64,000 bases of DNA. Source: Barnesiella viscericola DSM 18177 (GTDB lineage Bacteria; Bacteroidota; Bacteroidia; Bacteroidales; Barnesiellaceae). Position numbers and translations under genes: made by a program. Position 1 is the stretch's first letter. Every line of letters begins with the position of its first letter. The stretch lies in the NCBI RefSeq assembly GCF_000512915.1, contig NZ_CP007034.1, positions 1,426,001 to 1,490,000 on the forward strand, given 5' to 3'. The notes beneath the pieces were generated by a model. That model did not search any database. It was given only the letters and a program-made list of their open reading frames with translations, and was not told the DNA's origin. This document shows, in pieces, positions 1-64,000 of this stretch.

Positions 1-1110
1 CTCCTCCTTTTTTCTCCCTTTCAATAACTTTTCTGCATTGTTGTCCAAATACGCACACACATTCTTGTCTGATGATATCTGTTCATAGGATAAAGGATTT
101 CCTTCTTTATCGTATGGGAAAAAAGCACGAGACCATTTTCCTGTTGATGCTTTTACAACAGGTATAGTATACTTGTCAAAAGGAATATTTCCTATAAATA
201 TTTCATCATACAATGTAGCAAAACCATTCTTTACTCGAATATACTGTTTTACATTTGAGTATCTAATACGCTTCAACAAATCCAACTCTTTTCTATTAGA
301 GAAATAGAATTTATTCCGGATATTAATCTCATCGTATGATAAGAAGTCAATACAACAGATATGATTCTTTTGTGAATCATATACATCATATTCAATCCGA
401 TTATTATTTTCTCTTTTCTCAAAGCGGGAAATCATGGTATAAGTAGTAGCTTTGAATGGTTGGAAATGTCCTAAATCCACAACTCCAGTCAAATACTTAT
501 TATAAATAATTTCATTTCGCATATTTTCTCCCGCCAAACTATTCAACCAAGAACTCGGTGTAATATAACATAAAGTTCCCCCAGCAGCCAACATGCGAAA
601 ACCCAATTCAAAAAATACCAGGAACAAATCGGTCATTCCCCCACTCGCAAACGTAAATCTCTTCACGTCAATGTAATCAGACTCCAAATTATGAACCCTC
701 ACATAAGGAGGATTTCCCACTACGAAGTCCATCTTACCATCATACTTTCTCTCTTTTAAGGCATTACCTCTAACAATATCCCAAGCAACATCGGTAATCC
801 CAAACTGAGAAGATATATGATTTAAATTTTCGATACACTTACCGTAAATCTCCGAATCAATTTCTATTCCATGGATATACTCTTGCAATTCTTTTTTCAG
901 TAACTGAGTTTCATTACTGTATTTTAGAAAAGTTCGACAATAACGCAGAACAATTTCACACAAAAACGCGCCATCTCCACAGCTATTATCAATGATATGT
1001 TTCCTTAATATGTAAGGAGATTCCACATAGCCACAATAATCTAATATGCTTATGACTAAATAACCAGGAGTAAAAACTTGACCGTTATGTTTTATTTGTC
1101 TACTTCCCAT
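1..1110 (-). CDS. N6-adenine DNA methyltransferase (Eco57I/TaqI-like), 3' end missing
   Basis: The first 370 codons of a gene that runs off the left edge. It starts at an ATG at 1110 on the minus strand. Visible motifs are a SAM-binding motif I (NSCGDGAFL, about residues 45-53) and the catalytic NPPY motif of amino-methyltransferases (about residue 129), followed by a region typical of the target-recognition part of type II gamma-class enzymes. The family transfers a methyl group from SAM to adenine N6 and is usually part of a restriction-modification or type IIG enzyme. Base composition is strikingly AT-rich compared with everything from 1.2 kb onward, with many AAT, TAT and ATA codons, which suggests horizontal acquisition. 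Any endonuclease partner would lie outside the window. Confidence 0.85.
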   Translation of the reverse strand, partial: MGSRQIKHNGQVFTPGYLVISILDYCGYVESPYILRKHIIDNSCGDGAFLCEIVLRYCRTFLKYSNETQLLKKELQEYIHGIEIDSEIYGKCIENLNHISSQFGITDVAWDIVRGNALKERKYDGKMDFVVGNPPYVRVHNLESDYIDVKRFTFASGGMTDLFLVFFELGFRMLAAGGTLCYITPSSWLNSLAGENMRNEIIYNKYLTGVVDLGHFQPFKATTYTMISRFEKRENNNRIEYDVYDSQKNHICCIDFLSYDEINIRNKFYFSNRKELDLLKRIRYSNVKQYIRVKNGFATLYDEIFIGNIPFDKYTIPVVKASTGKWSRAFFPYDKEGNPLSYEQISSDKNVCAYLDNNAEKLLKGRKKEE

Positions 1111-1236
1111 GATAAGACAAAGATAGTATATTTTCTTTTCCTTTAAAGGCTTCTTTATCCCAAAAATCTACCTTTTATTACCCTGCCATAAAGCTGGGGC
1201 AAACACCTGTTTTCTTTGCAGAAAATTGGAAGAGTC

Positions 1237-3279
1237 ATGGGGATTGTACAACACGACGAAACGATAACGATTGAAGCCAACCGACTGCGAAACGAACAAC
1301 TGAAACGATTCTATTCGCCCGAGACGGGCGAGGGGAGCGACACGGGCGACCGCCGACCGATACGGATCGGCGACGCTCCGCTGCCCCTGCAATATATCCC
1401 GGCGGCCATGTTTGACGAGCCGCTGGTCCAACAGCTCGCACAGGCGGGCAGCCTCGCGGGCTATCTGCGGCAGCAAGGGGTCGACACGCCCGGCGAAGGG
1501 CACACACTGCTACCCAACGGAGAGAGCGACGACGAGGGCGACATCTCACCCCTCCTGTCGCTGTGGCGGGAGTGGATACGGGTGCGCATTCGATACGACT
1601 TTGAGTTCTGGGCATACAGTTTCGTGCGCATCAAGAACAAGCTGGGGGCCGACGACATACCCTTCCGGCTCAACCGGCCACAACGCCGCATACTGGGTAT
1701 GCTCGAATCCATGCGCACCACCGACCGCCCCATTCGCCTCATCTTGCTCAAAGCCCGCCAATGGGGCGGCTCCACCCTCATACAGATTTACATGGCCTGG
1801 ATACAGCTGGTGCACCGGCGCAACTGGAACAGCGTGATATGCGCCCACATCAAGGAGGCGGCGGCCAACATCAAGGGCATGTACAGCAAACTGCTGGCCA
1901 ACTATCCCGACTGGCTGCTCGACGAGGGCAAGCCCAAATTCCGCCCCTTCGAGCGCATGGCCAACACCTCGGTCATCGTCGGGCGCGACTGCCGGGTCAC
2001 CATCGGCTCGGCCGAGAGTCAGGAGTCGGTGCGGGGCATCGATGCCGCCATGGCCCACCTCTCCGAGGTAGCCTTCTGGCGCAACAGCCGCATGAAGTCG
2101 CCCGAGCAACTGGTACGGTCGGTGTGCGGGTCGATCATGCTGCTCCCCTACTCGATGGTGGTGATGGAGAGCACGGCCAACGGCACCGGCTCCTACTTTC
2201 ACCAGGAGTGCGAGCGGGCCAAGCGGCACGAAAGCGACAAGCTGTTTGCCTTCGTCCCCTGGTTTGAAATCGAGATGTATGCCATTCCCGTCAACGACTA
2301 CGACTCGCTCATCGCCACTCTCACCGACTACGAACGCATGCTCTGGGACCGGGGGGCTACCCTCGAAGCCATCGCCTGGTACCGCCAGAAGCGGAAGGAG
2401 TATTCGCGCCACACCGACATGATGGCCGAGTATCCCAGCGACGACATCGAGGCCTTCTGCTACTCGGGCGAACGGGTGTTCGACCCCACGCTGGTCGAGC
2501 GGTTGCGCCACGGCTGCTGCGCGCCCCGGTTCGAGGGCGACATTCACGGCAAGGAGCTCACCGGCCGCGAGGCTCTCGAAGGCATCGAGTTGGAGGCCAA
2601 GCCAGGTGGCCCCCTGCAAGTGTGGGAATATCCAGCCGAACACCACGACATTCGCGACCGCTATCTGGCGGTAGTCGACATCGGCGGCCGCTCCGACATG
2701 GCCGACTACTCGGTCATCGCCATCTTCGACCGCTACTGGATGCTCGAAGGGGGGCCCGCCGAGGTCGTGGCCCAATGGCGGGGACACATCGACCACGACC
2801 TGCTCGCCTGGAAGGCCGCCCAAATGGCCGCCTACTACCAGAACGCCCTGCTGGTCATCGAGAGCAATACCCTCGAAACCGAGCACGACGACAGCGAACA
2901 CTCGGCCTACCTGCTCGACACCCTCTCACGCTACTACGACAACCTCTACGCCCGGCCGGCACCCCCCGACAGCATCGGGCAACGCCCCTCCTCCCGCTGG
3001 GGATTCCACATGAACCGGGCCACCAAGGTGCTGGTCATCGATGCCCAACGATCGGCCCTGCGCGAAGGGGCCTACATCGAGCACGACGCCCGGGCCTGCT
3101 ACGAGCACGACGTGTTCGAGCGCAAACCCAACGGCAGCTACGGAGCCATGGAGGGGCACCACGACGATATTCTCATCACCCGCTGCATAGGCAACTACAT
3201 TTGCAGCCGCGACCTCCCCTCGTTCATCAAGCCCGGCCACCGGGGCGGCGAGCCCATCGTCAACGAGTCGTCGATATAG
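1237..3279 (+). CDS. Phage-type terminase large subunit, orphan
   Basis: Terminases package phage DNA using an ATPase and a nuclease domain. The ATPase half shows a Walker A-like motif (KARQWGGST, about residues 171-179) and a Walker B-like segment ending SEVAFW (about residue 280). The nuclease half shows acidic clusters in AVVDIGGRSD (about 477), VIESN (about 540) and HHDD (about 641), as in RNase H-fold terminase nucleases. I chose the ATG at 1237, which has GGAAGAG just upstream, over an in-frame TTG at 1216; this gives 680 aa. No portal, capsid, small terminase or tail genes follow, and composition matches the host chromosome. It may be a domesticated or remnant phage gene. Family call is firm; function is not known. 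Confidence 0.8.
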   Translation: MGIVQHDETITIEANRLRNEQLKRFYSPETGEGSDTGDRRPIRIGDAPLPLQYIPAAMFDEPLVQQLAQAGSLAGYLRQQGVDTPGEGHTLLPNGESDDEGDISPLLSLWREWIRVRIRYDFEFWAYSFVRIKNKLGADDIPFRLNRPQRRILGMLESMRTTDRPIRLILLKARQWGGSTLIQIYMAWIQLVHRRNWNSVICAHIKEAAANIKGMYSKLLANYPDWLLDEGKPKFRPFERMANTSVIVGRDCRVTIGSAESQESVRGIDAAMAHLSEVAFWRNSRMKSPEQLVRSVCGSIMLLPYSMVVMESTANGTGSYFHQECERAKRHESDKLFAFVPWFEIEMYAIPVNDYDSLIATLTDYERMLWDRGATLEAIAWYRQKRKEYSRHTDMMAEYPSDDIEAFCYSGERVFDPTLVERLRHGCCAPRFEGDIHGKELTGREALEGIELEAKPGGPLQVWEYPAEHHDIRDRYLAVVDIGGRSDMADYSVIAIFDRYWMLEGGPAEVVAQWRGHIDHDLLAWKAAQMAAYYQNALLVIESNTLETEHDDSEHSAYLLDTLSRYYDNLYARPAPPDSIGQRPSSRWGFHMNRATKVLVIDAQRSALREGAYIEHDARACYEHDVFERKPNGSYGAMEGHHDDILITRCIGNYICSRDLPSFIKPGHRGGEPIVNESSI

Positions 3280-3449
3280 CCGGGCTGGATAAAAGATAAA
3301 ATCGGGCAATTTCGCCCGGCGGCACGCAATCACGAGTCCACTCGACCCGAACCCGGACAAACACCCGCCACACCTCTTTCGGTTTGACAAGAAACCCTAA
3401 TAATCTGAAAAATAGCTCCGCTGCCTGCGGCTTTCTGTGACAATCCTTC

Positions 3450-3457
3450 TATCTTTG
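3450..3457 (+). promoter_or_regulatory. Bacteroidetes -7 element (TATCTTTG) for the thioredoxin gene
   Basis: An exact TAnnTTTG match lies about 110 bp upstream of the secreted thioredoxin gene. No clear -33 TTTG is visible, so support is from the -7 box and position only. Confidence 0.45.
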
Positions 3458-3564
3458 CCCCCCAGAAAGCCGCAACAGGGGAGCACAGTTTTTCAAACCG
3501 AAGCAAATCCCTGTCTCCGATCGCGTTTCTCCCCACCTGTTCAAGCTCCGCAAATGATACCGAT

Positions 3565-4038
3565 ATGAATACAAAATACATCATAGGAATCGTACTCGCC
3601 AGCCTGTTGTTCACCGCCCCGGTGCAGGCCCAAAAGCAAACCGCCCCGGCCGAAAAGACCGAGACCCGAGCACAGAGCGTCAAACCGCGTCACCTCACCA
3701 AAGCTGAGTTTCTCTCGAAGGTTGCCAACTTCGAGAAGACCCCCGACCGCTGGGAGTACCTCGGTGCCCGTCCCTGCATCGTCGACTTCTACGCCTCGTG
3801 GTGCGGTCCCTGCCGCAAACTGGCTCCCATACTCGAAGAACTGGCCACCGAATACGCCGGGAAAATCGACATCTACAAAGTCGACGTCGACAAGGAACCG
3901 CAGCTGGCCGCCATCTTCGGGGTGCAAAGCATTCCCACCTTGCTCTTCTGCCCCATGACGGCCCAGCCCCAAATCGCCACCGGCTTCATGGACAAGGAGG
4001 CGCTACAACAGGCCATCAGTCAGGTGCTGCTCCCGTAA
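3565..4038 (+). CDS. Secreted thioredoxin
   Basis: 157 aa. An N-terminal signal peptide ([16 protein letters not shown], with likely cleavage after VQAQ) targets it to the periplasm. The thioredoxin fold carries the redox motif ASWCGPCRK (about residues 75-83) and the cis-proline loop QSIPT (about residue 122). The family reduces or exchanges disulfides in envelope proteins. It is slightly longer than cytosolic thioredoxin because of the leader and a linker of about 40 residues. It stands alone, with a -7 promoter element upstream and a convergent exonuclease gene downstream. Confidence 0.92.
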
Positions 4039-4112
4039 CCGGGGCCGCCCCCGTTTTTCACAAACCAAGACAAGAGATTAGAGGAATCACCCTCGACACG
4101 ACACGCCCGGGA

Positions 4113-4628
4113 CTACTCGTCGTCATCGGGCCACAGGCGCATCGCAATGCGGGCACACCCCTCGGCATCGGCCAGGGCGTTGTGGTGATGGTCAAAAGGG
4201 ATACCCAGATAGGCGCACACCGTGGGCAGCCGATAGTTCGCGATGTCGGTGCGCGGGATCAACCGCCTGGCCCGCGTGAGGGTACAAAGAAAATCGCCAT
4301 ACACATAATCGATGCCATACATGCGGCAGGTCGCCCGCAACACCCGCTCGTCGAAAGACTTGTTGTGAGCCACCAGCCTCAACCCCTCGACCAACGGCGA
4401 AACCTCGCGCCACACCTGCCCAAAGTTGGGCGCATCGCAAGTATCAGCCGGGAAGATACCATGTATCTCCTCCGAAAAGCGGCGGATATAGTAGTCGGGC
4501 TCGGGGCAGACCAACCGGTGAATGCGGTGCGTCACCTCGCCCCCATGCACCACCACGAGCCCCACCGAGCAGATACTCGTGGGTTCGTAATTGGCAGTCT
4601 CGAAATCGATGGCGGCAAAATCTTTCAT
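4113..4628 (-). CDS. DEDDh 3'-5' exonuclease (DNA polymerase III epsilon-like)
   Basis: 171 aa from the ATG at 4628; a GTG two codons upstream is possible. The DEDDh exonuclease motifs are present: Exo I in AAIDFETAN (Asp and Glu near the N-terminus), Exo II in VAHNKSFDERV (about residue 90), and Exo III with a His and Asp in HNALADAEG near the C-terminus. Family members trim DNA or RNA 3' ends, as in the DnaQ proofreading subunit. The protein is a bare nuclease domain without a polymerase-binding or BRCT domain, so it is probably a repair or maintenance exonuclease rather than the replicative epsilon subunit. Confidence 0.88.
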   Translation of the reverse strand: MKDFAAIDFETANYEPTSICSVGLVVVHGGEVTHRIHRLVCPEPDYYIRRFSEEIHGIFPADTCDAPNFGQVWREVSPLVEGLRLVAHNKSFDERVLRATCRMYGIDYVYGDFLCTLTRARRLIPRTDIANYRLPTVCAYLGIPFDHHHNALADAEGCARIAMRLWPDDDE

Positions 4629-4776
4629 AAGCACAATATGGAGGGGTAAAGGTAGTGAAAGCCGAGAGGACGGCCAAATATCGCACTCCTTTTCTCACCC
4701 TTTTCACATTACTCCCCTCACCACACCGCCCGACTGTAAAAATCGGACGGCACCTCCCCCCGATTTCGCCGCACAA

Positions 4777-4809
4777 ATTTTGCGATACGTAAGATAACCC
4801 CTACCTTTG
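4777..4809 (+). promoter_or_regulatory. Promoter of the pfs-luxS operon
   Basis: A -33 TTTTG (4777-4781), a 20 bp spacer and a -7 TACCTTTG (4802-4809) match the Bacteroidetes vegetative promoter. It lies 23 bp upstream of the nucleosidase start. Confidence 0.7.
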
Positions 4810-4832
4810 CCTGCACAGAGAAAATCCAGAAG

Positions 4833-5516
4833 ATGAAAATAGGAATTATCGTAGCCATGCAGAGCGAACTCGATTGCGTGCGTCGCCTGCTGGAAAATCC
4901 CCGCGAGGAGCGCCACGGCGCTTCGCTTTTCATCGTGGGCACATGTGGAGCCCACGAGTTGATTCTCACCCAAAGCGGCATCGGCAAGGTGTCGTCGGCC
5001 ATACGCGCCTACGAACTGATAGACCGCTACCGCCCCAACGCGCTGCTCAACACCGGCGTGGCCGGCGGCATAGACCCCTCGATGCGGGTCATGGACATCG
5101 TGGTGGGGTCGGAAATCGTCTACCACGACGTGTGGTGCGGCGAAGGCAACGTCTGGGGACAGATACAGGGGCTGCCGCCCCGGTTCCACAGCGACCCCGC
5201 GCTGGTCGAGAAGGCCTTGCAGGTAGAGACCTCGCTGCGTATCTATAAAGGACTGATGTGCAGCGGCGACCGCTTCATCACCGACCCGGTGGAACTGGCC
5301 GAGATCAAGCAGCTCTTCCCCGAAGGCATGGCCGTCGACATGGAGTCGGGCTCCATCGCCCAGGTATGCCACATGCGCGGAGTCCCCTTCCTGAGCTTCC
5401 GCATCATCAGCGACACCCCGGGCATCGAAGGCCACATCGCCCAGTACAACCACTTTTGGGACGATGCCCCCCAGCGGTCGTTCGAGGTACTCACCAGCCT
5501 CATCGCAAAATTATAA
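4833..5516 (+). CDS. mtnN: 5'-methylthioadenosine/S-adenosylhomocysteine nucleosidase
   Basis: 227 aa, the normal family length. It cleaves S-adenosylhomocysteine to adenine and S-ribosylhomocysteine, and methylthioadenosine to methylthioribose, in the cytoplasm. Diagnostic segments are the N-terminal VAMQSE with a catalytic Glu (residue 12), GIGKVSSA, NTGVAGG, the substrate-binding VDMESGSIAQ (about residue 170) and RIISD with the catalytic Asp (about 191-195). luxS follows after 24 bp, so the two consecutive steps of the activated methyl cycle are co-transcribed. Confidence 0.97.
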   Translation: MKIGIIVAMQSELDCVRRLLENPREERHGASLFIVGTCGAHELILTQSGIGKVSSAIRAYELIDRYRPNALLNTGVAGGIDPSMRVMDIVVGSEIVYHDVWCGEGNVWGQIQGLPPRFHSDPALVEKALQVETSLRIYKGLMCSGDRFITDPVELAEIKQLFPEGMAVDMESGSIAQVCHMRGVPFLSFRIISDTPGIEGHIAQYNHFWDDAPQRSFEVLTSLIAKL

Positions 5517-5540
5517 TCAACCCCTAAATACCCCTTCATC

Positions 5541-6029
5541 ATGAAAAAGATACCCAGCTTTACCATAGACCACATTCACCTGCTGCGCGGCATCTATGTA
5601 TCGCGCAAAGACTATCTGGGCGACCACGTAGTCACCACCTTCGACATTCGCATGAAAGAGCCCAACCGCGAGCCCGCCATCGGCTACGGAGCCCTGCACA
5701 CCATCGAGCACCTGGCCGCCACCTTCCTGCGCAACCACCCCGTGTGGGGCGACAGAATCGTATTCTGGGGCCCCATGGGCTGCTGCACCGGCAACTACTT
5801 TCTGGTACAGGGCGACCTCCAATCGCGCGACATCGTCGACCTCATGCGCGAGACCTTCCGCTTTATCCGCGATTTCGAGGGCGAGGTACCCGGCGCCGCC
5901 CCCCGCGACTGCGGCAACTACCTGCTGCACGACCTGCCCATGGCCCGTTGGGAAGCCGACAAATACCTGCGCGAGGTGCTCGACGTTATCGAGGAGAAGA
6001 ACCTCGTCTACCCCACGGTCGAGGAGTAA
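5541..6029 (+). CDS. luxS: S-ribosylhomocysteine lyase LuxS
   Basis: 162 aa. LuxS splits S-ribosylhomocysteine into homocysteine and DPD, the precursor of autoinducer AI-2. The metal-binding HTIEH motif (His53, Glu56, His57), the catalytic Cys in GPMGCCTGNYF (residues 81-82) and the third metal-ligand Cys in RDCGNY (about residue 123) are all present, so the enzyme should be active. It is the second gene of the operon with the nucleosidase and ends at a strong terminator. Confidence 0.97.
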   Translation: MKKIPSFTIDHIHLLRGIYVSRKDYLGDHVVTTFDIRMKEPNREPAIGYGALHTIEHLAATFLRNHPVWGDRIVFWGPMGCCTGNYFLVQGDLQSRDIVDLMRETFRFIRDFEGEVPGAAPRDCGNYLLHDLPMARWEADKYLREVLDVIEEKNLVYPTVEE

Positions 6030-6090
6030 CCGACATCTGCCTCTCCCGACCGGGACGACAGGAAAAACTCGGAAACACCCATACCCATTC

Positions 6091-6125
6091 ACCCGGACGA
6101 GCCCCCTCGCCCGGGTCTTTTTTTT
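6091..6125 (+). terminator. Rho-independent terminator after luxS
   Basis: Stem ACCCGG/CCGGGT with an inner CGAG/CTCG stem, loop CCCC, then a run of eight or more T residues. It sits about 60 bp past the luxS stop. Confidence 0.85.
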
Positions 6126-6200
6126 ATCTCTCCCGAGGTCACAAAAAAAGCTAAATTCGCTCCTTTTTCCCTCAAACTAAGTAGACCCCGAAAGAAAACC

Positions 6201-6245
6201 CCTACATGTAGGTATTGGGGAGCCGGGCCGTATATCCTTACTTTG
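6201..6245 (+). promoter_or_regulatory. Flavodoxin promoter with an upstream palindrome
   Basis: A perfect 12 bp palindrome, CCTACATGTAGG (6201-6212), lies immediately before a -33 TTG (6215-6217), a 20 bp spacer and a degenerate -7 TTACTTTG (6238-6245). The palindrome may be an operator; flavodoxins are often iron-regulated, but the binding factor is unknown. Confidence 0.5.
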
Positions 6246-6275
6246 CCATCGTAAAAACCAATCAACGTTACGACG

Positions 6276-6776
6276 ATGAAAAGAACAGGTATCTTCTACG
6301 GCTCCTCGACCGGCATTACCGAGGGGGTAGCCCATACAATCGCCCGGGAACTGGGAATAGACTCCAACGATGTGCACGACGCCGCCCGTCTCTCGGCCGG
6401 TATGCTCGACAACTACGACGCACTGATACTGGGCTCCTCGACCTGGGGGTGCGGCGAGTTGCAAGACGACTGGTACGACGCCGTAAAAGTGCTGCGCAGT
6501 GCCGACCTCGGGCAAAAGACCGTCGCCCTCTTCGGCTGCGGCGATGCCGAGTCCTACCCCGACACCTTCTGCGACGCCATGGGGCTGCTGTACGAAGAGT
6601 TGAAGCAGACAGGCTGCCGTTTCACCGGCAACCACGTCTCTACCGACGGCTACTCGTTCACCTCGTCGGTAGCGGTTGTCGACGGCGATTTCGTAGGGCT
6701 TGCACTCGACGAGACCAACGAGCCCGACAAGAGTGCCGACCGCATAGAGACCTGGGTGAAAAGCCTCGACCTGTAA
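6276..6776 (+). CDS. fldA: Flavodoxin
   Basis: 166 aa, typical of a long-chain flavodoxin. The FMN phosphate-binding loop GSSTGITEG is at residues 9-17, with aromatic/Gly loops SSTWGCGELQDDW (about 55-67) and FGCGDAESYPDTFCDA (about 87-102) that hold the isoalloxazine ring. It is a cytosolic one-electron carrier that replaces ferredoxin, often under iron limitation. The next gene, 13 bp downstream, is a DUF2023 protein, a partnership common in Bacteroidetes. Confidence 0.95.
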   Translation: MKRTGIFYGSSTGITEGVAHTIARELGIDSNDVHDAARLSAGMLDNYDALILGSSTWGCGELQDDWYDAVKVLRSADLGQKTVALFGCGDAESYPDTFCDAMGLLYEELKQTGCRFTGNHVSTDGYSFTSSVAVVDGDFVGLALDETNEPDKSADRIETWVKSLDL

Positions 6777-6789
6777 CCCTCTAAACGCC

Positions 6790-7143
6790 ATGCCCATGAT
6801 GACCTGCCAATCCTTCCCGGCCGAATTGAAAGTCTTTCTCAACCACGTGTATGAGTACAAGAAAGGGGTACGCCACATGGTTCTCTACACCACCAACAGG
6901 CGGTATCAGGAGTTTGCCGTGGGACGCCTCAACAAACAGCACATCGACTACTGCATTCAACCCATCGGGTGCGACAAGATCAATCTCTTTTTTGGCCGAC
7001 GGGAGTGCATCGAGGTGATTCAGTCACTGGCCTCGCGCCCCCTGAACCAGCTCACCCCCGAGGAGGATTTCATCTTGGGAGCCCTGCTGGGCTACGACCT
7101 GTGCGGGCAATGTCAGCGATATTGTAAACGTAAAGCCAAATGA
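6790..7143 (+). CDS. DUF2023 family protein, flavodoxin neighbour
   Basis: 117 aa, soluble, function unknown. The sequence matches the DUF2023 pattern of a small alpha/beta protein (FLNHVYEYKKGVRHMVLYTT, then FFGRRECIEVI), with a C-terminal Cys cluster (GYDLCGQCQRYCKRK, about residues 99-113) that could bind a metal or cluster. It is translated directly behind the flavodoxin, and the family is usually found there, which suggests a shared redox job. The role is inferred from position only. Confidence 0.85.
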   Translation: MPMMTCQSFPAELKVFLNHVYEYKKGVRHMVLYTTNRRYQEFAVGRLNKQHIDYCIQPIGCDKINLFFGRRECIEVIQSLASRPLNQLTPEEDFILGALLGYDLCGQCQRYCKRKAK

Positions 7144-7219
7144 TAACTCTTTTCCACATAGGATCTAATTTGCAAGGGGAAAAGAATCCTAAGATTGAAG
7201 TTTGTTTTTAGTTGTAAAA

Positions 7220-7262
7220 AAAGCCCACTGCGCCGCGAGGCACGGTGGGTCCTTGTTTTTCG
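7220..7262. terminator. Bidirectional terminator between the flavodoxin operon and aspC
   Basis: An 11 bp stem with one mismatch and one G-T pair (CCCACTGCGCC / GGCACGGTGGG, 7224-7249) is preceded by AAAAAAAG and followed by TCCTTGTTTTT, so it could stop transcription from both sides. Confidence 0.75.
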
Positions 7263-7379
7263 GGGTGCGGGTAAAAACTCACCACACACCGGGCGGTCGC
7301 CTTGCCACTCACGGTATGCACCCGAGCGGGAAAGGAGGCCGCCTTGTGTTCTGTATTGCGGTTAATAAGGAATCTGTCT

Positions 7380-8573
7380 CTATTTCAGTCGGGCCAGCAC
7401 CTCTTTGATGCGGCGCATGGCCTCGGTGATATTCTCCTCGGAGGTAGCGTAGGAGAGACGCAGGTAGTTGGGAGCACCGAAGGCATCACCGGCCACGGTA
7501 GCCACATGACCCACTTCGAGGATATACATGGCCAGGTCCGACGAACTCTTGATTTCACGCTCACCGTCACGTTTGCCCAGGTAGTAACCCACCTCGGGGA
7601 AGAGGTAGAAAGCCCCGTCGGGGTTGTTCACCTTCAAGCCGGGAATCTCACGAGCCAGCCGCACTACCAGGTCGCGACGACGTTCAAAGGCCCGACGCAT
7701 CTCCTCTACACAGCTCTGGTCACCGGCAAAGGCAGCGGCAGCCGCCTTCTGGGCAATCGACGAAGCACCCGAGGTGTACTGCCCCTGCAACTTGTTGCAA
7801 GCCTTGGCAATCCACAGCGGAGCGGCAATGAAACCGATACGCCAGCCCGTCATGGCATACCCCTTGGAGACACCGTTGACGATAATCACCCGGTCGCGCA
7901 CGGCAGGGAACTGGGCGATGCTCTGGTGGGCACCCACGTAGTTGATATGCTCATAAATCTCGTCGGCCAGGACGAAGACCTGAGGGTGACGTTCCAGCAC
8001 GGCAGCCAGCGCGGCCAGCTCGTCGTGCGAATAGACGCTACCCGTAGGATTGGAGGGAGAGCAGAGAATCAGCATCTTGGTCTTGGGCGTGATAGCCGCT
8101 TCGAGTTGGGCGGCACTCATCTTGAAATCCTGCTCGATACCGGTCTCGACAATCACACTCTTGCCCTCGGCCAGTTTCACCATCTCGACATAGCTCACCC
8201 AGTAGGGCGCCGGCAATATCACCTCGTCGCCAGGATTGACCAGCGAGAGAATCGTGTTGCAGATCGACTGCTTGGCACCGTTCGACACCACAATCTGCTC
8301 GGGGGTAAAATCAAGGCCATTCTCATTTTTCAGTTTGGCGCAGATAGCCTGACGCAAATCCAGATAACCGGGTACGGGCGAATAGTGCGAGAAATTGTCG
8401 TCTATCGCCTTCTTTGCGGCATCTTTGATATGCTGGGGGGTATTGAAGTCGGGTTCACCCACACTCAGGTTGATTACATCGACACCCTGAGCTTTCAGTT
8501 CACTACTTTTTTGCGACATCGCCAGCGTTTGCGACGGCGCAAGGGCTGCCAAACGGTCGGATACTTGATTCAT
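7380..8573 (-). CDS. aspC: Class I aminotransferase, aspartate aminotransferase type
   Basis: 397 aa, PLP-dependent fold type I. It transfers the amino group of aspartate (or related amino acids) to 2-oxoglutarate. Landmarks: SVGEPDFNTP near the N-terminus, CSPSNPTGSVYS (about 170-181), DEIYEHINY (about 202), and the PLP lysine in NGVSKGYAMTGWRIGF (Lys about 236) with the following phosphate-binding Arg. Full length, so likely active. It belongs to the bacterial Ib-type group rather than the E. coli AspC group. The gene symbol is used loosely. It is transcribed alone from tandem promoter-like repeats upstream. Confidence 0.92.
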   Translation of the reverse strand: MNQVSDRLAALAPSQTLAMSQKSSELKAQGVDVINLSVGEPDFNTPQHIKDAAKKAIDDNFSHYSPVPGYLDLRQAICAKLKNENGLDFTPEQIVVSNGAKQSICNTILSLVNPGDEVILPAPYWVSYVEMVKLAEGKSVIVETGIEQDFKMSAAQLEAAITPKTKMLILCSPSNPTGSVYSHDELAALAAVLERHPQVFVLADEIYEHINYVGAHQSIAQFPAVRDRVIIVNGVSKGYAMTGWRIGFIAAPLWIAKACNKLQGQYTSGASSIAQKAAAAAFAGDQSCVEEMRRAFERRRDLVVRLAREIPGLKVNNPDGAFYLFPEVGYYLGKRDGEREIKSSSDLAMYILEVGHVATVAGDAFGAPNYLRLSYATSEENITEAMRRIKEVLARLK

Positions 8574-8651
8574 GAGAATAGCTGTTTTTAGGTTTTATAG
8601 GGTTCAAAGACGCGGAAAGGCGAGCGCAGAAAAACAAGTTTGCCTGATTTC

Positions 8652-8777
8652 TATGCCGAGCCGAATCCTATCTTCTACAAAGATAGGGAAAGGCGAGAGT
8701 AAAGACAAATGAAAACGTAGTTTTCGAGTTTGGCTATACCGAGCCGAATCTTATCTTCTACAAAGATAGGGAAAGTT
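8652..8777 (-). repeat. Direct repeat of about 41 bp, two copies, carrying the aspC promoter
   Basis: Copy 1 (8652-8692) and copy 2 (8735-8775) share GAGCCGAATC(C/T)TATCTTC and TACAAAGATAGGGAAAG, with only two or three differences over about 41 bp. Read on the minus strand each copy contains a TATCTTTG -7 box inside a small inverted repeat (CTATCTT/AAGATAG). Copy 1 also has a TTTG exactly 20 bp upstream of its -7 box, completing a promoter directed at aspC. Copy 2 lacks a clear -33. Confidence 0.7.
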
Positions 8778-8812
8778 GGTCACAAACGAATCATGTTTGC
8801 CTCAGTTTTCAC

Positions 8813-8820
8813 TATCTTTG
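8813..8820 (+). promoter_or_regulatory. -7 element (TATCTTTG) for the AEC transporter
   Basis: An exact TAnnTTTG match 28 bp upstream of the transporter start codon. No clear -33 element is visible. Confidence 0.5.
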
Positions 8821-8847
8821 CACGTTTTTTTAAGGGAAAGGGATTTT

Positions 8848-9756
8848 ATGGACGCAATCGTATCACAGATGATTATCCTGTTCATTCTGGTAATCGTCGG
8901 CTATTATATGAGCAAAAGAGGAGTGATGGACGCCGAGTTCGACCGCAAACTCTCCGAGCTGGTCATCAACGTCACCTGCCCCTGCCTCATACTCTCGTCG
9001 GTCATGGGCGACACCCTCCCCGACAAGAACCTGATTCTACCCCTGCTTGTCGTGGGCTTCGCCACCTACGCTCTTCTCATCGGGGTCGCCATGCTGCTGC
9101 CGCGCTACCTGCACATCGCCCCCACAGAGCGCGGTGTGTACAGTTTCATGCTCGCCTTTGGCAACGTCGGGTTCATCGGGTACCCCATCGTAGCCTCCAT
9201 CTTCGGGCCCAGTGCCGTGTTCTATGCCAGCATTCTCAACTTTCCCAGCACCCTGCTGATATTTGTCTTCGGTACCCTCTTCATCTCGGGCGACCAGACC
9301 AAGATGCGTTTCGATTGGAGCACGCTGTACAGTCCGGCCATGATTGCTTCGTATCTCTCGATTCTGATCGTAGTGGCCGGCTGGATGCCGACCCGCGTGG
9401 TCAGCACCCCCTTCTTTCTGTTGGGCAACGTGACCGTACCGGCCGCCCTGCTCATCATCGGCTCGTCGATAGCCCAGGTACCTATCCGGCGCATGTTCGG
9501 CAACCCCACCATCTATCTGATGTCGGCCCTGCGGCTGCTGCTGATACCCCTGCTTATCCTCTACCTCTCGCGTCTGTGTCAGGTCGACGAAAGCATTGCC
9601 AACATCAACGTGGTGCTGGCAGCCATGCCCGTTGCCTCGTATGGTACCCTCTTCTGCATCAAGTACAAGCGGGGCGAGGTGGTCATGGCCGAGGGGACCT
9701 TCATCACCACCCTGCTCTCGGTTCTGAGCATTCCGCTGCTCACCGCCTTTCTGTAA
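8848..9756 (+). CDS. AEC-family membrane transporter
   Basis: 302 aa with about ten hydrophobic segments and the auxin-efflux-carrier (AEC) family pattern, including LAFGNVGFIGYPI in the first half and VVLAAMPVASYGTLF in the second, the two Gly/Pro-broken helices of this fold. The family moves organic anions such as malate across the inner membrane; the substrate here cannot be read from sequence. I chose the ATG at 8848 because the longer frame from 8776 begins upstream of the -7 promoter box. A bidirectional terminator follows. Confidence 0.85.
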   Translation: MDAIVSQMIILFILVIVGYYMSKRGVMDAEFDRKLSELVINVTCPCLILSSVMGDTLPDKNLILPLLVVGFATYALLIGVAMLLPRYLHIAPTERGVYSFMLAFGNVGFIGYPIVASIFGPSAVFYASILNFPSTLLIFVFGTLFISGDQTKMRFDWSTLYSPAMIASYLSILIVVAGWMPTRVVSTPFFLLGNVTVPAALLIIGSSIAQVPIRRMFGNPTIYLMSALRLLLIPLLILYLSRLCQVDESIANINVVLAAMPVASYGTLFCIKYKRGEVVMAEGTFITTLLSVLSIPLLTAFL

Positions 9757-9784
9757 AGGAACCCCTAACCGCGCACTCGTATCA

Positions 9785-9830
9785 CAAAAAAAATGCCCCC
9801 GCCCGCACATGCGGACAGAAGGCATTTTCA
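9785..9830. terminator. Bidirectional terminator
   Basis: AAAATGCC (ending 9797) pairs with GGCATTTT (9821-9828), with an inner CCGCA/TGCGG hairpin (9803-9814). It lies between two convergent genes. Confidence 0.8.
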
Positions 9831-9948
9831 ACAAACACATCAAGATACGCAACGCGCAATATCTCAATTCTTTCGTCCCCTTTTTTTGGCCCAATAGGCG
9901 GAGTGGCATTCAACCGATCCACTTCCACAAGGGAATCATTTATCTATT

Positions 9949-10482
9949 TCAAGCAGCATGGGTAAGGGCGGCAATCGCCTTCACGCTGTCGCCGTTGTAG
10001 CTCATGGGCGACATCACCGGCTCATAGTCGAAGGGGATAAACTCCGAAACCTGAGCGGTGGCAAAGCTCTGGTCGGCGTCGATGAAAAGGGTCAGTTTAG
10101 CCCCGGCCTTATGACCTACGGCACGAGGCAGCGTACCGATCGACTGGAAATTTCCCGACTCGACCATCTGTTTCAGGCGCGACACCTCGCTGCTCTCGAA
10201 GAGGAGTTCATGTTTTTTCAACACCTTTCCGTTGGCCCGGCAAACGGCTACCTTGTTACCTACGGCCAATTTGATGAGGCCGTAAATAAGGAAGCACACG
10301 CCCACCACGATAAGGAAAAGTTTCAGCGACGATTGCGGATCGGTCATGAAACCCGAAGCCACAAAAGCCACCACGGCAACCAATACCGACCACACGCCGG
10401 CCATCGAAACTCTCTTTTTGATTTCTACATAGGGATTCTCTGCAAATTTAGAGACCGTAGTCTCTTTCTCTTTATTTTCCAT
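9949..10482 (-). CDS. Small membrane protein of unknown function, two transmembrane helices
   Basis: 177 aa from the ATG at 10482; the longer reading frame upstream has no support. A charged N-terminus (MENKEKETTVSKFAENPYVEIKK, quoted in part) precedes two hydrophobic helices (about residues 31-50 and 58-80), followed by a soluble C-terminal domain of about 95 residues facing one side of the membrane. I do not recognise a family. Codon use and composition match neighbouring genes and a shared terminator bounds it, so it is likely real. Confidence 0.65.
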   Translation of the reverse strand: MENKEKETTVSKFAENPYVEIKKRVSMAGVWSVLVAVVAFVASGFMTDPQSSLKLFLIVVGVCFLIYGLIKLAVGNKVAVCRANGKVLKKHELLFESSEVSRLKQMVESGNFQSIGTLPRAVGHKAGAKLTLFIDADQSFATAQVSEFIPFDYEPVMSPMSYNGDSVKAIAALTHAA

Positions 10483-10644
10483 TTTCTTGTTATGCTGATT
10501 AGATGATAAAACATATAAATACAACGATTCGCCTTTTCCCGCGACCATACACGGGAATCCGTCCGGCCGCACCCACAGGCACGGCAAGAGGGCCAGAAGC
10601 GGCAAACCGACTTCTGTCATCGGGCAGGTGCTTCCTGCCTTCCA

Positions 10645-11049
10645 CTAAATCAGCATTTTGCAGAGTGAATAGAGATAGTGCCCGTGCGAACACAACTGGG
10701 CTCTATACCCCTCGTAACCGTGTCGAATCGACTTCTCGCGAAGGGCCATGAGTTGGCAGCAACAATGCTGCACACAAGAGAATGCGGTATGGCTCCCCAC
10801 CCGCTCGGCCACCGGCGATGAAGGGAATCGCACCTGATTGACGGCAGCAATCCGTTCGGCCGGAATGATGGCGACGAAACTCGGCCCCGAGTGGTGCGCA
10901 TGCCCGTCGGTATCGACGAGAGTATAGGGAGTGTCGGTTTCGTGAACCGAGGCATACACCCTCTCCACCTCGGCCACATGCAGTGCCGAGACCCAGCCCA
11001 ATATCAGAGCCAGCGAGAAGACAAGCAGATGTTTCACAAAACCTTTCAT
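10645..11049 (-). CDS. Small secreted Cys/His-rich protein, divergent from the siderophore operon
   Basis: 134 aa from the ATG at 11049. An N-terminal signal peptide (KHLLVFSLALILGWVSA) is followed by a His-rich stretch (DTDGHAHHSG, about residue 52), a triple-Cys segment (VQHCCCQLM) and a C-terminal CSHGHYLYSLCKMLI. These are potential metal or heme ligands, but no family is recognised. It lies head to head with the XusA-like receptor gene across a 230 bp region that holds promoters for both directions, so co-regulation is plausible. Its own -7 box ends only five bases before the ATG. Confidence 0.6.
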   Translation of the reverse strand: MKGFVKHLLVFSLALILGWVSALHVAEVERVYASVHETDTPYTLVDTDGHAHHSGPSFVAIIPAERIAAVNQVRFPSSPVAERVGSHTAFSCVQHCCCQLMALREKSIRHGYEGYRAQLCSHGHYLYSLCKMLI

Positions 11050-11053
11050 ATTG

Positions 11054-11086
11054 CAAACATACACAAAAAACGGGAGTTACGACAAA
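11054..11086 (-). promoter_or_regulatory. Promoter of the small secreted protein gene, predicted leaderless
   Basis: On the minus strand: -33 TTTG (11086-11083), 21 bp spacer, -7 TATGTTTG (11061-11054), then four bases before the ATG at 11049. A start a few bases past the -7 box would fall at or next to the initiation codon. Confidence 0.6.
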
Positions 11087-11206
11087 TTCCGGCTCTGTTT
11101 TTTCACGGCACCCCTCCCCCGCTACCTCTCTTTCCCTGCTCTTGGAAGCGTACCGCCGCTCACCACGAATGGGGAGACAGGCCCCCACAATACCTATATC
11201 ATGCGA

Positions 11207-11237
11207 TTGTACCGCCCCGGGGGGAGCGGTAATTTTG
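11207..11237 (+). promoter_or_regulatory. Promoter of the XusABC-like operon with a spacer inverted repeat
   Basis: -33 TTG (11207-11209), 20 bp spacer, -7 TAATTTTG (11230-11237). The spacer begins with ACCGC and ends with GCGGT (11211-11230), an inverted repeat that would let a repressor cover the promoter. Confidence 0.65.
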
Positions 11238-11279
11238 CAGCGAATAAATAATTGCAAATTTTTTCAGTGGAAAGTGATT

Positions 11280-13727
11280 ATGGGGAAAATAAAATGGGGA
11301 ATACTCCTGTCTCTATATTTATATAATGTACTACCTTTCGGCTCCCTCGCCGGGCAGGCTCAACACCGGCACCACCGGGAGGGACACCCGGCCGCAGCCA
11401 TCGTCTCGGGCCGGGTCTCGTCGACCGAGGGGGGAGCCGTCCAAGCGGTCGACTTTGCCACCGTCTACCTCAAAGGAGGGCACTCGGGCGGCACAACCGA
11501 CGAACAGGGCCGATACCGTCTCAAAACCCGACCCGGCGACTACACGCTGGTGGTCTCGGCCATCGGCTACGAGCCCTTCGAGAAACCGATTTCGCTGAAA
11601 CGGGGCGAACACCTCAACCTCGACATCACCCTCACTTCCAAGACCCAGACCCTCGACGAGGTGACGGTAGTCGCCACCGGGGTGAATCGGGTGAAGCGCT
11701 CGGCCTACAACGCCGTGGCCGTCGATACCCGCGAGATGCAGAACTCGACCAAGAACCTGAGCGACGCTCTGGCCAAGGCCCCGGGCATGAAACTGCGCGA
11801 ATCGGGCGGCGTGGGCTCCGACATGCAACTCATGCTCGACGGATTCAGCGGCAAGCACGTGAAGGTATTCATCGACGGCGTGCCGCAGGAGGGGGTGGGC
11901 AGCTCCTTCGGGCTCAACAACATACCCATCAGCTTTGCCGACCGTATCGAAATCTACAAGGGGGTCGTACCCGTCGGCTTCGGCACCGACGCCATCGGCG
12001 GAGTCATCAACATCGTCACCAACAAACAGCGCCGCAACTGGTATCTCGATGCCGCCTACTCCTACGGATCGTTCAACACCCACAAGTCGTATCTCAATTT
12101 CGGGCAGAGTTTCAAGAGCGGTCTCACCTATGAAATCAACCTCTTCCAGAACTACTCCGACAACAACTACTGGGTCGATGCCGACCACGTGGAGCAGTGG
12201 AACGCCGACGGGTCTTCAATCATCACCGACGAGGTATTCCGGGTGCGTCGTTTCAACGACACCTACCACAACGAGGCCGTCGTGGCCAAGGTGGGTGTGA
12301 CCGACAAACCCTGGGCCGACCGCCTCATGCTGGGCTTCACCTACTCGCAGATGTACAAAGAGATACAAACCGGCGTGCGGCAACACACCGTCTTCGGCGA
12401 GAAACACCGCCGGGGCCATTCGCTCATGCCCTCGCTCGAATACCGCAAGCGCGACCTCCTCACTCGCGGACTCGACCTCACCCTCACGGCCAACTACAAC
12501 CGCAACGTGACCCACAATATCGACACCGCCAGCTACCGCTACAACTGGCTGGGAGAGCGTCGCCTCAACACCAACGGCCGGGGCGAACAGAGCGAACAGT
12601 ATGCCCGGGCCTACAACGACAACTGGAACGCTACCGCCACCCTCAACTACCGCATCGGGCGGGCCCACACCCTCACCTTCAACCACGTGTGGAACGCCTT
12701 TCACCGCACCAACACGTCGTTGCTCACCGGGGCCGAAATCAAGGACGAGTTTGCCAAGGAGACCCGCAAAAACATCTCCGGGCTCTCCTACCGGCTCATG
12801 CCCTCCGACCGCTGGAACCTCTCGGTCTTCGGCAAATATTACCACCAGTATGTATCGGGCCCCGTAGCTACCGACGACAAGGGTACCGACTACGTACTGG
12901 TAGAGCGCACCGTGCAGCAGTTCGGCTACGGGGCCGCGGGCACCTATTTCGTTCTGCCTGGGTTGCAGGCGAAACTCTCCTACGAACGAGCCTGCCGCCT
13001 GCCCACCATCGAGGAGATGTTCGGCGATGAAGACCTCGAAAGCGGACAGGTCGACCTCCGCCCCGAGAAGAGCCACAACGTCAACCTCAACCTCAGCTAC
13101 GCCCGCACCATCGGACCACACTCGTTCTACATCGAGGGCGGCCTCATCTACCGCAACACCCGCGACTATATCCAACGCAACATTCAAGACCTGAGCGGGG
13201 GCAAGGAAAATGCCACCTACACCAACTACGGCAAGGTGGTGACCAAAGGCTACAACCTCTCGGCCCGCTACTCTCTGGGTCGCTGGCTGAGTCTGGGTGG
13301 CAACTTCTCGCAGATGGACGTGCGCGACATGGAGCCTTACCAGATCGGCAGCACCGGCAACTCCACCCCCAACCTCACCTACAAGGCCCGCATGGCCAAC
13401 GTGCCCTACCTATTTGCCGACAGCGACATCAACCTCTACTGGCACGACCTGGGCCGGAAAGGCAACCTGCTCACCCTCACCTACGACAACCAGTACCTGC
13501 ACAGCTTCTGCTACAACTCCGAGGTGATAGGTACCAACAGCAGCGACTACATGATTCCCGACCAATTCTCGCACAACCTCTCGATCAGTTACAGCCTGCA
13601 CAACGGGCGCTACAACCTCGCGTTCGAATGCCGCAATTTCACCGACGAGAAACTCTACGACAATTTCAGCCTCCAAAAAGCGGGCCGGGCCTTCTACGGG
13701 AAAATCCGGGTCCATTTCGGCGACTGA
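11280..13727 (+). CDS. xusA: TonB-dependent outer-membrane receptor, XusA-like
   Basis: 815 aa from the ATG at 11280, preceded by GTGGAAAG; upstream in-frame codons have no support. Order: signal peptide (ending about SLAGQAQ), carboxypeptidase-regulatory-like beta-sandwich (about residues 40-120), plug domain (from about TLDEVTVVATGVNRVKRSA, through IEIYKGVVPVGFGTDAIGG), then a beta-barrel ending in an aromatic residue-rich strand. The receptor-lipoprotein-PepSY gene order is that of XusABC, the xenosiderophore (enterobactin/salmochelin) uptake system of Bacteroides thetaiotaomicron. It should import a ferric siderophore using TonB energy. Substrate is inferred from operon layout. Confidence 0.85.
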   Translation: MGKIKWGILLSLYLYNVLPFGSLAGQAQHRHHREGHPAAAIVSGRVSSTEGGAVQAVDFATVYLKGGHSGGTTDEQGRYRLKTRPGDYTLVVSAIGYEPFEKPISLKRGEHLNLDITLTSKTQTLDEVTVVATGVNRVKRSAYNAVAVDTREMQNSTKNLSDALAKAPGMKLRESGGVGSDMQLMLDGFSGKHVKVFIDGVPQEGVGSSFGLNNIPISFADRIEIYKGVVPVGFGTDAIGGVINIVTNKQRRNWYLDAAYSYGSFNTHKSYLNFGQSFKSGLTYEINLFQNYSDNNYWVDADHVEQWNADGSSIITDEVFRVRRFNDTYHNEAVVAKVGVTDKPWADRLMLGFTYSQMYKEIQTGVRQHTVFGEKHRRGHSLMPSLEYRKRDLLTRGLDLTLTANYNRNVTHNIDTASYRYNWLGERRLNTNGRGEQSEQYARAYNDNWNATATLNYRIGRAHTLTFNHVWNAFHRTNTSLLTGAEIKDEFAKETRKNISGLSYRLMPSDRWNLSVFGKYYHQYVSGPVATDDKGTDYVLVERTVQQFGYGAAGTYFVLPGLQAKLSYERACRLPTIEEMFGDEDLESGQVDLRPEKSHNVNLNLSYARTIGPHSFYIEGGLIYRNTRDYIQRNIQDLSGGKENATYTNYGKVVTKGYNLSARYSLGRWLSLGGNFSQMDVRDMEPYQIGSTGNSTPNLTYKARMANVPYLFADSDINLYWHDLGRKGNLLTLTYDNQYLHSFCYNSEVIGTNSSDYMIPDQFSHNLSISYSLHNGRYNLAFECRNFTDEKLYDNFSLQKAGRAFYGKIRVHFGD

Positions 13728-13772
13728 ACCGACATACCATTCCGAATCAATCCAATCACTAACAAAACATAA

Positions 13773-15260
<1,488 letters not shown>

Positions 15261-15270
15261 CCTCGTTCCG

Positions 15271-15315
15271 AAAAAAAGACCTGCCGATGAACCTTATTCT
15301 CGCAGGTCCTTTTTA
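15271..15315 (+). terminator. Internal terminator/attenuator between xusB and xusC
   Basis: AAAAAGACCTGC / GCAGGTC(C)TTTTT stem (GACCTGC 15278-15284; GCAGGTC 15302-15308) followed by TTTTT, 10 bp after the xusB stop and 30 bp before xusC. It probably lowers, rather than abolishes, xusC expression. Confidence 0.75.
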
Positions 15316-15345
15316 ATTTTACAAAGTCAAAAAGGAGGATCTCAC

Positions 15346-16497
15346 ATGAAAAAGGCATTCCGTAAAATACACCTATGGCTGGCAGTACCCTTCGGCCTCA
15401 TCATTACCATCATCTGCTTCACCGGGGCCCTGCTGGTCTTTGAAGACCAAATCGCCCAGCTCACCAACCGTCCTCTCTACCATGTAGAAAAGGTCGGCGA
15501 CCACCCGCTACCCCTCGGCACGTTGGTGGAAAAGGTGGAAAACCAGCTGACCAAAGGAGCCCCGATAACCGGCGTCACCGTCTACCCCCAACCCGACCGC
15601 ACCTACCAGGTGAACCTGTCGGCTCCCAAGGGCGCAGCGGTCTATATCAACCCCTATACCGGCGAGATCAAGGGACAATACCAACGGTCGCCCTTCTATC
15701 GCACCGTTTTCACGCTGCACCGCTGGCTGCTCGACAGCCAACCGGCCAACGGCGGCATCTTCTGGGGGCGCCTCGTCACCGGTACGACCACCCTGCTCTT
15801 TGCCGTCATTCTCATCACCGGTGCCGTCATCTGGTGGCCCCGCTCCCGCAAGGGATTGAAAAACGGCATACAGATAGCCCTGCACAAGGGCAAAGCCCGC
15901 TTCTGGCATGACCTGCACGCCGCCGGGGGCATCTATGTGCTGTTGCTGGTACTGGTCATGGCGCTTACGGGTCTCACCTGGTCGTTCAAGTGGTACAACA
16001 CGGCCTTCTACAAACTCTTCGGGGTAGAGACGAGTGCAAAGGCTCCGGCTCAAAAGCAACCGGCCCAACCGGGGAACAGCCCCGAACTCCCCTCCTCGTC
16101 CGATGTTCAACCGAGTCCCTTTGCCTGCTGGCAACAGGTCTACGACCAACTGGCCGCTGCGAATCCCGATAACCTGAAAATTGAAATCACCGACGGCTCG
16201 GCCAGCGTATCGAACAACCGCTACGGCAACACCCGCGGGAGCGACCGCTACACCTTCGACCCGCAATCGGGCGAAATAACCGGCTCGTCGCTCTACAAAG
16301 ACACCGCCCGCTCGGGCAAGATGCGCGGGTGGATTTACGCCGTTCACACCGGAGCCTGGGGCGGGAACGCCTCGCGTATCCTGTGGTTCCTGGCCGCCCT
16401 GCTGGGCGCCACGCTGCCCCTTACCGGCTACTACCTGTGGATCAAGCGCCTCTATCGCAAACGCCACAACCGGACCGGCCGCCGGGTAGCCCATTAA
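15346..16497 (+). CDS. xusC: PepSY-associated inner-membrane protein, XusC-like
   Basis: 383 aa with four clear membrane helices (about residues 10-32, 139-162, 188-212, 340-362) and PepSY-type periplasmic domains between them (first NQLTKGAPITGVTVYPQPDR, second around DNLKIEITDGSASVSNN). Membrane-boundary histidines (FTLHRWL, FWHDLHAAGG, YAVHTGAWG) resemble heme or electron-transfer sites of the PepSY_TM family, proposed to reduce ferric siderophores. An unusually strong AAAGGAGG ribosome binding site (15331-15338) precedes the ATG, which may compensate for the upstream attenuator. Confidence 0.88.
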   Translation: MKKAFRKIHLWLAVPFGLIITIICFTGALLVFEDQIAQLTNRPLYHVEKVGDHPLPLGTLVEKVENQLTKGAPITGVTVYPQPDRTYQVNLSAPKGAAVYINPYTGEIKGQYQRSPFYRTVFTLHRWLLDSQPANGGIFWGRLVTGTTTLLFAVILITGAVIWWPRSRKGLKNGIQIALHKGKARFWHDLHAAGGIYVLLLVLVMALTGLTWSFKWYNTAFYKLFGVETSAKAPAQKQPAQPGNSPELPSSSDVQPSPFACWQQVYDQLAAANPDNLKIEITDGSASVSNNRYGNTRGSDRYTFDPQSGEITGSSLYKDTARSGKMRGWIYAVHTGAWGGNASRILWFLAALLGATLPLTGYYLWIKRLYRKRHNRTGRRVAH

Positions 16498-16528
16498 ATC
16501 CAAGCTGTCCCACGACAAACACCCAAAC

Positions 16529-16565
16529 AAAAAGCGCCGCATGAAAGCGGCGCTTTTTGTTTTTC
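16529..16565. terminator. Terminator after xusC, shared with the convergent ABC gene
   Basis: AAAAGCGCCGC / GCGGCGCTTTTT with loop ATGAAA (stem about 16530-16556), flanked by A and T runs on the two sides. Confidence 0.9.
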
Positions 16566-16581
16566 CTATCTGTCACTACGT

Positions 16582-18408
16582 TTAAAACTTCTGCATGTCA
16601 ACCAACCGCTTGTAATAACGGTCGAGTTTGATCAGTTCGTCGTGACGTCCCCGCTCCACGATTTCGCCCTCGTGCATCACGCAGATGAGGTCGGCATCCT
16701 TGATGGTCGAGAGGCGGTGGGCAATCACCAGCGTCGTGCGGTTGCGCATGAGGTTTTCGAGCGCCTCCTGCACAAGCCGTTCCGACTCGGTATCGAGGGC
16801 CGACGTGGCCTCGTCGAGAATCAGGATAGGGGGGTTCTTCAAGATGGCTCGGGCGATGCTCACCCGTTGGCGTTGTCCGCCCGACAAGCGGCTGCCCCGG
16901 TCGCCGATGCAAGTGTCGTACCCCTCCTCGGTAGCCATGATAAAGTCGTGGGCATTGGCAATCTTGGCCGCCTCGATTACCTGCTCCATAGTGGCATTCT
17001 CCACGCCGAAGGTGATGTTGTTGTAGAACGAGTCGTTGAACAAGATAGCCTCCTGGTTCACATTCCCCATCAACTCGCGCAAGTCGCGCACCCTGAAATC
17101 CTTGATGTTGACCCCGTCGATGTAGATGCCCCCCTCGTTCACATCGTAGAAGCGGGGCAAGAGGTCGGCCATCGTCGACTTGCCCGAACCCGACTGACCC
17201 ACCAGAGCCACCGTCTGACCCTTCTTGATGGTGAGGTTCACGTGCTTGACCACATTCTCGGTGTTATATCTGAACGACACGTCGCGATACTCGATACCCT
17301 CTTTCATGTCGGTCAGTTCGACCGGCTTCTCGGGGTCCTTGATGGGGTTCACAGCCGAGAGAATCAGGTCGACACGCTCCATCGAAGCCAGACCCTTCTG
17401 TATCGAGTAGGCCGCCTTCGAGAGGTCCTTGGCCGGATTGATGATGCTGTAAAAGATAACCAGGTAGTAGATGAACGAAGCGGCGTCGATGCTGCTCGTG
17501 CCCGAGAGAATGAGCGAACCGCCATACCACAGCACGATACAGATGGTGCAGGTACCCAAGAACTCGCTCATGGGGTGCGCCAGTGCCTGCCGCCGGTTGA
17601 TGCGGTTGGAGATACGATAGAATACATTGTTTTCGGCATGGAACCAGTTGATCATCTTGTTCTCGGCATTAAAAGCCTTGATGATGCGCAGCCCGCCCAG
17701 CGTCTCCTCGATAATCGACATCAGCAGGCCCCACTGGTTCTGCCCTTCGAGCGAACGGCGTTTGAGTTTCTTGCCCACCTGCCCCATAATATATCCCGCC
17801 GTGGGGAGGAGGATCAGCACAAAGACCGTGAGCTGCCAGCTGATGGCAAACATCGTAACCAAGCAAACGATAATCATAATGGGGTTCTTGAACATCATGT
17901 CGAGCGAAGCCATGATCGAGTTCTCGATTTCGCCCACATCGCCCGACATGCGCGCCATCACATCGCCCTTCTTCTCACTGGTAAAGAAGCCTATGGGCAG
18001 GCTCACCACCTTCTCGTAGACATAGTTGCGAATATCGCGTACGATACCCGACCGCAGCGGAATCATGAAGTGCGAACTCAAATAGGTGGCCGCGGTCTTG
18101 AAGAAGGTCATCACGATGAGGAACACCCCCAAGATGAGCAGGGCAAAGCCGGGCCCCTCCCGGTCGATAATCGAGGTAATGTAGTAATAGAAGTTGTTGA
18201 CCACCACATCTTTGAGCGAACCGGAATTCCACGGCATGAAGGTGTAGGTGGCCTGTTTGAGCTTGAACAGGATTTCGAGAATGGGGATAATGAGCGCAAA
18301 CGAGAAAAGCGTCAATATCGATGCCAGTATGTTGAAAAAGATATTGAGTACGAGATAGTATTTATAAGGGGGTACAAACCGCCGCAGAATCGCAATAAAA
18401 TCTTTCAT
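16582..18408 (-). CDS. MsbA-like ABC exporter (fused permease and ATPase)
   Basis: 608 aa half-transporter. Six transmembrane helices fill residues 1-330. The ATPase follows, with Walker A GQSGSGKST (about residue 400), signature LSGGQRQR (about 505), Walker B ILILDEATSALD (about 525) and the switch His in IAHRLS (about 556). All key residues are intact. Such exporters flip lipids (lipid A for MsbA) or drugs from the inner leaflet. No substrate-specific neighbour is present, so lipid flippase versus multidrug exporter is unresolved. Confidence 0.9.
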   Translation of the reverse strand: MKDFIAILRRFVPPYKYYLVLNIFFNILASILTLFSFALIIPILEILFKLKQATYTFMPWNSGSLKDVVVNNFYYYITSIIDREGPGFALLILGVFLIVMTFFKTAATYLSSHFMIPLRSGIVRDIRNYVYEKVVSLPIGFFTSEKKGDVMARMSGDVGEIENSIMASLDMMFKNPIMIIVCLVTMFAISWQLTVFVLILLPTAGYIMGQVGKKLKRRSLEGQNQWGLLMSIIEETLGGLRIIKAFNAENKMINWFHAENNVFYRISNRINRRQALAHPMSEFLGTCTICIVLWYGGSLILSGTSSIDAASFIYYLVIFYSIINPAKDLSKAAYSIQKGLASMERVDLILSAVNPIKDPEKPVELTDMKEGIEYRDVSFRYNTENVVKHVNLTIKKGQTVALVGQSGSGKSTMADLLPRFYDVNEGGIYIDGVNIKDFRVRDLRELMGNVNQEAILFNDSFYNNITFGVENATMEQVIEAAKIANAHDFIMATEEGYDTCIGDRGSRLSGGQRQRVSIARAILKNPPILILDEATSALDTESERLVQEALENLMRNRTTLVIAHRLSTIKDADLICVMHEGEIVERGRHDELIKLDRYYKRLVDMQKF

Positions 18409-18456
18409 ATATAAGCCGTTGTGTCCCGAACGAAAATAACGGGGAATTTACGGTTG

Positions 18457-18464
18457 CAAAGATA
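18457..18464 (-). promoter_or_regulatory. -7 element (TATCTTTG) for the ABC exporter gene
   Basis: An exact minus-strand TAnnTTTG match 49 bp upstream of the ABC exporter start. No good -33 is visible at the usual distance. Confidence 0.5.
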
Positions 18465-18604
18465 GCACATTTACTTGCACGACCACTGTCGGGTGCCGAA
18501 AAAGTTTTACCGGGCCGCCTCGACCCCGCATTTCGCCCCTGTCCACTCGCCCCGTCGGGAAAGAGACGGCAAGCCGGTTCCCGCCATTCTTTCGGGGGAA
18601 ATGC

Positions 18605-18635
18605 TTGCACAGCCAAAATTATTGTCCTACTTTTG
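18605..18635 (+). promoter_or_regulatory. Promoter of the glycosyltransferase module
   Basis: -33 TTG (18605-18607), 20 bp spacer, -7 TACTTTTG (18628-18635), 47 bp upstream of the GT2 start. Confidence 0.65.
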
Positions 18636-18682
18636 TACTCGAAGCGGAACTCCGGCATTATCCTTTTAGCCGATAGCAAGTT

Positions 18683-19414
18683 ATGAATCAAACAAGTCAC
18701 ACATTATCGATTATCATTCCGGCCTACAACGAGGAGAAAACGATTGCAGAACTGCTGCAACGCGTGCTCGACGCCGACCTGGGCGAGGGAATAGGCCGCG
18801 AACTGATTGTCGTGAACGACTGTTCGACCGACTCGACCGGCCGCATCGTCGAAGCGTTCATCGCCGCCCACCCCGATGCCCCCATCACCTACTTGAGGCA
18901 CGACCGCAACCAGGGCAAGGGCATGGCCGTGCGCACCGGCATACAGGCCGTGACGGGCGACTATGTGGTGATGCAGGATGCCGACCTCGAACTCGATCCC
19001 AACGACTTTGCCAAGATGCTGCCGCACCTGCTCTCGGGGCAATACCAGGTAGTCTACGGCTCGCGATTCCTGGTCGAGGAGAACTCGCACACCTATGTCA
19101 GCTACCAGATGGGCGGCAAATTCCTGTCGATCATGACCAACCTGCTTTACGGTCAACACATCACCGACGAGCCCACCTGCTACAAGATGTTCGAGACCCG
19201 GCTGCTGAAATCGATACCCCTCGACTGCAAGGGATTTGAATTCTGCCCCGAGGTCACGGCCAAAGTCTCGCGCCTGGGTCACAAAATCAAGGAGGTGCCT
19301 ATCCGCTACTATCCCCGTTCCATCGAGGAGGGGAAGAAACTACGTCTCAAAGACGGACTGCAAGCGATTGTCACCCTGCTGAAATACCGTTTCTGGAAAA
19401 ACACTGCACGATGA
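18683..19414 (+). CDS. GT2 glycosyltransferase, polyprenyl-phosphate mannosyltransferase-like
   Basis: 243 aa, soluble GT-A fold. LSIIIPAYNEEKTI (residues 8-21) binds the nucleotide sugar, VVNDCSTDST follows (about 43-52), and the metal-binding DXD is MQDADLELDP (about 96-105). The overall pattern matches dolichyl/polyprenyl-phosphate sugar synthases that lack membrane helices. Its stop overlaps the next start (ATGA), and the third gene is a large membrane protein of GT-C type, so it probably makes the lipid-linked sugar donor used by that enzyme. Confidence 0.85.
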   Translation: MNQTSHTLSIIIPAYNEEKTIAELLQRVLDADLGEGIGRELIVVNDCSTDSTGRIVEAFIAAHPDAPITYLRHDRNQGKGMAVRTGIQAVTGDYVVMQDADLELDPNDFAKMLPHLLSGQYQVVYGSRFLVEENSHTYVSYQMGGKFLSIMTNLLYGQHITDEPTCYKMFETRLLKSIPLDCKGFEFCPEVTAKVSRLGHKIKEVPIRYYPRSIEEGKKLRLKDGLQAIVTLLKYRFWKNTAR

Positions 19415-19992
19415 AAAACAGTTCTGCAAAATCCCAAAAGCAAGCACCTGCGAAAAACAAGTCCAACGTCAAGGCTCAAAAAGCTCAATCGGGCATCACC
19501 GTTTCGTGGGTCATCAAGAACTTGGTAGCCGTAGCCATTGTCCTGTTTCTGCTGAACAAACTTGTAATCGGCATGCAACCAGGATACAACTGGGCCTATA
19601 ACATGCTGAAAGGCAACCTGGAAGTCACACAACACTATGCCCACACGACGACCGACCAGCGATTCGAGATGAAACTGGGTCTCGCTCACGTCTACCTGCG
19701 CTATCTCAAAGAGAACACCCCGCCCGACGCCGTCATTCTGCTGCCGTCGAAAGAGGCCTTCTATCCCGAAGGAGCGGAACGCATCTTCTCGGGCGAACCC
19801 TACAACAAGCTGTGGGCCACCCGTTTCCTCTATCCCCGCCGGGTCGTACTCCCCTCCGAGCTGGGAAAAACTCCGTGGAGCCAGAAAATCACCCACGTGG
19901 CCATCGTCAATGGCGTGGGATATGAATACCTCAACTACGACGTAGAACACAAAGTCGCTCACGCCGTACTGCCCGTTCACCCAAAACCGTAA
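19411..19992 (+). CDS. Single-pass membrane protein of the glycosyltransferase module, unknown
   Basis: 193 aa. A Lys/Gln/Ala-rich basic N-terminus (about residues 1-27) precedes one membrane helix (about 32-52), and the rest is a periplasmic domain of about 140 residues. That domain has DAVILLPSKEAFYP and KITHVAIVNGVGYEYLN, resembling the C-terminal soluble domains attached to some membrane glycosyltransferases. The ATG overlaps the stop of the GT2 gene, and the next gene starts 4 bp after its stop, so translation is coupled. It may be a partner subunit; no family name is assigned. Confidence 0.75.
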   Translation: MKNSSAKSQKQAPAKNKSNVKAQKAQSGITVSWVIKNLVAVAIVLFLLNKLVIGMQPGYNWAYNMLKGNLEVTQHYAHTTTDQRFEMKLGLAHVYLRYLKENTPPDAVILLPSKEAFYPEGAERIFSGEPYNKLWATRFLYPRRVVLPSELGKTPWSQKITHVAIVNGVGYEYLNYDVEHKVAHAVLPVHPKP

Positions 19993-19996
19993 AGCC

Positions 19997-21376
19997 ATGC
20001 TCATCACCCTCGGAATCATACTCGCCTGCCTCAACGGCATCTTTGTAACGGCCCTCATCGGCAAATCATTCTCATGGACCGAACGCATCGGCCTCTCGTT
20101 CCCTCTGGGAATGGCCTTGCAGACCCTCCTCATGGTTCTGCTCGACTGGGTGCATATCCCCTTGACCGCCACCTCGGTACTGCTGGCCGGGTGGGTTATC
20201 CTCGCCCTGCTGCTCTTTCTGGTGTGGCGCTACCGGGGCATCGACACCCTGCGATTCACGCCCGCCATGCTCAACGACTTGAAACAGGCCAACCTCGTGT
20301 GGGTGCTGTTGCTCCTCCTCGTCGGTTACTGCGAGTACATGAATTTTTCGAAATGCATCTTCTTCCCGCCCAGCGACCGCGACAGCCTCGCCGCCTTCGA
20401 CACGCTGGGATTTGTGGCGGCTCACGACCACACCTACATGCGCATGAGCCTCTTCGATGCCGACTACAACCCCACGATACACCGTGCAGGCAGCAGCATA
20501 GCCTATGCCCCCTTCGTGCAGATGAGCTATGCCTACGTCTACCTGCTGGGCGCCGAGACCTCCAAAGCCATTCCGGCCCTCATGTACCTCTTCTTCGTCA
20601 TCGCCTTCTACGGCATATTGCGACGCAATACGGGCAAGACCCTCGCTGCCCTCACCACCCTCTTCATGATGATGGCCCCCGAGATGCTCGCCTTCTCGTC
20701 GCTGTCGGGTACCAACGTCATGCAAGCCATCTTCGCCTCGCTGGGCATCGCCTACACGGCCAGCTGGCTGCGCAGCCGCCGCGACCACGAACTCTACGCC
20801 GGAGCTCTGCTGCTGGGTGCCAACATGTGGTGCCGCAACGAAGGGGTGGTCTTCATCGGTGCCGCCTGCGTTGTCCTGCTCATCGACTGCATACGCCGCA
20901 AAAGCTACCGCAAAGGGTGGTACTTCACCGGGCTGGCCCTGCTCCCCGCCGTCATCTGGTTCGCCTACATGAAAACCGGCGGGCTCTACACCGAGGGCAT
21001 GGCCATCACCCGCCTCTTCTGGGACGGCGAGAAGGCCGGCAATATTGTCAACGGCTTTTGGGCCCTGTTCACCAACACCCTCTACTACGGCTGGACCTTC
21101 CCGGTATTCGCCCTGTTCCTCGTGGGGAATATCTGGTTCCTGATTAAAGGGAGAGACAACCTGCCTCTGCTGGGCATGATTCTGCTGAGCGTGCTTTTCT
21201 ACGGACTGGTTATCTATCACGTAGACTACGTGTGGGACTCGATACAGAACGTGCTGGCCTACTCGTCCAAGCGCTTCTTCTTCTGTTTCATACCCATGTG
21301 CTGGTATTTCGCCGCAACCACCCGCATCGCCCGCCGGGGAGCCGACTACGTGGAGCGTTACCTCTCCCTGAAATAA
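19997..21376 (+). CDS. Multi-pass membrane glycosyltransferase, GT39/ArnT-like (GT-C)
   Basis: 459 aa with about eleven membrane helices. The large extracytoplasmic loop after the first helices carries acidic residues (SDRDSLAAFDTLGFVAAHDHTY, quoted in part), as in GT-C enzymes that take sugars from polyprenyl-phosphate. Third gene of the module, so it is the likely acceptor of the lipid-linked sugar made by the first gene. The acceptor (protein, glycan or lipid A) cannot be told. The GT-C assignment is by topology and context. Confidence 0.65.
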   Translation: MLITLGIILACLNGIFVTALIGKSFSWTERIGLSFPLGMALQTLLMVLLDWVHIPLTATSVLLAGWVILALLLFLVWRYRGIDTLRFTPAMLNDLKQANLVWVLLLLLVGYCEYMNFSKCIFFPPSDRDSLAAFDTLGFVAAHDHTYMRMSLFDADYNPTIHRAGSSIAYAPFVQMSYAYVYLLGAETSKAIPALMYLFFVIAFYGILRRNTGKTLAALTTLFMMMAPEMLAFSSLSGTNVMQAIFASLGIAYTASWLRSRRDHELYAGALLLGANMWCRNEGVVFIGAACVVLLIDCIRRKSYRKGWYFTGLALLPAVIWFAYMKTGGLYTEGMAITRLFWDGEKAGNIVNGFWALFTNTLYYGWTFPVFALFLVGNIWFLIKGRDNLPLLGMILLSVLFYGLVIYHVDYVWDSIQNVLAYSSKRFFFCFIPMCWYFAATTRIARRGADYVERYLSLK

Positions 21377-21418
21377 ATATTAGTCTAAAAAATGTGAAAA
21401 TCACGCGTCTGTATTAAA

Positions 21419-21437
21419 CCTTGACCCCCGGTCAAGG
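21419..21437. promoter_or_regulatory. 8 bp-stem palindrome upstream of the beta-barrel gene
   Basis: CCTTGACC-CCC-GGTCAAGG is a perfect inverted repeat with a 3 bp centre, 48 bp upstream of the next start. There is no T-run, so an operator or 5'-UTR hairpin is more likely than a terminator. Confidence 0.4.
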
Positions 21438-21484
21438 TCATATAGGCATGTGATTATCGTGCTCAATAGATTTGATTTTTTAAG

Positions 21485-24292
21485 ATGTGGAAGAGAGGTT
21501 TTTTGGTCCTGATCGCGTGTATATCTTGTTTGATGGCCACACAGAACGCCAGTGCGCAGTTTACAGTTACGGGTATTGTCAAAGACAAAAGCGACGAATC
21601 GCCGTTGCCCCAGGTGAGCATACGGTTGCTCTCGGCCCGCGACAGCACGTTCGTTACCGGAGTATCGAGTAAGAACGACGGCGCGTTCTCGCTGAATGTC
21701 ACCAAGGCAGGCAACTACATCGCCGCCTTCTCGTTTCTGGGCTACAAGACCGCCTACGAACCCGTGCGGCTCGCCGCCGGTCAGGCTCGCCGCAACCTGG
21801 GTACGGTTCTGCTCGAAAGCAACGACATCTTGCTGCAAGAGGCCGTTGTCGTGGGGAAAGCCCCCGAGGTAGTAGTCAAGGAAGATACTGTCGAATTCAA
21901 TGCCGACTCCTACAAAACCCAACCCAACTCGGTAGTGGAAGACCTGTTGAAAAAACTGCCGGGCGTCGAGGTCGACAGCGAGGGCAAGATAACCCACGCC
22001 GGGAAAGAGATTACCAAGATTCTGGTCGACGGCAAGGAGTTTTTCTCCGACGACCCCAAGATAGCCACCAAGAACCTGCCGGTCGACATCATCGAAAAGT
22101 TGCAGGTCGTTGACCGCAAGTCCGACCTGGCCCGGCTCACCGGCGTCGACGACGGCGAAGAGGAGACCGTCATCAACCTCACCATCAAGGAGGGCATGAA
22201 GCACGGCTGGTTCGGCAACGTGTCGGGCGGATACGGCCTTGACGGCCGCTACGAGGCCGGAGCCATGGTCAACCGCTTCTTCGGTGACAATCAGGTGACC
22301 ATTCTGGCCGGGTCGAACAACACCAACAACATGGGGTTCACCGACCTGGGTGGTAGCCGGTTCCGGCGATTCGGCGGCATGAACGGTATCAACACCAGCC
22401 ACAACGTGGGTGTCAACTTCAACGTGGGCAAGGAGGAGATATTCCGCGTGGGCGGCGACGTGAGCTACAACAACAGCAACCGCAACGTGCTGCAACGCAC
22501 CGAGCGGCAAAACCTCTTCGCCGACAGTACCTCCTATTACAGCGGCCACAACAAGATGAACGACCACGGACAGAACATACGCGGTAATTTCAGACTGCGC
22601 TGGAACATCGACTCGCTCAATACTCTCGAATTCCGACCCAAGTTTGCCGTAGCCCTCTCCCGCTCCGACAGCTACGACTCGGCCCTCACCACCGCCGGCG
22701 ACCTGGCCCGCAGCAGAGTCAATTTCAGCGAGAGCGACAACTTCAACAAGGGTACCGGCTACGACCTCTCGGGTGAACTCATCTACAACCACAAGCTCCT
22801 TTCACGCCCCGGCCGGTCGTTCAGTATCCAGGCCGAATACAAGTTCAGCAACACGCAGGAGGACGGTTGGACCAAGGCGCTCTACAAATACTACCAACTG
22901 GCCACCGACAGTACCCTCGACCAGATAGACGACAACCACACGTGGAGTAACAGTTACGGTGCCCGACTCACCTGGACCGAACCGTTGGGCGACGTGACGA
23001 AGGGGCGCTTCCTTACCTTTTCCTACCGTTTCCGGGCCAATTTCAACAACGCCGACAAATACACCTACGACGTACTCACCGACCCCCTCACGGCAATGGC
23101 TCTCGACACGGTGCGCAACAACGACCTGAGCAACAGTTTCCGCAACGACTACTACATGCACCGGGCCCAGGTGGGATTCAAGCAGGTGAAACCCACCTAC
23201 ACCTACGATGTGGGTGTGGCCGTGGAACCCTCGTCGTCGCAATCGATCGACCAGATAAACAGCAGCCGCAACATTCCCAAACGCACCGTCTTCAACGTGG
23301 CGCCCTACCTGCGCTACCGCTACAAGATGGGCAAACAGACCTCGCTGCGCATCGACTACCGGGGCTCGTCGTCGCAACCCACGATGGCACAACTGCAACC
23401 CGTGGCCGACGTGTCGGACCCCCTGCGGGTCGTTATCGGTAACCCACTGTTGAAGCCTTCGTTCAAAAACACCCTGCGGGTGCGCTTCAACGACTATGAC
23501 CAGACGAGCCAACGCGCCATCATGGCCATGCTCTTCGGCGGATTCACCACCAACAGTATCATCTCCGAGACCACCTACGATGCCACCACCGGCGGACAAA
23601 CCACCACCTACCGCAACGTCAACGGCGTGTGGAACGCCTCGGGCATGTTGATGTTTACCACCCCCTTCCGCAACAAGCACTGGCAACTGAACAGTTTCAG
23701 CCGACTCAGCTACAACAACAACGTGGGTTACAACAACGGTCTGCGCAACGATGCCGGTTCGTTCAACGCCATCGAGAACCTGGGTATCGCCTTCCGCTCC
23801 GACTATTTCGATGCCGAGCTGCGGGGCAACTACCGCTACTCACTGGCCACCAACAGCATGCAGAACCAGCGTGACCAGAGCACCCACAACTACGGCGGCA
23901 CCCTCAATCTGAGCGGATACTTGCCCTGGTCCATCACACTGGGCACCGACCTCACATACAGCGGCTCGGCCGGTTACTCGGCAGGCTACAACACCGAAAG
24001 CTGGTTGTGGAATGCCCAGGCTTCCTACCAGTTCCTCAAAGGGAAAAACGCCACTATCGCCCTCAAAGTGTACGACATTTTGGGACAGCGCAACAGCATA
24101 CGCCGTACCGTCACGGGTAACTACATTCAAGATGTGGAATACAACACCCTCAACACCTATGGGCTGCTGACCTTCACCTACCGGTTCAACACCTTCGGTG
24201 ACAAACGTCCCGACATGGGTCCCGGCGGGCCCCGCGGCTACGGACACCCCGGCCCTCCCCCGGGCGGCCCGGGCGGACGCCGTCCCTTTTGA
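21485..24292 (+). CDS. Outer-membrane beta-barrel family protein with carboxypeptidase-regulatory-like domain
   Basis: 935 aa. Signal peptide (residues 1-25, ending SAQ), carboxypeptidase-regulatory-like domain (about 27-115), plug-like region (VVEDLLKKLPGVEVDSEGKI and ILVDGKEFFSDDPK, about 150-200), then a long beta-barrel. This is the PF14905-type outer-membrane barrel group common in Bacteroidetes, related to TonB-dependent receptors. The C-terminus ends in a Gly/Pro/Arg-rich tail (GPGGPRGYGHPGPPPGG and RRPF), after the last recognisable barrel strand, which is odd for a protein inserted by BAM. No SusD partner is present. Substrate unknown. Confidence 0.85.
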   Translation: MWKRGFLVLIACISCLMATQNASAQFTVTGIVKDKSDESPLPQVSIRLLSARDSTFVTGVSSKNDGAFSLNVTKAGNYIAAFSFLGYKTAYEPVRLAAGQARRNLGTVLLESNDILLQEAVVVGKAPEVVVKEDTVEFNADSYKTQPNSVVEDLLKKLPGVEVDSEGKITHAGKEITKILVDGKEFFSDDPKIATKNLPVDIIEKLQVVDRKSDLARLTGVDDGEEETVINLTIKEGMKHGWFGNVSGGYGLDGRYEAGAMVNRFFGDNQVTILAGSNNTNNMGFTDLGGSRFRRFGGMNGINTSHNVGVNFNVGKEEIFRVGGDVSYNNSNRNVLQRTERQNLFADSTSYYSGHNKMNDHGQNIRGNFRLRWNIDSLNTLEFRPKFAVALSRSDSYDSALTTAGDLARSRVNFSESDNFNKGTGYDLSGELIYNHKLLSRPGRSFSIQAEYKFSNTQEDGWTKALYKYYQLATDSTLDQIDDNHTWSNSYGARLTWTEPLGDVTKGRFLTFSYRFRANFNNADKYTYDVLTDPLTAMALDTVRNNDLSNSFRNDYYMHRAQVGFKQVKPTYTYDVGVAVEPSSSQSIDQINSSRNIPKRTVFNVAPYLRYRYKMGKQTSLRIDYRGSSSQPTMAQLQPVADVSDPLRVVIGNPLLKPSFKNTLRVRFNDYDQTSQRAIMAMLFGGFTTNSIISETTYDATTGGQTTTYRNVNGVWNASGMLMFTTPFRNKHWQLNSFSRLSYNNNVGYNNGLRNDAGSFNAIENLGIAFRSDYFDAELRGNYRYSLATNSMQNQRDQSTHNYGGTLNLSGYLPWSITLGTDLTYSGSAGYSAGYNTESWLWNAQASYQFLKGKNATIALKVYDILGQRNSIRRTVTGNYIQDVEYNTLNTYGLLTFTYRFNTFGDKRPDMGPGGPRGYGHPGPPPGGPGGRRPF

Positions 24293-24323
24293 CGAGATTC
24301 AAATTCATTCCTTCTTACAAACA

Positions 24324-24366
24324 AAACCCCTGTACCGAGGTCTCTCGGTACAGGGGTTTCCCTTTT
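24324..24366. terminator. Terminator after the beta-barrel gene
   Basis: 16 bp stem AAACCCCTGTACCGAG / CTCGGTACAGGGGTTT, loop GTCT, followed by CCCTTTT. It separates the barrel gene from the convergent DUF2027-Smr gene. Confidence 0.9.
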
Positions 24367-24381
24367 ATCGTCCGTACCTTC

Positions 24382-25446
24382 TCAATGCACGGTCACCATC
24401 GTGGCCCCGAAGCCATACTCGCGAAACGAGGCATCTTGACAGGTGCAGTTCTTGTACTTGTCGCGTATCTCCTTCAACAGCGCATTACGCAGCACCCCCT
24501 CGCCCTTGCCGTGAATGAAGACAATCTTGCGGCCCTTGGCGTGCCGGTACTGGTCGAGCGTCTCGCGCACCTTGTCGAGCTGGTAGTTGAGAATATCCGA
24601 GTTGGAGAGTCCGGCCGTCGTGTCGAGCAGTGCCGAAGCGTGCAAATCCACCTCGATGATACCGGGCTTTTCGGCATGCCGGGTCACCGGTTTACGCACC
24701 GGATTGTCAACCTGCTTCTTCATCTTCATGGCCCGTTCGAGGTCCGAAGCATCGAAGAGCATGGGGCGCACGGGCACATCGTTCTTCACCAGGTCGATGC
24801 ACCACGACGGCTCATCGAAATAGAGACTTTCGCGGAAGGTGTGCAGCTTGTAGAACTTGGTCGTGTCGAGCCGATACTCCACCGCCACGGGGCTCTTCAA
24901 GGCAAAGTGCTTGTCTTTTTTGAAGGCGATGTACTGGATACAGATGCGTTCGAGCGCATTGACATCTTCCTGCCCGAACTCTTCGAGCAGCAACTGGATA
25001 TTGGGCTCGATTACCCCGGCATAGCGGGTGCGCCACCCTTCGTCGTCGCGGCTGAGGTAGGCAAAGTAGAGGTAGTAGTTGCTGTCGTTGACCAGATAAC
25101 ACGAGAAGCGGGTCGTATTCAGGTGCTTGCTCTCGTCGGGCACATAGGCCAGCGTGATGTTCAGCTGCTCACCCTCGGGACGCTCCTCGACAGCGAGGTC
25201 GTCCTCCTCGTCGGCCGGTTGAGCAAAAGTCCCCTTCTCGACAGGCGACACCTCCACCACCTTCGAGGCCGGTACGGGAGCACTCTTTTTGGCCGGTTCG
25301 GCCGGTTCTACCACCACGCACTCGCGGGCCAGTACCGGGGTCTCGAAACCATCTTCATCGACATAGGCTATATCTTTCACGATTCTCACCACTACCCCGC
25401 CTCCTACGGCATTGAGGTAGCGCACTCTATCTCCTACTTTTACCAT
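24382..25446 (-). CDS. DUF2027 and Smr-domain protein
   Basis: 354 aa. The N-terminus (MVKVGDRVRYLNAVGGGVVV) and central beta-rich part form the DUF2027 region. The C-terminal Smr domain (about residues 265-354) has the family's IEVDLHASAL and FIHGKGEGVLRNALL motifs; Smr domains are nicking endonucleases, also found in MutS2 and in ribosome-rescue factors. An acidic/Ala/Pro-rich linker (about 45-95) joins domains. Cytoplasmic; exact substrate unknown. Confidence 0.88.
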   Translation of the reverse strand: MVKVGDRVRYLNAVGGGVVVRIVKDIAYVDEDGFETPVLARECVVVEPAEPAKKSAPVPASKVVEVSPVEKGTFAQPADEEDDLAVEERPEGEQLNITLAYVPDESKHLNTTRFSCYLVNDSNYYLYFAYLSRDDEGWRTRYAGVIEPNIQLLLEEFGQEDVNALERICIQYIAFKKDKHFALKSPVAVEYRLDTTKFYKLHTFRESLYFDEPSWCIDLVKNDVPVRPMLFDASDLERAMKMKKQVDNPVRKPVTRHAEKPGIIEVDLHASALLDTTAGLSNSDILNYQLDKVRETLDQYRHAKGRKIVFIHGKGEGVLRNALLKEIRDKYKNCTCQDASFREYGFGATMVTVH

Positions 25447-25532
25447 AATATCATCATTTTAAAGAGTCTCGCGATTCGCCGGCGGCTTGTGATTTCGCTG
25501 CCGCAAACCGTACTATATTCGGCAAAGTTGCT

Positions 25533-25540
25533 TATTTTTG
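25533..25540 (+). promoter_or_regulatory. -7 element (TATTTTTG) for queA
   Basis: Exact TAnnTTTG match 20 bp upstream of the queA ATG; no clear -33. Confidence 0.5.
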
Positions 25541-25560
25541 CACGATATTCAAAACAGATT

Positions 25561-26778
25561 ATGATAAAAACTCAGAATATTCGCATCGAGGATTTCAACT
25601 ATCCTCTGCCCGACGAACGCATTGCCAAGTTCCCCCTCGCCCGGCGCGACCAATCCAAACTGCTGGTCTACCGCCAGGGACAAATCGAGGAGCACCACTT
25701 CTACGACCTGCCCGACGTGCTGCCGGCCGACAGCCTGCTGGTTTTCAACAACACCCGGGTGATACAGGCCCGGCTCCACTTCCGCAAGGAGACCGGCGCC
25801 CTCATCGAGGTCTTCTGCCTCGAACCGCTTGACCCGCACGAATATGCCCTCTCGTTCCAGTCGACCCGGTCGTGTTCGTGGCTCTGCCTCATCGGCAACG
25901 CGAAGAAATGGAAGAGCGGCCCCCTCACGCAGGAGGTTGAAATAGACGGTAAAACCGTACGCTTCACCGCCGAGCGGGGCGTGCCCCACGGCAACGCCTG
26001 CGAGGTGCGCTTCTCGTGGGACAACCCCGAGGTGACCTTCGCCGCGCTGCTCGACCATGCGGGCGAACTGCCCATACCTCCCTACCTCAACCGGGAGACC
26101 GAGGAGAGCGACAAGACCACCTATCAGACGGTCTACTCCAAAATCGAAGGGTCGGTAGCGGCTCCCACCGCCGGACTCCATTTCACCCCCGAGGTACTGG
26201 CTGCCCTGCGCGACAAAGGGATACCCGAACTCGAACTCACCCTGCACGTGGGTGCCGGCACCTTCAAGCCGGTGAAGAGCGAGACCCTCGAAGGGCACGA
26301 GATGCACACCGAGTACATCTCGGTAAACCGCGACCTCATCGACACCCTGGCCCGCACCGACCGCCGCGTGGTAGCCGTGGGAACCACCTCGGTACGCACG
26401 CTCGAAAGCCTCTACTACATCGGCAAGATGCTGGCTACCAATCCCGATGCCGAGCCACACGACCTCGTCGTGAGCCAGTGGCAACCCTACGACGGCAGCC
26501 CCGACATCGACCCGCGCGAGGCCCTCGCACACATCGTCGACTACCTCGACCGCCACGGCATGACGCGCCTCGTCACTGCCACCCAGATTATCATCGCCCC
26601 GGGCTACCGTTACCACATCGTGCAGGGCATGATTACCAACTTCCACCAACCGCAAAGCACCCTGCTGTTGCTGGTATCGGCCTTTGTCGACGGACGCTGG
26701 CGCGAGATTTACGACTACGCCCTGGCACACGGCTTCCGGTTCCTCAGCTACGGCGACAGTTCGCTGCTGCTCCCGTGA
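25561..26778 (+). CDS. queA: S-adenosylmethionine:tRNA ribosyltransferase-isomerase
   Basis: 405 aa from the ATG at 25561, 20 bp after a -7 promoter box. The open frame extends far upstream through the neighbouring antisense region, but that part is not coding. QueA transfers the ribosyl part of SAM to preQ1 in tRNA to form epoxyqueuosine. Diagnostic segments are FNYPLPDERIAKFPLARRDQS (quoted in part), LLVFNNTRVIQARL (about 60), TAGLHFTPEVL and LHVGAGTFKPV (about 200-240), and ITNFHQPQSTLLLLVSAF near the C-terminus. Full length. Confidence 0.95.
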   Translation: MIKTQNIRIEDFNYPLPDERIAKFPLARRDQSKLLVYRQGQIEEHHFYDLPDVLPADSLLVFNNTRVIQARLHFRKETGALIEVFCLEPLDPHEYALSFQSTRSCSWLCLIGNAKKWKSGPLTQEVEIDGKTVRFTAERGVPHGNACEVRFSWDNPEVTFAALLDHAGELPIPPYLNRETEESDKTTYQTVYSKIEGSVAAPTAGLHFTPEVLAALRDKGIPELELTLHVGAGTFKPVKSETLEGHEMHTEYISVNRDLIDTLARTDRRVVAVGTTSVRTLESLYYIGKMLATNPDAEPHDLVVSQWQPYDGSPDIDPREALAHIVDYLDRHGMTRLVTATQIIIAPGYRYHIVQGMITNFHQPQSTLLLLVSAFVDGRWREIYDYALAHGFRFLSYGDSSLLLP

Positions 26779-26902
26779 CATTCGCCACGGCAACCACACA
26801 ATAAAACGGCAAAAAATACGTATCTATATTAGTATCGGTACGCACGAATGAGGAGGCGGGTAATGCCACCCGTCGCCATTGTCGTCGTCCCACGAGACAG
26901 AG

Positions 26903-28870
26903 ATGAAGATAAAGACGGTATTTTGGGGATTGGCTGTGGCCGGCGTGTTGGCGTCGTGCTCGGGGGCAAAACTAAGCGTTGCCAACGAGCAATACGCCCG
27001 GGGCGAATATTACGATGCCGCCCAGACCTACCGCAAAGTGTACGGCAAGACCAACCCGCGCAAGGAGCGCAAGCTGCGGGGCGAGATTGCCTTCAAGATG
27101 GGCGAATGCTACCGACGCATCAACATGGCTCCACGCAGCGCGGCAGCCTACCAGAATGCCATACGATACGACTACCCCGACAGCATGGCACTCTTCTACC
27201 TGGCCCGCAGCCAGCAGTTCGAGGGCAAGTACAAGGAGGCCATCAAGAACTACCAGGCCTTTCTCGAAACCAATCCCCTCAGCACCCTGGCCAAGAACGG
27301 CATCAGAGGCTGCAACCTCGCCACCCAGTGGAAAGAGAATCCCACCCGCTACGTAGTCAAGAAGGCCTCGATACTCAACTCGCGCCGTAGCGACTTCTCG
27401 CCCATGTATCTGGGCACCGACTACGACCAGATCTACTTTACCTCATCGACCGAAAAGGCGCTGGGTAAAAACAAAAGCGGAATCACCGGCACCAAAAACA
27501 GCGACATCTACTTCTCCAAGAAAGACGAGCGGGGTGCCTGGCAAAAACCCGAACCCGTCGAGGGCGAGGTCAATACCGAAGACGACGAAGGGGTCATCAG
27601 TTTCAGCCCCGACGGCACCACCATGTACCTGAGCAAGGCCCGTCGCGAACCCAATGCCGACACCTCGGTCGAGATTTATACCTCGACCCGCACGGGTGCC
27701 CAGTGGAGCGCGGCCAAGAAATATGAAATCACGGCCGATACCCTCTCGGCCTTCGGCCACCCGGCCGTATCGCCCGATGGCCAATACCTCTATTTCGTCT
27801 CCGACATGCCGGGCGGATACGGGGGGAAAGACCTGTGGCGCATCTCGCTCACCGAGAAGGAGGGCACCCTCGAAAATCTGGGCGTACAGATCAACACCCC
27901 GGGCGACGAGATGTTCCCCTACATTCGCAGCAACGGCGACCTCTATTTCGCCTCCGACGGCCACCCGGGCATGGGCGGACTCGACATCTTCCGCGCCCGC
28001 ATGAACGACTCGGGCATGTGGCAAATCGAGAACATGAAATACCCCATCAACTCGTCGGCCGACGATTTCGGTATCACCTTCGGCGAAGAGGAGACCGGTT
28101 TCTTCTCGTCGAACCGGGGCGACGGCCGGGGCTACGACAACATCTACACCTTCGAGCTTCCCTCGATTCGGGTGTGGATCAGCGGCACGGTGCTCGACAA
28201 GGACGACGAGCCGGTGCCCGATGCCATTATCCGCATCGTGGGCAACGACGGGTCAAACCAGAAGGAGTTTGCCCGCAAGGACGGCAGCTTCCGGTTCAAG
28301 CTCGACCGGGGTGTGCACTACGTGATGCTCGCCACCTGCCGGGGCTACCTCAACTCCAAGCAGGAGTTCATCTCCGACTCCGAAGAGAAAGATGCCGAGT
28401 ATGGGGTCAACTTCGTGCTCGCCTCCATCAGCAAACCCATTCTCATCGAGAATATCTTCTACGATTTCGACCAGGCCACGCTGCGTCCCGAGTCGGAAGC
28501 CTCGCTCAACGAGCTGGTCAAGATGCTCAACGACAACCCCAACGTATCGATCGAGCTGGGGGCTCACACCGACATGAAGGGCAGCGAGCAGTACAACCAG
28601 CGGCTCTCCGACCGACGGGCCCAGTCGGTAGTCGACTACCTCATCAAGTCGGGCATCGACCCCCGCCGCCTGCAACCCAAAGGCTACGGCGAGAGCAAGC
28701 CCAAGGTCATCACCAAGAAACTGGCCTCCCAATACCCGCAGTTCAAGGAGGGCGATGTGCTCACCGAGGAATATATCAACAGCCTCACTCCCGAGGACCA
28801 GGAGATTGCCAACCAGATAAACCGGCGTACCGAATTCCAGGTACTGTCGATTACCTGGAACCTGTACTAA
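26903..28870 (+). CDS. PorE-like OmpA-family lipoprotein (TPR, propeller, CRD, OmpA domain)
   Basis: 655 aa from the ATG at 26903. Lipobox LASC at about residue 18. Domain order: TPR-like helices (about 22-135, with YARGEYYDAAQTYRKVY), a PD40-type beta-propeller (about 150-425, repeats such as ISFSPDGTTMYLSKA and PAVSPDGQYLYFVSD), a carboxypeptidase-regulatory-like fold (about 430-510, VWISGTVLDKDDEPVPDAII), and an OmpA peptidoglycan-binding domain (about 525-640, FDQATLRPESEASLNELV, GAHTDMKGS). This is the architecture of PorE, which anchors the type IX secretion machinery in Porphyromonas. No T9SS genes are seen nearby, so a more general envelope-anchoring role is possible. Confidence 0.88.
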   Translation: MKIKTVFWGLAVAGVLASCSGAKLSVANEQYARGEYYDAAQTYRKVYGKTNPRKERKLRGEIAFKMGECYRRINMAPRSAAAYQNAIRYDYPDSMALFYLARSQQFEGKYKEAIKNYQAFLETNPLSTLAKNGIRGCNLATQWKENPTRYVVKKASILNSRRSDFSPMYLGTDYDQIYFTSSTEKALGKNKSGITGTKNSDIYFSKKDERGAWQKPEPVEGEVNTEDDEGVISFSPDGTTMYLSKARREPNADTSVEIYTSTRTGAQWSAAKKYEITADTLSAFGHPAVSPDGQYLYFVSDMPGGYGGKDLWRISLTEKEGTLENLGVQINTPGDEMFPYIRSNGDLYFASDGHPGMGGLDIFRARMNDSGMWQIENMKYPINSSADDFGITFGEEETGFFSSNRGDGRGYDNIYTFELPSIRVWISGTVLDKDDEPVPDAIIRIVGNDGSNQKEFARKDGSFRFKLDRGVHYVMLATCRGYLNSKQEFISDSEEKDAEYGVNFVLASISKPILIENIFYDFDQATLRPESEASLNELVKMLNDNPNVSIELGAHTDMKGSEQYNQRLSDRRAQSVVDYLIKSGIDPRRLQPKGYGESKPKVITKKLASQYPQFKEGDVLTEEYINSLTPEDQEIANQINRRTEFQVLSITWNLY

Positions 28871-28921
28871 TCATGATGTGCGAGGCGGTATTCGAGGCGG
28901 AACCCAGAACGACATTCGATG

Positions 28922-28962
28922 ATACGACAAGGGACGCACCGATGGTGCGTCCCTTGTCGTAT
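28922..28962. repeat. Perfect 19 bp inverted repeat between convergent genes
   Basis: ATACGACAAGGGACGCACC, loop GAT, GGTGCGTCCCTTGTCGTAT. All 19 pairs match and no T-run follows. It lies 51 bp after the PorE-like gene, 50 bp before the end of the convergent glucosaminidase gene, and may terminate both or protect mRNA 3' ends. Confidence 0.85.
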
Positions 28963-29011
28963 ACTGTAACCTTCCACGCACACCGTGCGAAGTGGCGGCA
29001 GGGAGCAACCC

Positions 29012-29914
29012 TTACCGCAGTTTCAACCGGTCGCCCACCGAAGGGATATAGTCGTCGGGGAGCTTGTTCATTTTGTAGAGATTTTTCAGGCGAATGCCAT
29101 ACCGCTGGGCAATGGAGTGCATCGAATCGCCCGAACGGACCACCGTGTAGTCATACCCCTTCTCGGCCTTCTTCTTTTTCTTTTCGAGGTAGACAATGTC
29201 GCCATTCTCCAAGGGATAGTCGCGGGGCACCTCGTTATATCCAGCCAGCTTCTTGGCCGAGAAACCAAACTCCTGCGCAATCGACTCGAAGGTATCGCCG
29301 TTGCGGGCCTCGATATAGAGCAATCCCCACGAGCGATACACCGGATGCGGATTTTCCACCTCGACGGGCGGGAGATCCTGCACGCGGATAGGCTTGAATT
29401 TCGGGCGGTCGTATTGGTAGAGTTCATAGAGTTCGATAGTCTGTATCAGCTTGTTGGCATACGACCGGTCGGTGGCATAGCCACATTGTTTCAACCCCTT
29501 GGCCCAGCCCCGGTAGTCGGTCACCTTCAACTCGAAGAGCGAGGCATAGCGGGGACGTTTCAAGAACTTGGCATGGTCGTCAAAAGAGTCCTCGGGCGAG
29601 TCGTATTTGCGGAAACAGTCGTCCTTACGGTCGTCGTCGTGATAGACGCGCTTCCCCTTCCAGTCGCTGTGGCACTTGATGCCAAAGTGGTTGTTCGACT
29701 TGCGGGCCAGCTCGCTGCGTCCCGCCCCCGATTCGAGCAACCCCTGCGCCAGCGTGATGCTGGCCGGAATGCCATACTGTTTCTGATGCTTGATGGCTAT
29801 CGATTTATATTGTTCGATATAGTCGAGATAAATTTTGTTTTTACGCTGGGCCGAAAGAGGGGCCAACGCCAGAATAAGAAACAGAAGGGTAACAAGGTAT
29901 CTGAATTTCATCAT
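29012..29914 (-). CDS. Secreted glucosaminidase-family peptidoglycan hydrolase with two LysM domains
   Basis: 300 aa. Signal peptide (LVTLLFLILALAPLSAQ), a glucosaminidase domain of the PF01832 type (about residues 25-165; ASITLAQGLLESGAGRSELA contains the catalytic Glu, followed by NNHFGIKCH), then two LysM domains (about 195-240, and 253-300 starting YTVVRSGDSMHSIAQRYG). It should cut the glycan strand of peptidoglycan in the periplasm. The start could be either of two adjacent ATG codons. Confidence 0.93.
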   Translation of the reverse strand: MMKFRYLVTLLFLILALAPLSAQRKNKIYLDYIEQYKSIAIKHQKQYGIPASITLAQGLLESGAGRSELARKSNNHFGIKCHSDWKGKRVYHDDDRKDDCFRKYDSPEDSFDDHAKFLKRPRYASLFELKVTDYRGWAKGLKQCGYATDRSYANKLIQTIELYELYQYDRPKFKPIRVQDLPPVEVENPHPVYRSWGLLYIEARNGDTFESIAQEFGFSAKKLAGYNEVPRDYPLENGDIVYLEKKKKKAEKGYDYTVVRSGDSMHSIAQRYGIRLKNLYKMNKLPDDYIPSVGDRLKLR

Positions 29915-29967
29915 GTATCTGAATCTAAAAATGGACGATAAAAAATTCCTGTTCTCAAAAATTTCGC

Positions 29968-29975
29968 TATATTTG
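29968..29975 (+). promoter_or_regulatory. -7 element (TATATTTG) for cdd
   Basis: Exact TAnnTTTG match about 120 bp upstream of the cytidine deaminase start; no clear -33. Confidence 0.4.
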
Positions 29976-30096
29976 TTACTCGAATAGAGGAGGCGGATCG
30001 GTCAAGTCAAATCGCAAGCGAATTTCCCGGTTGACCCTCTGCTCTCACCTGTTCCTGTATCAGTCAAAGCAAATAATAACCCGCTTAACCCCAATT

Positions 30097-30579
30097 ATGG
30101 AAAACAAAAATATCACCACAAAGATAATAGTTTGCTCGTATGAAGAGCTAAACGACGAGGAGAAAAAGTTGGTCGATGCCGCCAAAGAGGCCTCCAACCG
30201 TTCCTATGCCCCCTATTCCCGTTTTCAGGTAGGGGCTGCCGTGCGTCTGGCCGGCGGAGTGCTGGTCTCGGGCAGCAACCAGGAGAATGCCGCCTACCCG
30301 TCGGGCACTTGTGCCGAACGCACCACCCTCTTCTATGCCAACTCGCAATACCCCGACCGGGCTGTCGAGGCACTGGCCATCGCCGCCCAGACGGGAGAAA
30401 AATTCATCGAGCACCCCACCGCTCCCTGCGGGGCCTGCCGCCAGGTGATACTCGAAACCGAGGAGCGTTACCGCCACCCCATTCGCATCTACCTCTACGG
30501 GACCAACGAGGTCTATATCGTCGACTCGATAGTGGGACTGCTGCCCCTCTGCTTCGGCAAAAGCGACCTGCCCGAATAG
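30097..30579 (+). CDS. cdd: Cytidine deaminase
   Basis: 160 aa from the ATG at 30097; upstream codons have no support. It converts cytidine and deoxycytidine to uridine and deoxyuridine for pyrimidine salvage. The zinc site is complete: CAE with the catalytic Glu in SGTCAERTTLF (about residue 70) and PCGACRQ (about 108-114). YSRFQVGAAV binds the nucleoside. Length is typical of the homotetrameric class with a short N-terminal extension. Confidence 0.95.
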   Translation: MENKNITTKIIVCSYEELNDEEKKLVDAAKEASNRSYAPYSRFQVGAAVRLAGGVLVSGSNQENAAYPSGTCAERTTLFYANSQYPDRAVEALAIAAQTGEKFIEHPTAPCGACRQVILETEERYRHPIRIYLYGTNEVYIVDSIVGLLPLCFGKSDLPE

Positions 30580-30651
30580 AGACACCCCGCCAGGCCGAAA
30601 CAAGACGGCACCCGACAGAGACGAGACCTCAATGAGAAATCTCGATTTTCA

Positions 30652-30683
30652 TTTGTCCCGTCCCTCACTTTTTCGTACTTTTG
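30652..30683 (+). promoter_or_regulatory. Promoter of dnaX
   Basis: -33 TTTG (30652-30655), 20 bp spacer, -7 TACTTTTG (30676-30683), a full consensus match 107 bp upstream of dnaX. Confidence 0.7.
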
Positions 30684-30790
30684 AAGAATAGAATCCGCCG
30701 CCACGATGCGGCCCTCTTCCGCACGGGAGTAGTAGCTCTGCACGGCCGTTCCCGCAAGGAAAAGTGAAGAACAGAACTTGAATACGCGAT

Positions 30791-32608
30791 ATGGACAACT
30801 ATATTGTTTCGGCACGGAAATACCGCCCCTCGACTTTCCGGTCGGTGGTCGGACAAAAGGCGCTTACCCAAACCCTTAAAAACGCCATCGACTCGAAGAA
30901 GCTGGCCCACGCCTACCTCTTCTGCGGTCCCCGGGGGGTGGGCAAAACCTCGTGTGCCCGCATCTTTGCCAAGACAATCAACTGTTTCCACCCCACCGAA
31001 TCGGGCGAAGCCTGCAACGAATGCGAGTCGTGCCGGGCCTTCAACGAGCAGCGTTCCTACAACATTATCGAGCTCGATGCCGCCTCGAACAACTCGGTCG
31101 ACGACATTCGCACCCTCATCGACCAGGTGCGTATCCCACCCCAGGTGGGACAATACAAGGTCTTCATCATCGACGAGGTGCACATGCTCTCGGCCGCAGC
31201 CTTCAACGCCTTCTTGAAGACACTCGAAGAGCCGCCCCACCACGCCATCTTCATCTTGGCCACCACCGAGAAGCACAAGATTCTGCCCACCATTCTCTCA
31301 CGGTGCCAGGTCTATGACTTCCAGCGTATCACTACGGCCGACATTGCCGAGCATCTGCAATATGTCGCTTCGCAAGAGGGCATCACCGCCGAACCCGAAG
31401 CGCTCGACATCATCGCCCAAAAGGCCGACGGGGGTATGCGCGACGCCCTCTCGATATTCGACCAGGTGGTGAGTTTCACGGGCGGACACATCACCTACAA
31501 GGCCGTCATCGAAAACCTCAACGTACTCGACTACGAATACTACTTCCGACTGGTCGATGCCTTCCTGCAAGGCAACGTACCGCAAGCGCTCCTCATTTTC
31601 AAGGAGGTACGCGACCACGGCTTCGAGGGACAGTTTTTCATCGGCGGGTTGAGCCGTCACCTGCGCGACCTGCTGGTGAGCAAAGACCCTTCGACCCTGC
31701 CGCTGCTCGAAGTGAGTGCCTCGGTGGCCCAACGTTATGGCGAACAGGCTCAAAAGTGCTCGCTCGCCTTCCTCTACCGGGCCATGGAGTTGAGCAACCG
31801 CTGCGACCTCGACTACCGCATCAGCAACAACAAGCAGTTCCTGGTGGAGCTGACCCTGATACAAATCTGCCAGATTATTCACCCGGTCGGCTCCACCCCT
31901 CAGGAACCGCCTCTGCAAAAAATAAATCCACCCACACCGGGCAACGTGCCGCAACCGGCACCGGCCGCACAACCGCAGCCCCAGAACCGTCCGGCCTCAC
32001 AACCCCAGGCCCAAGCCCCACACCAGCCTCAGGCACAGGCTCAGCCGGCCCCTCAAACCGCTACGGCCGAACCGCAGGCGACCTACCGTCCGGCCACGAT
32101 ACGCCCGACGGCTCCGACACACAAACCGGCTGCCGCGGCCCCGGCTGCCCAATCGAGAAAAGCGGCTCCCGTGCGCATCTCCATTCACCAGAAACCGGCC
32201 GAGGCTGCTCCGGCCGAACAGGCCGCCGCGGCACAAGCGGTACTCGACACCCCCTTTACCGAGGAGGCGCTCAACACAGCCTGGCTGGCATACACCCAGA
32301 CCATTCCCACCGAGGTGGTGCTGGTCAACACCATGCAGAGCTGCCGACCCAAACTGCTCGACCCCCGCACCTTTGTCGTCTCGGTCGACTCGCAAATTCA
32401 GGTCAACTGCATCAACGAGCATTTTCACGAACTGATGTCTTTCCTGCAAAACGCGTTGAAAAACAACCAGTTCTCCATGCAGCTGCGCATTAACCAGCCG
32501 GGTGAAAAAGAGATTATTTTCAGCCCCAAAGACGTGTTGAAAAAGATGATCGAGAAGAACCCCGACATCAAAAACCTCTACGATACCTTCGACCTCGAAA
32601 TCGCCTGA
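30791..32608 (+). CDS. dnaX: DNA polymerase III subunit gamma/tau
   Basis: 605 aa. The clamp-loader ATPase has Walker A GPRGVGKTSCARIF (about residues 44-57), a four-Cys zinc module (ending CNECESCRAF), Walker B FIIDEVHMLS and the SRC motif (ILSRCQVYDF). AAA lid domains follow to about residue 365. A Pro/Gln/Ala-rich linker (about 380-480) leads to a C-terminal domain. It loads the sliding clamp and ties the replisome together. No slippery poly-A frameshift motif was noted, so only the full product is assigned. Confidence 0.96.
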   Translation: MDNYIVSARKYRPSTFRSVVGQKALTQTLKNAIDSKKLAHAYLFCGPRGVGKTSCARIFAKTINCFHPTESGEACNECESCRAFNEQRSYNIIELDAASNNSVDDIRTLIDQVRIPPQVGQYKVFIIDEVHMLSAAAFNAFLKTLEEPPHHAIFILATTEKHKILPTILSRCQVYDFQRITTADIAEHLQYVASQEGITAEPEALDIIAQKADGGMRDALSIFDQVVSFTGGHITYKAVIENLNVLDYEYYFRLVDAFLQGNVPQALLIFKEVRDHGFEGQFFIGGLSRHLRDLLVSKDPSTLPLLEVSASVAQRYGEQAQKCSLAFLYRAMELSNRCDLDYRISNNKQFLVELTLIQICQIIHPVGSTPQEPPLQKINPPTPGNVPQPAPAAQPQPQNRPASQPQAQAPHQPQAQAQPAPQTATAEPQATYRPATIRPTAPTHKPAAAAPAAQSRKAAPVRISIHQKPAEAAPAEQAAAAQAVLDTPFTEEALNTAWLAYTQTIPTEVVLVNTMQSCRPKLLDPRTFVVSVDSQIQVNCINEHFHELMSFLQNALKNNQFSMQLRINQPGEKEIIFSPKDVLKKMIEKNPDIKNLYDTFDLEIA

Positions 32609-32632
32609 AGGCAACGCCTCTCCCGCCGTCGG

Positions 32633-33094
32633 TTACAGCGGTATGCCGTATTCGTGTTTCACCTCGTCCATCACAAAGGTACTCATGAGCGACCCCATAC
32701 TCTCGATAGTCCCCAGCACATTGAGGATAAACTCCTGATAGTATTTCATATCGGGGGCATGGATTTTGAGCAGATAATCATAGTCGCCCGAGATGTTATA
32801 GCACTCGGTCACCTCGGGAATCTCGCGCACGATGCGAGTAAACTCGGTAGCAATGTCACGGTTGAGCCGGATCAGCTTCACACTGCAAAAAACCACAAAG
32901 CCGCGGTTCAGCTTGGCCGGGTCGAGCACAGCCACATACTTCTTGATATAGCCGTTGGCTTCGAGCCGTTTCACCCGCTCGAATACCGGCGTAGGCGACA
33001 GGTTGACCCGCGACGCCAGCTCCTTGGTGGTAAGACGCGAGTTTGTTTGCAATACACGCAGAATCTGCAAGTCGGTTTTGTCCAGTATCTCCAT
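32633..33094 (-). CDS. Lrp/AsnC-family transcriptional regulator
   Basis: 153 aa: an N-terminal helix-turn-helix (DKTDLQILRVLQTNSRLTTK, then ELASRVNLSPTPVFERVKRL) and a C-terminal RAM ligand-binding domain (about 65-150; VTECYNISGDYDYLLKI). Family members bind amino acids and form octamers that bend DNA. It is divergent from metY with 178 bp between, so it may control metY and itself, in response to methionine or leucine; this is inferred. Confidence 0.92.
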   Translation of the reverse strand: MEILDKTDLQILRVLQTNSRLTTKELASRVNLSPTPVFERVKRLEANGYIKKYVAVLDPAKLNRGFVVFCSVKLIRLNRDIATEFTRIVREIPEVTECYNISGDYDYLLKIHAPDMKYYQEFILNVLGTIESMGSLMSTFVMDEVKHEYGIPL

Positions 33095-33160
33095 AGAACA
33101 CCATTCTCCGGGTCGTGACTCCCGGACTATAAAACAAACAATTTATTCTTGACAATCGCC

Positions 33161-33168
33161 CAAATATA
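33161..33168 (-). promoter_or_regulatory. -7 element (TATATTTG) for the Lrp-family gene
   Basis: Minus-strand TAnnTTTG match 67 bp upstream of the regulator start, within the region shared with metY. Confidence 0.45.
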
Positions 33169-33196
33169 GATATATTCTCCTTATTATTCGATTTTC

Positions 33197-33227
33197 TTGT
33201 ATGATATTTTTCAAATAAATAGTTTTG
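33197..33227 (+). promoter_or_regulatory. Promoter of metY
   Basis: -33 TTG (33197-33199), 20 bp spacer, -7 TAGTTTTG (33220-33227), 45 bp upstream of metY. The surrounding AT-rich sequence would suit Lrp-type binding. Confidence 0.65.
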
Positions 33228-33271
33228 TACAGTAAAATTATTCTACTCACCCGATAAAAACCAGACAGAAT

Positions 33272-34558
33272 ATGGACCCGAAAAAATTGCACTTCGAGAC
33301 TTTACAACTCCATGTGGGACAAGAGCAACCCGACCCCGCCACCGACGCCCGGGCCGTCCCCATCTACCAGACCACCTCCTACGTGTTCAGCGACTCGGCC
33401 CACGCCGCCGCACGCTTCGACCTGAAAGAGCCGGGCAACATCTACGGCCGACTGGGCAACCCCACGCAAGATGTACTCGAACGACGCATCGCCGCCCTCG
33501 AAGGGGGTGTAGCCGCCCTGGCCGTCGCCTCGGGAGCCGCCGCCGTGACCTACACCTTCCAGAACCTCGCCGTCGCCGGCGACCACATCGTCGCGGCCAA
33601 CACCATCTACGGCGGCACCTACAACCTGCTCGACCACACGTTGCCCGCCTACGGGGTCACCACCACCTTTGTCGACCCGGCCGACCTCTCGAATTTCGAG
33701 CAGGCCATACGGCCCAACACCAAAGCCATCTTCATCGAGACACTGGGCAACCCCAACTCGGGTATCATCGACATCGACGCCGTAGCCGGGATAGCACACC
33801 GCCACCACATTCCACTCGTCATCGACAACACCTTCGGCACCCCCTACCTCATACGCCCCATCGAACATGGTGCCGACATCGTAGTCCACTCGGCCACCAA
33901 GTTCATCGGCGGTCACGGCACCTCGCTGGGCGGCATCATCGTCGACTCGGGCCGTTTCGACTGGGCCGCCTCCGGCAAGTTTCCCCAACTGAGCGAACCC
34001 GACCCCAGTTACCACGGAGCCCGCTTCATCGACGTGGCCGGCCCAGCCGCCTTCGTCACCCGCATACGGGCCGTCATTCTGCGCGACACCGGTGCCGCCA
34101 TCAGCCCCTTCAACGCATTCCTGCTGTTGCAGGGGCTCGAAACCCTCTCGCTGCGGGTCGAACGTCATGTCGAGAATGCCCTGCGGGTAGTCGAATTCCT
34201 CGCCCGTCACCCCAAGGTAAAGAAGGTCAACCACCCGGCTCTGCCCGACCACCCCGACCACGCCCTCTACGAGCGTTACTTCCCCCACGGAGCCGGCTCG
34301 ATATTCACCTTCGAAATCAAGGGCGGCGAGGCCGAAGCTCACCGGTTCATCGACAGCCTCGAAATCTTCTCGCTGCTGGCCAACGTGGCCGATGTGAAAT
34401 CGCTGGTCATTCACCCTGCATCGACCACCCACGCTCAACTGACCAACCGCGAGAAGGCCGAGCAGGCCATCTACCCCGGCACCATACGCCTCTCCATCGG
34501 CACCGAACATATCGACGACCTCATCGCCGACCTGTCGCAAGCCCTGGAAAAAGTATAA
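33272..34558 (+). CDS. metY: O-acetylhomoserine sulfhydrylase
   Basis: 428 aa, Cys/Met-metabolism PLP enzyme. It makes homocysteine (or methionine) from O-acetylhomoserine and sulfide (or methanethiol). Markers: IYQTTSYVF, NIYGRLGNPTQDVLE (about 57-71), the Ala/Gly-rich VASGAAAVTYTF, and the PLP lysine in VHSATKFIGGHGTSLGG (Lys about 208). Length and the FETLQLHVGQEQPD start distinguish it from cystathionine synthases of about 390 aa. The homocysteine product also arises from the pfs-luxS operon in this window. Confidence 0.93.
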   Translation: MDPKKLHFETLQLHVGQEQPDPATDARAVPIYQTTSYVFSDSAHAAARFDLKEPGNIYGRLGNPTQDVLERRIAALEGGVAALAVASGAAAVTYTFQNLAVAGDHIVAANTIYGGTYNLLDHTLPAYGVTTTFVDPADLSNFEQAIRPNTKAIFIETLGNPNSGIIDIDAVAGIAHRHHIPLVIDNTFGTPYLIRPIEHGADIVVHSATKFIGGHGTSLGGIIVDSGRFDWAASGKFPQLSEPDPSYHGARFIDVAGPAAFVTRIRAVILRDTGAAISPFNAFLLLQGLETLSLRVERHVENALRVVEFLARHPKVKKVNHPALPDHPDHALYERYFPHGAGSIFTFEIKGGEAEAHRFIDSLEIFSLLANVADVKSLVIHPASTTHAQLTNREKAEQAIYPGTIRLSIGTEHIDDLIADLSQALEKV

Positions 34559-34579
34559 CACACTCTTAATCATACAAGC

Positions 34580-34620
34580 GAAGCCCCCAACCGAGACTTG
34601 TCCCGATTGGGGGCTTCTTG
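34580..34620 (+). terminator. Terminator after metY
   Basis: AAGCCCCCAA (34581-34590) pairs with TTGGGGGCTT (34607-34616), followed by CTTG. The stem is strong but the T-run is short. Confidence 0.7.
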
Positions 34621-34730
34621 CCAAATAACATCATCGCCTGCCCGATTGTTTCCTTCTACTCAGAGAAATGTCAGATGCGCGCGAAATCATACGCCCACGA
34701 CGACCACACAGGAGGCTCCACAACAACGCC

Positions 34731-35867
34731 TTATTCAACCCCGAACTTGTAGATACAGGTGCTCGAATAGGTCTCGCCCGGACGAAGCACTACCGAGGGG
34801 TAGTTGGGTTGGTTGGGCGAATCGGGGTAGTGCTGTGTCTCTACACAGATGGCAGCCCGCCGAGGATAGGCGATACCCCGCTTTCCCTTCACCTTGCCGT
34901 CGAGGAAATTACCCGTATAGAACTGGATACCCGGCTCAGTCGTATAGACTTCGAGTACGATGCCGGTCGTGGGGTCGCTGATGCGACAGGCCACTTTCGA
35001 CAAATCGCCGCCGGTCGACAGAACCATATTGTGGTCATACCCCATTCCGTTCTTCAACTGTTCGTCATCGGCATCAATATCGCGCCCCACCGTCTTGCCG
35101 GCCCGGAAATCAAACGGCGTCCCCTCGACCGGACGAATCTCGCCCCATGTCATGAAGGTGCTGTCGATGGGCGTAAAGCCGTCGGCACAGAACTGCACCG
35201 TCTCGTCCAGAATATCGTGGGCCGGGTTGCCGCTCAGGTTGAAATAGGAGTGGTTGGTCAGGTTCACGATGGTAGGCTTGTCGGTCGTGGCCGTATATTG
35301 CAGCCGCAGTGCATTGTCCGAAGTCAACGTATAAACCACCTTCACATCGAGGTTGCCGGGGAAGCCGGCCTCGCCGTCGGGACTTTGCAAGGTCAGTTCA
35401 AGCGTGGTGTCGTTAGGTTGCACGGCATTCCACACACTGTGGTGAAATCCCTTGGGCCCCCCGTGCAGACAATGTCCGTAGTTGTTTTGCGGCAGTTGAT
35501 ACTCCACCCCGTCGAGGGTGAAACGACCCTGAGCGATGCGGTTGCCATAGCGGCCGATCAGAGCGCCGAAATTCCCGTCGATATGGATATAGTCGGCAAT
35601 GGAGTCATGTCCCAGCACCACGTCGCGATACTGGTTGTCGCGGTCGGGAACCATGACCGACACGATACGCCCGCCGTAATTGGTCACACACACCTCCATG
35701 CCCGACTGGTTTTCCAGTACATAGAGTTTCACCGGTTTCCCGTCGACGGTAGTCTCGAACTTCGAGCGGTCCAGGCCCGATTTCGTCACCCCTTCCGTGT
35801 CCGATTTCGAAGTGCAGGCAGCCAGCAATACAACCCATGCCCCTGCCCAAATCAGTTTACTGTTCAT
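34731..35867 (-). CDS. galM: Lipoprotein aldose 1-epimerase (galactose mutarotase)
   Basis: 378 aa. Lipobox LLAAC at about residue 18 makes it a lipoprotein, so it acts in the periplasm rather than the cytoplasm like E. coli GalM. Family markers: GRYGNRIAQGRFTLDG, the catalytic His region NHSYFNLSG (about 205) and the C-terminal Glu region CVETQHYPDSPNQPNYPS. It interconverts alpha and beta anomers of hexoses. The GH2 glycosidase gene lies 24 bp upstream in the same operon, so it may process the sugar the glycosidase releases. Confidence 0.92.
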   Translation of the reverse strand: MNSKLIWAGAWVVLLAACTSKSDTEGVTKSGLDRSKFETTVDGKPVKLYVLENQSGMEVCVTNYGGRIVSVMVPDRDNQYRDVVLGHDSIADYIHIDGNFGALIGRYGNRIAQGRFTLDGVEYQLPQNNYGHCLHGGPKGFHHSVWNAVQPNDTTLELTLQSPDGEAGFPGNLDVKVVYTLTSDNALRLQYTATTDKPTIVNLTNHSYFNLSGNPAHDILDETVQFCADGFTPIDSTFMTWGEIRPVEGTPFDFRAGKTVGRDIDADDEQLKNGMGYDHNMVLSTGGDLSKVACRISDPTTGIVLEVYTTEPGIQFYTGNFLDGKVKGKRGIAYPRRAAICVETQHYPDSPNQPNYPSVVLRPGETYSSTCIYKFGVE

Positions 35868-35891
35868 AAATGTATTTTATTTATCCGACAA

Positions 35892-37712
35892 TCATTTATC
35901 CAGCGAGTGGCAAATGCGGGAGTTGATTTCCCGAATGCGATCTTCGTCCATCTTCACCACCTTACGGTCGTAGGTCATGATACCGTTTACCTCCACCTCC
36001 ACATCGGTCGTTTGGGTATAAACAGCACCGGTAAAGCCTCGCTCAATCAGGTCGAGCAGCTCCTCGCCATACTTGACATACTGGTCGGTCACCTCTTTCG
36101 ACGATTTGAACTGTATGTATCCCCAGTTACGGTCGGGAGTCCACAGATGACCTTCCATCGGGAAGCCTATACCTCCATACTCACCCAACACGTTGGCCCG
36201 ATGGGTATCATACAGATACATGCTCGGACCGGGATAGTGGTGCAGGTCGAGTATGTCGCCGCACATGAAGAAGTTTCCGCCACTGGCCGAGTTGACCAAT
36301 CGGGAGGGGTCGTATTGCTGAGTCCACTCGGTAATCTCAACCGTCTTGAACTGCCCCCAGGCTTCGTTGAAAGGCACCCAGGTCGAGATGCAGGGATAGG
36401 AATAAAGGTAATCGATAATCTCTTTCCACTCCCTCCGGTAATTGGCCTCGGACTCGGCGCTCCGCTCAAACTCGGAACCCTTGAAGTAGGAGCGGTTCTG
36501 CCATTCGCAGCACTTCTCACCACTGGGCATATCCTGCCATACAATCATGCCGATACGGTCGCAGTAAGTGTACCACAAAGCCGGTTCCACCTTCACATGC
36601 TTACGTATCATGTTGAAGCCCCAATCCTTGGTCTTCTTCACATCATAAATCATCGCCTCGTAGCTGGGAGCCGTGTAGAGACCATCGGGCCACCAACCCT
36701 GGTCGAGCGGACCGAAATGGAAAATATCGCGGTTGTTCAACTGGAAGCGCATGATACCCTTATCGTCTCGTTTCATCGAATACTTGCGCATGGCCGCATA
36801 ACTCGAAACCCGGTCTACCACCTTGCCGTCGCGCAAGATATTCACCTGCAAGTCATACAGGTAGGGAGAGTCGGGCGACCACAGTTTCACATCTTCGGGC
36901 ATGGCCACCTCTACGGCCTGGCCGTTCACACTACGGCCGCTTGCCACCTCCTTGCCCCCGTCGAGGACAATCACTTCGGCCACAACCGAAGCAGCGTCGG
37001 CCGAAGTCTCCACTCCTACGGAGAGCACGTTTCGGTCGATATCGGGCAAGATTCGCAAATTCTCGATATGCATGTCGGCTACCGGTTCCAGCCACACCGT
37101 CTGCCAAATGCCACTCACCGGCGTGTACCAGATACCTTCGGGGTTATTCACCTGTTTGCCACGAGGCTGATACCCCGCATCGGTCGAGTCGTAAACCCGA
37201 ACAACCAAGGTGTTGGAACCGCTCTTCTTCAAAGCCGGGGTAATGTCGAACGTGAACGGTGTGTAGCCACCCTTGTGCATACCCACCTTCACATCATTCA
37301 CCCACACGTCGGCCTGCCAGTCGACCGCTCCGAAATGCAACAGCACATGCCGGCCACGCCATTTTGAGGGCACCGTGAAATCACGTTTATACCACAGAGC
37401 CTCCTCTTTGCCCAATTGTTTGCCGACACCCGACAAACTCGACTCCACGGCAAAGGGCACGAGAATCTCACCCTCATACTGCCGGGGCATGGCTGCACTC
37501 TTCGGCTCTATGGCATAGCTCCACAACCCGTTGAGGTTGGCCCACTCGCCCCGTTCCATGATGGGACGCGGATACTCGTTCCACACTTGATTGACATCGA
37601 TATTCTCGCCCCACGACGTCTTGATGCGATCGCCTGCCGGAGCATACTGGGCCCACACCACCGTGGCGGCCGCCCACATTCCACATGCTAAAAAAACAGA
37701 TTTCATATTCAT
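35892..37712 (-). CDS. Secreted glycoside hydrolase family 2 enzyme
   Basis: 606 aa from the ATG at 37712; 37706 is also possible. Signal peptide ends about VVWAQ. The N-terminal sugar-binding domain (about 30-180, LWYKRDFTVPSKW, VDWQADVWVND), an Ig-like sandwich (about 185-290) and a TIM barrel follow. The acid/base Glu is likely in WVPFNEAWGQF (about 450) and the nucleophile in VLGEYGG (about 510). Such compact enzymes act as beta-galactosidases, beta-glucuronidases or related; substrate unknown. IS982 elements sit directly upstream and may have displaced its promoter. Confidence 0.88.
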   Translation of the reverse strand: MNMKSVFLACGMWAAATVVWAQYAPAGDRIKTSWGENIDVNQVWNEYPRPIMERGEWANLNGLWSYAIEPKSAAMPRQYEGEILVPFAVESSLSGVGKQLGKEEALWYKRDFTVPSKWRGRHVLLHFGAVDWQADVWVNDVKVGMHKGGYTPFTFDITPALKKSGSNTLVVRVYDSTDAGYQPRGKQVNNPEGIWYTPVSGIWQTVWLEPVADMHIENLRILPDIDRNVLSVGVETSADAASVVAEVIVLDGGKEVASGRSVNGQAVEVAMPEDVKLWSPDSPYLYDLQVNILRDGKVVDRVSSYAAMRKYSMKRDDKGIMRFQLNNRDIFHFGPLDQGWWPDGLYTAPSYEAMIYDVKKTKDWGFNMIRKHVKVEPALWYTYCDRIGMIVWQDMPSGEKCCEWQNRSYFKGSEFERSAESEANYRREWKEIIDYLYSYPCISTWVPFNEAWGQFKTVEITEWTQQYDPSRLVNSASGGNFFMCGDILDLHHYPGPSMYLYDTHRANVLGEYGGIGFPMEGHLWTPDRNWGYIQFKSSKEVTDQYVKYGEELLDLIERGFTGAVYTQTTDVEVEVNGIMTYDRKVVKMDEDRIREINSRICHSLDK

Positions 37713-37801
37713 ATATCTCTTATTTTTTCTCACTTCAAAAAAGCATTGTATATGATTTCAGAATTGTCGCTATCTGATTTAAACAAATTTCTGTTCTACA
37801 T

Positions 37802-38841
37802 AACTATAACGTGAGTTCGATGAATTATACCTATTTGTAAATTTGGTGATTAGCGAAAATTGTTGTAACTTTATAGTGTTCAATTACAAAGTATTACAAA
37901 CAATAATCGCTATGATCACCGAGGACAAAGTTACAGAATTATTTTGTATGGCGGACGACTTCTGCAAGTTTTTTGATGCAATGATGGAAAAATATACGCT
38001 GAAATCAGGCACCAAGCGGCGTTATCACCGCGATTCGACTATGTCAAAGGCAGAAATTATGTTGATTATGATATTGTTCCATGACTCCGGCTACCGTTGT
38101 CTGAAACATTTCTATCTGGAAAAAGTATGCAGACATCTGCGCCACCTCTTCCCAAAGATTGTTTCATACAACCGTTTTGTGGAGCTTGAAAAAGAAGTGG
38201 CAGTACCATTGGCTCTTTTCATTAAGAAAGTGTTGCTTGGAAAATGCACAGGCATAAGTTTCGTGGACAGCACCCCGTTGCGGGTATGCAGGAATCAAAG
38301 GATACATATCCACGAGGTATTCAAGGGTATAGCCCAAAGGGGCAAGTGTTCCATGGGATGGTTTTTCGGTTTCAAACTGCATTTGATATGTAACGAGAAA
38401 GGCGAGCTGCTGAACTTCATGATAACTCCGGGTGATGTCGATGACAGGAAACCGTTGGAGTATAAGGCGTTTGTCGAATTCATCTACGGAAAGTTGGTTG
38501 CAGACAAGGGCTATATCGGCAAGAACCTCTTCCGACGCATGTTTGTTGACGGTATACAGCTTATTACAAAACTCAAAAGTAACATGAAGGGGGCTTTGAT
38601 GAGTGTGTCGGACAAATTGCTGCTTAGGAAACGGGCTATTATAGAGACGGTAAACGACGAATTGAAAAACATTGCGCAAGTGGAGCATTCCAGACACAGA
38701 AGTTTTGACAATTTCATCGTAAACATACTGGGGGCGATTGCGGCGTACTGCATGTTTCCAAAAAAGCCGTGTATCAATGTACAACGTACATTTGACACAC
38801 AGCTTGCTTTGTTTTGAATTCGTCGAATTCACGTTAACTAT
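37802..38841 (+). mobile_element. IS982-family element 1, with target duplication
   Basis: Terminal inverted repeats AACGTGAGTTCGATGAATT (37808-37826) and its counterpart (38817-38835) match at 17 of 19 positions. They are flanked by the direct repeat AACTAT (37802-37807 and 38836-38841). The element body is 37808-38835 and holds one intact transposase gene. The exact duplication length depends on where the end is placed, since both ends could include one more T/A. Confidence 0.9.
37912..38817 (+). CDS. IS982-family transposase (element 1)
   Basis: 301 aa from the ATG at 37912. It has the DDE motifs of the family: GISFVDSTPLRVC (first Asp, about 120), VADKGYIGKNLF (second Asp, about 203) and IIETVNDELKNI (Glu, about 246). 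The frame is intact. It shares most positions with the second transposase, but they differ throughout, so the elements are related, not copies. AT-richer than the flanking host genes. Confidence 0.95.
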   Translation: MITEDKVTELFCMADDFCKFFDAMMEKYTLKSGTKRRYHRDSTMSKAEIMLIMILFHDSGYRCLKHFYLEKVCRHLRHLFPKIVSYNRFVELEKEVAVPLALFIKKVLLGKCTGISFVDSTPLRVCRNQRIHIHEVFKGIAQRGKCSMGWFFGFKLHLICNEKGELLNFMITPGDVDDRKPLEYKAFVEFIYGKLVADKGYIGKNLFRRMFVDGIQLITKLKSNMKGALMSVSDKLLLRKRAIIETVNDELKNIAQVEHSRHRSFDNFIVNILGAIAAYCMFPKKPCINVQRTFDTQLALF

Positions 38842-38927
38842 ACAACGAATCGTAGCACTCCCCATAGACACGCTATCTATTTCTATTCGTTGTCACAAAT
38901 ATAGTCTACCAATCGCGGGGCCAATAT

Positions 38928-39969
38928 AAATAACGTGAGTTCGATATAAAGATTGAAATTATCAGTTTGAAAATTAGGAACATAGCGATAAAAGCATTAA
39001 ATTTATAGTGCTCAATTATAACATTTAAGCGACTACCACTATGTTCTCAGAGGCTAAAGTTACGGAGATTTTTTGTATGGCGGATGATTTTTGCAAGGAA
39101 TTTGCCAAAACACAGGAAAAATATATGGTTGAAGACAAGAATCATAAGCATCGGAATAAGCCGAACCGGATGAGTGATGCGGAAATCATGGTCATCCTAG
39201 TCCTGTTCCACTCGGGAGGCTTCAGATGTTTCAAGCATTACTACAAAGAATATGTATGCAAACATCTGACGCATCTCTTTCCCAGACGTGTGTCCTATAA
39301 CCGTTTTGTAGAACTGGAAAAGGAAGTCCTGCTGCAGCTGACCATTTTCATCAAGGAAGTCCTGTTGGGTACTTGTACCGGTATCAGCTTTGTGGATTCC
39401 ACACCGCTGCGTGTATGCCGAAACCAACGCATATTGATTCACAAGACTTTTAAGGGTCTCGCCGAACGTGGAAAATGCTCCATGGGATGGTTCTTCGGGT
39501 TTAAGCTTCACCTGATCATCAACGATAAGGGTGAAATTCTCAATTTCATGTTTACTCCGGGAAATGTGGATGACCGTGAACCGCTGAAACAGACAAAGTT
39601 CCTGAAGAACATCAAGGGCAAACTGTGTGCGGACAAGGGGTATATCGGGCAAACCTTGTTCGAGAACCTATTTCTTAACGGCATACAGTTGATAACCAAA
39701 GTGAAGAACAACATGAAGAACTCCCTGATGAGCATAGCGGACAAAATCCTGCTGAGAAAACGAGCTTTGATTGAAACAGTCAATGACGAGTTAAAGAACA
39801 TCGCCCAGATTGAACACTCCAGACACCGTTCCTTCAATAACTTTATTGCCAACTCGCTCTCTGCCATAGCTGCATACTGCTTCTTTGAAAAGAAGCCCGC
39901 CATTGACGTACGTTTTGTCAAAGACGGACAACTCACGATGTTTTAATTTATATCGAACTCACGTTAAAT
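38928..39969 (+). mobile_element. IS982-family element 2, with target duplication
   Basis: Perfect 19 bp inverted repeats, AACGTGAGTTCGATATAAA (38932-38950) and its complement (39947-39965), flanked by AAAT (38928-38931 and 39966-39969). The body is 38932-39965 with one intact transposase. It lies 96 bp downstream of element 1 in the same orientation. Confidence 0.9.
39041..39946 (+). CDS. IS982-family transposase (element 2)
   Basis: 301 aa, intact. DDE motifs: GISFVDSTPLRVC, CADKGYIGQTLF and LIETVNDELKNI, at the same positions as in element 1. The proteins are clearly homologous across their length, with scattered substitutions and few length changes. Confidence 0.95.
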   Translation: MFSEAKVTEIFCMADDFCKEFAKTQEKYMVEDKNHKHRNKPNRMSDAEIMVILVLFHSGGFRCFKHYYKEYVCKHLTHLFPRRVSYNRFVELEKEVLLQLTIFIKEVLLGTCTGISFVDSTPLRVCRNQRILIHKTFKGLAERGKCSMGWFFGFKLHLIINDKGEILNFMFTPGNVDDREPLKQTKFLKNIKGKLCADKGYIGQTLFENLFLNGIQLITKVKNNMKNSLMSIADKILLRKRALIETVNDELKNIAQIEHSRHRSFNNFIANSLSAIAAYCFFEKKPAIDVRFVKDGQLTMF

Positions 39970-40149
39970 AATCTTCCAAAAAATACCTCTTTTCTTCCAA
40001 ATCAATCATTTCAGGACAAACTATCACGTTCGAATTGTTATTCTTGACAAAAAATTATTTGACAGTAATCGAGTAAGACTTATATCGAAAGCCCAAAGTA
40101 CAATTAGACTCATTTTGACAAGTCTACTCATTTATAAAATTTATGACAT

Positions 40150-40194
40150 AAAGCAGAATGACGGGACTCTTTTTGAAAGAGCCCCGTCATTCTG
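40150..40194. terminator. Terminator after thrC
   Basis: CAGAATGACGGG (40154-40165) pairs with CCCGTCATTCTG (40183-40194), with an inner CTCTTT/AAAGAG hairpin. It lies just past the end of the threonine operon, which is transcribed leftward. Confidence 0.75.
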
Positions 40195-40215
40195 TACAAT
40201 AAATTCATCTGGTCC

Positions 40216-41520
40216 TTACTGCTGGTTGAGCAGGAAATGCTTGAAGGCATTAAAGCCCACGGGCATCAGGATACTCTGCTTCTCGCCCTGCATGAAATCG
40301 CGCAGTTTCTCGGGAACCGGGACAGGTTCGCCAATGGCCGACTCGACCGTGTCGAGAAATTTGGCCGGGTGGGCCGTTTCGAGACAAATGCCAATTTCGC
40401 CGGGCTGCAACCCGTCGACCAGCGCCTGATAACCACAGGCCCCGTGGGGATCGAGCAGATATTGCTCGTTGCGGAAGGTATCGTGCATGGTGCGACGTAT
40501 CTGGTCGTCGGTATAACTTACACCGCTGATATCGGCACAGATAGCCTCGTGCGAATGTCCGTAGAGGTCGAGTATGCGGGCAAAATTGCTGGGGTCACCC
40601 ACGTCCATGGCATTGGCGATGGTCGCTACCGAGGGGCGCGGCGTATAGACGCCCGTGCTCAGGTATTGCAGGAAGACGTCGTTACGGTTGTTGGCCGCGA
40701 TGAAACGCTTCACGGGGAGCCCCATGCGCTTGGCGATGAGTCCGGCCGTGAGGTTGCCAAAGTTGCCGCTGGGCACGCTGAACACCACCTGCTCGGGGTG
40801 CTCGACCATGCCGCACAACTGGGCATAGGCATAGAAATAGTAGAACGACTGGGGCAGGAAACGGGCCACGTTGATGGAGTTGGCCGAGGTGAGATAGAGT
40901 TTCTCGTTCAGCTCGGGGTCCATAAAGGCTCTCTTCACCAGCGCCTGACAGTCGTCGAAGGTCCCGCTCACCTCCAAGGCGGTGATGTTGTGACCCAACG
41001 TGGTGAACTGCTTCTCCTGAATCTCGCTCACCTTGCCCTGCGGATAGAGGACAAAGACCTTCACCCCGGGCACATCGAGGAAACCGTTGGCCACGGCACT
41101 GCCGGTATCGCCCGAAGTGGCCACCAGCACATTGACCTGTCGCTTCTCCTGCCGGTTGAAATACCCGAGCAGACGGGCCATGAAGCGGGCACCCACATCT
41201 TTGAAAGCCAAGGTAGGGCCATGGAACAGTTCCAGACTATACCGGTTGTCGGCCACCCGCACCAGCGGAATATCAAAGTTGAGGGCATCGTAGACAATCT
41301 CTTTCAACTTGTCGGCCTCGACATCTTCACCAAAGAAAGCCTCGGCCACCACAAACGAGATTTCGCGCAGCGTCATCTCCTTCATGTTCTGGTAAAAGGC
41401 CGGGGGGAACCGGCGAATTACCTCGGGCATATAAAGCCCCTTATCGGCTGCCAGCCCCTTGACCACAGCATCGTGCAGGGAGACTGGCGACGTTTTTTTG
41501 TTCGTACTGTAAAACTTCAT
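40216..41520 (-). CDS. thrC: Threonine synthase
   Basis: 434 aa from the ATG at 41520, preferred over a GTG one codon upstream. It converts O-phosphohomoserine to threonine with PLP. Motifs: FHGPTLAFKDVGARFMA (PLP lysine about 107), LVATSGDTGSA, and LTSANSINVARFLPQ. Last gene of a three-gene operon with thrA and an apgM-type kinase candidate; intergenic gap 11 bp. Confidence 0.96.
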   Translation of the reverse strand: MKFYSTNKKTSPVSLHDAVVKGLAADKGLYMPEVIRRFPPAFYQNMKEMTLREISFVVAEAFFGEDVEADKLKEIVYDALNFDIPLVRVADNRYSLELFHGPTLAFKDVGARFMARLLGYFNRQEKRQVNVLVATSGDTGSAVANGFLDVPGVKVFVLYPQGKVSEIQEKQFTTLGHNITALEVSGTFDDCQALVKRAFMDPELNEKLYLTSANSINVARFLPQSFYYFYAYAQLCGMVEHPEQVVFSVPSGNFGNLTAGLIAKRMGLPVKRFIAANNRNDVFLQYLSTGVYTPRPSVATIANAMDVGDPSNFARILDLYGHSHEAICADISGVSYTDDQIRRTMHDTFRNEQYLLDPHGACGYQALVDGLQPGEIGICLETAHPAKFLDTVESAIGEPVPVPEKLRDFMQGEKQSILMPVGFNAFKHFLLNQQ

Positions 41521-41531
41521 CACGCTTCTAT

Positions 41532-42740
41532 TTATTCTCGAAAGAACTCTTTCATAAATTCATCGCCCGCCAGCGACCCGTAAGCCCCACAAGCGGCACT
41601 GAACTCGTCGTAGCAGTCGACTCCGTCGGGCTCTACCCCGGGTTTGTAGATGACAAACGGTACGGGGGCTGCCGTGTGCGTGCGCACTCGACAAGGTGTG
41701 GGGTGGTCGGGCAAGAGGGCAATGGCCACCGGTTCGTCCATCTGACGCACCGCCTCGATGAGCGGTTGCAGCACGCGACGGTCCAGATACTCGATCGTGC
41801 GGAGCTTCAACGCCACATCACCTTCATGGCCTGCCTCGTCGCTGGCCTCGATATGCAAATATACAAAATCATGTGCATATAGTGCATCGATTGCAGCCTG
41901 AACTTTTCCCTCATAATTGGTATCGTAGAGTCCGGTCGCTCCCTCGACCTCGACAGGCTGCAAACCGGCATAGACACCGATACCCCGAATGAGGTCGACA
42001 GCCGAAATGACCACACCGCTTCGTATGCCGTAGCGCTGGGCCAGCGTCTCCATGCGGGGCTTGTAACCCGGCGACCAGGGCCAAATGCTGTTGGCGGGGT
42101 CTTTCCCCTCGGCCACCCGCCGCAGGTTCACGGGGTGGGAGGGCAGAATCTGTTGCGAGCGCAGAATCAGGTCGTTCAGCCGGTCGGCCGTAGCCGAAGC
42201 CTCGGGCACCAGCGGGCGCACCATCACATCGCGGAAGGGGGTACCGGGCACATCGTGCGGCGGGGTACAGTCGACCCGCTTGTCGCCCCCTTTGAGTTTG
42301 AGCAGGTGGCGATACGACACCCCCCGGAAGAAGTGGACCTCGTCGTCGTCCAACTCCCGTTGCAGGAAGTCGATGAGTTCGGCAGCCTCGGCCGTAGAGA
42401 TATGACCGGCCGAGTGGTTCTTGATTACACCGTTCTCAATGCAGATGAGGTTGCAGCGCATGGCCATCTCGCCCGGCTCGATGTCGACCCCCATGCTGGC
42501 CGCCTCCAACGAGCCCCGCCCCTCGAACACCCGGTCGAGGTCGTACCCCAGCACCGCCAGATTGGCGATTTCGCTACCCGGGTGATACCCTTCGGGCACG
42601 GTTTTGAGCCGGCCGCAGCGGCCGTGAGCCGCCAGCCAATCCATCGCAGGCGTATGAGCCGCCTGCAAAGGGGTACGTCCCCCCAGTTCTTCCACGGGCT
42701 CGTCGGCCATGCCGTCGCCCAGTACAATGATATGCTTCAT
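41532..42740 (-). CDS. ApgM-type protein, proposed homoserine kinase
   Basis: 402 aa of the cofactor-independent phosphoglycerate mutase (ApgM) superfamily: IIVLGDGMADEP with metal-binding Asp (residues 4-15), LKTVPEGYHPGSEIANLAVLGYD (quoted in part, about 47), and HIEASDEAGHEGD (about 295-307). TIGR02535 describes this subgroup as a proposed homoserine kinase, because it sits in threonine operons that lack thrB. Here it lies exactly between thrA and thrC, and no ThrB-like gene is in the operon. So it probably phosphorylates homoserine; phosphoglycerate mutase activity is the alternative. Confidence 0.85.
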   Translation of the reverse strand: MKHIIVLGDGMADEPVEELGGRTPLQAAHTPAMDWLAAHGRCGRLKTVPEGYHPGSEIANLAVLGYDLDRVFEGRGSLEAASMGVDIEPGEMAMRCNLICIENGVIKNHSAGHISTAEAAELIDFLQRELDDDEVHFFRGVSYRHLLKLKGGDKRVDCTPPHDVPGTPFRDVMVRPLVPEASATADRLNDLILRSQQILPSHPVNLRRVAEGKDPANSIWPWSPGYKPRMETLAQRYGIRSGVVISAVDLIRGIGVYAGLQPVEVEGATGLYDTNYEGKVQAAIDALYAHDFVYLHIEASDEAGHEGDVALKLRTIEYLDRRVLQPLIEAVRQMDEPVAIALLPDHPTPCRVRTHTAAPVPFVIYKPGVEPDGVDCYDEFSAACGAYGSLAGDEFMKEFFRE

Positions 42741-42758
42741 GACGAATATCGGTTTTTC

Positions 42759-45194
42759 TTATCGTATGTTGGCAATTCCTATAATATCGGCAAAGACACC
42801 GGCCGCCGTCACCTCGGCACCGGCCCCGTATCCCTTGATGACCATGGGGTACTCGCGGTAACGCTCGGTGGTGAGCAGAATCACATTGTTGCTCCCTTCC
42901 AAATGGTAGAAGGGGTGTGCCGAATCGACCTCGCGCAGCCCCACCTCCACCGCACCGTGGTCGAGCGTGGCGACAAAGCGCAACACCCGTCCCCGGTCGG
43001 CCACCTGTCGGCGATAGACCTCGAAGGTAGCATCGTAATCGGGAATAGCCCGCCAGAAGTCGTCGAGCGTCCCGGTGAAATAGGACTCGGGAATAAAGAG
43101 GTTCTTCTTCACATCGCTCTGCTCCACCCGGTATCCCGCCTCACGGGCCAGAATCACCAGTTTGCGGATTACGTCCTGCCCACACAGATCGACACGCGGG
43201 TCGGGCTCGCTGTATCCCGCCTCCTGCGCCATGCGCACGGCCTGACTCAACGGCACCTCGGCACTCACCACGTTGAAGATGTAGTTGAGCGTACCCGAAA
43301 CGACCGCCTCGATTTTGAGTATCTTGTCACCGCTGTTGATGAGGTTGTTGATGGTATTGATGATGGGCAGCCCCGCCCCCACGTTGGTCTCGAAGAGGTA
43401 TTTCACGTCGCGCTTGCGGGCGGTCTGTTTCAAGGCACGATACGAGTCGTAGGAGCCCGAGGCGGCAATCTTGTTCGAGGCGACGACCGACACGTTGTGG
43501 TCGAGCAACGACTGGTAAAGCGCCGCAATATCGGGACTGGCCGTACAATCGACAAAGACCGAATTGAAGATATTCATCGCGATAATCTCCTCCTTGATTT
43601 TTTGAGGCGAAGCGGGCGTACCCTCGCGGTCGAGCAGCTCGATGCAGTGCTCGATGTCGATACCCTCGCGGTCGAAGAGGCATTTGCGCGAATTGGCAAT
43701 ACCCACCAACCGCAGCTGCAAGGCCTTGGTTTCGAGCAGCCGTTGCTGCTGTTTGCAGATTTGTTTCAACAAATCACGACCCACGGTTCCCACCCCGGCC
43801 ACAAAGAGGTTGAGCACCTGCGACTCGGAGAGGAAGAACGAGTCGTGTATGACGTTGAGCGCCTTGCGCAGGCTGTTGCGGGCAATGACAAACGAGATGT
43901 TGGTCTCCGACGCCCCCTGAGCACAAGCAATCACATTGATACCGTTGCGACCCAACACGTTGAACAGCCGACCGGCAATACCGGGGGTATGCTTCATGTT
44001 CTCCCCCACGATAGCCACGGTAGCCAGTTCCTTCTCGGCCTCGATGCCGCTGATTTCGCCCACGGCAATCTCCTCCTTGAACTCGTCGCGCAGCACCCGC
44101 ACCGCCAGGTCGGCATCGGCGTTGCGCACGGCAAAGGTCGTGTTGTTCTCCGACGAAGCCTGCGATACCAGGAAGACACTAATCCCCGACTCGGCCAGCC
44201 GCTTGAATATGCGGGAGTTGATACCGATAACCCCCACCATGCCCATACCCGACAGTGTGATGAGGCAAGTATCGTTGATCGACGAGATGCCCTTGATGGC
44301 CTTCCCCTCGATGTGCGAATGGTCGGCCGAGATGAGGGTACCGGGAGCCGACGGATTGAAGGTATTCTTGATGAGAATGGGAATGTTCTTGTGAAACACC
44401 GGATAAATCGTGGGCGGATAAATAACCTTCGCCCCGAAGTTGCACAACTCCATCGCCTCGGTAAACGAGAGCCGTTCGATGACATAGGCCGTGTTGATGA
44501 CCCGCGGGTCGGCCGTCATGAACCCGTCGACATCGGTCCAGATTTCGAGTTGCGAGGCGCCCAGTGCCGTAGCCAGAATCGACGCCGTATAGTCCGACCC
44601 ACCCCGACCCAGATTGGTCACATCGCCCGTCACGCGGTCCGAAGCGATAAAACCGGGCACCACGGCCACCCGGGGCAGCTCGGCAAAATAGCGCTTCACC
44701 AGCTTGTTGGTCTCCTCGAAATCGACGATATGCTTGCCATACTGGCGACGCGTCTTGATAAAGAAACGGGCATCATAATGAGCCGCCCCATCGACCACCC
44801 GGCTCACAATGAGCGACGAGAGGCGCTCGCCATAGCTCACAATCGTGTCAAGCGTCTTGGTCGAGAGGTCCTTGATGAGCGACACACCTTTGAAGATATT
44901 GCCCAACTCGCCCAGCAGCGGGTCGATAAGAGCCAGCAACTCGGTCTGTTTCTGTGGGGCAACGGCATTGGCCACCATCGCCTTATGCCGCTCGACGATG
45001 GCCCGGAAGTGACTCTCATACCCATCGCCACCCTCCACGGCCACACGAGCCGTCTCGATGAGCCGGTCGGTAATCCCGCCCAGGGCCGATACCACGACAA
45101 TAACCGGTTCGTGACAACTCTCTACTATCTGTTTCACACTCGACATGCTCTCGACCGAACCTACCGAAGTGCCTCCGAATTTCAATACTTTCAT
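42759..45194 (-). CDS. thrA: Bifunctional aspartokinase / homoserine dehydrogenase
   Basis: 811 aa from the ATG at 45194. Aspartokinase part: MKVLKFGGTSVGS at the start, WTDVDGFMTADPR (about 225), then paired ACT domains (about 315-455) for feedback control by threonine. Homoserine dehydrogenase part: NAD(P)-binding VLNLFVAGVGTVGRDLL (about 465), then FETNVGAGLPIINTINNL and SGTLNYIFN (about 620-650). It makes aspartyl phosphate and homoserine. First gene of the threonine operon, with a leader of about 280 nt. Confidence 0.97.
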   Translation of the reverse strand: MKVLKFGGTSVGSVESMSSVKQIVESCHEPVIVVVSALGGITDRLIETARVAVEGGDGYESHFRAIVERHKAMVANAVAPQKQTELLALIDPLLGELGNIFKGVSLIKDLSTKTLDTIVSYGERLSSLIVSRVVDGAAHYDARFFIKTRRQYGKHIVDFEETNKLVKRYFAELPRVAVVPGFIASDRVTGDVTNLGRGGSDYTASILATALGASQLEIWTDVDGFMTADPRVINTAYVIERLSFTEAMELCNFGAKVIYPPTIYPVFHKNIPILIKNTFNPSAPGTLISADHSHIEGKAIKGISSINDTCLITLSGMGMVGVIGINSRIFKRLAESGISVFLVSQASSENNTTFAVRNADADLAVRVLRDEFKEEIAVGEISGIEAEKELATVAIVGENMKHTPGIAGRLFNVLGRNGINVIACAQGASETNISFVIARNSLRKALNVIHDSFFLSESQVLNLFVAGVGTVGRDLLKQICKQQQRLLETKALQLRLVGIANSRKCLFDREGIDIEHCIELLDREGTPASPQKIKEEIIAMNIFNSVFVDCTASPDIAALYQSLLDHNVSVVASNKIAASGSYDSYRALKQTARKRDVKYLFETNVGAGLPIINTINNLINSGDKILKIEAVVSGTLNYIFNVVSAEVPLSQAVRMAQEAGYSEPDPRVDLCGQDVIRKLVILAREAGYRVEQSDVKKNLFIPESYFTGTLDDFWRAIPDYDATFEVYRRQVADRGRVLRFVATLDHGAVEVGLREVDSAHPFYHLEGSNNVILLTTERYREYPMVIKGYGAGAEVTAAGVFADIIGIANIR

Positions 45195-45289
45195 AGCTAC
45201 ACTATATATTGGTCCAACCTGCCGTCCTCGCACGGGGAGCAGGCCCTACCCATTAAAAAAGGTTGACTGAAAAAAAACAATACCACAAC

Positions 45290-45334
45290 GGTCAATCGAA
45301 ACAAAAAACAAAATCCTCCCACCCCTAAGGGGTG
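45290..45334 (-). promoter_or_regulatory. Candidate transcription attenuator of the thr operon
   Basis: On the minus strand, the hairpin CACCCC-TTA-GGGGTG overlaps the end of the leader peptide and is followed by GGAGGATTTTGTTTTTTG. The U-rich tract is separated from the stem by six bases, so this is a weaker terminator than usual; a competing antiterminator stem was not clearly identified. Confidence 0.4.
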
Positions 45335-45387
45335 ATACCCGTTGCAGTCATGCAATGACAAAAGATGGTATGTAGCAGTACGGTCAT
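45325..45387 (-). CDS. Candidate threonine-operon leader peptide
   Basis: A 20-codon frame (ATG at 45387, TAG at 45325-45327) in the thrA leader. Five of its residues are Thr and two Ile, concentrated at the end (MTATGITP), the two amino acids expected to regulate a thr operon. Its last codons form the 5' arm of the hairpin CACCCC-TTA-GGGGTG, and a T-rich stretch follows. No clear ribosome binding site is visible. Whether it is translated is unknown. Confidence 0.45.
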   Translation of the reverse strand: MTVLLHTIFCHCMTATGITP

Positions 45388-45479
45388 TGTGTTCGTCGCT
45401 TGGGGGCGGACCCACAGCCCCGGCATCGGCATGAAACCGGTGACGGACATCGAGCCTCGCCAAACATTTTCTTTTTTTG

Positions 45480-45512
45480 CAAATGTAATCTTTTTTTTGT
45501 TTTTCAAGCAAA
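45480..45512 (-). promoter_or_regulatory. Promoter of the threonine operon
   Basis: Minus strand: -33 TTTG (45512-45509), 21 bp spacer, -7 TACATTTG (45487-45480). It predicts a leader of about 280 nt before thrA. Confidence 0.65.
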
Positions 45513-45638
45513 ACAACCACAAAATGATTACCGATATTCCCGTTTCTTTTACAATTTTATATTTTACAAGTGATTTTAAACGACAATTTGAATTATCTTT
45601 TTGTTACAAAATCGATTAGGCCACGGCCAACCGCAAAT

Positions 45639-45686
45639 ATTTTGCCCGGCAAAATGCTATTCTTCTCTCGCAAATGATTATTTTTG
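45639..45686 (+). promoter_or_regulatory. Asparaginase promoter region with a 17 bp palindrome
   Basis: ATTTTGCC-C-GGCAAAAT (45639-45655) is a perfect inverted repeat. It lies 23 bp upstream of a -7 element TATTTTTG (45679-45686), where a repressor or activator would overlap the -33 region. About 90 bp then follow to the start codon. Confidence 0.55.
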
Positions 45687-45775
45687 TGGAGCCAAAGGGG
45701 GTCAGGCGAGGAGAGGCATCGCCCCTCCGGGAAATTCGGGCGCCCCACCGGTTCCACTTTGTAAAACCATTGTGT

Positions 45776-46822
45776 ATGTCTGAAAATATAACATCGGTTC
45801 TCATCATCTACACCGGTGGTACCATCGGAATGGTTGAGAACAGCCAGACGGGAAGTCTCGAACCGTTCAATTTTCACCATCTTCTCGACAAGGTCCCCGA
45901 GTTGCGACAACTCGGTTTCTCCATCTCGACCGTACAATTCGAGCCCCCCATCGACTCGTCCGAAATCGAACCCGACTCGTGGGTAAAACTGGTACACATC
46001 ATCGCCGACAACTACGACCTCTTCGACGGCTTTGTCGTGCTGCACGGTACCGACACAATGGCCTACACGGCATCGGCCCTGAGCTTCATGCTCGAGAACC
46101 TCAACAAGCCCGTCATTCTCACCGGCTCGCAACTGCCCATCGGCATGCTGCGCACCGACGGCAAAGAGAACCTCATCACCGCCATCGAAATCGCCGCCGC
46201 CAAAAATGCCCACGGCGAACCGCTGGTACCCGAGGTGTGCATCTTTTTCGGCAACCACCTGCTGCGGGGAAATCGCACCACCAAAATCAGTGCCGAGAGT
46301 TTCAACGCCTTTGTATCGACCAACTACCCACCGCTGGCCCAAGTGGGCGTACATATCCACTACGACGAGAACCAGATTGCCCGCGTCACCCGCAAGCCAC
46401 TGCGCCCCCACTACCTGATGAACACCAACATCGTGGTGCTGAAACTCTTCCCCGGCATCTCGGAGCAGACCGTTCGCTCCATCTTGAACATACCGGGGCT
46501 GAAAGGGGTCGTGCTCGAAACCTTCGGCTCGGGCAACGCCCCGGTCAAAGAGTGGTTCCTCAACCTGCTCAAAGAGGCGGTCGACAAAGGCATCGTTATC
46601 GTCAACGTGAGTCAGTGCATGGGCGGCACCGTGCAGATGAGCCGCTACGGCACGGGAAGCAAGCTCGAAAATGCCGGCGTCGTGAGCGGATACGACAGCA
46701 CCACCGAGGCGGTACTCACCAAACTGATGTTCCTCTTCGGTCACAAATATCCCTCGAAGGTAGTCAAGGAGAACATGAACTGCTCCCTCAGCGGCGAGAT
46801 TACCCTCCCGCTACACAACTAA
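45776..46822 (+). CDS. ansA: Type I (cytoplasmic) L-asparaginase
   Basis: 348 aa from the ATG at 45776; the reading frame extends further upstream through non-coding sequence. No signal peptide, so the cytoplasmic type. Catalytic Thr in IIYTGGTIGM (about 13), second catalytic set in VVLHGTDTMAYTASAL (Thr-Asp about 88-89) and Lys in the MLRTDGKENL segment. It hydrolyses asparagine to aspartate and ammonia, supplying aspartate to the neighbouring thr pathway. Confidence 0.95.
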   Translation: MSENITSVLIIYTGGTIGMVENSQTGSLEPFNFHHLLDKVPELRQLGFSISTVQFEPPIDSSEIEPDSWVKLVHIIADNYDLFDGFVVLHGTDTMAYTASALSFMLENLNKPVILTGSQLPIGMLRTDGKENLITAIEIAAAKNAHGEPLVPEVCIFFGNHLLRGNRTTKISAESFNAFVSTNYPPLAQVGVHIHYDENQIARVTRKPLRPHYLMNTNIVVLKLFPGISEQTVRSILNIPGLKGVVLETFGSGNAPVKEWFLNLLKEAVDKGIVIVNVSQCMGGTVQMSRYGTGSKLENAGVVSGYDSTTEAVLTKLMFLFGHKYPSKVVKENMNCSLSGEITLPLHN

Positions 46823-46878
46823 GAACCATCTTATTTTATTGAGATACCCGTGGGGCGAAGCGCAAAAGTTGCTTTGCC

Positions 46879-47325
46879 TCACTTGTTTTTACCCATCTGC
46901 GACCAGCCGGCCACGATGATGAGTAGAATTGCCAAAGCAAAAATCAGAATCAGAAAAAGGCTAACAGCCACCATCTGTGCCACACCCATTGTAATATACA
47001 GGAAAAGACACATGACCAGAGTCTTGATGCGGCCAACGATATGCGACATCTGGCGATAGACCGGCTCCCGGTTCGCATCGGTTATCTCGACCGAATAGTT
47101 GCACCACCTGGGGTGACGCTGCAACCAGGTGAGCAGCCCATACAGCACCAGGGCTATCGAGGGCAACAGGAGCGCGGTCGAGGCCGCACCCCAACGATCC
47201 ACTTCGCCCCGGGCGTTAAAGTGCAGGGGCACTTCGGCCCGGTTGTCTAACTGTATCCACACACCTACACCCCATGAGGCGAGCAGGAAAAACAGCGCCG
47301 GCACCTCACTCCAAAATCGTTTCAT
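46879..47325 (-). CDS. DUF1648-family membrane protein
   Basis: 148 aa from the ATG at 47325. Three to four membrane helices; the segment EVPLHFNARGEVDRWG after the first helix is the DUF1648 signature, seen in SdpI-like immunity proteins and in other small membrane proteins. Third gene after mntP and apbE, 29 bp downstream of apbE, so probably co-transcribed. Function unknown. Confidence 0.82.
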   Translation of the reverse strand: MKRFWSEVPALFFLLASWGVGVWIQLDNRAEVPLHFNARGEVDRWGAASTALLLPSIALVLYGLLTWLQRHPRWCNYSVEITDANREPVYRQMSHIVGRIKTLVMCLFLYITMGVAQMVAVSLFLILIFALAILLIIVAGWSQMGKNK

Positions 47326-47354
47326 GACAATCACGGTTTACTCTCGGGTCTGTT

Positions 47355-48380
47355 CTATCGCTTCACAATCAGTTTCTGCATACCGGGAGTTACCCAGCAG
47401 TCGATGCGGGCCGTATCGGTGGGGTTCTGGTAGAGGAAGAGCGCCTCTACTCCCGGCAGCGAATCGACCAACGCCCGGCTGCGCTCCAAGCCCATCACCA
47501 TAAAGGCGGTGGCATAAGCGTCGGCCGTCATGCAGTCGGGGGCCAACACGGTGGCACTCAACAGGGAGTGCTGCACGGGATAGCCCGTCACCGGGTCGAT
47601 GGTGTGGGCAATGCGTTTGCCGTCGACCACGCGGTAGTTACGATAGTTGCCCGAGGTGGCCAATCCGCCCCCGGTCATCTGCAACACCTCTTCGATAGTC
47701 CCGGCCTCACCCCCTTCGATGGTCGGACGGTTCACCCCTACCCGCCAGGGCTTCCCCTCGGGGTTGCGGCCGCGCACCACCATCTCGCCACCGATTTCGA
47801 CCATGTAGTCATCGATACCGCGGTCGGTGAGCAGTTGCCCTATCACATCGCAGGCATATCCTTTGGCGATGGCCGAGAAATTGAGGGTCACCAGCGAGTC
47901 GCTCTTGACCACCCGATGGTTCTCGAGCGAGAGCTTGTTCATGCCCACATGGGCCAGCAGACTGTCAACCTGCACCGAGTCGGGGAATATCCCCTTCTTG
48001 AAGCCGAATCCCCAGGCATTGACCAGCGGCGATACCGTGGGGTCAAAGGCTCCGCCCGTGCGGCGATAGACCTGCTGCGAGGCGGCAAAGACGTGCTCGA
48101 ACCACGCATCGGTCTCGACCGGCACCCCCTGGTTGACCCGCGTGATGAGCGAGGTATCGTTGAAGGGCGACAGAGAGCCGTCGAACCGCAGCAACTGCTG
48201 CTTGATGGCCTCGGCCAACGACTCGTCCGACCGGTAGGTGATGTGGTAGAAGGTACCGAAAATAAGACCTTCGTCATACTGGTAGATGTTGCGGTCGCAA
48301 CGGCGCACCGCACTGACCACCAAGAAGACTATCAAAAACAGAACTATGGCTACCCACGAACGGGCATATCGTCTATCCAT
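47355..48380 (-). CDS. apbE: FAD:protein FMN transferase
   Basis: 341 aa. ApbE attaches FMN covalently to Thr or Ser of respiratory proteins such as RnfG and NqrB/NqrC. Signs: an N-terminal membrane anchor or signal (WVAIVLFLIVFLVVSAV), GTFYHITYR, AFDPTVSPLVNAWGFG, LNFSAIAKGYACDVI (FAD-binding/catalytic), MVEIGGEMVVRG, AHTIDPVTGYPV and DAYATAFMVMG with the Mg-binding Asp/Thr. Full length, periplasmic side. It lies 9 bp after mntP. Confidence 0.95.
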   Translation of the reverse strand: MDRRYARSWVAIVLFLIVFLVVSAVRRCDRNIYQYDEGLIFGTFYHITYRSDESLAEAIKQQLLRFDGSLSPFNDTSLITRVNQGVPVETDAWFEHVFAASQQVYRRTGGAFDPTVSPLVNAWGFGFKKGIFPDSVQVDSLLAHVGMNKLSLENHRVVKSDSLVTLNFSAIAKGYACDVIGQLLTDRGIDDYMVEIGGEMVVRGRNPEGKPWRVGVNRPTIEGGEAGTIEEVLQMTGGGLATSGNYRNYRVVDGKRIAHTIDPVTGYPVQHSLLSATVLAPDCMTADAYATAFMVMGLERSRALVDSLPGVEALFLYQNPTDTARIDCWVTPGMQKLIVKR

Positions 48381-48389
48381 AACCGACTC

Positions 48390-48956
48390 CTAAAAATAGA
48401 TGTGTTCCAACAGAATTTTCACGCCGAGACCGATGAGTATCACACCGCCCAGCACCTCGGCATAGCTGTGTATGTGACGACCAAACTGACGGCCTACCCA
48501 CAGTCCGGCTACCGAGAATACAAAAGTGACACCAGCAATGACAATCGTGGGGAGAACCATCGACAGGTTGAGGAAGGCAAACGAGATGCCCACCGCCAGC
48601 GCATCGATACTCGTAGCCAGCGACAGCCCGATGAGGGTGCGCGTATCCGAGGGGTCCATGCAACAGGGCTCCTCCTCGTTCTTGCGGGGCCAGCCCTCCC
48701 AAATCATCTTCGCGCCCAGGAAGAGCAACACCCCGAAGGCCACCCAGTGGTCATAATCCTCGATATAGCTCTTGAACCCGATACCCAGCGACCAGCCGAT
48801 AAGCGGCATGGCTCCCTGAAACAGCGCCATGAAACAGGCAATCTTCAAGACACGTCTCCACTTGAAGGGCTTCAACAGCACGCCCGACGTCAGCGACACC
48901 GCAAAGCTGTCCATACACAACCCCACGGCTAAAACAAAAAGTGCTAATAGCGACAC
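48390..48956 (-). CDS. mntP: Manganese efflux pump
   Basis: 188 aa, six membrane helices in two halves with the conserved acidic residues MDSFAVSL (Asp about 16) and SIDALAVGISF (Asp about 117) used by MntP for Mn2+ transport. It starts at a GTG (48956); the N-terminus SLLALFVLAVGLCMDSFAVS aligns with the family start, so no longer form is expected. A Cys-Cys pair (EEPCCMDP) lies in the middle loop. First gene of an operon with apbE and a DUF1648 gene. Confidence 0.93.
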   Translation of the reverse strand: MSLLALFVLAVGLCMDSFAVSLTSGVLLKPFKWRRVLKIACFMALFQGAMPLIGWSLGIGFKSYIEDYDHWVAFGVLLFLGAKMIWEGWPRKNEEEPCCMDPSDTRTLIGLSLATSIDALAVGISFAFLNLSMVLPTIVIAGVTFVFSVAGLWVGRQFGRHIHSYAEVLGGVILIGLGVKILLEHIYF

Positions 48957-48982
48957 AAGTTATTCAGATTATTGTTTTCGTG

Positions 48983-49013
48983 CAAAGGTACAAAAGTTCC
49001 CGGCTCGCCCAAC
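48983..49013 (-). promoter_or_regulatory. Promoter of the mntP operon
   Basis: Minus strand -7 TACCTTTG (48990-48983) with a TTG about 19-20 bp upstream (near 49010-49012). Confidence 0.55.
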
Positions 49014-49339
49014 ACTCCCGCCGGGACAAATTGCACAAACAAAAGCGGGGGAATCGCAGCTGTCGGCAGTTACGGTTCCTCCGCTATCACACACATAACA
49101 CAGTATATATAGAAAACACCTCACGGTGCGGAATGGTTCACAAGAGCGGGGAGGAGGTCCCCGACGTCCACCGGGGAGCGTTGTTTGTATCTCTAAAACA
49201 AGCCCCCTCCCGTTTTGTTTGCCGGTTAGGATTATTTTTCACTTTCCCTACCGCGCCAGTGCTTTTGCGGGGAGAGTTCCCTTGACCCCGTAAAAAGTAC
49301 AACGAACGCTTCACCCGGTCCAAGGTGCAAGCGGTATAT

Positions 49340-49380
49340 AAAACAAAAGGGGCGTCCACCCCATGTGGATACCCCTCTGT
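49340..49380 (-). terminator. Terminator of the sigma/anti-sigma/CpxP-like operon
   Basis: Minus strand: AGGGGTATCCAC, loop ATGGG, GTGGACGCCCCT (49376-49348; one mismatch, one G-T pair), followed by TTTGTTTTATATA. Confidence 0.8.
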
Positions 49381-49428
49381 TGTTTCCTTATCATTACCCC
49401 TCGGCTTGAAGCGGTGGCGTGACAAACC

Positions 49429-49926
49429 TTACTTCTGACCCCTCCCCTTGTGCTGGCCGTTCTTGCCGCCATGCCATTTCATCATGGCGCGCGGGAATTT
49501 CATCTGAGCATTCTTGAACTTGAAGAGTTTCTCGCTCGACAGGAAGGTCTTGAACTTGTCGTAATACTCGCGGTCGAGTTGGGCCATCTTCTCGTCCTTC
49601 TCGAGCAAGGCCTGGGCGGCCTTTTCATACTCGGTATCCGACACGGCGCTCTTCGAGCGGGCTACTCTGCGTGCAAAGTCGCGAGCCTCCTTGTCGATTT
49701 TCCATTTCTTGGCTTCCAGTTCTTCATAGAGGGTGAAAAACTGTTGGGCCTCCTGGTCGGTAAGCCCTATCTGTCTCTGCATGTAATCGCGGCGAAACTG
49801 GCAGAACTGCTCAAACTTCGCCTTGCGTTGTTGCTGGTCGACAGCATCTTTCTGCAACTGTGCCGAAAGCGACATCGGCAAACCGAGGAACAGGATTACC
49901 GACCATACTAAAATTGCTCTTTTCAT
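49429..49926 (-). CDS. Periplasmic Spy/CpxP-like protein, possible stress or metal sensor
   Basis: 165 aa from the ATG at 49926. Signal peptide (ending SLSAQ), then an all-helical charged body with LTDQEAQQFFTLYEELEAKKW (quoted in part), the LTxxQ-like pattern of Spy/CpxP chaperones and of the CnrX-type sensor. The C-terminus is rich in Met, His, Gly and Lys (MMKWHGGKNGQHKGRGQK), which may bind metal. Third gene after an ECF sigma factor and its anti-sigma factor; in CnrYXH such a protein senses periplasmic metal. Role is inferred. Confidence 0.75.
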   Translation of the reverse strand: MKRAILVWSVILFLGLPMSLSAQLQKDAVDQQQRKAKFEQFCQFRRDYMQRQIGLTDQEAQQFFTLYEELEAKKWKIDKEARDFARRVARSKSAVSDTEYEKAAQALLEKDEKMAQLDREYYDKFKTFLSSEKLFKFKNAQMKFPRAMMKWHGGKNGQHKGRGQK

Positions 49927-49938
49927 AATCATCGTTCG

Positions 49939-50307
49939 TTAATAGTCACCTTCGGTGTACAACATCTCATATGCCGTGTAATCGTCGACATAGTGGGCTA
50001 TCCACTCGTCTTCCACCGAACCCTCCTCGGGAGCCGAGGCGGTCATCTCCACATCGGGCGTCGCGCCCTTCTCGACCGAGAAAATCCCGGTGAACATCTT
50101 CATCATGAGCCACACGCCCGCAAACATGGCAGCCATATAGACCCACGGCCTGATGCGCAGCCACAACGTAGGTTGCTCGGGCAGAGGAATTTCCCGCTCG
50201 GGCAGACGCTCTACCATCTTCTCGGTAAAATCGGCAAAGTAGCCTTCGGGCACCTTCATGCCGTGCTTGCGACCGATTTCATCTAATAGGGGAGTCTTCT
50301 TTTCCAT
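49939..50307 (-). CDS. Single-pass anti-sigma-factor-like membrane protein
   Basis: 122 aa. A short cytoplasmic N-terminus (MEKKTPLLDEIGRKHGMKVPEGYFADF, quoted in part up to here) is followed by one membrane helix (about residues 55-73) and an acidic periplasmic tail. Lying between an ECF sigma gene and a periplasmic sensor-like gene, it is probably the anti-sigma factor. It lacks a zinc-binding HxxxCxxC motif. The family is inferred from position and topology. Confidence 0.7.
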   Translation of the reverse strand: MEKKTPLLDEIGRKHGMKVPEGYFADFTEKMVERLPEREIPLPEQPTLWLRIRPWVYMAAMFAGVWLMMKMFTGIFSVEKGATPDVEMTASAPEEGSVEDEWIAHYVDDYTAYEMLYTEGDY

Positions 50308-50355
50308 AGCTACACCTTTTGTTAGTTAGACGCGAAATGAGTGAAAAGGTTTAAA

Positions 50356-50907
50356 TCAAATGTGCTCGTGCAAATATTTTTCTATCTTCTGGGCGGCATG
50401 GTGATACGAGGCTTTCAAGGCCCCCACCGAGGTACCCATGATCTCCGACATCTCCTCATACTTCATCTCGTCGAAGTAGCGCATGTTGAAGACCAGCCGC
50501 TGCTTCTCGGGCAACTGCACGATGGCCTCCTGCAACAGCCGCTGGGCCCGGTCGCCGTCAAAATAGTCGTCGCTCTCGATATTGAGCAGAAGGAAATCGT
50601 CGGCATCGTCGGCTTTGAGGTTGCGCTGTTCCCGCTCCTTGGCCAGGAAGGTGAGCGTCTCGTTCACGGCAATGCGGTAGAGCCAGGTCGAGAGTTTGGC
50701 ATCGCCCCTGAAATACTCGATACTGCCCCAGGCCTTCAAAAAGGTATTTTGCAATAAATCGTTGGCATCGTCGTGCGAAAGCACCATCTTCCTGATTTGC
50801 CAGTACAGAGGCTGGCTGTACCGGGCCACGACCTGGGCAAAAGCCTGCCGCACCGTGGCCGGATTTTGCAACTGCTCGACGACAATATCTTCGTTATACT
50901 CTTGCAT
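50356..50907 (-). CDS. ECF-family RNA polymerase sigma factor
   Basis: 183 aa. Sigma region 2 (LYWQIRKMVLSHDDANDLLQ, then NTFLKAWGSIEYFRG) and region 4 (LPEKQRLVFNMRYFDEMKYE, then EMSEIMGTSVGALKASYHHA) are clear, with no region 1 or 3. It should direct RNA polymerase to a small regulon, likely including its own operon. The two genes behind it look like anti-sigma factor and periplasmic sensor. Confidence 0.93.
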   Translation of the reverse strand: MQEYNEDIVVEQLQNPATVRQAFAQVVARYSQPLYWQIRKMVLSHDDANDLLQNTFLKAWGSIEYFRGDAKLSTWLYRIAVNETLTFLAKEREQRNLKADDADDFLLLNIESDDYFDGDRAQRLLQEAIVQLPEKQRLVFNMRYFDEMKYEEMSEIMGTSVGALKASYHHAAQKIEKYLHEHI

Positions 50908-51000
50908 GAATCACTCTTTTGCGGGGATAAAGATACACAGAGCCAACGGTTTGTTCCTAACATATCCGGCTCTTTTTTGTTATTTTTATTATTCAATCGC

Positions 51001-51030
51001 TTGGTCAAGACTTTTATTCCGCTACATTTG
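51001..51030 (+). promoter_or_regulatory. Promoter of the ZIP transporter gene
   Basis: -33 TTG (51001-51003), 19 bp spacer, -7 TACATTTG (51023-51030), 45 bp upstream of the start. Confidence 0.65.
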
Positions 51031-51074
51031 TCCCCCTGAACCGGGCATACGCCCCTCTCGCTTTATCTTGAATT

Positions 51075-51869
51075 ATGGAAACGAACTCGATACTCCTGGC
51101 CTTCCTGCTCACGATGATTGCCGGCCTCTCGACCGGCGTGGGAAGCCTCATCGCCTTTTTTGCCAAACGCACCAACACCAAGTTCCTCTCGGCCGCCCTG
51201 GGTTTCTCGGCCGGGGTGATGGTCTACATCTCGTTCATGGAGCTGATGCCCGAGGCCGTGGGCATGCTGGGCCAGCAGATGAGCGCACGCATGTCGCACA
51301 TCACCATGCTGCTGGCCTTCTTTGCCGGCACCTCGTTCATCGCCCTCATCGATTTCCTCATTCCCGAGGACGAGAACCCGCACGAGGTGCACCGGGTGGA
51401 GGAGCTGGCCGACCGGCAACGACTGCGTCGTACCGGCGTGATGCTGGCGCTGGCCATCAGCATACACAACTTCCCCGAAGGGCTTGCCACCTTCGCCTCG
51501 GCCCTGGGCAACCTCGACGTGGCTATCCCCATTGTCATCGCCATCGCCATTCACAACATACCCGAAGGTATCGCCGTCTCGGTGCCCATCTACCAAGCCA
51601 CGGGCAGCCGCAAGAAGGCCTTCTGGTATTCACTGCTCTCAGGCATGGCCGAGCCGGTGGGCGCCCTCATCGGGTTCCTCTTCCTGCTCCCCTTCTGGAC
51701 CCCCCTCATTCATGCCCTGTTGCTGGCCTTCGTCTCGGGAATCATGGTCTTCATCTCGTTCGACGAGCTGCTGCCCGGTGCCGAAAAGTATGGTCATCAC
51801 CACTACGGCATCGGCGGGGTCATCACCGGCATGGCCGTCATGGCATTCAGTCTGCTCCTCTTCCTGTAA
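51075..51869 (+). CDS. zupT: ZIP-family divalent metal transporter, ZupT-like
   Basis: 264 aa, eight membrane helices. The metal-site motifs are complete: ISFMELMPEA (about 56), SIHNFPEGLATF (about 133-144) and AIHNIPEGIAVSVPIY (about 158-173). ZupT imports zinc and also iron or manganese into the cytoplasm. A His-containing cytosolic loop lies after the third helix. It is divergent from the ECF sigma gene and near mntP and a TonB receptor, so a metal-linked group is likely. Confidence 0.95.
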   Translation: METNSILLAFLLTMIAGLSTGVGSLIAFFAKRTNTKFLSAALGFSAGVMVYISFMELMPEAVGMLGQQMSARMSHITMLLAFFAGTSFIALIDFLIPEDENPHEVHRVEELADRQRLRRTGVMLALAISIHNFPEGLATFASALGNLDVAIPIVIAIAIHNIPEGIAVSVPIYQATGSRKKAFWYSLLSGMAEPVGALIGFLFLLPFWTPLIHALLLAFVSGIMVFISFDELLPGAEKYGHHHYGIGGVITGMAVMAFSLLLFL

Positions 51870-51885
51870 CAGGGGAAGAAAAAAA

Positions 51886-51932
51886 TCACTATTAGTGAGG
51901 ATTGCGAGGGAACGTTTTCTGACCTTACTTTG
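51886..51932 (+). promoter_or_regulatory. TonB-receptor promoter with an upstream palindrome
   Basis: Inverted repeat TCACT-ATT-AGTGA (51886-51898) is followed by -33 TTG (51902-51904), a 20 bp spacer and a degenerate -7 TTACTTTG (51925-51932). The layout, with the same variant -7 and a palindrome just before -33, matches that of the flavodoxin promoter, although the palindrome sequence differs. Confidence 0.5.
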
Positions 51933-51992
51933 CGCCTGTCAAATCCGGGGCCGGCTCTACCGTGGCTGTTCCCGAAAAGGTAAACAAGACTT

Positions 51993-54404
51993 ATGAGAAA
52001 ATTTTTGCTCCCGGCCTTAGGGCTCCTCGTTCCGCTGGCGTCTGCGGCCAATCCCCTCCCGGCCTCGACCGATTCGTTGGGAAACCGCATCTACAACCTG
52101 AACGCAGTCACCGTCATCAGTAACCCCAAATGGGAATCGAAACTGCTCGAATTTCCCGGCGCCATCACCTACCTCGACGCCGAAGATCTCGACCAGAAGA
52201 GTATCCGCTCGGTGAAGGACATCTCGACCCTCGTGCCCAACCTCTTTATCCCCGACTACGGGTCGAAGCTCATCTCCTCGGCCTATATCCGGGGCATCGG
52301 GTCGCGCATCAACTCGCCGGCCGTGGGGCTCTATGTCGACAACATTCCCTACCTCGACAAGAGTGCCTTCGACTTCGATTTCACCGACATCGCCCACATC
52401 GAGGTACTGAAAGGTCCGCAGGGCACGCTCTACGGCCGCAACACCATGGCCGGGCTGGTCTCCATCAAGACCATATCGCCCCTCGACAAGCAGGGCACCA
52501 AAGTCAAACTGAGTTTCGGCAACTACAACTTGTGGGGAGTATCGGCCTCGACCAGCCAGAAGGTTACCGACAACCTGGCCATCGCCGCCAATGCCCGCTA
52601 CCGTAGCAACGACGGCTATTTTGAGAACCAGTACACCCACGAGACGAGCGGCAGCACCCGCTCGGGCGGAGGCCGCATACAGATAGACTGGCGTGTCAAT
52701 CCCCAATGGCGGTTGAGCCTCAGCGGCGACTTCGAGAGCAGCGACCAGCAGGGATACCCCTACGCCTCCTACGACAAGACCCAAGGCATCGTCGGCGACA
52801 TCAGCTACAACGACGAGGCTTCGTATCGCCGCAACCTCCTCACCTCGGGATTCTCGGCCCAGTACCTCCACGACCGGTTCATCTTCACCTCGACCACCGG
52901 CTACCAGTATCTCGACGACGACATGCACCTCGACCAGGATTTCACCCCCCTCTCCATCTTCACCCTGCAACAGGAACAGAAGATGCACGCCGTTTCGCAG
53001 GAGTTTGCCATCAAGTCGCACAAGGGTAAACGGTGGGAATGGGTAGGAGGCCTCTTCGGTTTCTACCAGGATATTAACACCCTGGGGCCCGTCGATTTCA
53101 GACAACAGGGCATCGACCTGCTCATCACCAAGCAGACCAACGACCAGCTGGCGGCACTCAAACAGAATCCCGCTTTGGCCGGAATGCCCGACATCACCGT
53201 CGCCATCGATAACCCCAACCTCTACATCGACGGCTCCTACAAGACGCCCACCTACGGCGCAGCGGCATTCGGGCAAGCCACGCTCAACCGCATCTTCACC
53301 GACGGGCTCTCGGCCACCGTGGGGTTGCGCGTCGACTACGAGCGGGCCCGCATCTACCACCACACCCACGCCACCTCGCCGCTCTCGGGCAATGCCCACG
53401 TGGCCATCAATGCCGGAGGCCGCCCCATCACCATCGACCAACCCTTCGCCCTGCCGCTGGGTATCGACGGCCGCGAGTCGATGGAGACGCTCGAACTCTC
53501 ACCCAAATTTGAACTGAAATACACCCTCGGCACCCGTAGTTTCATCTACGCCTCGGCCACCCGGGGGTACCGCTCGGGGGGATACAATTTCCAGATGTTC
53601 TCCAACCTCATTCAGGCACAGATTCGCAGCAGCATGATGAGCGAACTGATGAAGAGCATGGGGGGCAGCATGGGGGGCGGCGGCAACACCGGCTCCAATC
53701 AATCCGGCTCGTCGGCCATGCCGGCTACCGGCAGTAGCTCGACCGACGTGAACAGCGCCATATCCTACAAGCCCGAACACAGCTGGAACTACGAAATAGG
53801 CGGTCGCTCGCAACTGATCGACCACCGACTCTTTGCCGACCTGTCGCTCTTCTACATCGACTGCCGCGACCAGCAGATTGCCGCCGTGAGCGGCTACGGC
53901 CGGGTGACCAAAAACTCGGGACGCACCGCCAGCTACGGCCTCGAAGCCGCCCTGCGGGCCATTCCCGTCGACCGACTGATGCTCTCGGCCAGCTACGGCT
54001 ACACCCACGCCACCTTCCGCGAATACAACGACGGGGAGAATGACTACAAGGGCCATTTCGTCCCCTTCGCTCCGGCCCACACTCTGGCCCTCTCGGGAGC
54101 CTATACCCAACCCATCGACCGCCAGCACGACGTCACCTTCGAGCTGCAATACCTGGGACAGGGCAAGATATACTGGACCGAGGCCAACGACGTGGCCCAG
54201 AATTTCTACGGTCTGCTCAACGCCTCGGTTCTCTTCACCGGGAAATATGCCGACATCAAGCTGTGGGGCAAGAATCTGCTCAACCGCCACTACCAGGCCT
54301 TCTACTTCGAGACGATGAACGCCGAGAATCTCTCGTCGCCCAACAGTTTCGTACAGGAGGGACGTCCCCTCACCTTCGGGGTCGACATCACCTTCCATTT
54401 CTAA
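51993..54404 (+). CDS. TonB-dependent receptor with a Met/Gly/Ser-rich insert
   Basis: 803 aa. Signal peptide (ending SAA), plug domain (about 35-165; LEFPGAITYLDAEDLDQKSI and IEVLKGPQGTLYGRNTMAG) without a carboxypeptidase-like N-terminal domain, then a 22-strand-type barrel ending in TFGVDITFHF with a terminal Phe. At about residues 545-590 an extracellular-loop-like insert is rich in Met, Gly and Ser (MMSELMKSMGGSMGGGGNTG, then SNQSGSSAMPA). Such loops may bind metal, but this is not shown. No SusD, so probably a metal-chelate or vitamin receptor. It follows zupT. Confidence 0.88.
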   Translation: MRKFLLPALGLLVPLASAANPLPASTDSLGNRIYNLNAVTVISNPKWESKLLEFPGAITYLDAEDLDQKSIRSVKDISTLVPNLFIPDYGSKLISSAYIRGIGSRINSPAVGLYVDNIPYLDKSAFDFDFTDIAHIEVLKGPQGTLYGRNTMAGLVSIKTISPLDKQGTKVKLSFGNYNLWGVSASTSQKVTDNLAIAANARYRSNDGYFENQYTHETSGSTRSGGGRIQIDWRVNPQWRLSLSGDFESSDQQGYPYASYDKTQGIVGDISYNDEASYRRNLLTSGFSAQYLHDRFIFTSTTGYQYLDDDMHLDQDFTPLSIFTLQQEQKMHAVSQEFAIKSHKGKRWEWVGGLFGFYQDINTLGPVDFRQQGIDLLITKQTNDQLAALKQNPALAGMPDITVAIDNPNLYIDGSYKTPTYGAAAFGQATLNRIFTDGLSATVGLRVDYERARIYHHTHATSPLSGNAHVAINAGGRPITIDQPFALPLGIDGRESMETLELSPKFELKYTLGTRSFIYASATRGYRSGGYNFQMFSNLIQAQIRSSMMSELMKSMGGSMGGGGNTGSNQSGSSAMPATGSSSTDVNSAISYKPEHSWNYEIGGRSQLIDHRLFADLSLFYIDCRDQQIAAVSGYGRVTKNSGRTASYGLEAALRAIPVDRLMLSASYGYTHATFREYNDGENDYKGHFVPFAPAHTLALSGAYTQPIDRQHDVTFELQYLGQGKIYWTEANDVAQNFYGLLNASVLFTGKYADIKLWGKNLLNRHYQAFYFETMNAENLSSPNSFVQEGRPLTFGVDITFHF

Positions 54405-54450
54405 TCCCTGCCACTCACAACCAGTTATACAAGGGTATCTCAACCACACC

Positions 54451-54490
54451 CGGGGTCGGTTCTCGTCGAGGGCCGACCCCGTTTCGTTTT
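54451..54490 (+). terminator. Terminator after the TonB receptor
   Basis: CGGGGTCGG (54451-54459) pairs with CCGACCCCG (54473-54481), followed by TTTCGTTTT. Confidence 0.85.
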
Positions 54491-54555
54491 CCCAATCTTC
54501 TTCACCGACCGGAAAAGTCTACCCCCTTTCTCTACCAAAAAGGCCCCCTTCCCTG

Positions 54556-54586
54556 TTTGAAAAAGGCAAAAGATACGCTACCTTTG
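54556..54586 (+). promoter_or_regulatory. Promoter of the muropeptide operon
   Basis: -33 TTTG (54556-54559), 19 bp spacer, -7 TACCTTTG (54579-54586). Leaves a leader of about 115 nt before the amidase gene. Confidence 0.7.
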
Positions 54587-54704
54587 TCTATATCAATAAC
54601 CGGGGACCGACCGTGAGCCGTCGCTCCCGGCCGAGACCCGGCCGGGCAGCCCCGATACAAAAGGGTCCCGGATACAAACCGATACACCTCTATTCCCGAA
54701 CCGC

Positions 54705-57698
54705 ATGAAAAAGAGACGATATATTCTTCTACTTGTACTTGTAACCCTTGTCGCCCCCCTGCTCGTCCCCGTCGGTGCCCGCAATCTGGAACCGGCCATC
54801 GAGCAGTCGCTCGCCTCGCTCAAACCCGACTACCTGAACATCGGCGAAATCAAATTGAAGCGCTTCACCCAAAAGGGGAATCGCCTCACCGTCGAGATGA
54901 ACGACGAGTTCGCCTACCTTCCCTTCCGCGACGAACTGGTGAAGCAGGCCTACGACACCGTGCGGGCCGTCCTCCCCTCGAAACTGAGACACAAAAAGCT
55001 CACCATCAGTGCCGGTGGTTACGAGATAAGCCGTCTGGTCCCCTTTGCCGACCCTCACAAGCGGTTTACCGTCGCCTGCCACCGCCCCATCGTCGAGCCG
55101 GTGGACCGACTCTACACCCCCTCACACGGACTGCTCAACCGTCACATTGCACTGTGGCAAAGCCACGGATACTATTTCGAGCAGTCGCTCAACCGGTGGG
55201 AGTGGCAACGGGCCCGCATCTTCGGCACCGTGGAGGACCTCTTCACCCAGAGTTTCGTCATGCCCTTTCTCACCCCCATGCTGCAAAATGCCGGGGCCTA
55301 TATCTTCTCGCCCCGCGAGCGGGATACCAACCCGCATGAACGGATTGCCGACAACAACGACGCCTCGACCTATGCCGAAACCACCTCAGGCAAAGAGAAA
55401 TGGCAACGCGGAGGCGTCGGCTTCGCCCACCGGGCCGAGGTCTACACCCAGTCGCAAAATCCCTTTACCGAGGGGAGCTTCCGCCAGACCAAGACCACGA
55501 CCGACCCCCACCGGGCGATACGGGCCTGCTGGCAGGTCCCTGTTCCCGAGCGCGGCCGGTATGCCGTCTACGTGGCCTACCGCACGGTCAAGGGGAGTAC
55601 CGACGACGCCCTCTACACCGTGTATCACCGGGGCGGCAAATCGCAGTTTCGCGTCAACCAGACCATGGGTGGAGGCACCTGGATTTACCTGGGACACTTC
55701 GACTTCGACCCGGGCGAAATGGCTCGCGTCGAGTTGAGCAACCTCTCCCGCGAGAAGGGGCGCATCGTCACGGCCGACGCCGTGAAAATCGGGGGCGGAT
55801 ACGGCAACATCGCCCGCCGCATGAACGACAAACACCCCGCCTGCAACCCGGCCGTCGACTACGAAGCACAAACCAGCGGCTATCCCCGCTTTACCGAAGC
55901 GGCCCGCTACTGGCTGCAATGGGCGGGATTCCCCGAATCGGTCTACTCGCCCAGCCGGGGAGAGAACGACTATACCGACGATTTCAAATGCCGGGGAGTG
56001 TGGGTCAACTACCTGGCCGGAGGCTCATCGGTCCTCCCCGACAGCACGGGGCTGCACGTCCCCGTCGACCTGGCCTTCGCCTTCCACTCCGATGCCGGCA
56101 CCACCCCCAACGACTCGACCATAGGCAGCCTGGGTATCTATTTCACCGGCAAGGACCGCAAGGTCTATCTCCACGACGTGCCGCGCCAAGTATCGCGCTA
56201 CCTCACCGACCTCGTGCTCTCGCAAATCACCGACGACCTGCACCGCACCTGTGCCCCCCAATGGAGCCGCCGGGGCATGTGGAACAAATCCTATTTCGAG
56301 GCCCGCGTGCCCGAGGTTCCCACCATGCTGCTCGAACTGCTCTCGCACCAGAATCTGGCCGACATGCGCTACGGGCTCGACCCGCGCTTCCGGTTTCTGG
56401 TGGCCCGGGCCGTGTATAAGGGCATCTTGAAATTCATCGCCTTCCAAAACGGATTCGACTATGTGGTGCAACCCCTGCCGGTAACCCACCTGCGGAGCGA
56501 GTTTACCGGGACAAACCGCATGCAACTCGCCTGGCGCCCCACCACCGACCCGCTCGAACCGACGGCCGTCCCCGAGCGCTACATCGTCTACACCCGGGTG
56601 GGCGACGGTGCCTTCGATGCCGGTACCCTCGTGACCGATACCACCTGGACCCGGACCATACACCCCGACTCGATTTACAGTTTCAAGGTCACCGCCGTGA
56701 ACCGAGGCGGCGAGAGCTTCCCCTCCGAGACGCTGTCGCTCTGCCGCAGCTCGCGCGAGAAGGGGGTAGTCGTGGTCATCAACGCCTTCGACCGCATCAG
56801 CGGCCCCGACAGTTTCGAGGCCGACTCGCTTGTGGGCGGGTTCGACACCCGCAAGGACTTCGGGGTGCCCTACCTCTGCGACATCGCCTTCACCGGCGAA
56901 CAGTATGAGTTCCGCCGCAACCGTCCCTGGCTCGACGACGATAACCCCGGATTCGGTGCCAGCCGGGCCGACCGCGAGACTCAGGTCATTGCCGGCAACA
57001 CCTTCGACTATCCCGCTCTACACGGCCGGTCGATCGTGCGGGCAGGCTACTCGTTTGTCTCGACCAGCGACGAAGCGGTAGCCGAGGGGCTTACCGACCT
57101 GACCCGCTACCGCCTGGCCGACCTCATTCTCGGGAAAGAGAAGCAGGTCACGCTGGGTAACGACACCGGCCGCTACGACTTCAAGACCTTCGACCCCATG
57201 CTGCGCAAAGCCATCGCCCGCTACTGTCACAACGGGGGCAATCTCTTCGTCTCGGGAGCCTATGTCGCTACCGACCTGTGGGACAACGGCACCCCCGACC
57301 CGGAGGCCCAACAGTTCGCCAACCGGGTGCTGCACTACACCTGGCGCACGGGACAAGCCTCGACAAGCGGGAGGGTACAACCGACCCCGTCGCCCTTCGC
57401 CCGGTTCAACCACCTCGACCTCAACTACTGGAATACCCTCAACGCCACCTGCTACGCCGCCGAATCGCCCGACGGCATCGAGCCCTGCGGAGCAGGCAGC
57501 TACACCATACAGCGGTATGACGACACCCGCATCGGTGCCGGCATCTTCTACCGGGGCGACACATACAGCACCTGCGTCCTAGGCTACCCCTTCGAGACCA
57601 TCGTGAGCGATACCGAGCGCGATGCCCTCATGCAGGCCATCTTGTCGACCTTCGACGAGGCGGCCGGAAGTGACACCCCGTCAAACAATACCCATTAA
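54705..57698 (+). CDS. Secreted Amidase_3-like peptidoglycan amidase with golvesin-like insert
   Basis: 997 aa. Signal peptide (ending PVGAR). Amidase-like motifs appear in two separated parts: TPSHGLLNRH (about residue 140), then AFAFHSDAG (about 460; compare the second-His motif) and PTMLLELLSHQN (about 540; compare the catalytic-Glu motif). Between them lies a beta-rich module (about 270-365; GRYAVYVAYRTVKGSTDDALYTVYH, quoted in part) like the golvesin/xanthan-lyase carbohydrate-binding domain. An Fn3-like domain (about 620-685) and a C-terminal alpha/beta domain (from VVVVINAFDRISGPD, to the end) follow. It should free stem peptides from peptidoglycan; zinc ligands are inferred. First gene of a five-gene operon. 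Confidence 0.75.
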   Translation: MKKRRYILLLVLVTLVAPLLVPVGARNLEPAIEQSLASLKPDYLNIGEIKLKRFTQKGNRLTVEMNDEFAYLPFRDELVKQAYDTVRAVLPSKLRHKKLTISAGGYEISRLVPFADPHKRFTVACHRPIVEPVDRLYTPSHGLLNRHIALWQSHGYYFEQSLNRWEWQRARIFGTVEDLFTQSFVMPFLTPMLQNAGAYIFSPRERDTNPHERIADNNDASTYAETTSGKEKWQRGGVGFAHRAEVYTQSQNPFTEGSFRQTKTTTDPHRAIRACWQVPVPERGRYAVYVAYRTVKGSTDDALYTVYHRGGKSQFRVNQTMGGGTWIYLGHFDFDPGEMARVELSNLSREKGRIVTADAVKIGGGYGNIARRMNDKHPACNPAVDYEAQTSGYPRFTEAARYWLQWAGFPESVYSPSRGENDYTDDFKCRGVWVNYLAGGSSVLPDSTGLHVPVDLAFAFHSDAGTTPNDSTIGSLGIYFTGKDRKVYLHDVPRQVSRYLTDLVLSQITDDLHRTCAPQWSRRGMWNKSYFEARVPEVPTMLLELLSHQNLADMRYGLDPRFRFLVARAVYKGILKFIAFQNGFDYVVQPLPVTHLRSEFTGTNRMQLAWRPTTDPLEPTAVPERYIVYTRVGDGAFDAGTLVTDTTWTRTIHPDSIYSFKVTAVNRGGESFPSETLSLCRSSREKGVVVVINAFDRISGPDSFEADSLVGGFDTRKDFGVPYLCDIAFTGEQYEFRRNRPWLDDDNPGFGASRADRETQVIAGNTFDYPALHGRSIVRAGYSFVSTSDEAVAEGLTDLTRYRLADLILGKEKQVTLGNDTGRYDFKTFDPMLRKAIARYCHNGGNLFVSGAYVATDLWDNGTPDPEAQQFANRVLHYTWRTGQASTSGRVQPTPSPFARFNHLDLNYWNTLNATCYAAESPDGIEPCGAGSYTIQRYDDTRIGAGIFYRGDTYSTCVLGYPFETIVSDTERDALMQAILSTFDEAAGSDTPSNNTH

Positions 57699-57711
57699 AA
57701 CCACCTGACCC

Positions 57712-59181
57712 ATGAAGAGAATCAACTGTTTCATACCCCTCTCGCCCGACCCGGAGCAGACAGCCGAAACCCTCAAAGAGCTGCGCGCCTGCGAGGCGGT
57801 AAACACCATCTACCTGCTGTCGACCGACCCGGAGGCCCAGCCAATCGACGGGACCACCCTCTTGTCCGTCACCGGGCTCAACGCCTCGGCCACCCTCCGT
57901 ACGATAGCCCGTTGCAGCGACACCGACTTCACCCTGCTGTACACCCGCCATACAACCCTCCGGCTGGGCTACTTCGCCCTCGAACGCATGATGCGCATCG
58001 CCGACGACTCCGGGGCCGGACTGCTCTATGCCGACGCGTACCAACAGACCGATGGACGACTGGTTCAGGCACCGGTCATCGACTACCAGATGGGCAGCCT
58101 GCGCGACGATTTCAACTTCGGGTCGCTGCTGCTCTTTCGTGCAGAGGCCCTGCGCGAAGCTGCCTCGCGCATGACGAGCGACTTCCGCCATGCGGGACTC
58201 TACGACCTGCGATTGAAGCTGTCGCAAAAGGCACTGCTGCTCCACATCAACGAGTATCTCTATACCGATGTCGAGAGCGACACCCGCCGCAGCGGCGAGA
58301 AGATGTTCGACTACGTCGACCCCAAAAACCGGGAGGTGCAAATCGAGATGGAGGAGGCCTGCACCGAGCACCTCAAAGCCATCGGCGGCTACCTGGCCCC
58401 CCGGTTCGAGCCCATTGCCTTCGACGCCGGCGACTTTCCCTGCGAAGCCTCGGTCATCATTCCCGTGCGCAACCGCGCCCGTACCATCGCCGACGCCATC
58501 GGGTCGGTGCTGAAACAGCAGACCCGGTTCAAATTCAACCTCATCGTCATCGACAACCACTCGACCGACGGCACCACCGAGGTCATCGACCGCTTTGCCG
58601 ACGACGAACGGGTGATTCACCTCATTCCCGAACGGAACGACCTGGGCATAGGCGGCTGCTGGAACCTGGGGGTGCACCACCCCCGGTGCGGCAAGTTTGC
58701 CGTACAACTCGACAGCGACGACCTCTACGCCAGCGAGCGGACGCTGCAAACTCTGGTCGACGCCTTCTACCAGCAGAATTGCGGCATGGTGGTAGGGACC
58801 TACCAAATGACCGACTTCGAGCTGAACCCCATCGCGCCGGGTATCATCGACCACCGGGAGTGGACCCCCGAGAACGGACGCAACAACGCCCTGCGCATCA
58901 ACGGGCTGGGAGCGCCCCGCGCCTTTTATACCCCGCTGCTGCGCCAAGTGAAGGTGCCCAACACCAGCTACGGCGAGGACTATGCGCTGGGGCTGAACAT
59001 CTCGCGCCGTTACCAGATAGGGCGCGTCTACGAGGTGGTCTACCTGTGCCGCCGCTGGGAGGGGAACTCCGACGCCGCGCTCAGCATCGAAAAGAGCAAC
59101 GCCAACAACCTGTACAAAGACCGCATTCGCACCTGGGAGCTGCAAGCCCGCATCGCCCTGAATAAAAACCTGCACGCATGA
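57712..59181 (+). CDS. Soluble GT2 glycosyltransferase with an extra N-terminal GT-like half
   Basis: 489 aa, no signal peptide or membrane helix. The C-terminal half (from about 245) is a clear GT2 domain: [35 protein letters not shown] and the metal-binding [11 protein letters not shown] (about 340-350), then [15 protein letters not shown] and [11 protein letters not shown]. The N-terminal half (1-240) looks like a degenerate second GT-A domain ([40 protein letters not shown]). Its gene starts 13 bp after the amidase and overlaps the next by ATGA. In a muropeptide operon its acceptor is unknown: perhaps a recycled sugar. Confidence 0.8.
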
Positions 59182-60128
59182 CCCCCCTGAGAATAAACTC
59201 AAGCCTCATCAACCAGCTGATTGACAACCAGCTGGCCGAGTGGGAGACGGCCCGGCGCAACTACCGGGCACTGGAATCGGTGCAGGTCAAGGAGCTGATG
59301 CTGGGAAACTGCCCGGTCAAGGTGCAGTTCAACCCGGCCCGCATCGTCTCGTCGGCCGCCAAGGTCAATGCCCGGTCGTTGAAGGAGCGGCCCTGTTTCC
59401 TCTGCGCCGGGAACCGCCCGGCCGAACAGCAGGGCCTCGCCGACGGCGACTACACCTGGCTGGTCAACCCCTTCCCCATCTTTCCCCGCCACCTCACGAT
59501 TCCGGTCAACCACCACACCCCGCAACTCATCGGCGACCGGGTGGGCGACCTGTTGCGTCTCACCCGCGAAGCCGACGAGTTCGTCCTCTTCTACAACGGT
59601 CCCCGATGCGGCGCCTCGGCCCCCGACCACGCCCATTTCCAAGCGGGCAACAAGGGGTTCCTTCCCCTCGGCGAGGCGATAAGGAGCTGTCGGCGGGAGC
59701 CCCTGCTTACCCACGGCTCGGCCCGACTGAGCCTCGTCACGGAGTACATCTGCCCCCTCTTCCTCATCGAAGCCCGCGAGGCCGACGAAGCCCGCGCCCT
59801 CTTCGATACGCTCTACCGGGCCCTCGACCAGCCGGCCGGGGAACCCGAGCCCATGATCAACCTCGTGGCCTGGTACGAAGCGGGAGGGTGGAGCCTCTGC
59901 ATCTTCCCCCGCATCCGGCACCGCCCCTCGTGCTATCAGGCCGAGGGCGACGCCAATATCCTGCTCAGTCCCGCCTCGGTCGACTTGGGCGGGGTCTTCA
60001 TCACCCCCCTCGAAAAAGATTTCGAGAAAATCGAGGGCGGGGACCTGCAACAAATCCTCGCGGAGGTCTGTCCCAACCGGGAGCAGATTGACGCCATCAT
60101 CAACCGACTTAACCGTCAACAATCATGA
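59178..60128 (+). CDS. DUF4922 protein, GalT/HIT-like nucleotidyltransferase candidate
   Basis: 316 aa, cytoplasmic. A zinc-type CxxC ([11 protein letters not shown], about residue 74-77) is followed by a HIT-like motif [11 protein letters not shown] (about 146-156), which resembles the HxHxQ active site of galactose-1-phosphate uridylyltransferase and Ap4A phosphorylase. Such enzymes transfer nucleotide monophosphates to sugar phosphates. Both gene ends overlap neighbours (ATGA), so translation is coupled with the GT2 and SpoIID-like genes. I infer a nucleotide-sugar step on a sugar recovered from muropeptides; known function of the family is not established. Confidence 0.75.
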
Positions 60129-61429
60129 AAGAACCATCGGTAACCGTAGGAATACTCTCGGGCGAACGCCTTGCTTTCGCCTTCAACGATACCTATCTGT
60201 GGGAAACTACCCCAGTCGAAGGGGCCCAGGAGGTCTACCTCGACGAGGGGCGAATCGCCTGGAACGGAGTCCGGTACGACCAACTCTGCTTCACCCCGCA
60301 ACACCCCGACGGCTCCTTCTGCCTCAAAGGGGTGACCATCGGGGTGAAATTCCACTGGGAACGCCGCGAAGACCAGACATTCAGGGGGAGCCTGCGACTT
60401 GTCGTCGACGAGGGGCGTATCACCGCCATCAACGAACTGGGCATCGAAGAGTATCTGCTCAGCGTCATCTCGTCGGAGATGAGTGCCACCGCCTCGCTCG
60501 AACTGCTCAAATCGCACGCCGTCATCTCGCGCAGCTGGCTGCTGGCCCAAATCCGGAAGGACAAGGCGCAAGCCGGGCTCAAACCCGTCTCGACCCGCCA
60601 CACGGACGACGAACTGATTCGCTGGTACGACCGCGAAGACCATCGACTCTTCGACGTCTGTGCCGACGACCATTGCCAACGCTACCAGGGCATTACCCGA
60701 GCCTCGACGCCCCTCGTCGGCGAAGCCGTGCGGGCCACCCGGGGCGAGATACTCACCTGCGACGGCACGATATGCGACACCCGCTTCTCCAAGTGTTGCG
60801 GCGGGGTGATGGAGCGCTTCTCCTCCTGCTGGGAGGAGGTCGACCCGCCCTACCTCGTAGCCCGGCGCGACAGCCGCGACGAACTCGACTTCCCCGATTT
60901 GCGCATCGAGGAGAATGCCCGCCGATGGATCGAAACGACACCCGAAGCCTACTGCCACACCACCGATGCCCGAATACTTGCGCAGGTACTCAACAACTAC
61001 GACCGGGAGACGACCGACTTTTACCGCTGGCGGGTCGACTACACCCAGGAGGAACTCGCCTCGCTTATCCGGGAAAAATCGGGTCTCGATCTGGGGCAGA
61101 TTGTCGACCTGCGCCCCGTCGAGCGGGGTACCTCGGGCCGCATTGTACGGCTGCGCATCGAAGGCACCCGACGGGCAATCACCATAGGCAAGGAACTGGA
61201 AATACGCCGCACCCTCTCACCGTCTCACCTGTACAGTTCGGCCTTCGTGGTCGACCGGGAAGAAATGGTCGACGGCATACCCCGACGCTTCGTTCTGCGG
61301 GGAGCCGGCTGGGGCCACGGCGTGGGACTCTGCCAGATAGGCGCCGCCGTCATGGGCGAGCAGGGATACAGCTACCGCCAGATACTCCTGCACTACTATG
61401 CGGGAGCCACACTCGAAAAAATATACTGA
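60125..61429 (+). CDS. SpoIID/LytB-domain protein without signal peptide
   Basis: 434 aa. The SpoIID/LytB domain (about residues 60-430) has RGSLRLVVDEGRITAINELG (quoted in part), IEEYLLSVISSEMSA with the likely catalytic Glu (about 118), LLKSHAVISRSWLL, and the C-terminal GAGWGHGVGLCQIGA. SpoIID is a lytic transglycosylase that acts on glycans stripped of stem peptides. The N-terminus ([20 protein letters not shown]) has no signal peptide or anchor, so it seems cytoplasmic unless exported some other way. The amidase encoded upstream supplies the natural partner activity. Confidence 0.88.
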   Translation: MKEPSVTVGILSGERLAFAFNDTYLWETTPVEGAQEVYLDEGRIAWNGVRYDQLCFTPQHPDGSFCLKGVTIGVKFHWERREDQTFRGSLRLVVDEGRITAINELGIEEYLLSVISSEMSATASLELLKSHAVISRSWLLAQIRKDKAQAGLKPVSTRHTDDELIRWYDREDHRLFDVCADDHCQRYQGITRASTPLVGEAVRATRGEILTCDGTICDTRFSKCCGGVMERFSSCWEEVDPPYLVARRDSRDELDFPDLRIEENARRWIETTPEAYCHTTDARILAQVLNNYDRETTDFYRWRVDYTQEELASLIREKSGLDLGQIVDLRPVERGTSGRIVRLRIEGTRRAITIGKELEIRRTLSPSHLYSSAFVVDREEMVDGIPRRFVLRGAGWGHGVGLCQIGAAVMGEQGYSYRQILLHYYAGATLEKIY

Positions 61430-61433
61430 CACC

Positions 61434-63293
61434 ATGCACACACACTCGTCGAGAAACAGATCGCCCTGGGGCTGGGTACCCACCCTATACTTTGCACAAG
61501 GGCTTCCCTATGTGGCCGTCATGACCATCTCGGTCATCATGTACAAACGGCTGGGCATCTCCAATACCGACATCGCCCTCTACACCAGCTGGCTCTACCT
61601 GCCGTGGGTCATCAAGCCCTTTTGGAGCCCCTTTGTCGACCTGTTGAAGACCAAGCGGTGGTGGGTCGTCGCCATGCAGATGCTCGTCGGGGCAGGACTG
61701 GCCGGTATCGCATTCACCATTCCCGCCCCACACTTTTTCCAGATCACGCTGGCCATCTTCTGGCTGGTGGCATTCAGCTCGGCCACGCACGACATCGCCG
61801 CCGACGGCTTCTACATGCTGGCCCTCGACTCGCACCGGCAAGCCATGTATGTGGGCATACGCAGCACCTTCTACCGGGTGGCCACCATCGCCGGGCAGGG
61901 GCTGCTGGTCATTCTCGCCGGGTGGCTCGAATCGAGTACCGGCCTCACCCCCCTCACGCTCGACGTGCAGGCCGGGCCGCAATATGCCAGCGAGACCGCG
62001 CTCCCCTCGACCCTCCACACGACCGATACCGGCACCGGCAAGATGCACTTCACAGCCACACCCGCCGTGCTCGAAATAAGTACCGAAGCCGATCCCGCCC
62101 GGGTCGACTCGGTGAATGCGTGGGTCACCCGGCAGAACATCGCCAACGGCTTTGCCGTCGCCGCGCCAACCGCCTCTGCCGCCACACTCGCCGCAGGGAA
62201 CAATGCCCCGTCGCTCAACCGGTTCGAGCACTTTATCCGCGAGACCTTCGGCGAGAAGCGGGAGACGAGCCGCCACCCCCTCTCCGGCAACATCGGGGTG
62301 GTAAAGGTGTGCCTCTCGCAGAAACCGGCCCCCGGCGAGACCGTCGTGCTCAACACCGTGTTCCAACGGGGTGACCGGAGCATCTTCATCACGCAAGGCG
62401 AACGGCTCGAATTTACCGAGGCCAACTGGGACAAGCCGGCCTACATCGCCATACAGACCGACCCGAAGCTGAGACAGGCATCGACCGCCTCGTTCGAGGG
62501 GACCTCGGGCCAGATAGCCCTGGCCTGGTCGATTACCTTCTTCGTCCTGGCCGGATTCTTCATCGCCATCGGCCTCTACCACAAATACATTCTGCCCCGT
62601 CCCGCCGCCGACCGGGCCGTGTGCCGGGCCACCGCCTCGAACATCTTCCGGGAGTTCCTGGCCACCTTCGTCTCCTTCTTCCGCAAGAAACAGATCGGTA
62701 TAGCCCTGCTCTTCATGCTGCTCTACCGGCTGCCCGAGGCCCAGCTGGTGAAACTCATCAACCCCTTCCTGCTCGACCCCAGGGAGATGGGCGGGCTGGG
62801 GCTCACCACGGGACAGGTGGGACTGGTCTACGGCACCATCGGCATACTGGGGCTCACCTTGGGCGGTATCATCGGCGGCATCGTAGCCGCCAAAGGCGGA
62901 CTGCGCCGGTGGCTGTGGCCCATGGCTTGGAGCATCTCGCTCACCTGTGCCACCTTCGTCTACCTCAGCTACGCCCAACCCGACAGCCTGTGGGTCATCA
63001 ACCTCTGTGTCTTCATCGAGCAGTTCGGCTACGGGTTCGGCTTCACCGCCTACATGCTCTACCTCATCTATTTCTCCGAAGGCGAGCACTCGACCGCCCA
63101 CTACGCCATCTGCACCGCCTTCATGGCGCTGGGCATGATGCTGCCGGGCATGGCGGCCGGCTGGTTGCAGGAGCTCATCGGCTACAAACACTTCTTCAAC
63201 TGGGTGATGATCTGCTGTGTAGCCACCATCGCCGTGTGCGCCTTCCTCAAAATCGACCCCGACTATGGCCGGAAGAAGACCGACGTGCGCTAA
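61434..63293 (+). CDS. ampG: AmpG-type muropeptide permease with a large inserted domain
   Basis: 619 aa from the ATG at 61434. MFS topology with the AmpG N-terminal pattern WVPTLYFAQGLPYVAVMTIS and KPFWSPFVDLLKTKRWWV (about residues 12-75), and AADGFYMLALDS. It is about 130 residues longer than E. coli AmpG because of an insert (about 166-360) between helices. That insert includes KVCLSQKPAPGETVVLNTVF and LEFTEANWDKPAYIAIQTD, a pattern of bacterial Ig-like or Calx-beta-like modules. AmpG imports GlcNAc-anhydroMurNAc and its peptides. Last gene of the operon. Confidence 0.88.
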   Translation: MHTHSSRNRSPWGWVPTLYFAQGLPYVAVMTISVIMYKRLGISNTDIALYTSWLYLPWVIKPFWSPFVDLLKTKRWWVVAMQMLVGAGLAGIAFTIPAPHFFQITLAIFWLVAFSSATHDIAADGFYMLALDSHRQAMYVGIRSTFYRVATIAGQGLLVILAGWLESSTGLTPLTLDVQAGPQYASETALPSTLHTTDTGTGKMHFTATPAVLEISTEADPARVDSVNAWVTRQNIANGFAVAAPTASAATLAAGNNAPSLNRFEHFIRETFGEKRETSRHPLSGNIGVVKVCLSQKPAPGETVVLNTVFQRGDRSIFITQGERLEFTEANWDKPAYIAIQTDPKLRQASTASFEGTSGQIALAWSITFFVLAGFFIAIGLYHKYILPRPAADRAVCRATASNIFREFLATFVSFFRKKQIGIALLFMLLYRLPEAQLVKLINPFLLDPREMGGLGLTTGQVGLVYGTIGILGLTLGGIIGGIVAAKGGLRRWLWPMAWSISLTCATFVYLSYAQPDSLWVINLCVFIEQFGYGFGFTAYMLYLIYFSEGEHSTAHYAICTAFMALGMMLPGMAAGWLQELIGYKHFFNWVMICCVATIAVCAFLKIDPDYGRKKTDVR

Positions 63294-63342
63294 ATAAAGC
63301 CAAAACAACCCAAAAGGTAACCCGCAGAATCAAAAAAGTATA

Positions 63343-63350
63343 TAATTTTG
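63343..63350 (+). promoter_or_regulatory. -7 element (TAATTTTG) before the FAD oxidase gene
   Basis: Exact TAnnTTTG match, 90 bp upstream of the next gene, with no clear -33. The hairpin CGTGACC-G-TTCC...GGAA-GGTCACG (63387-63412) would form in the resulting leader. Confidence 0.45.
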
Positions 63351-63386
63351 TCCTGCCGAATGCAGATTCTACAAGCGTGAAAGAAC

Positions 63387-63412
63387 CGTGACCGTTCCGA
63401 GGGAAGGTCACG
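63387..63412. promoter_or_regulatory. Hairpin in the leader of the FAD oxidase gene
   Basis: CGTGACC and GGTCACG with inner TTCC/GGAA pairs form a compact stem, 28 bp before the start codon. No T-run follows directly, although TTATTTAAA is nearby. Could be an operator, a leader structure, or the weak terminator of the muropeptide operon. Confidence 0.5.
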
Positions 63413-63440
63413 TCGGTCGTATTATTTAAAATCAACCGAG

Positions 63441-64000
63441 ATGAAAGATTCAAAATACAGTGCTTATTTGAAAGAGGTCGAGAGATTCATTCCCAAAGAC
63501 CGTATTTATACCGACGAATTGCGCCGACTGGCATGGGGCACCGATGCCGGCTTCTATCGTCTGATTCCCCAGATTGTTATCCGCTCGAAAAACGAAGAGG
63601 AGGTGGCCCGCCTCTTGACGCTGGCCGACCGATACGCCCTGCCCGTGACCTTCCGGGCGGCCGGGACCTCGCTCTCGGGACAGAGCATCAGCGACTCGAT
63701 ACTGATTGTGGCCGGCAAGAACTGGGAGCACTACACCCTCTCGGACGACCACAGCCAGATTACCCTGCAACCCGGTATCATCGGGGCCCGTGTGAACGAG
63801 ATTCTGAAACCCTACGGCCGCAAGTTCGCCCCCGACCCCGCCTCGGTCAAGTCGGCCATGGTGGGCGGCATCGTCATGAACAACGCCTCGGGCATGAACT
63901 GCGGCACCCACGCCAACAGCGACAAGGAGCTGATTTCGGCCAAAATCGTTCTGGCCGACGGTACCCGGCTCGACACAGGCGACGCCGCAAGTCGCCAGGC
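63441..64000 (+). CDS. FAD-binding oxidase, D-lactate dehydrogenase-like, 5' part only
   Basis: The first 186 codons of a gene cut by the right edge. It shows the PCMH-type FAD domain: VTFRAAGTSLSGQSISDSIL (about residues 69-88), LQPGIIGARVNEIL, FAPDPASVKSAMVGGIVMNN and ASGMNCGTH. This is the GlcD/D-lactate dehydrogenase group, which in Bacteroidales is usually over 900 aa with C-terminal Fe-S/CCG domains. It would pass electrons from D-lactate or glycolate to the respiratory chain. D-lactate is released when MurNAc-6-phosphate is cleaved, so its place after a muropeptide operon is suggestive. Confidence 0.85.
   Translation, partial: MKDSKYSAYLKEVERFIPKDRIYTDELRRLAWGTDAGFYRLIPQIVIRSKNEEEVARLLTLADRYALPVTFRAAGTSLSGQSISDSILIVAGKNWEHYTLSDDHSQITLQPGIIGARVNEILKPYGRKFAPDPASVKSAMVGGIVMNNASGMNCGTHANSDKELISAKIVLADGTRLDTGDAASRQ

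Follow-up and report, generated by a model that had tools for sequence, protein, structure and literature searches.

A conserved threonine-rich leader before thrA in Barnesiella viscericola and other Bacteroidales, very probably a ribosome-read threonine sensor

The window analysed here, a stretch of 64,000 nt from the single-contig, 3.08 Mb genome of Barnesiella viscericola DSM 18177, carries on its minus strand an operon in the order thrA, proposed homoserine kinase and thrC. The first gene (42759-45194) encodes a bifunctional aspartate kinase/homoserine dehydrogenase I (NF006959, 1023.6 bits against a cut-off of 726), the second (41532-42740) is apgM-like (TIGR02535, 559.6 bits; cut-off 446.3) and the third (40216-41523) encodes threonine synthase (TIGR00260). 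Among the best 80 of 591 related loci, thrA of Candidatus Barnesiella excrementavium is 99% identical to that of the window over its best segment. Pointing away from the operon is a gene for a type I asparaginase, and a 301-aa ORF on the plus strand (39041-39946), which we take to resemble an IS982-type transposase, adjoins thrC.

Upstream of thrA, a TTTG element at -33 (45512-45509) and TACATTTG at -7 (45487-45480), separated by 21 nt, form what we presume to be a match to the Bacteroides-type promoter consensus; TA-NN-TTTG is equivalently placed in nine upstream regions of the genus. The predicted transcription start at ~45474 gives a leader of ~280 nt. It contains a 20-codon ORF encoding MTVLLHTIFCHCMTATGITP (45387-45325), whose frame and start are kept in relatives, the ATG (45387-45385) across the genus, and whose TAG stop (45327-45325) falls at the loop of a hairpin, P2 (CACCCC-UUA-GGGGUG, 45334-45320), made by the last leader codons. 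GGAGGA and a U-rich tract (45319-45299, the tract itself 45313-45299) follow and are conserved within the genus. Further downstream lie a second, weak hairpin (ACC...GGU, 45292-45282) with a U8 run (to 45270), a poor terminator here, and a third hairpin (45245-45216) ~20 nt 5' of the thrA start codon, which is paired in relatives despite altered sequence. The promoter, leader, 20-residue frame, hairpin and U-rich tract of the first-pass annotation are therefore all where it had placed them, on the minus strand. TAACTTTG, which Barnesiella species carry on the 5' side of the third hairpin, was considered as a second promoter and rejected by eye for want of a fitting -33 element.

Folding of the window leader was unremarkable. 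In isolation P2 has an energy of -8.9 kcal/mol, equalled by 3 of 200 shuffles of its 17-nt stretch, and in wider context four stretches of 46-146 nt were ordinary (z -0.31, -0.77, +0.44 and -0.59), as was the whole 280-nt leader (z +0.62). The second hairpin reaches -1.9 kcal/mol, and the third -14.7 kcal/mol yet a z of only -0.34. We rejected single-sequence folding as uninformative evidence in the window, and the case for the leader consequently rests on comparison. The exact ACCCCTTAGGGG hairpin occurs at a single site in the genome, and none of the 12 other sites with one mismatch has a Thr-rich leader.

In each of the nine genus genomes a small ORF closes with TTP or ITP and meets its stop codon at the loop of the hairpin, and the ACCCCUUAGGG core is the same in all. 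Across Bacteroidales we used a detector requiring an ATG 8-50 codons 5' of an in-frame ACC that opens an ACC[CT]N2-5GGGG hairpin, with at least 2 Thr nearby. Of 222 thrA upstream regions, 115 pass (101 of 205 distinct ones once copies are removed), whereas only 3 of 2220 shuffles that preserve dinucleotides do; the hairpin being palindromic, 10 of the 222 reverse strands pass too. Dropping the Thr criterion gains only two loci. The 222 regions include 79 of the best 80 of 591 related loci (36 passing, 43 failing), the remaining one (L238) being omitted as it had no thrA start. Passing loci include those titled Barnesiella (L062), Coprobacter (L064, L101), Parabacteroides (L072, L076, L077, L087), Bacteroides (L091, L097, L119, L127, L139) and Phocaeicola (L100, L105, L107, L113). 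The 107 failures include all three Alistipes (L090, L095, L126), both Cryptobacteroides (L074, L099), all three Paludibacter (L117, L136, L141), 8 of 8 Tannerella sp., both Prevotellaceae (L096, L137) and three Muribaculaceae (L068, L092, L133), together with Barnesiella sp. WM24 (L071), Phocaeicola coprocola (L108) and Mediterranea (L085). A covariance model described below, R1, recovers 4 of 19 regions missed by the detector (L111, L178, L183, L191), indicating that the detector undercounts; this Bacteroidaceae model is also blank on L071, L080, L084, L085, L090, L108, L117 and L126. With passes and failures inside the same families, the element is patchy even within families. Lack of conservation of the frame or hairpin in close relatives, named at the outset as grounds for abandoning the leader, is clearly not what these counts show, and sequence comparison confirms the thrA leader element as real and conserved.

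The hairpin that the first-pass annotation placed over the last leader codons proved to be conserved across families. P2 reads as T-P-stop for Barnesiella and Coprobacter, T-P-W-G-V for Parabacteroides and others, T-P-R-G where loci are Phocaeicola-like and T-L-R-G where they are Bacteroides-like; its CCC/GGG stems carry loops such as UUAG, UUCG and CUCG. Since the hairpin is kept while the encoded residues differ, stop included, it is the RNA and not the peptide that is conserved at the end of the ORF. The CCCC/GGGG stem is identical in all nine genomes of the genus, so that no covariation is found there, and double changes are zero in the genus, Bacteroides-type, Phocaeicola-type and mixed 36-row alignments. 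A stem that barely varies yields covariation neither for nor against its pairing, and the predicted pairing of P2 rests on conservation rather than covariation.

A long-range helix, P1, is supported in Bacteroidaceae between leader codons ~3-8 and bases just 3' of P2. Codons are counted from the first in-frame ATG that follows the matched promoter, a rule that puts the numbers off in, for example, L002, L003, L050, L153 and L174. The segment pair named for the Bacteroides leader is UACUAUCC/GGAUAGUA. P1 is rewired between species: many have UACUAUC/GAUAGUA and L097 has CCUAUAU/AUAUAGG, while the pairs are UAUUAUUAUCC/GGAUAAUAGUA in L134, CUAUAUACA/UGUAUAUAG in L185 and ACAUUAUA/UAUAAUGU in L105. 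Leaders pair better with their own partner segment than with swapped ones, both at all 69 Bacteroidaceae-type loci (-10.44 vs -8.63 kcal/mol; 0 of 2000 permutations) and at 36 representatives to which the 69 were thinned (-9.62 vs -7.89 kcal/mol; 0 of 5000). Our permutation tests ignore phylogeny, the guard here being five controls with reversed sequence or other segments, which gave 1343-4585 of 5000. Several representatives, for example L086, L116, L131, L148, L200 and L237, have no clear P1 equivalent. In the window's genus, P1-type pairing is not above that of swapped pairs (218 of 2000), and the best of 30 segment pairs in a Barnesiella grid (49 of 1000) is insignificant after 30 tests. 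The first-pass annotation found no alternative stem; our comparisons establish none in the genus and support one, P1, in Bacteroidaceae. A Bacteroidaceae pairing of the 5' UTR with an arm of P3, good by eye, was left as unproven after failing the own-versus-swapped comparison (507 of 2000; 4842 of 5000); UTR60 against +1..+40 gave 17 of 3000.

Two further Bacteroidaceae hairpins, P3 and P4, covary. The mixed alignment of 36 rows has 45 double-changed cells and 28 Phocaeicola-type rows have 38, mostly in P4, numbers reached by 0 of 500 shuffles in either case; covariation is weak in 41 Bacteroides-type rows (8 cells, reached by 35 of 500 shuffles), where P3 is paired in 78.7% of cells. The second and third hairpins of Barnesiella covary as well (11 cells in nine species; 13 of 500). 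The loop of P3, shortly 3' of the leader stop in Bacteroidaceae (e.g. L049:2165-2316), is nearly invariant as CUACGYG, a constancy suggesting that something binds P3.

For codon counts, 15 of the 115 detected loci were removed as identical over 120 nt round the hairpin, leaving 100 leaders. Their ten codons before the hairpin (1000 residues) are 30.2% Thr and 16.7% Met, whereas Thr falls to 1.5% and 2.9% when the remaining two frames are read; all four Thr codons are used at the Thr positions. Excluding the hairpin-adjacent residue, the values are Thr 27.3%, Met 11.0% and Ile 3.3% (Ile 7.6% in the Barnesiella/Coprobacter-like group), compared with 5.2%, 1.4% and 8.6% in the ThrA protein. Of the two residues predicted to be regulatory, Thr is thus enriched as anticipated and Ile is no higher than in ThrA, so the thrL pattern of Thr and Ile acting together is not seen. 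By the same measure Met is present in 62 of 69 Bacteroidaceae-type and 12 of 17 Barnesiella/Coprobacter-like leaders, in 2 of 8 Parabacteroides-like leaders and in 0 of the remaining 6. ThrA makes homoserine, a precursor of Thr and of Met alike. The codons, together with attachment to threonine-pathway genes, make Thr a well-supported candidate for the signal of the leader, and are suggestive of Met as a co-signal. The predicted ORF has the form expected in an attenuator, a short leader with codons for the pathway product. An alignment of Bacteroidales leaders for covarying stems and conserved Thr/Ile codons, the check proposed with the original annotation, has turned up covarying stems in P3/P4 and in the second and third hairpins of the genus, but not in P2, and a conserved excess of Thr, but not of Ile, codons.

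R1, a covariance model of P2, P3 and P4 built from 36 of the 69 Bacteroidaceae-type leaders, has a single match in each of 30 out of 91 Bacteroidaceae genomes; in a sample of 296 genomes from the class it matches 3, every one of them Bacteroidaceae. With strict filters and its Bacteroidaceae origin, it misses the window's own genome in the class sample. Directly 5' of thrA lie 25 of the 30 matches; the other five (G252, G217, G266, G288, G212) precede the proposed homoserine kinase gene. Inspection of the DNA 5' of 20 homoserine kinase genes revealed a sixth such leader (G297, L287). Fifteen of these 20 have the end of ThrA immediately 5', and of the five that do not, L285, L286, L294 and L296 are without the leader. 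In G252, G217 and G297 thrA is on a separate contig. The six homoserine kinase leaders (L280-L284, L287) are rich in Thr, at 22 of 60 residues, and beyond the start codon lack Met altogether (0 of 149 residues). On the ten-codon measure Met accounts for 0 of 60 residues here as opposed to 92 of 690 in thrA leaders of the Bacteroidaceae type (Fisher p 0.0006, uncorrected for kinship). Because five of the six come from one genus and the start of the L284 leader is uncertain, the absence of Met is a lead and not proof. Leaders before homoserine kinase nonetheless provide a ready-made way to learn which codons matter.

A regulatory role for the leader peptide is strongly supported by these comparisons, and we regard the Bacteroidales thrA leader as very probably a ribosome-read threonine sensor. 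The explanation that we favour as a whole, and consider probable, is that the 5' leader of thrA-homoserine kinase-thrC senses charged tRNA-Thr through its translation. A ribosome would translate the short peptide, whose final Thr-rich codons abut or sit inside P2, and in many species tRNA-Met may be sensed too. When Thr-tRNA is scarce, the ribosome would stall at the Thr codons and cover the 5' arm of P2, allowing expression of the operon; a stall at earlier codons would cover P1. When Thr is plentiful, the ribosome would finish and leave, P2 and P1 would fold and expression would fall. For the off state our best guess, as the most likely route, is termination in the U-rich region 3' of the leader, dependent on Rho or assisted by pausing. 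We lean this way because a leader ORF has been retained, the helices on either side of it would respond to a ribosome, and an intrinsic terminator cannot be recognised.

Leader translation might instead act on translation or stability of the mRNA, altering the third hairpin (45245-45216) and in this way setting thrA translation or decay. In every group the region from -75 to -12 before thrA has, on average, more structure than its shuffles (mean z between -1.19 and -1.77; Bacteroidaceae-type leaders thinned to 35 of 69), and within the genus its pairs covary. Structure around the start codon of thrA (-20..+20) is nevertheless ordinary in four of five groups, and the third hairpin of the window is, as noted, no better than its shuffles. 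In Barnesiella, leaders matched to their own third-hairpin region do pair better than swapped combinations (74 of 3000, as against 2574 and 2175 for reversed controls), a weak signal from nine species that we regard as suggestive. The stronger result for a mixed set of 17 (0 of 3000) is confounded by composition in its Coprobacter-like half, where reversed controls are also significant (68 and 31 of 3000). No group gave a signal when the 3' arm of P2 was tried against the third hairpin or against +20..+60. Control at the level of translation or decay is unlikely.

A classical attenuator of the thrL type, in which P2, the second hairpin or, in Bacteroidaceae, P4 would be an intrinsic terminator and a stalled ribosome would favour an antiterminator, was weighed by scanning the nine genus genomes for a hairpin with a U-rich tail between leader and gene. 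That logic is easily recognised in other leaders of these very genomes: the scan is positive for hisG in 9 of 9 and for ilvD in 9 of 9, with energies of -11.0 to -28.5 kcal/mol and medians reached by 0 of 90 shuffles for either leader. The thrA leaders gave 4 weak candidates in 9, all in the shuffle range and none in the window, and their shuffles, averaging -6.7, did better than the real leaders. Nor did real exceed shuffled leaders in any of the wider sets (10/17 vs 27/34, 3/6 vs 8/12, 38/69 vs 82/138 and 3/8 vs 9/16), so that no intrinsic terminator between the leader ORF and the first gene is found in excess of shuffles. The proposal that P2 itself terminates did not hold up, the U tract beginning six bases past P2 in the window and being absent after it in Bacteroides-type loci. 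In favour of the second hairpin, its stem covaries in the genus and a U-rich run lies behind it in the nearest relatives of the window, but it is only -1.9 kcal/mol in the window. P4 with U-rich DNA is the best scan candidate in 12 of 69 Bacteroidaceae-type loci (L049, L097, L105, L107, L150, L155, L158, L161, L169, L172, L173, L177), so an intrinsic stop may exist in some species. As a general account of the leader, the classical attenuator is distinctly improbable.

Action of the peptide itself, as an arrest peptide or trans-acting product and not through codon-specific stalling, could be imagined for Parabacteroides-type leaders, which are near-constant around YYTWALMTPWGV and have few Thr (L051, L053, L072, L076, L077, L087, L089, L110), but is very improbable given that residues other than Thr and Met vary freely across families and that the hairpin is kept though the residues it encodes, stop included, differ.

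More tentatively, these leaders may form a class of attenuator in Bacteroidales that is read by translation and lacks an intrinsic terminator, in which the closing codons form a near-invariant hairpin, a long-range helix in Bacteroidaceae joins the start of the ORF to bases 3' of that hairpin, and the codons track the pathway branch downstream (Thr and Met before aspartokinase/homoserine dehydrogenase, Thr alone before homoserine kinase).

To our knowledge, amino-acid control in common gut anaerobes has been little mapped. Table 1 of Weinberg et al. (2010; PMC2864571) includes the Bacteroid-trp motif (RF01692) of Bacteroidetes as a probable regulatory RNA acting in cis; the thrA leader resembles it as a candidate cis-regulatory leader in that phylum and differs in preceding, judging by name, a different operon and in having no Rfam match to it in the window or 17 related loci. 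Clues to leader-peptide attenuation before amino-acid operons have been reported in Flavobacterium psychrophilum (PMC9723704), which belongs to the same phylum and illustrates the same kind of regulation; the passages concerned give no thrA leader or mechanism. A transcriptome of B. thetaiotaomicron describes small ORFs reminiscent of leader peptides in some long 5' UTRs (PMC7366714), in a main text from which the word threonine is absent, and uORF motifs have been described elsewhere (PMC8632094). No thrA or threonine leader of Bacteroides or Bacteroidetes was found in the literature searched, which excluded subscription papers, supplements and preprints. Likewise, no T-box or known amino-acid riboswitch was matched by Rfam in the window, the leader or 17 related loci, and the five matches in the leader at E <= 10 are all unrelated.

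The threonine leader known from gamma-proteobacteria is that of E. coli thrL, represented in Rfam by Thr_leader. The Bacteroidales leader is like it in placing a Thr-rich leader peptide directly 5' of thrA of the threonine operon and in its codon logic. It differs in that no intrinsic terminator was found, Ile is unenriched, Met is enriched in many species and the end of the leader makes its own hairpin, and the Thr_leader model has no gathering match in the window and none in 17 relatives. Closer to hand are leaders resembling MNIMLLHVISLSVISELIVVSR before ilvD and MLFLSLHHHHLHIPYGGVR before hisG, textbook attenuators in 9 of 9 Barnesiella genomes (loci L250-L267; in the window's genome, upstream of G000:C1:847574 and G000:C1:2649301). 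They share with the thrA leader its promoter type, leader length, gene-proximal place and regulatory codons in a short leader, and differ in their strong hairpin and U-run terminators (9 of 9), setting the thrA leader apart from the hisG and ilvD attenuators of its own genus. This juxtaposition of the thrA leader with textbook His and Ile-Val attenuators raises the question of how a leader peptide of Bacteroidota controls an operon without an intrinsic terminator. One precedent may be the E. coli TopAI-YjhQ uORF, in which a ribosome stalled on a small ORF reportedly controls the downstream operon in a Rho-dependent manner and without an intrinsic terminator. That uORF senses antibiotics, whereas the Bacteroidales leader would sense an amino acid, with a conjectural role for Rho, and would constitute a defined threonine, perhaps also methionine, sensor in Bacteroides, Phocaeicola, Parabacteroides, Coprobacter and Barnesiella loci.
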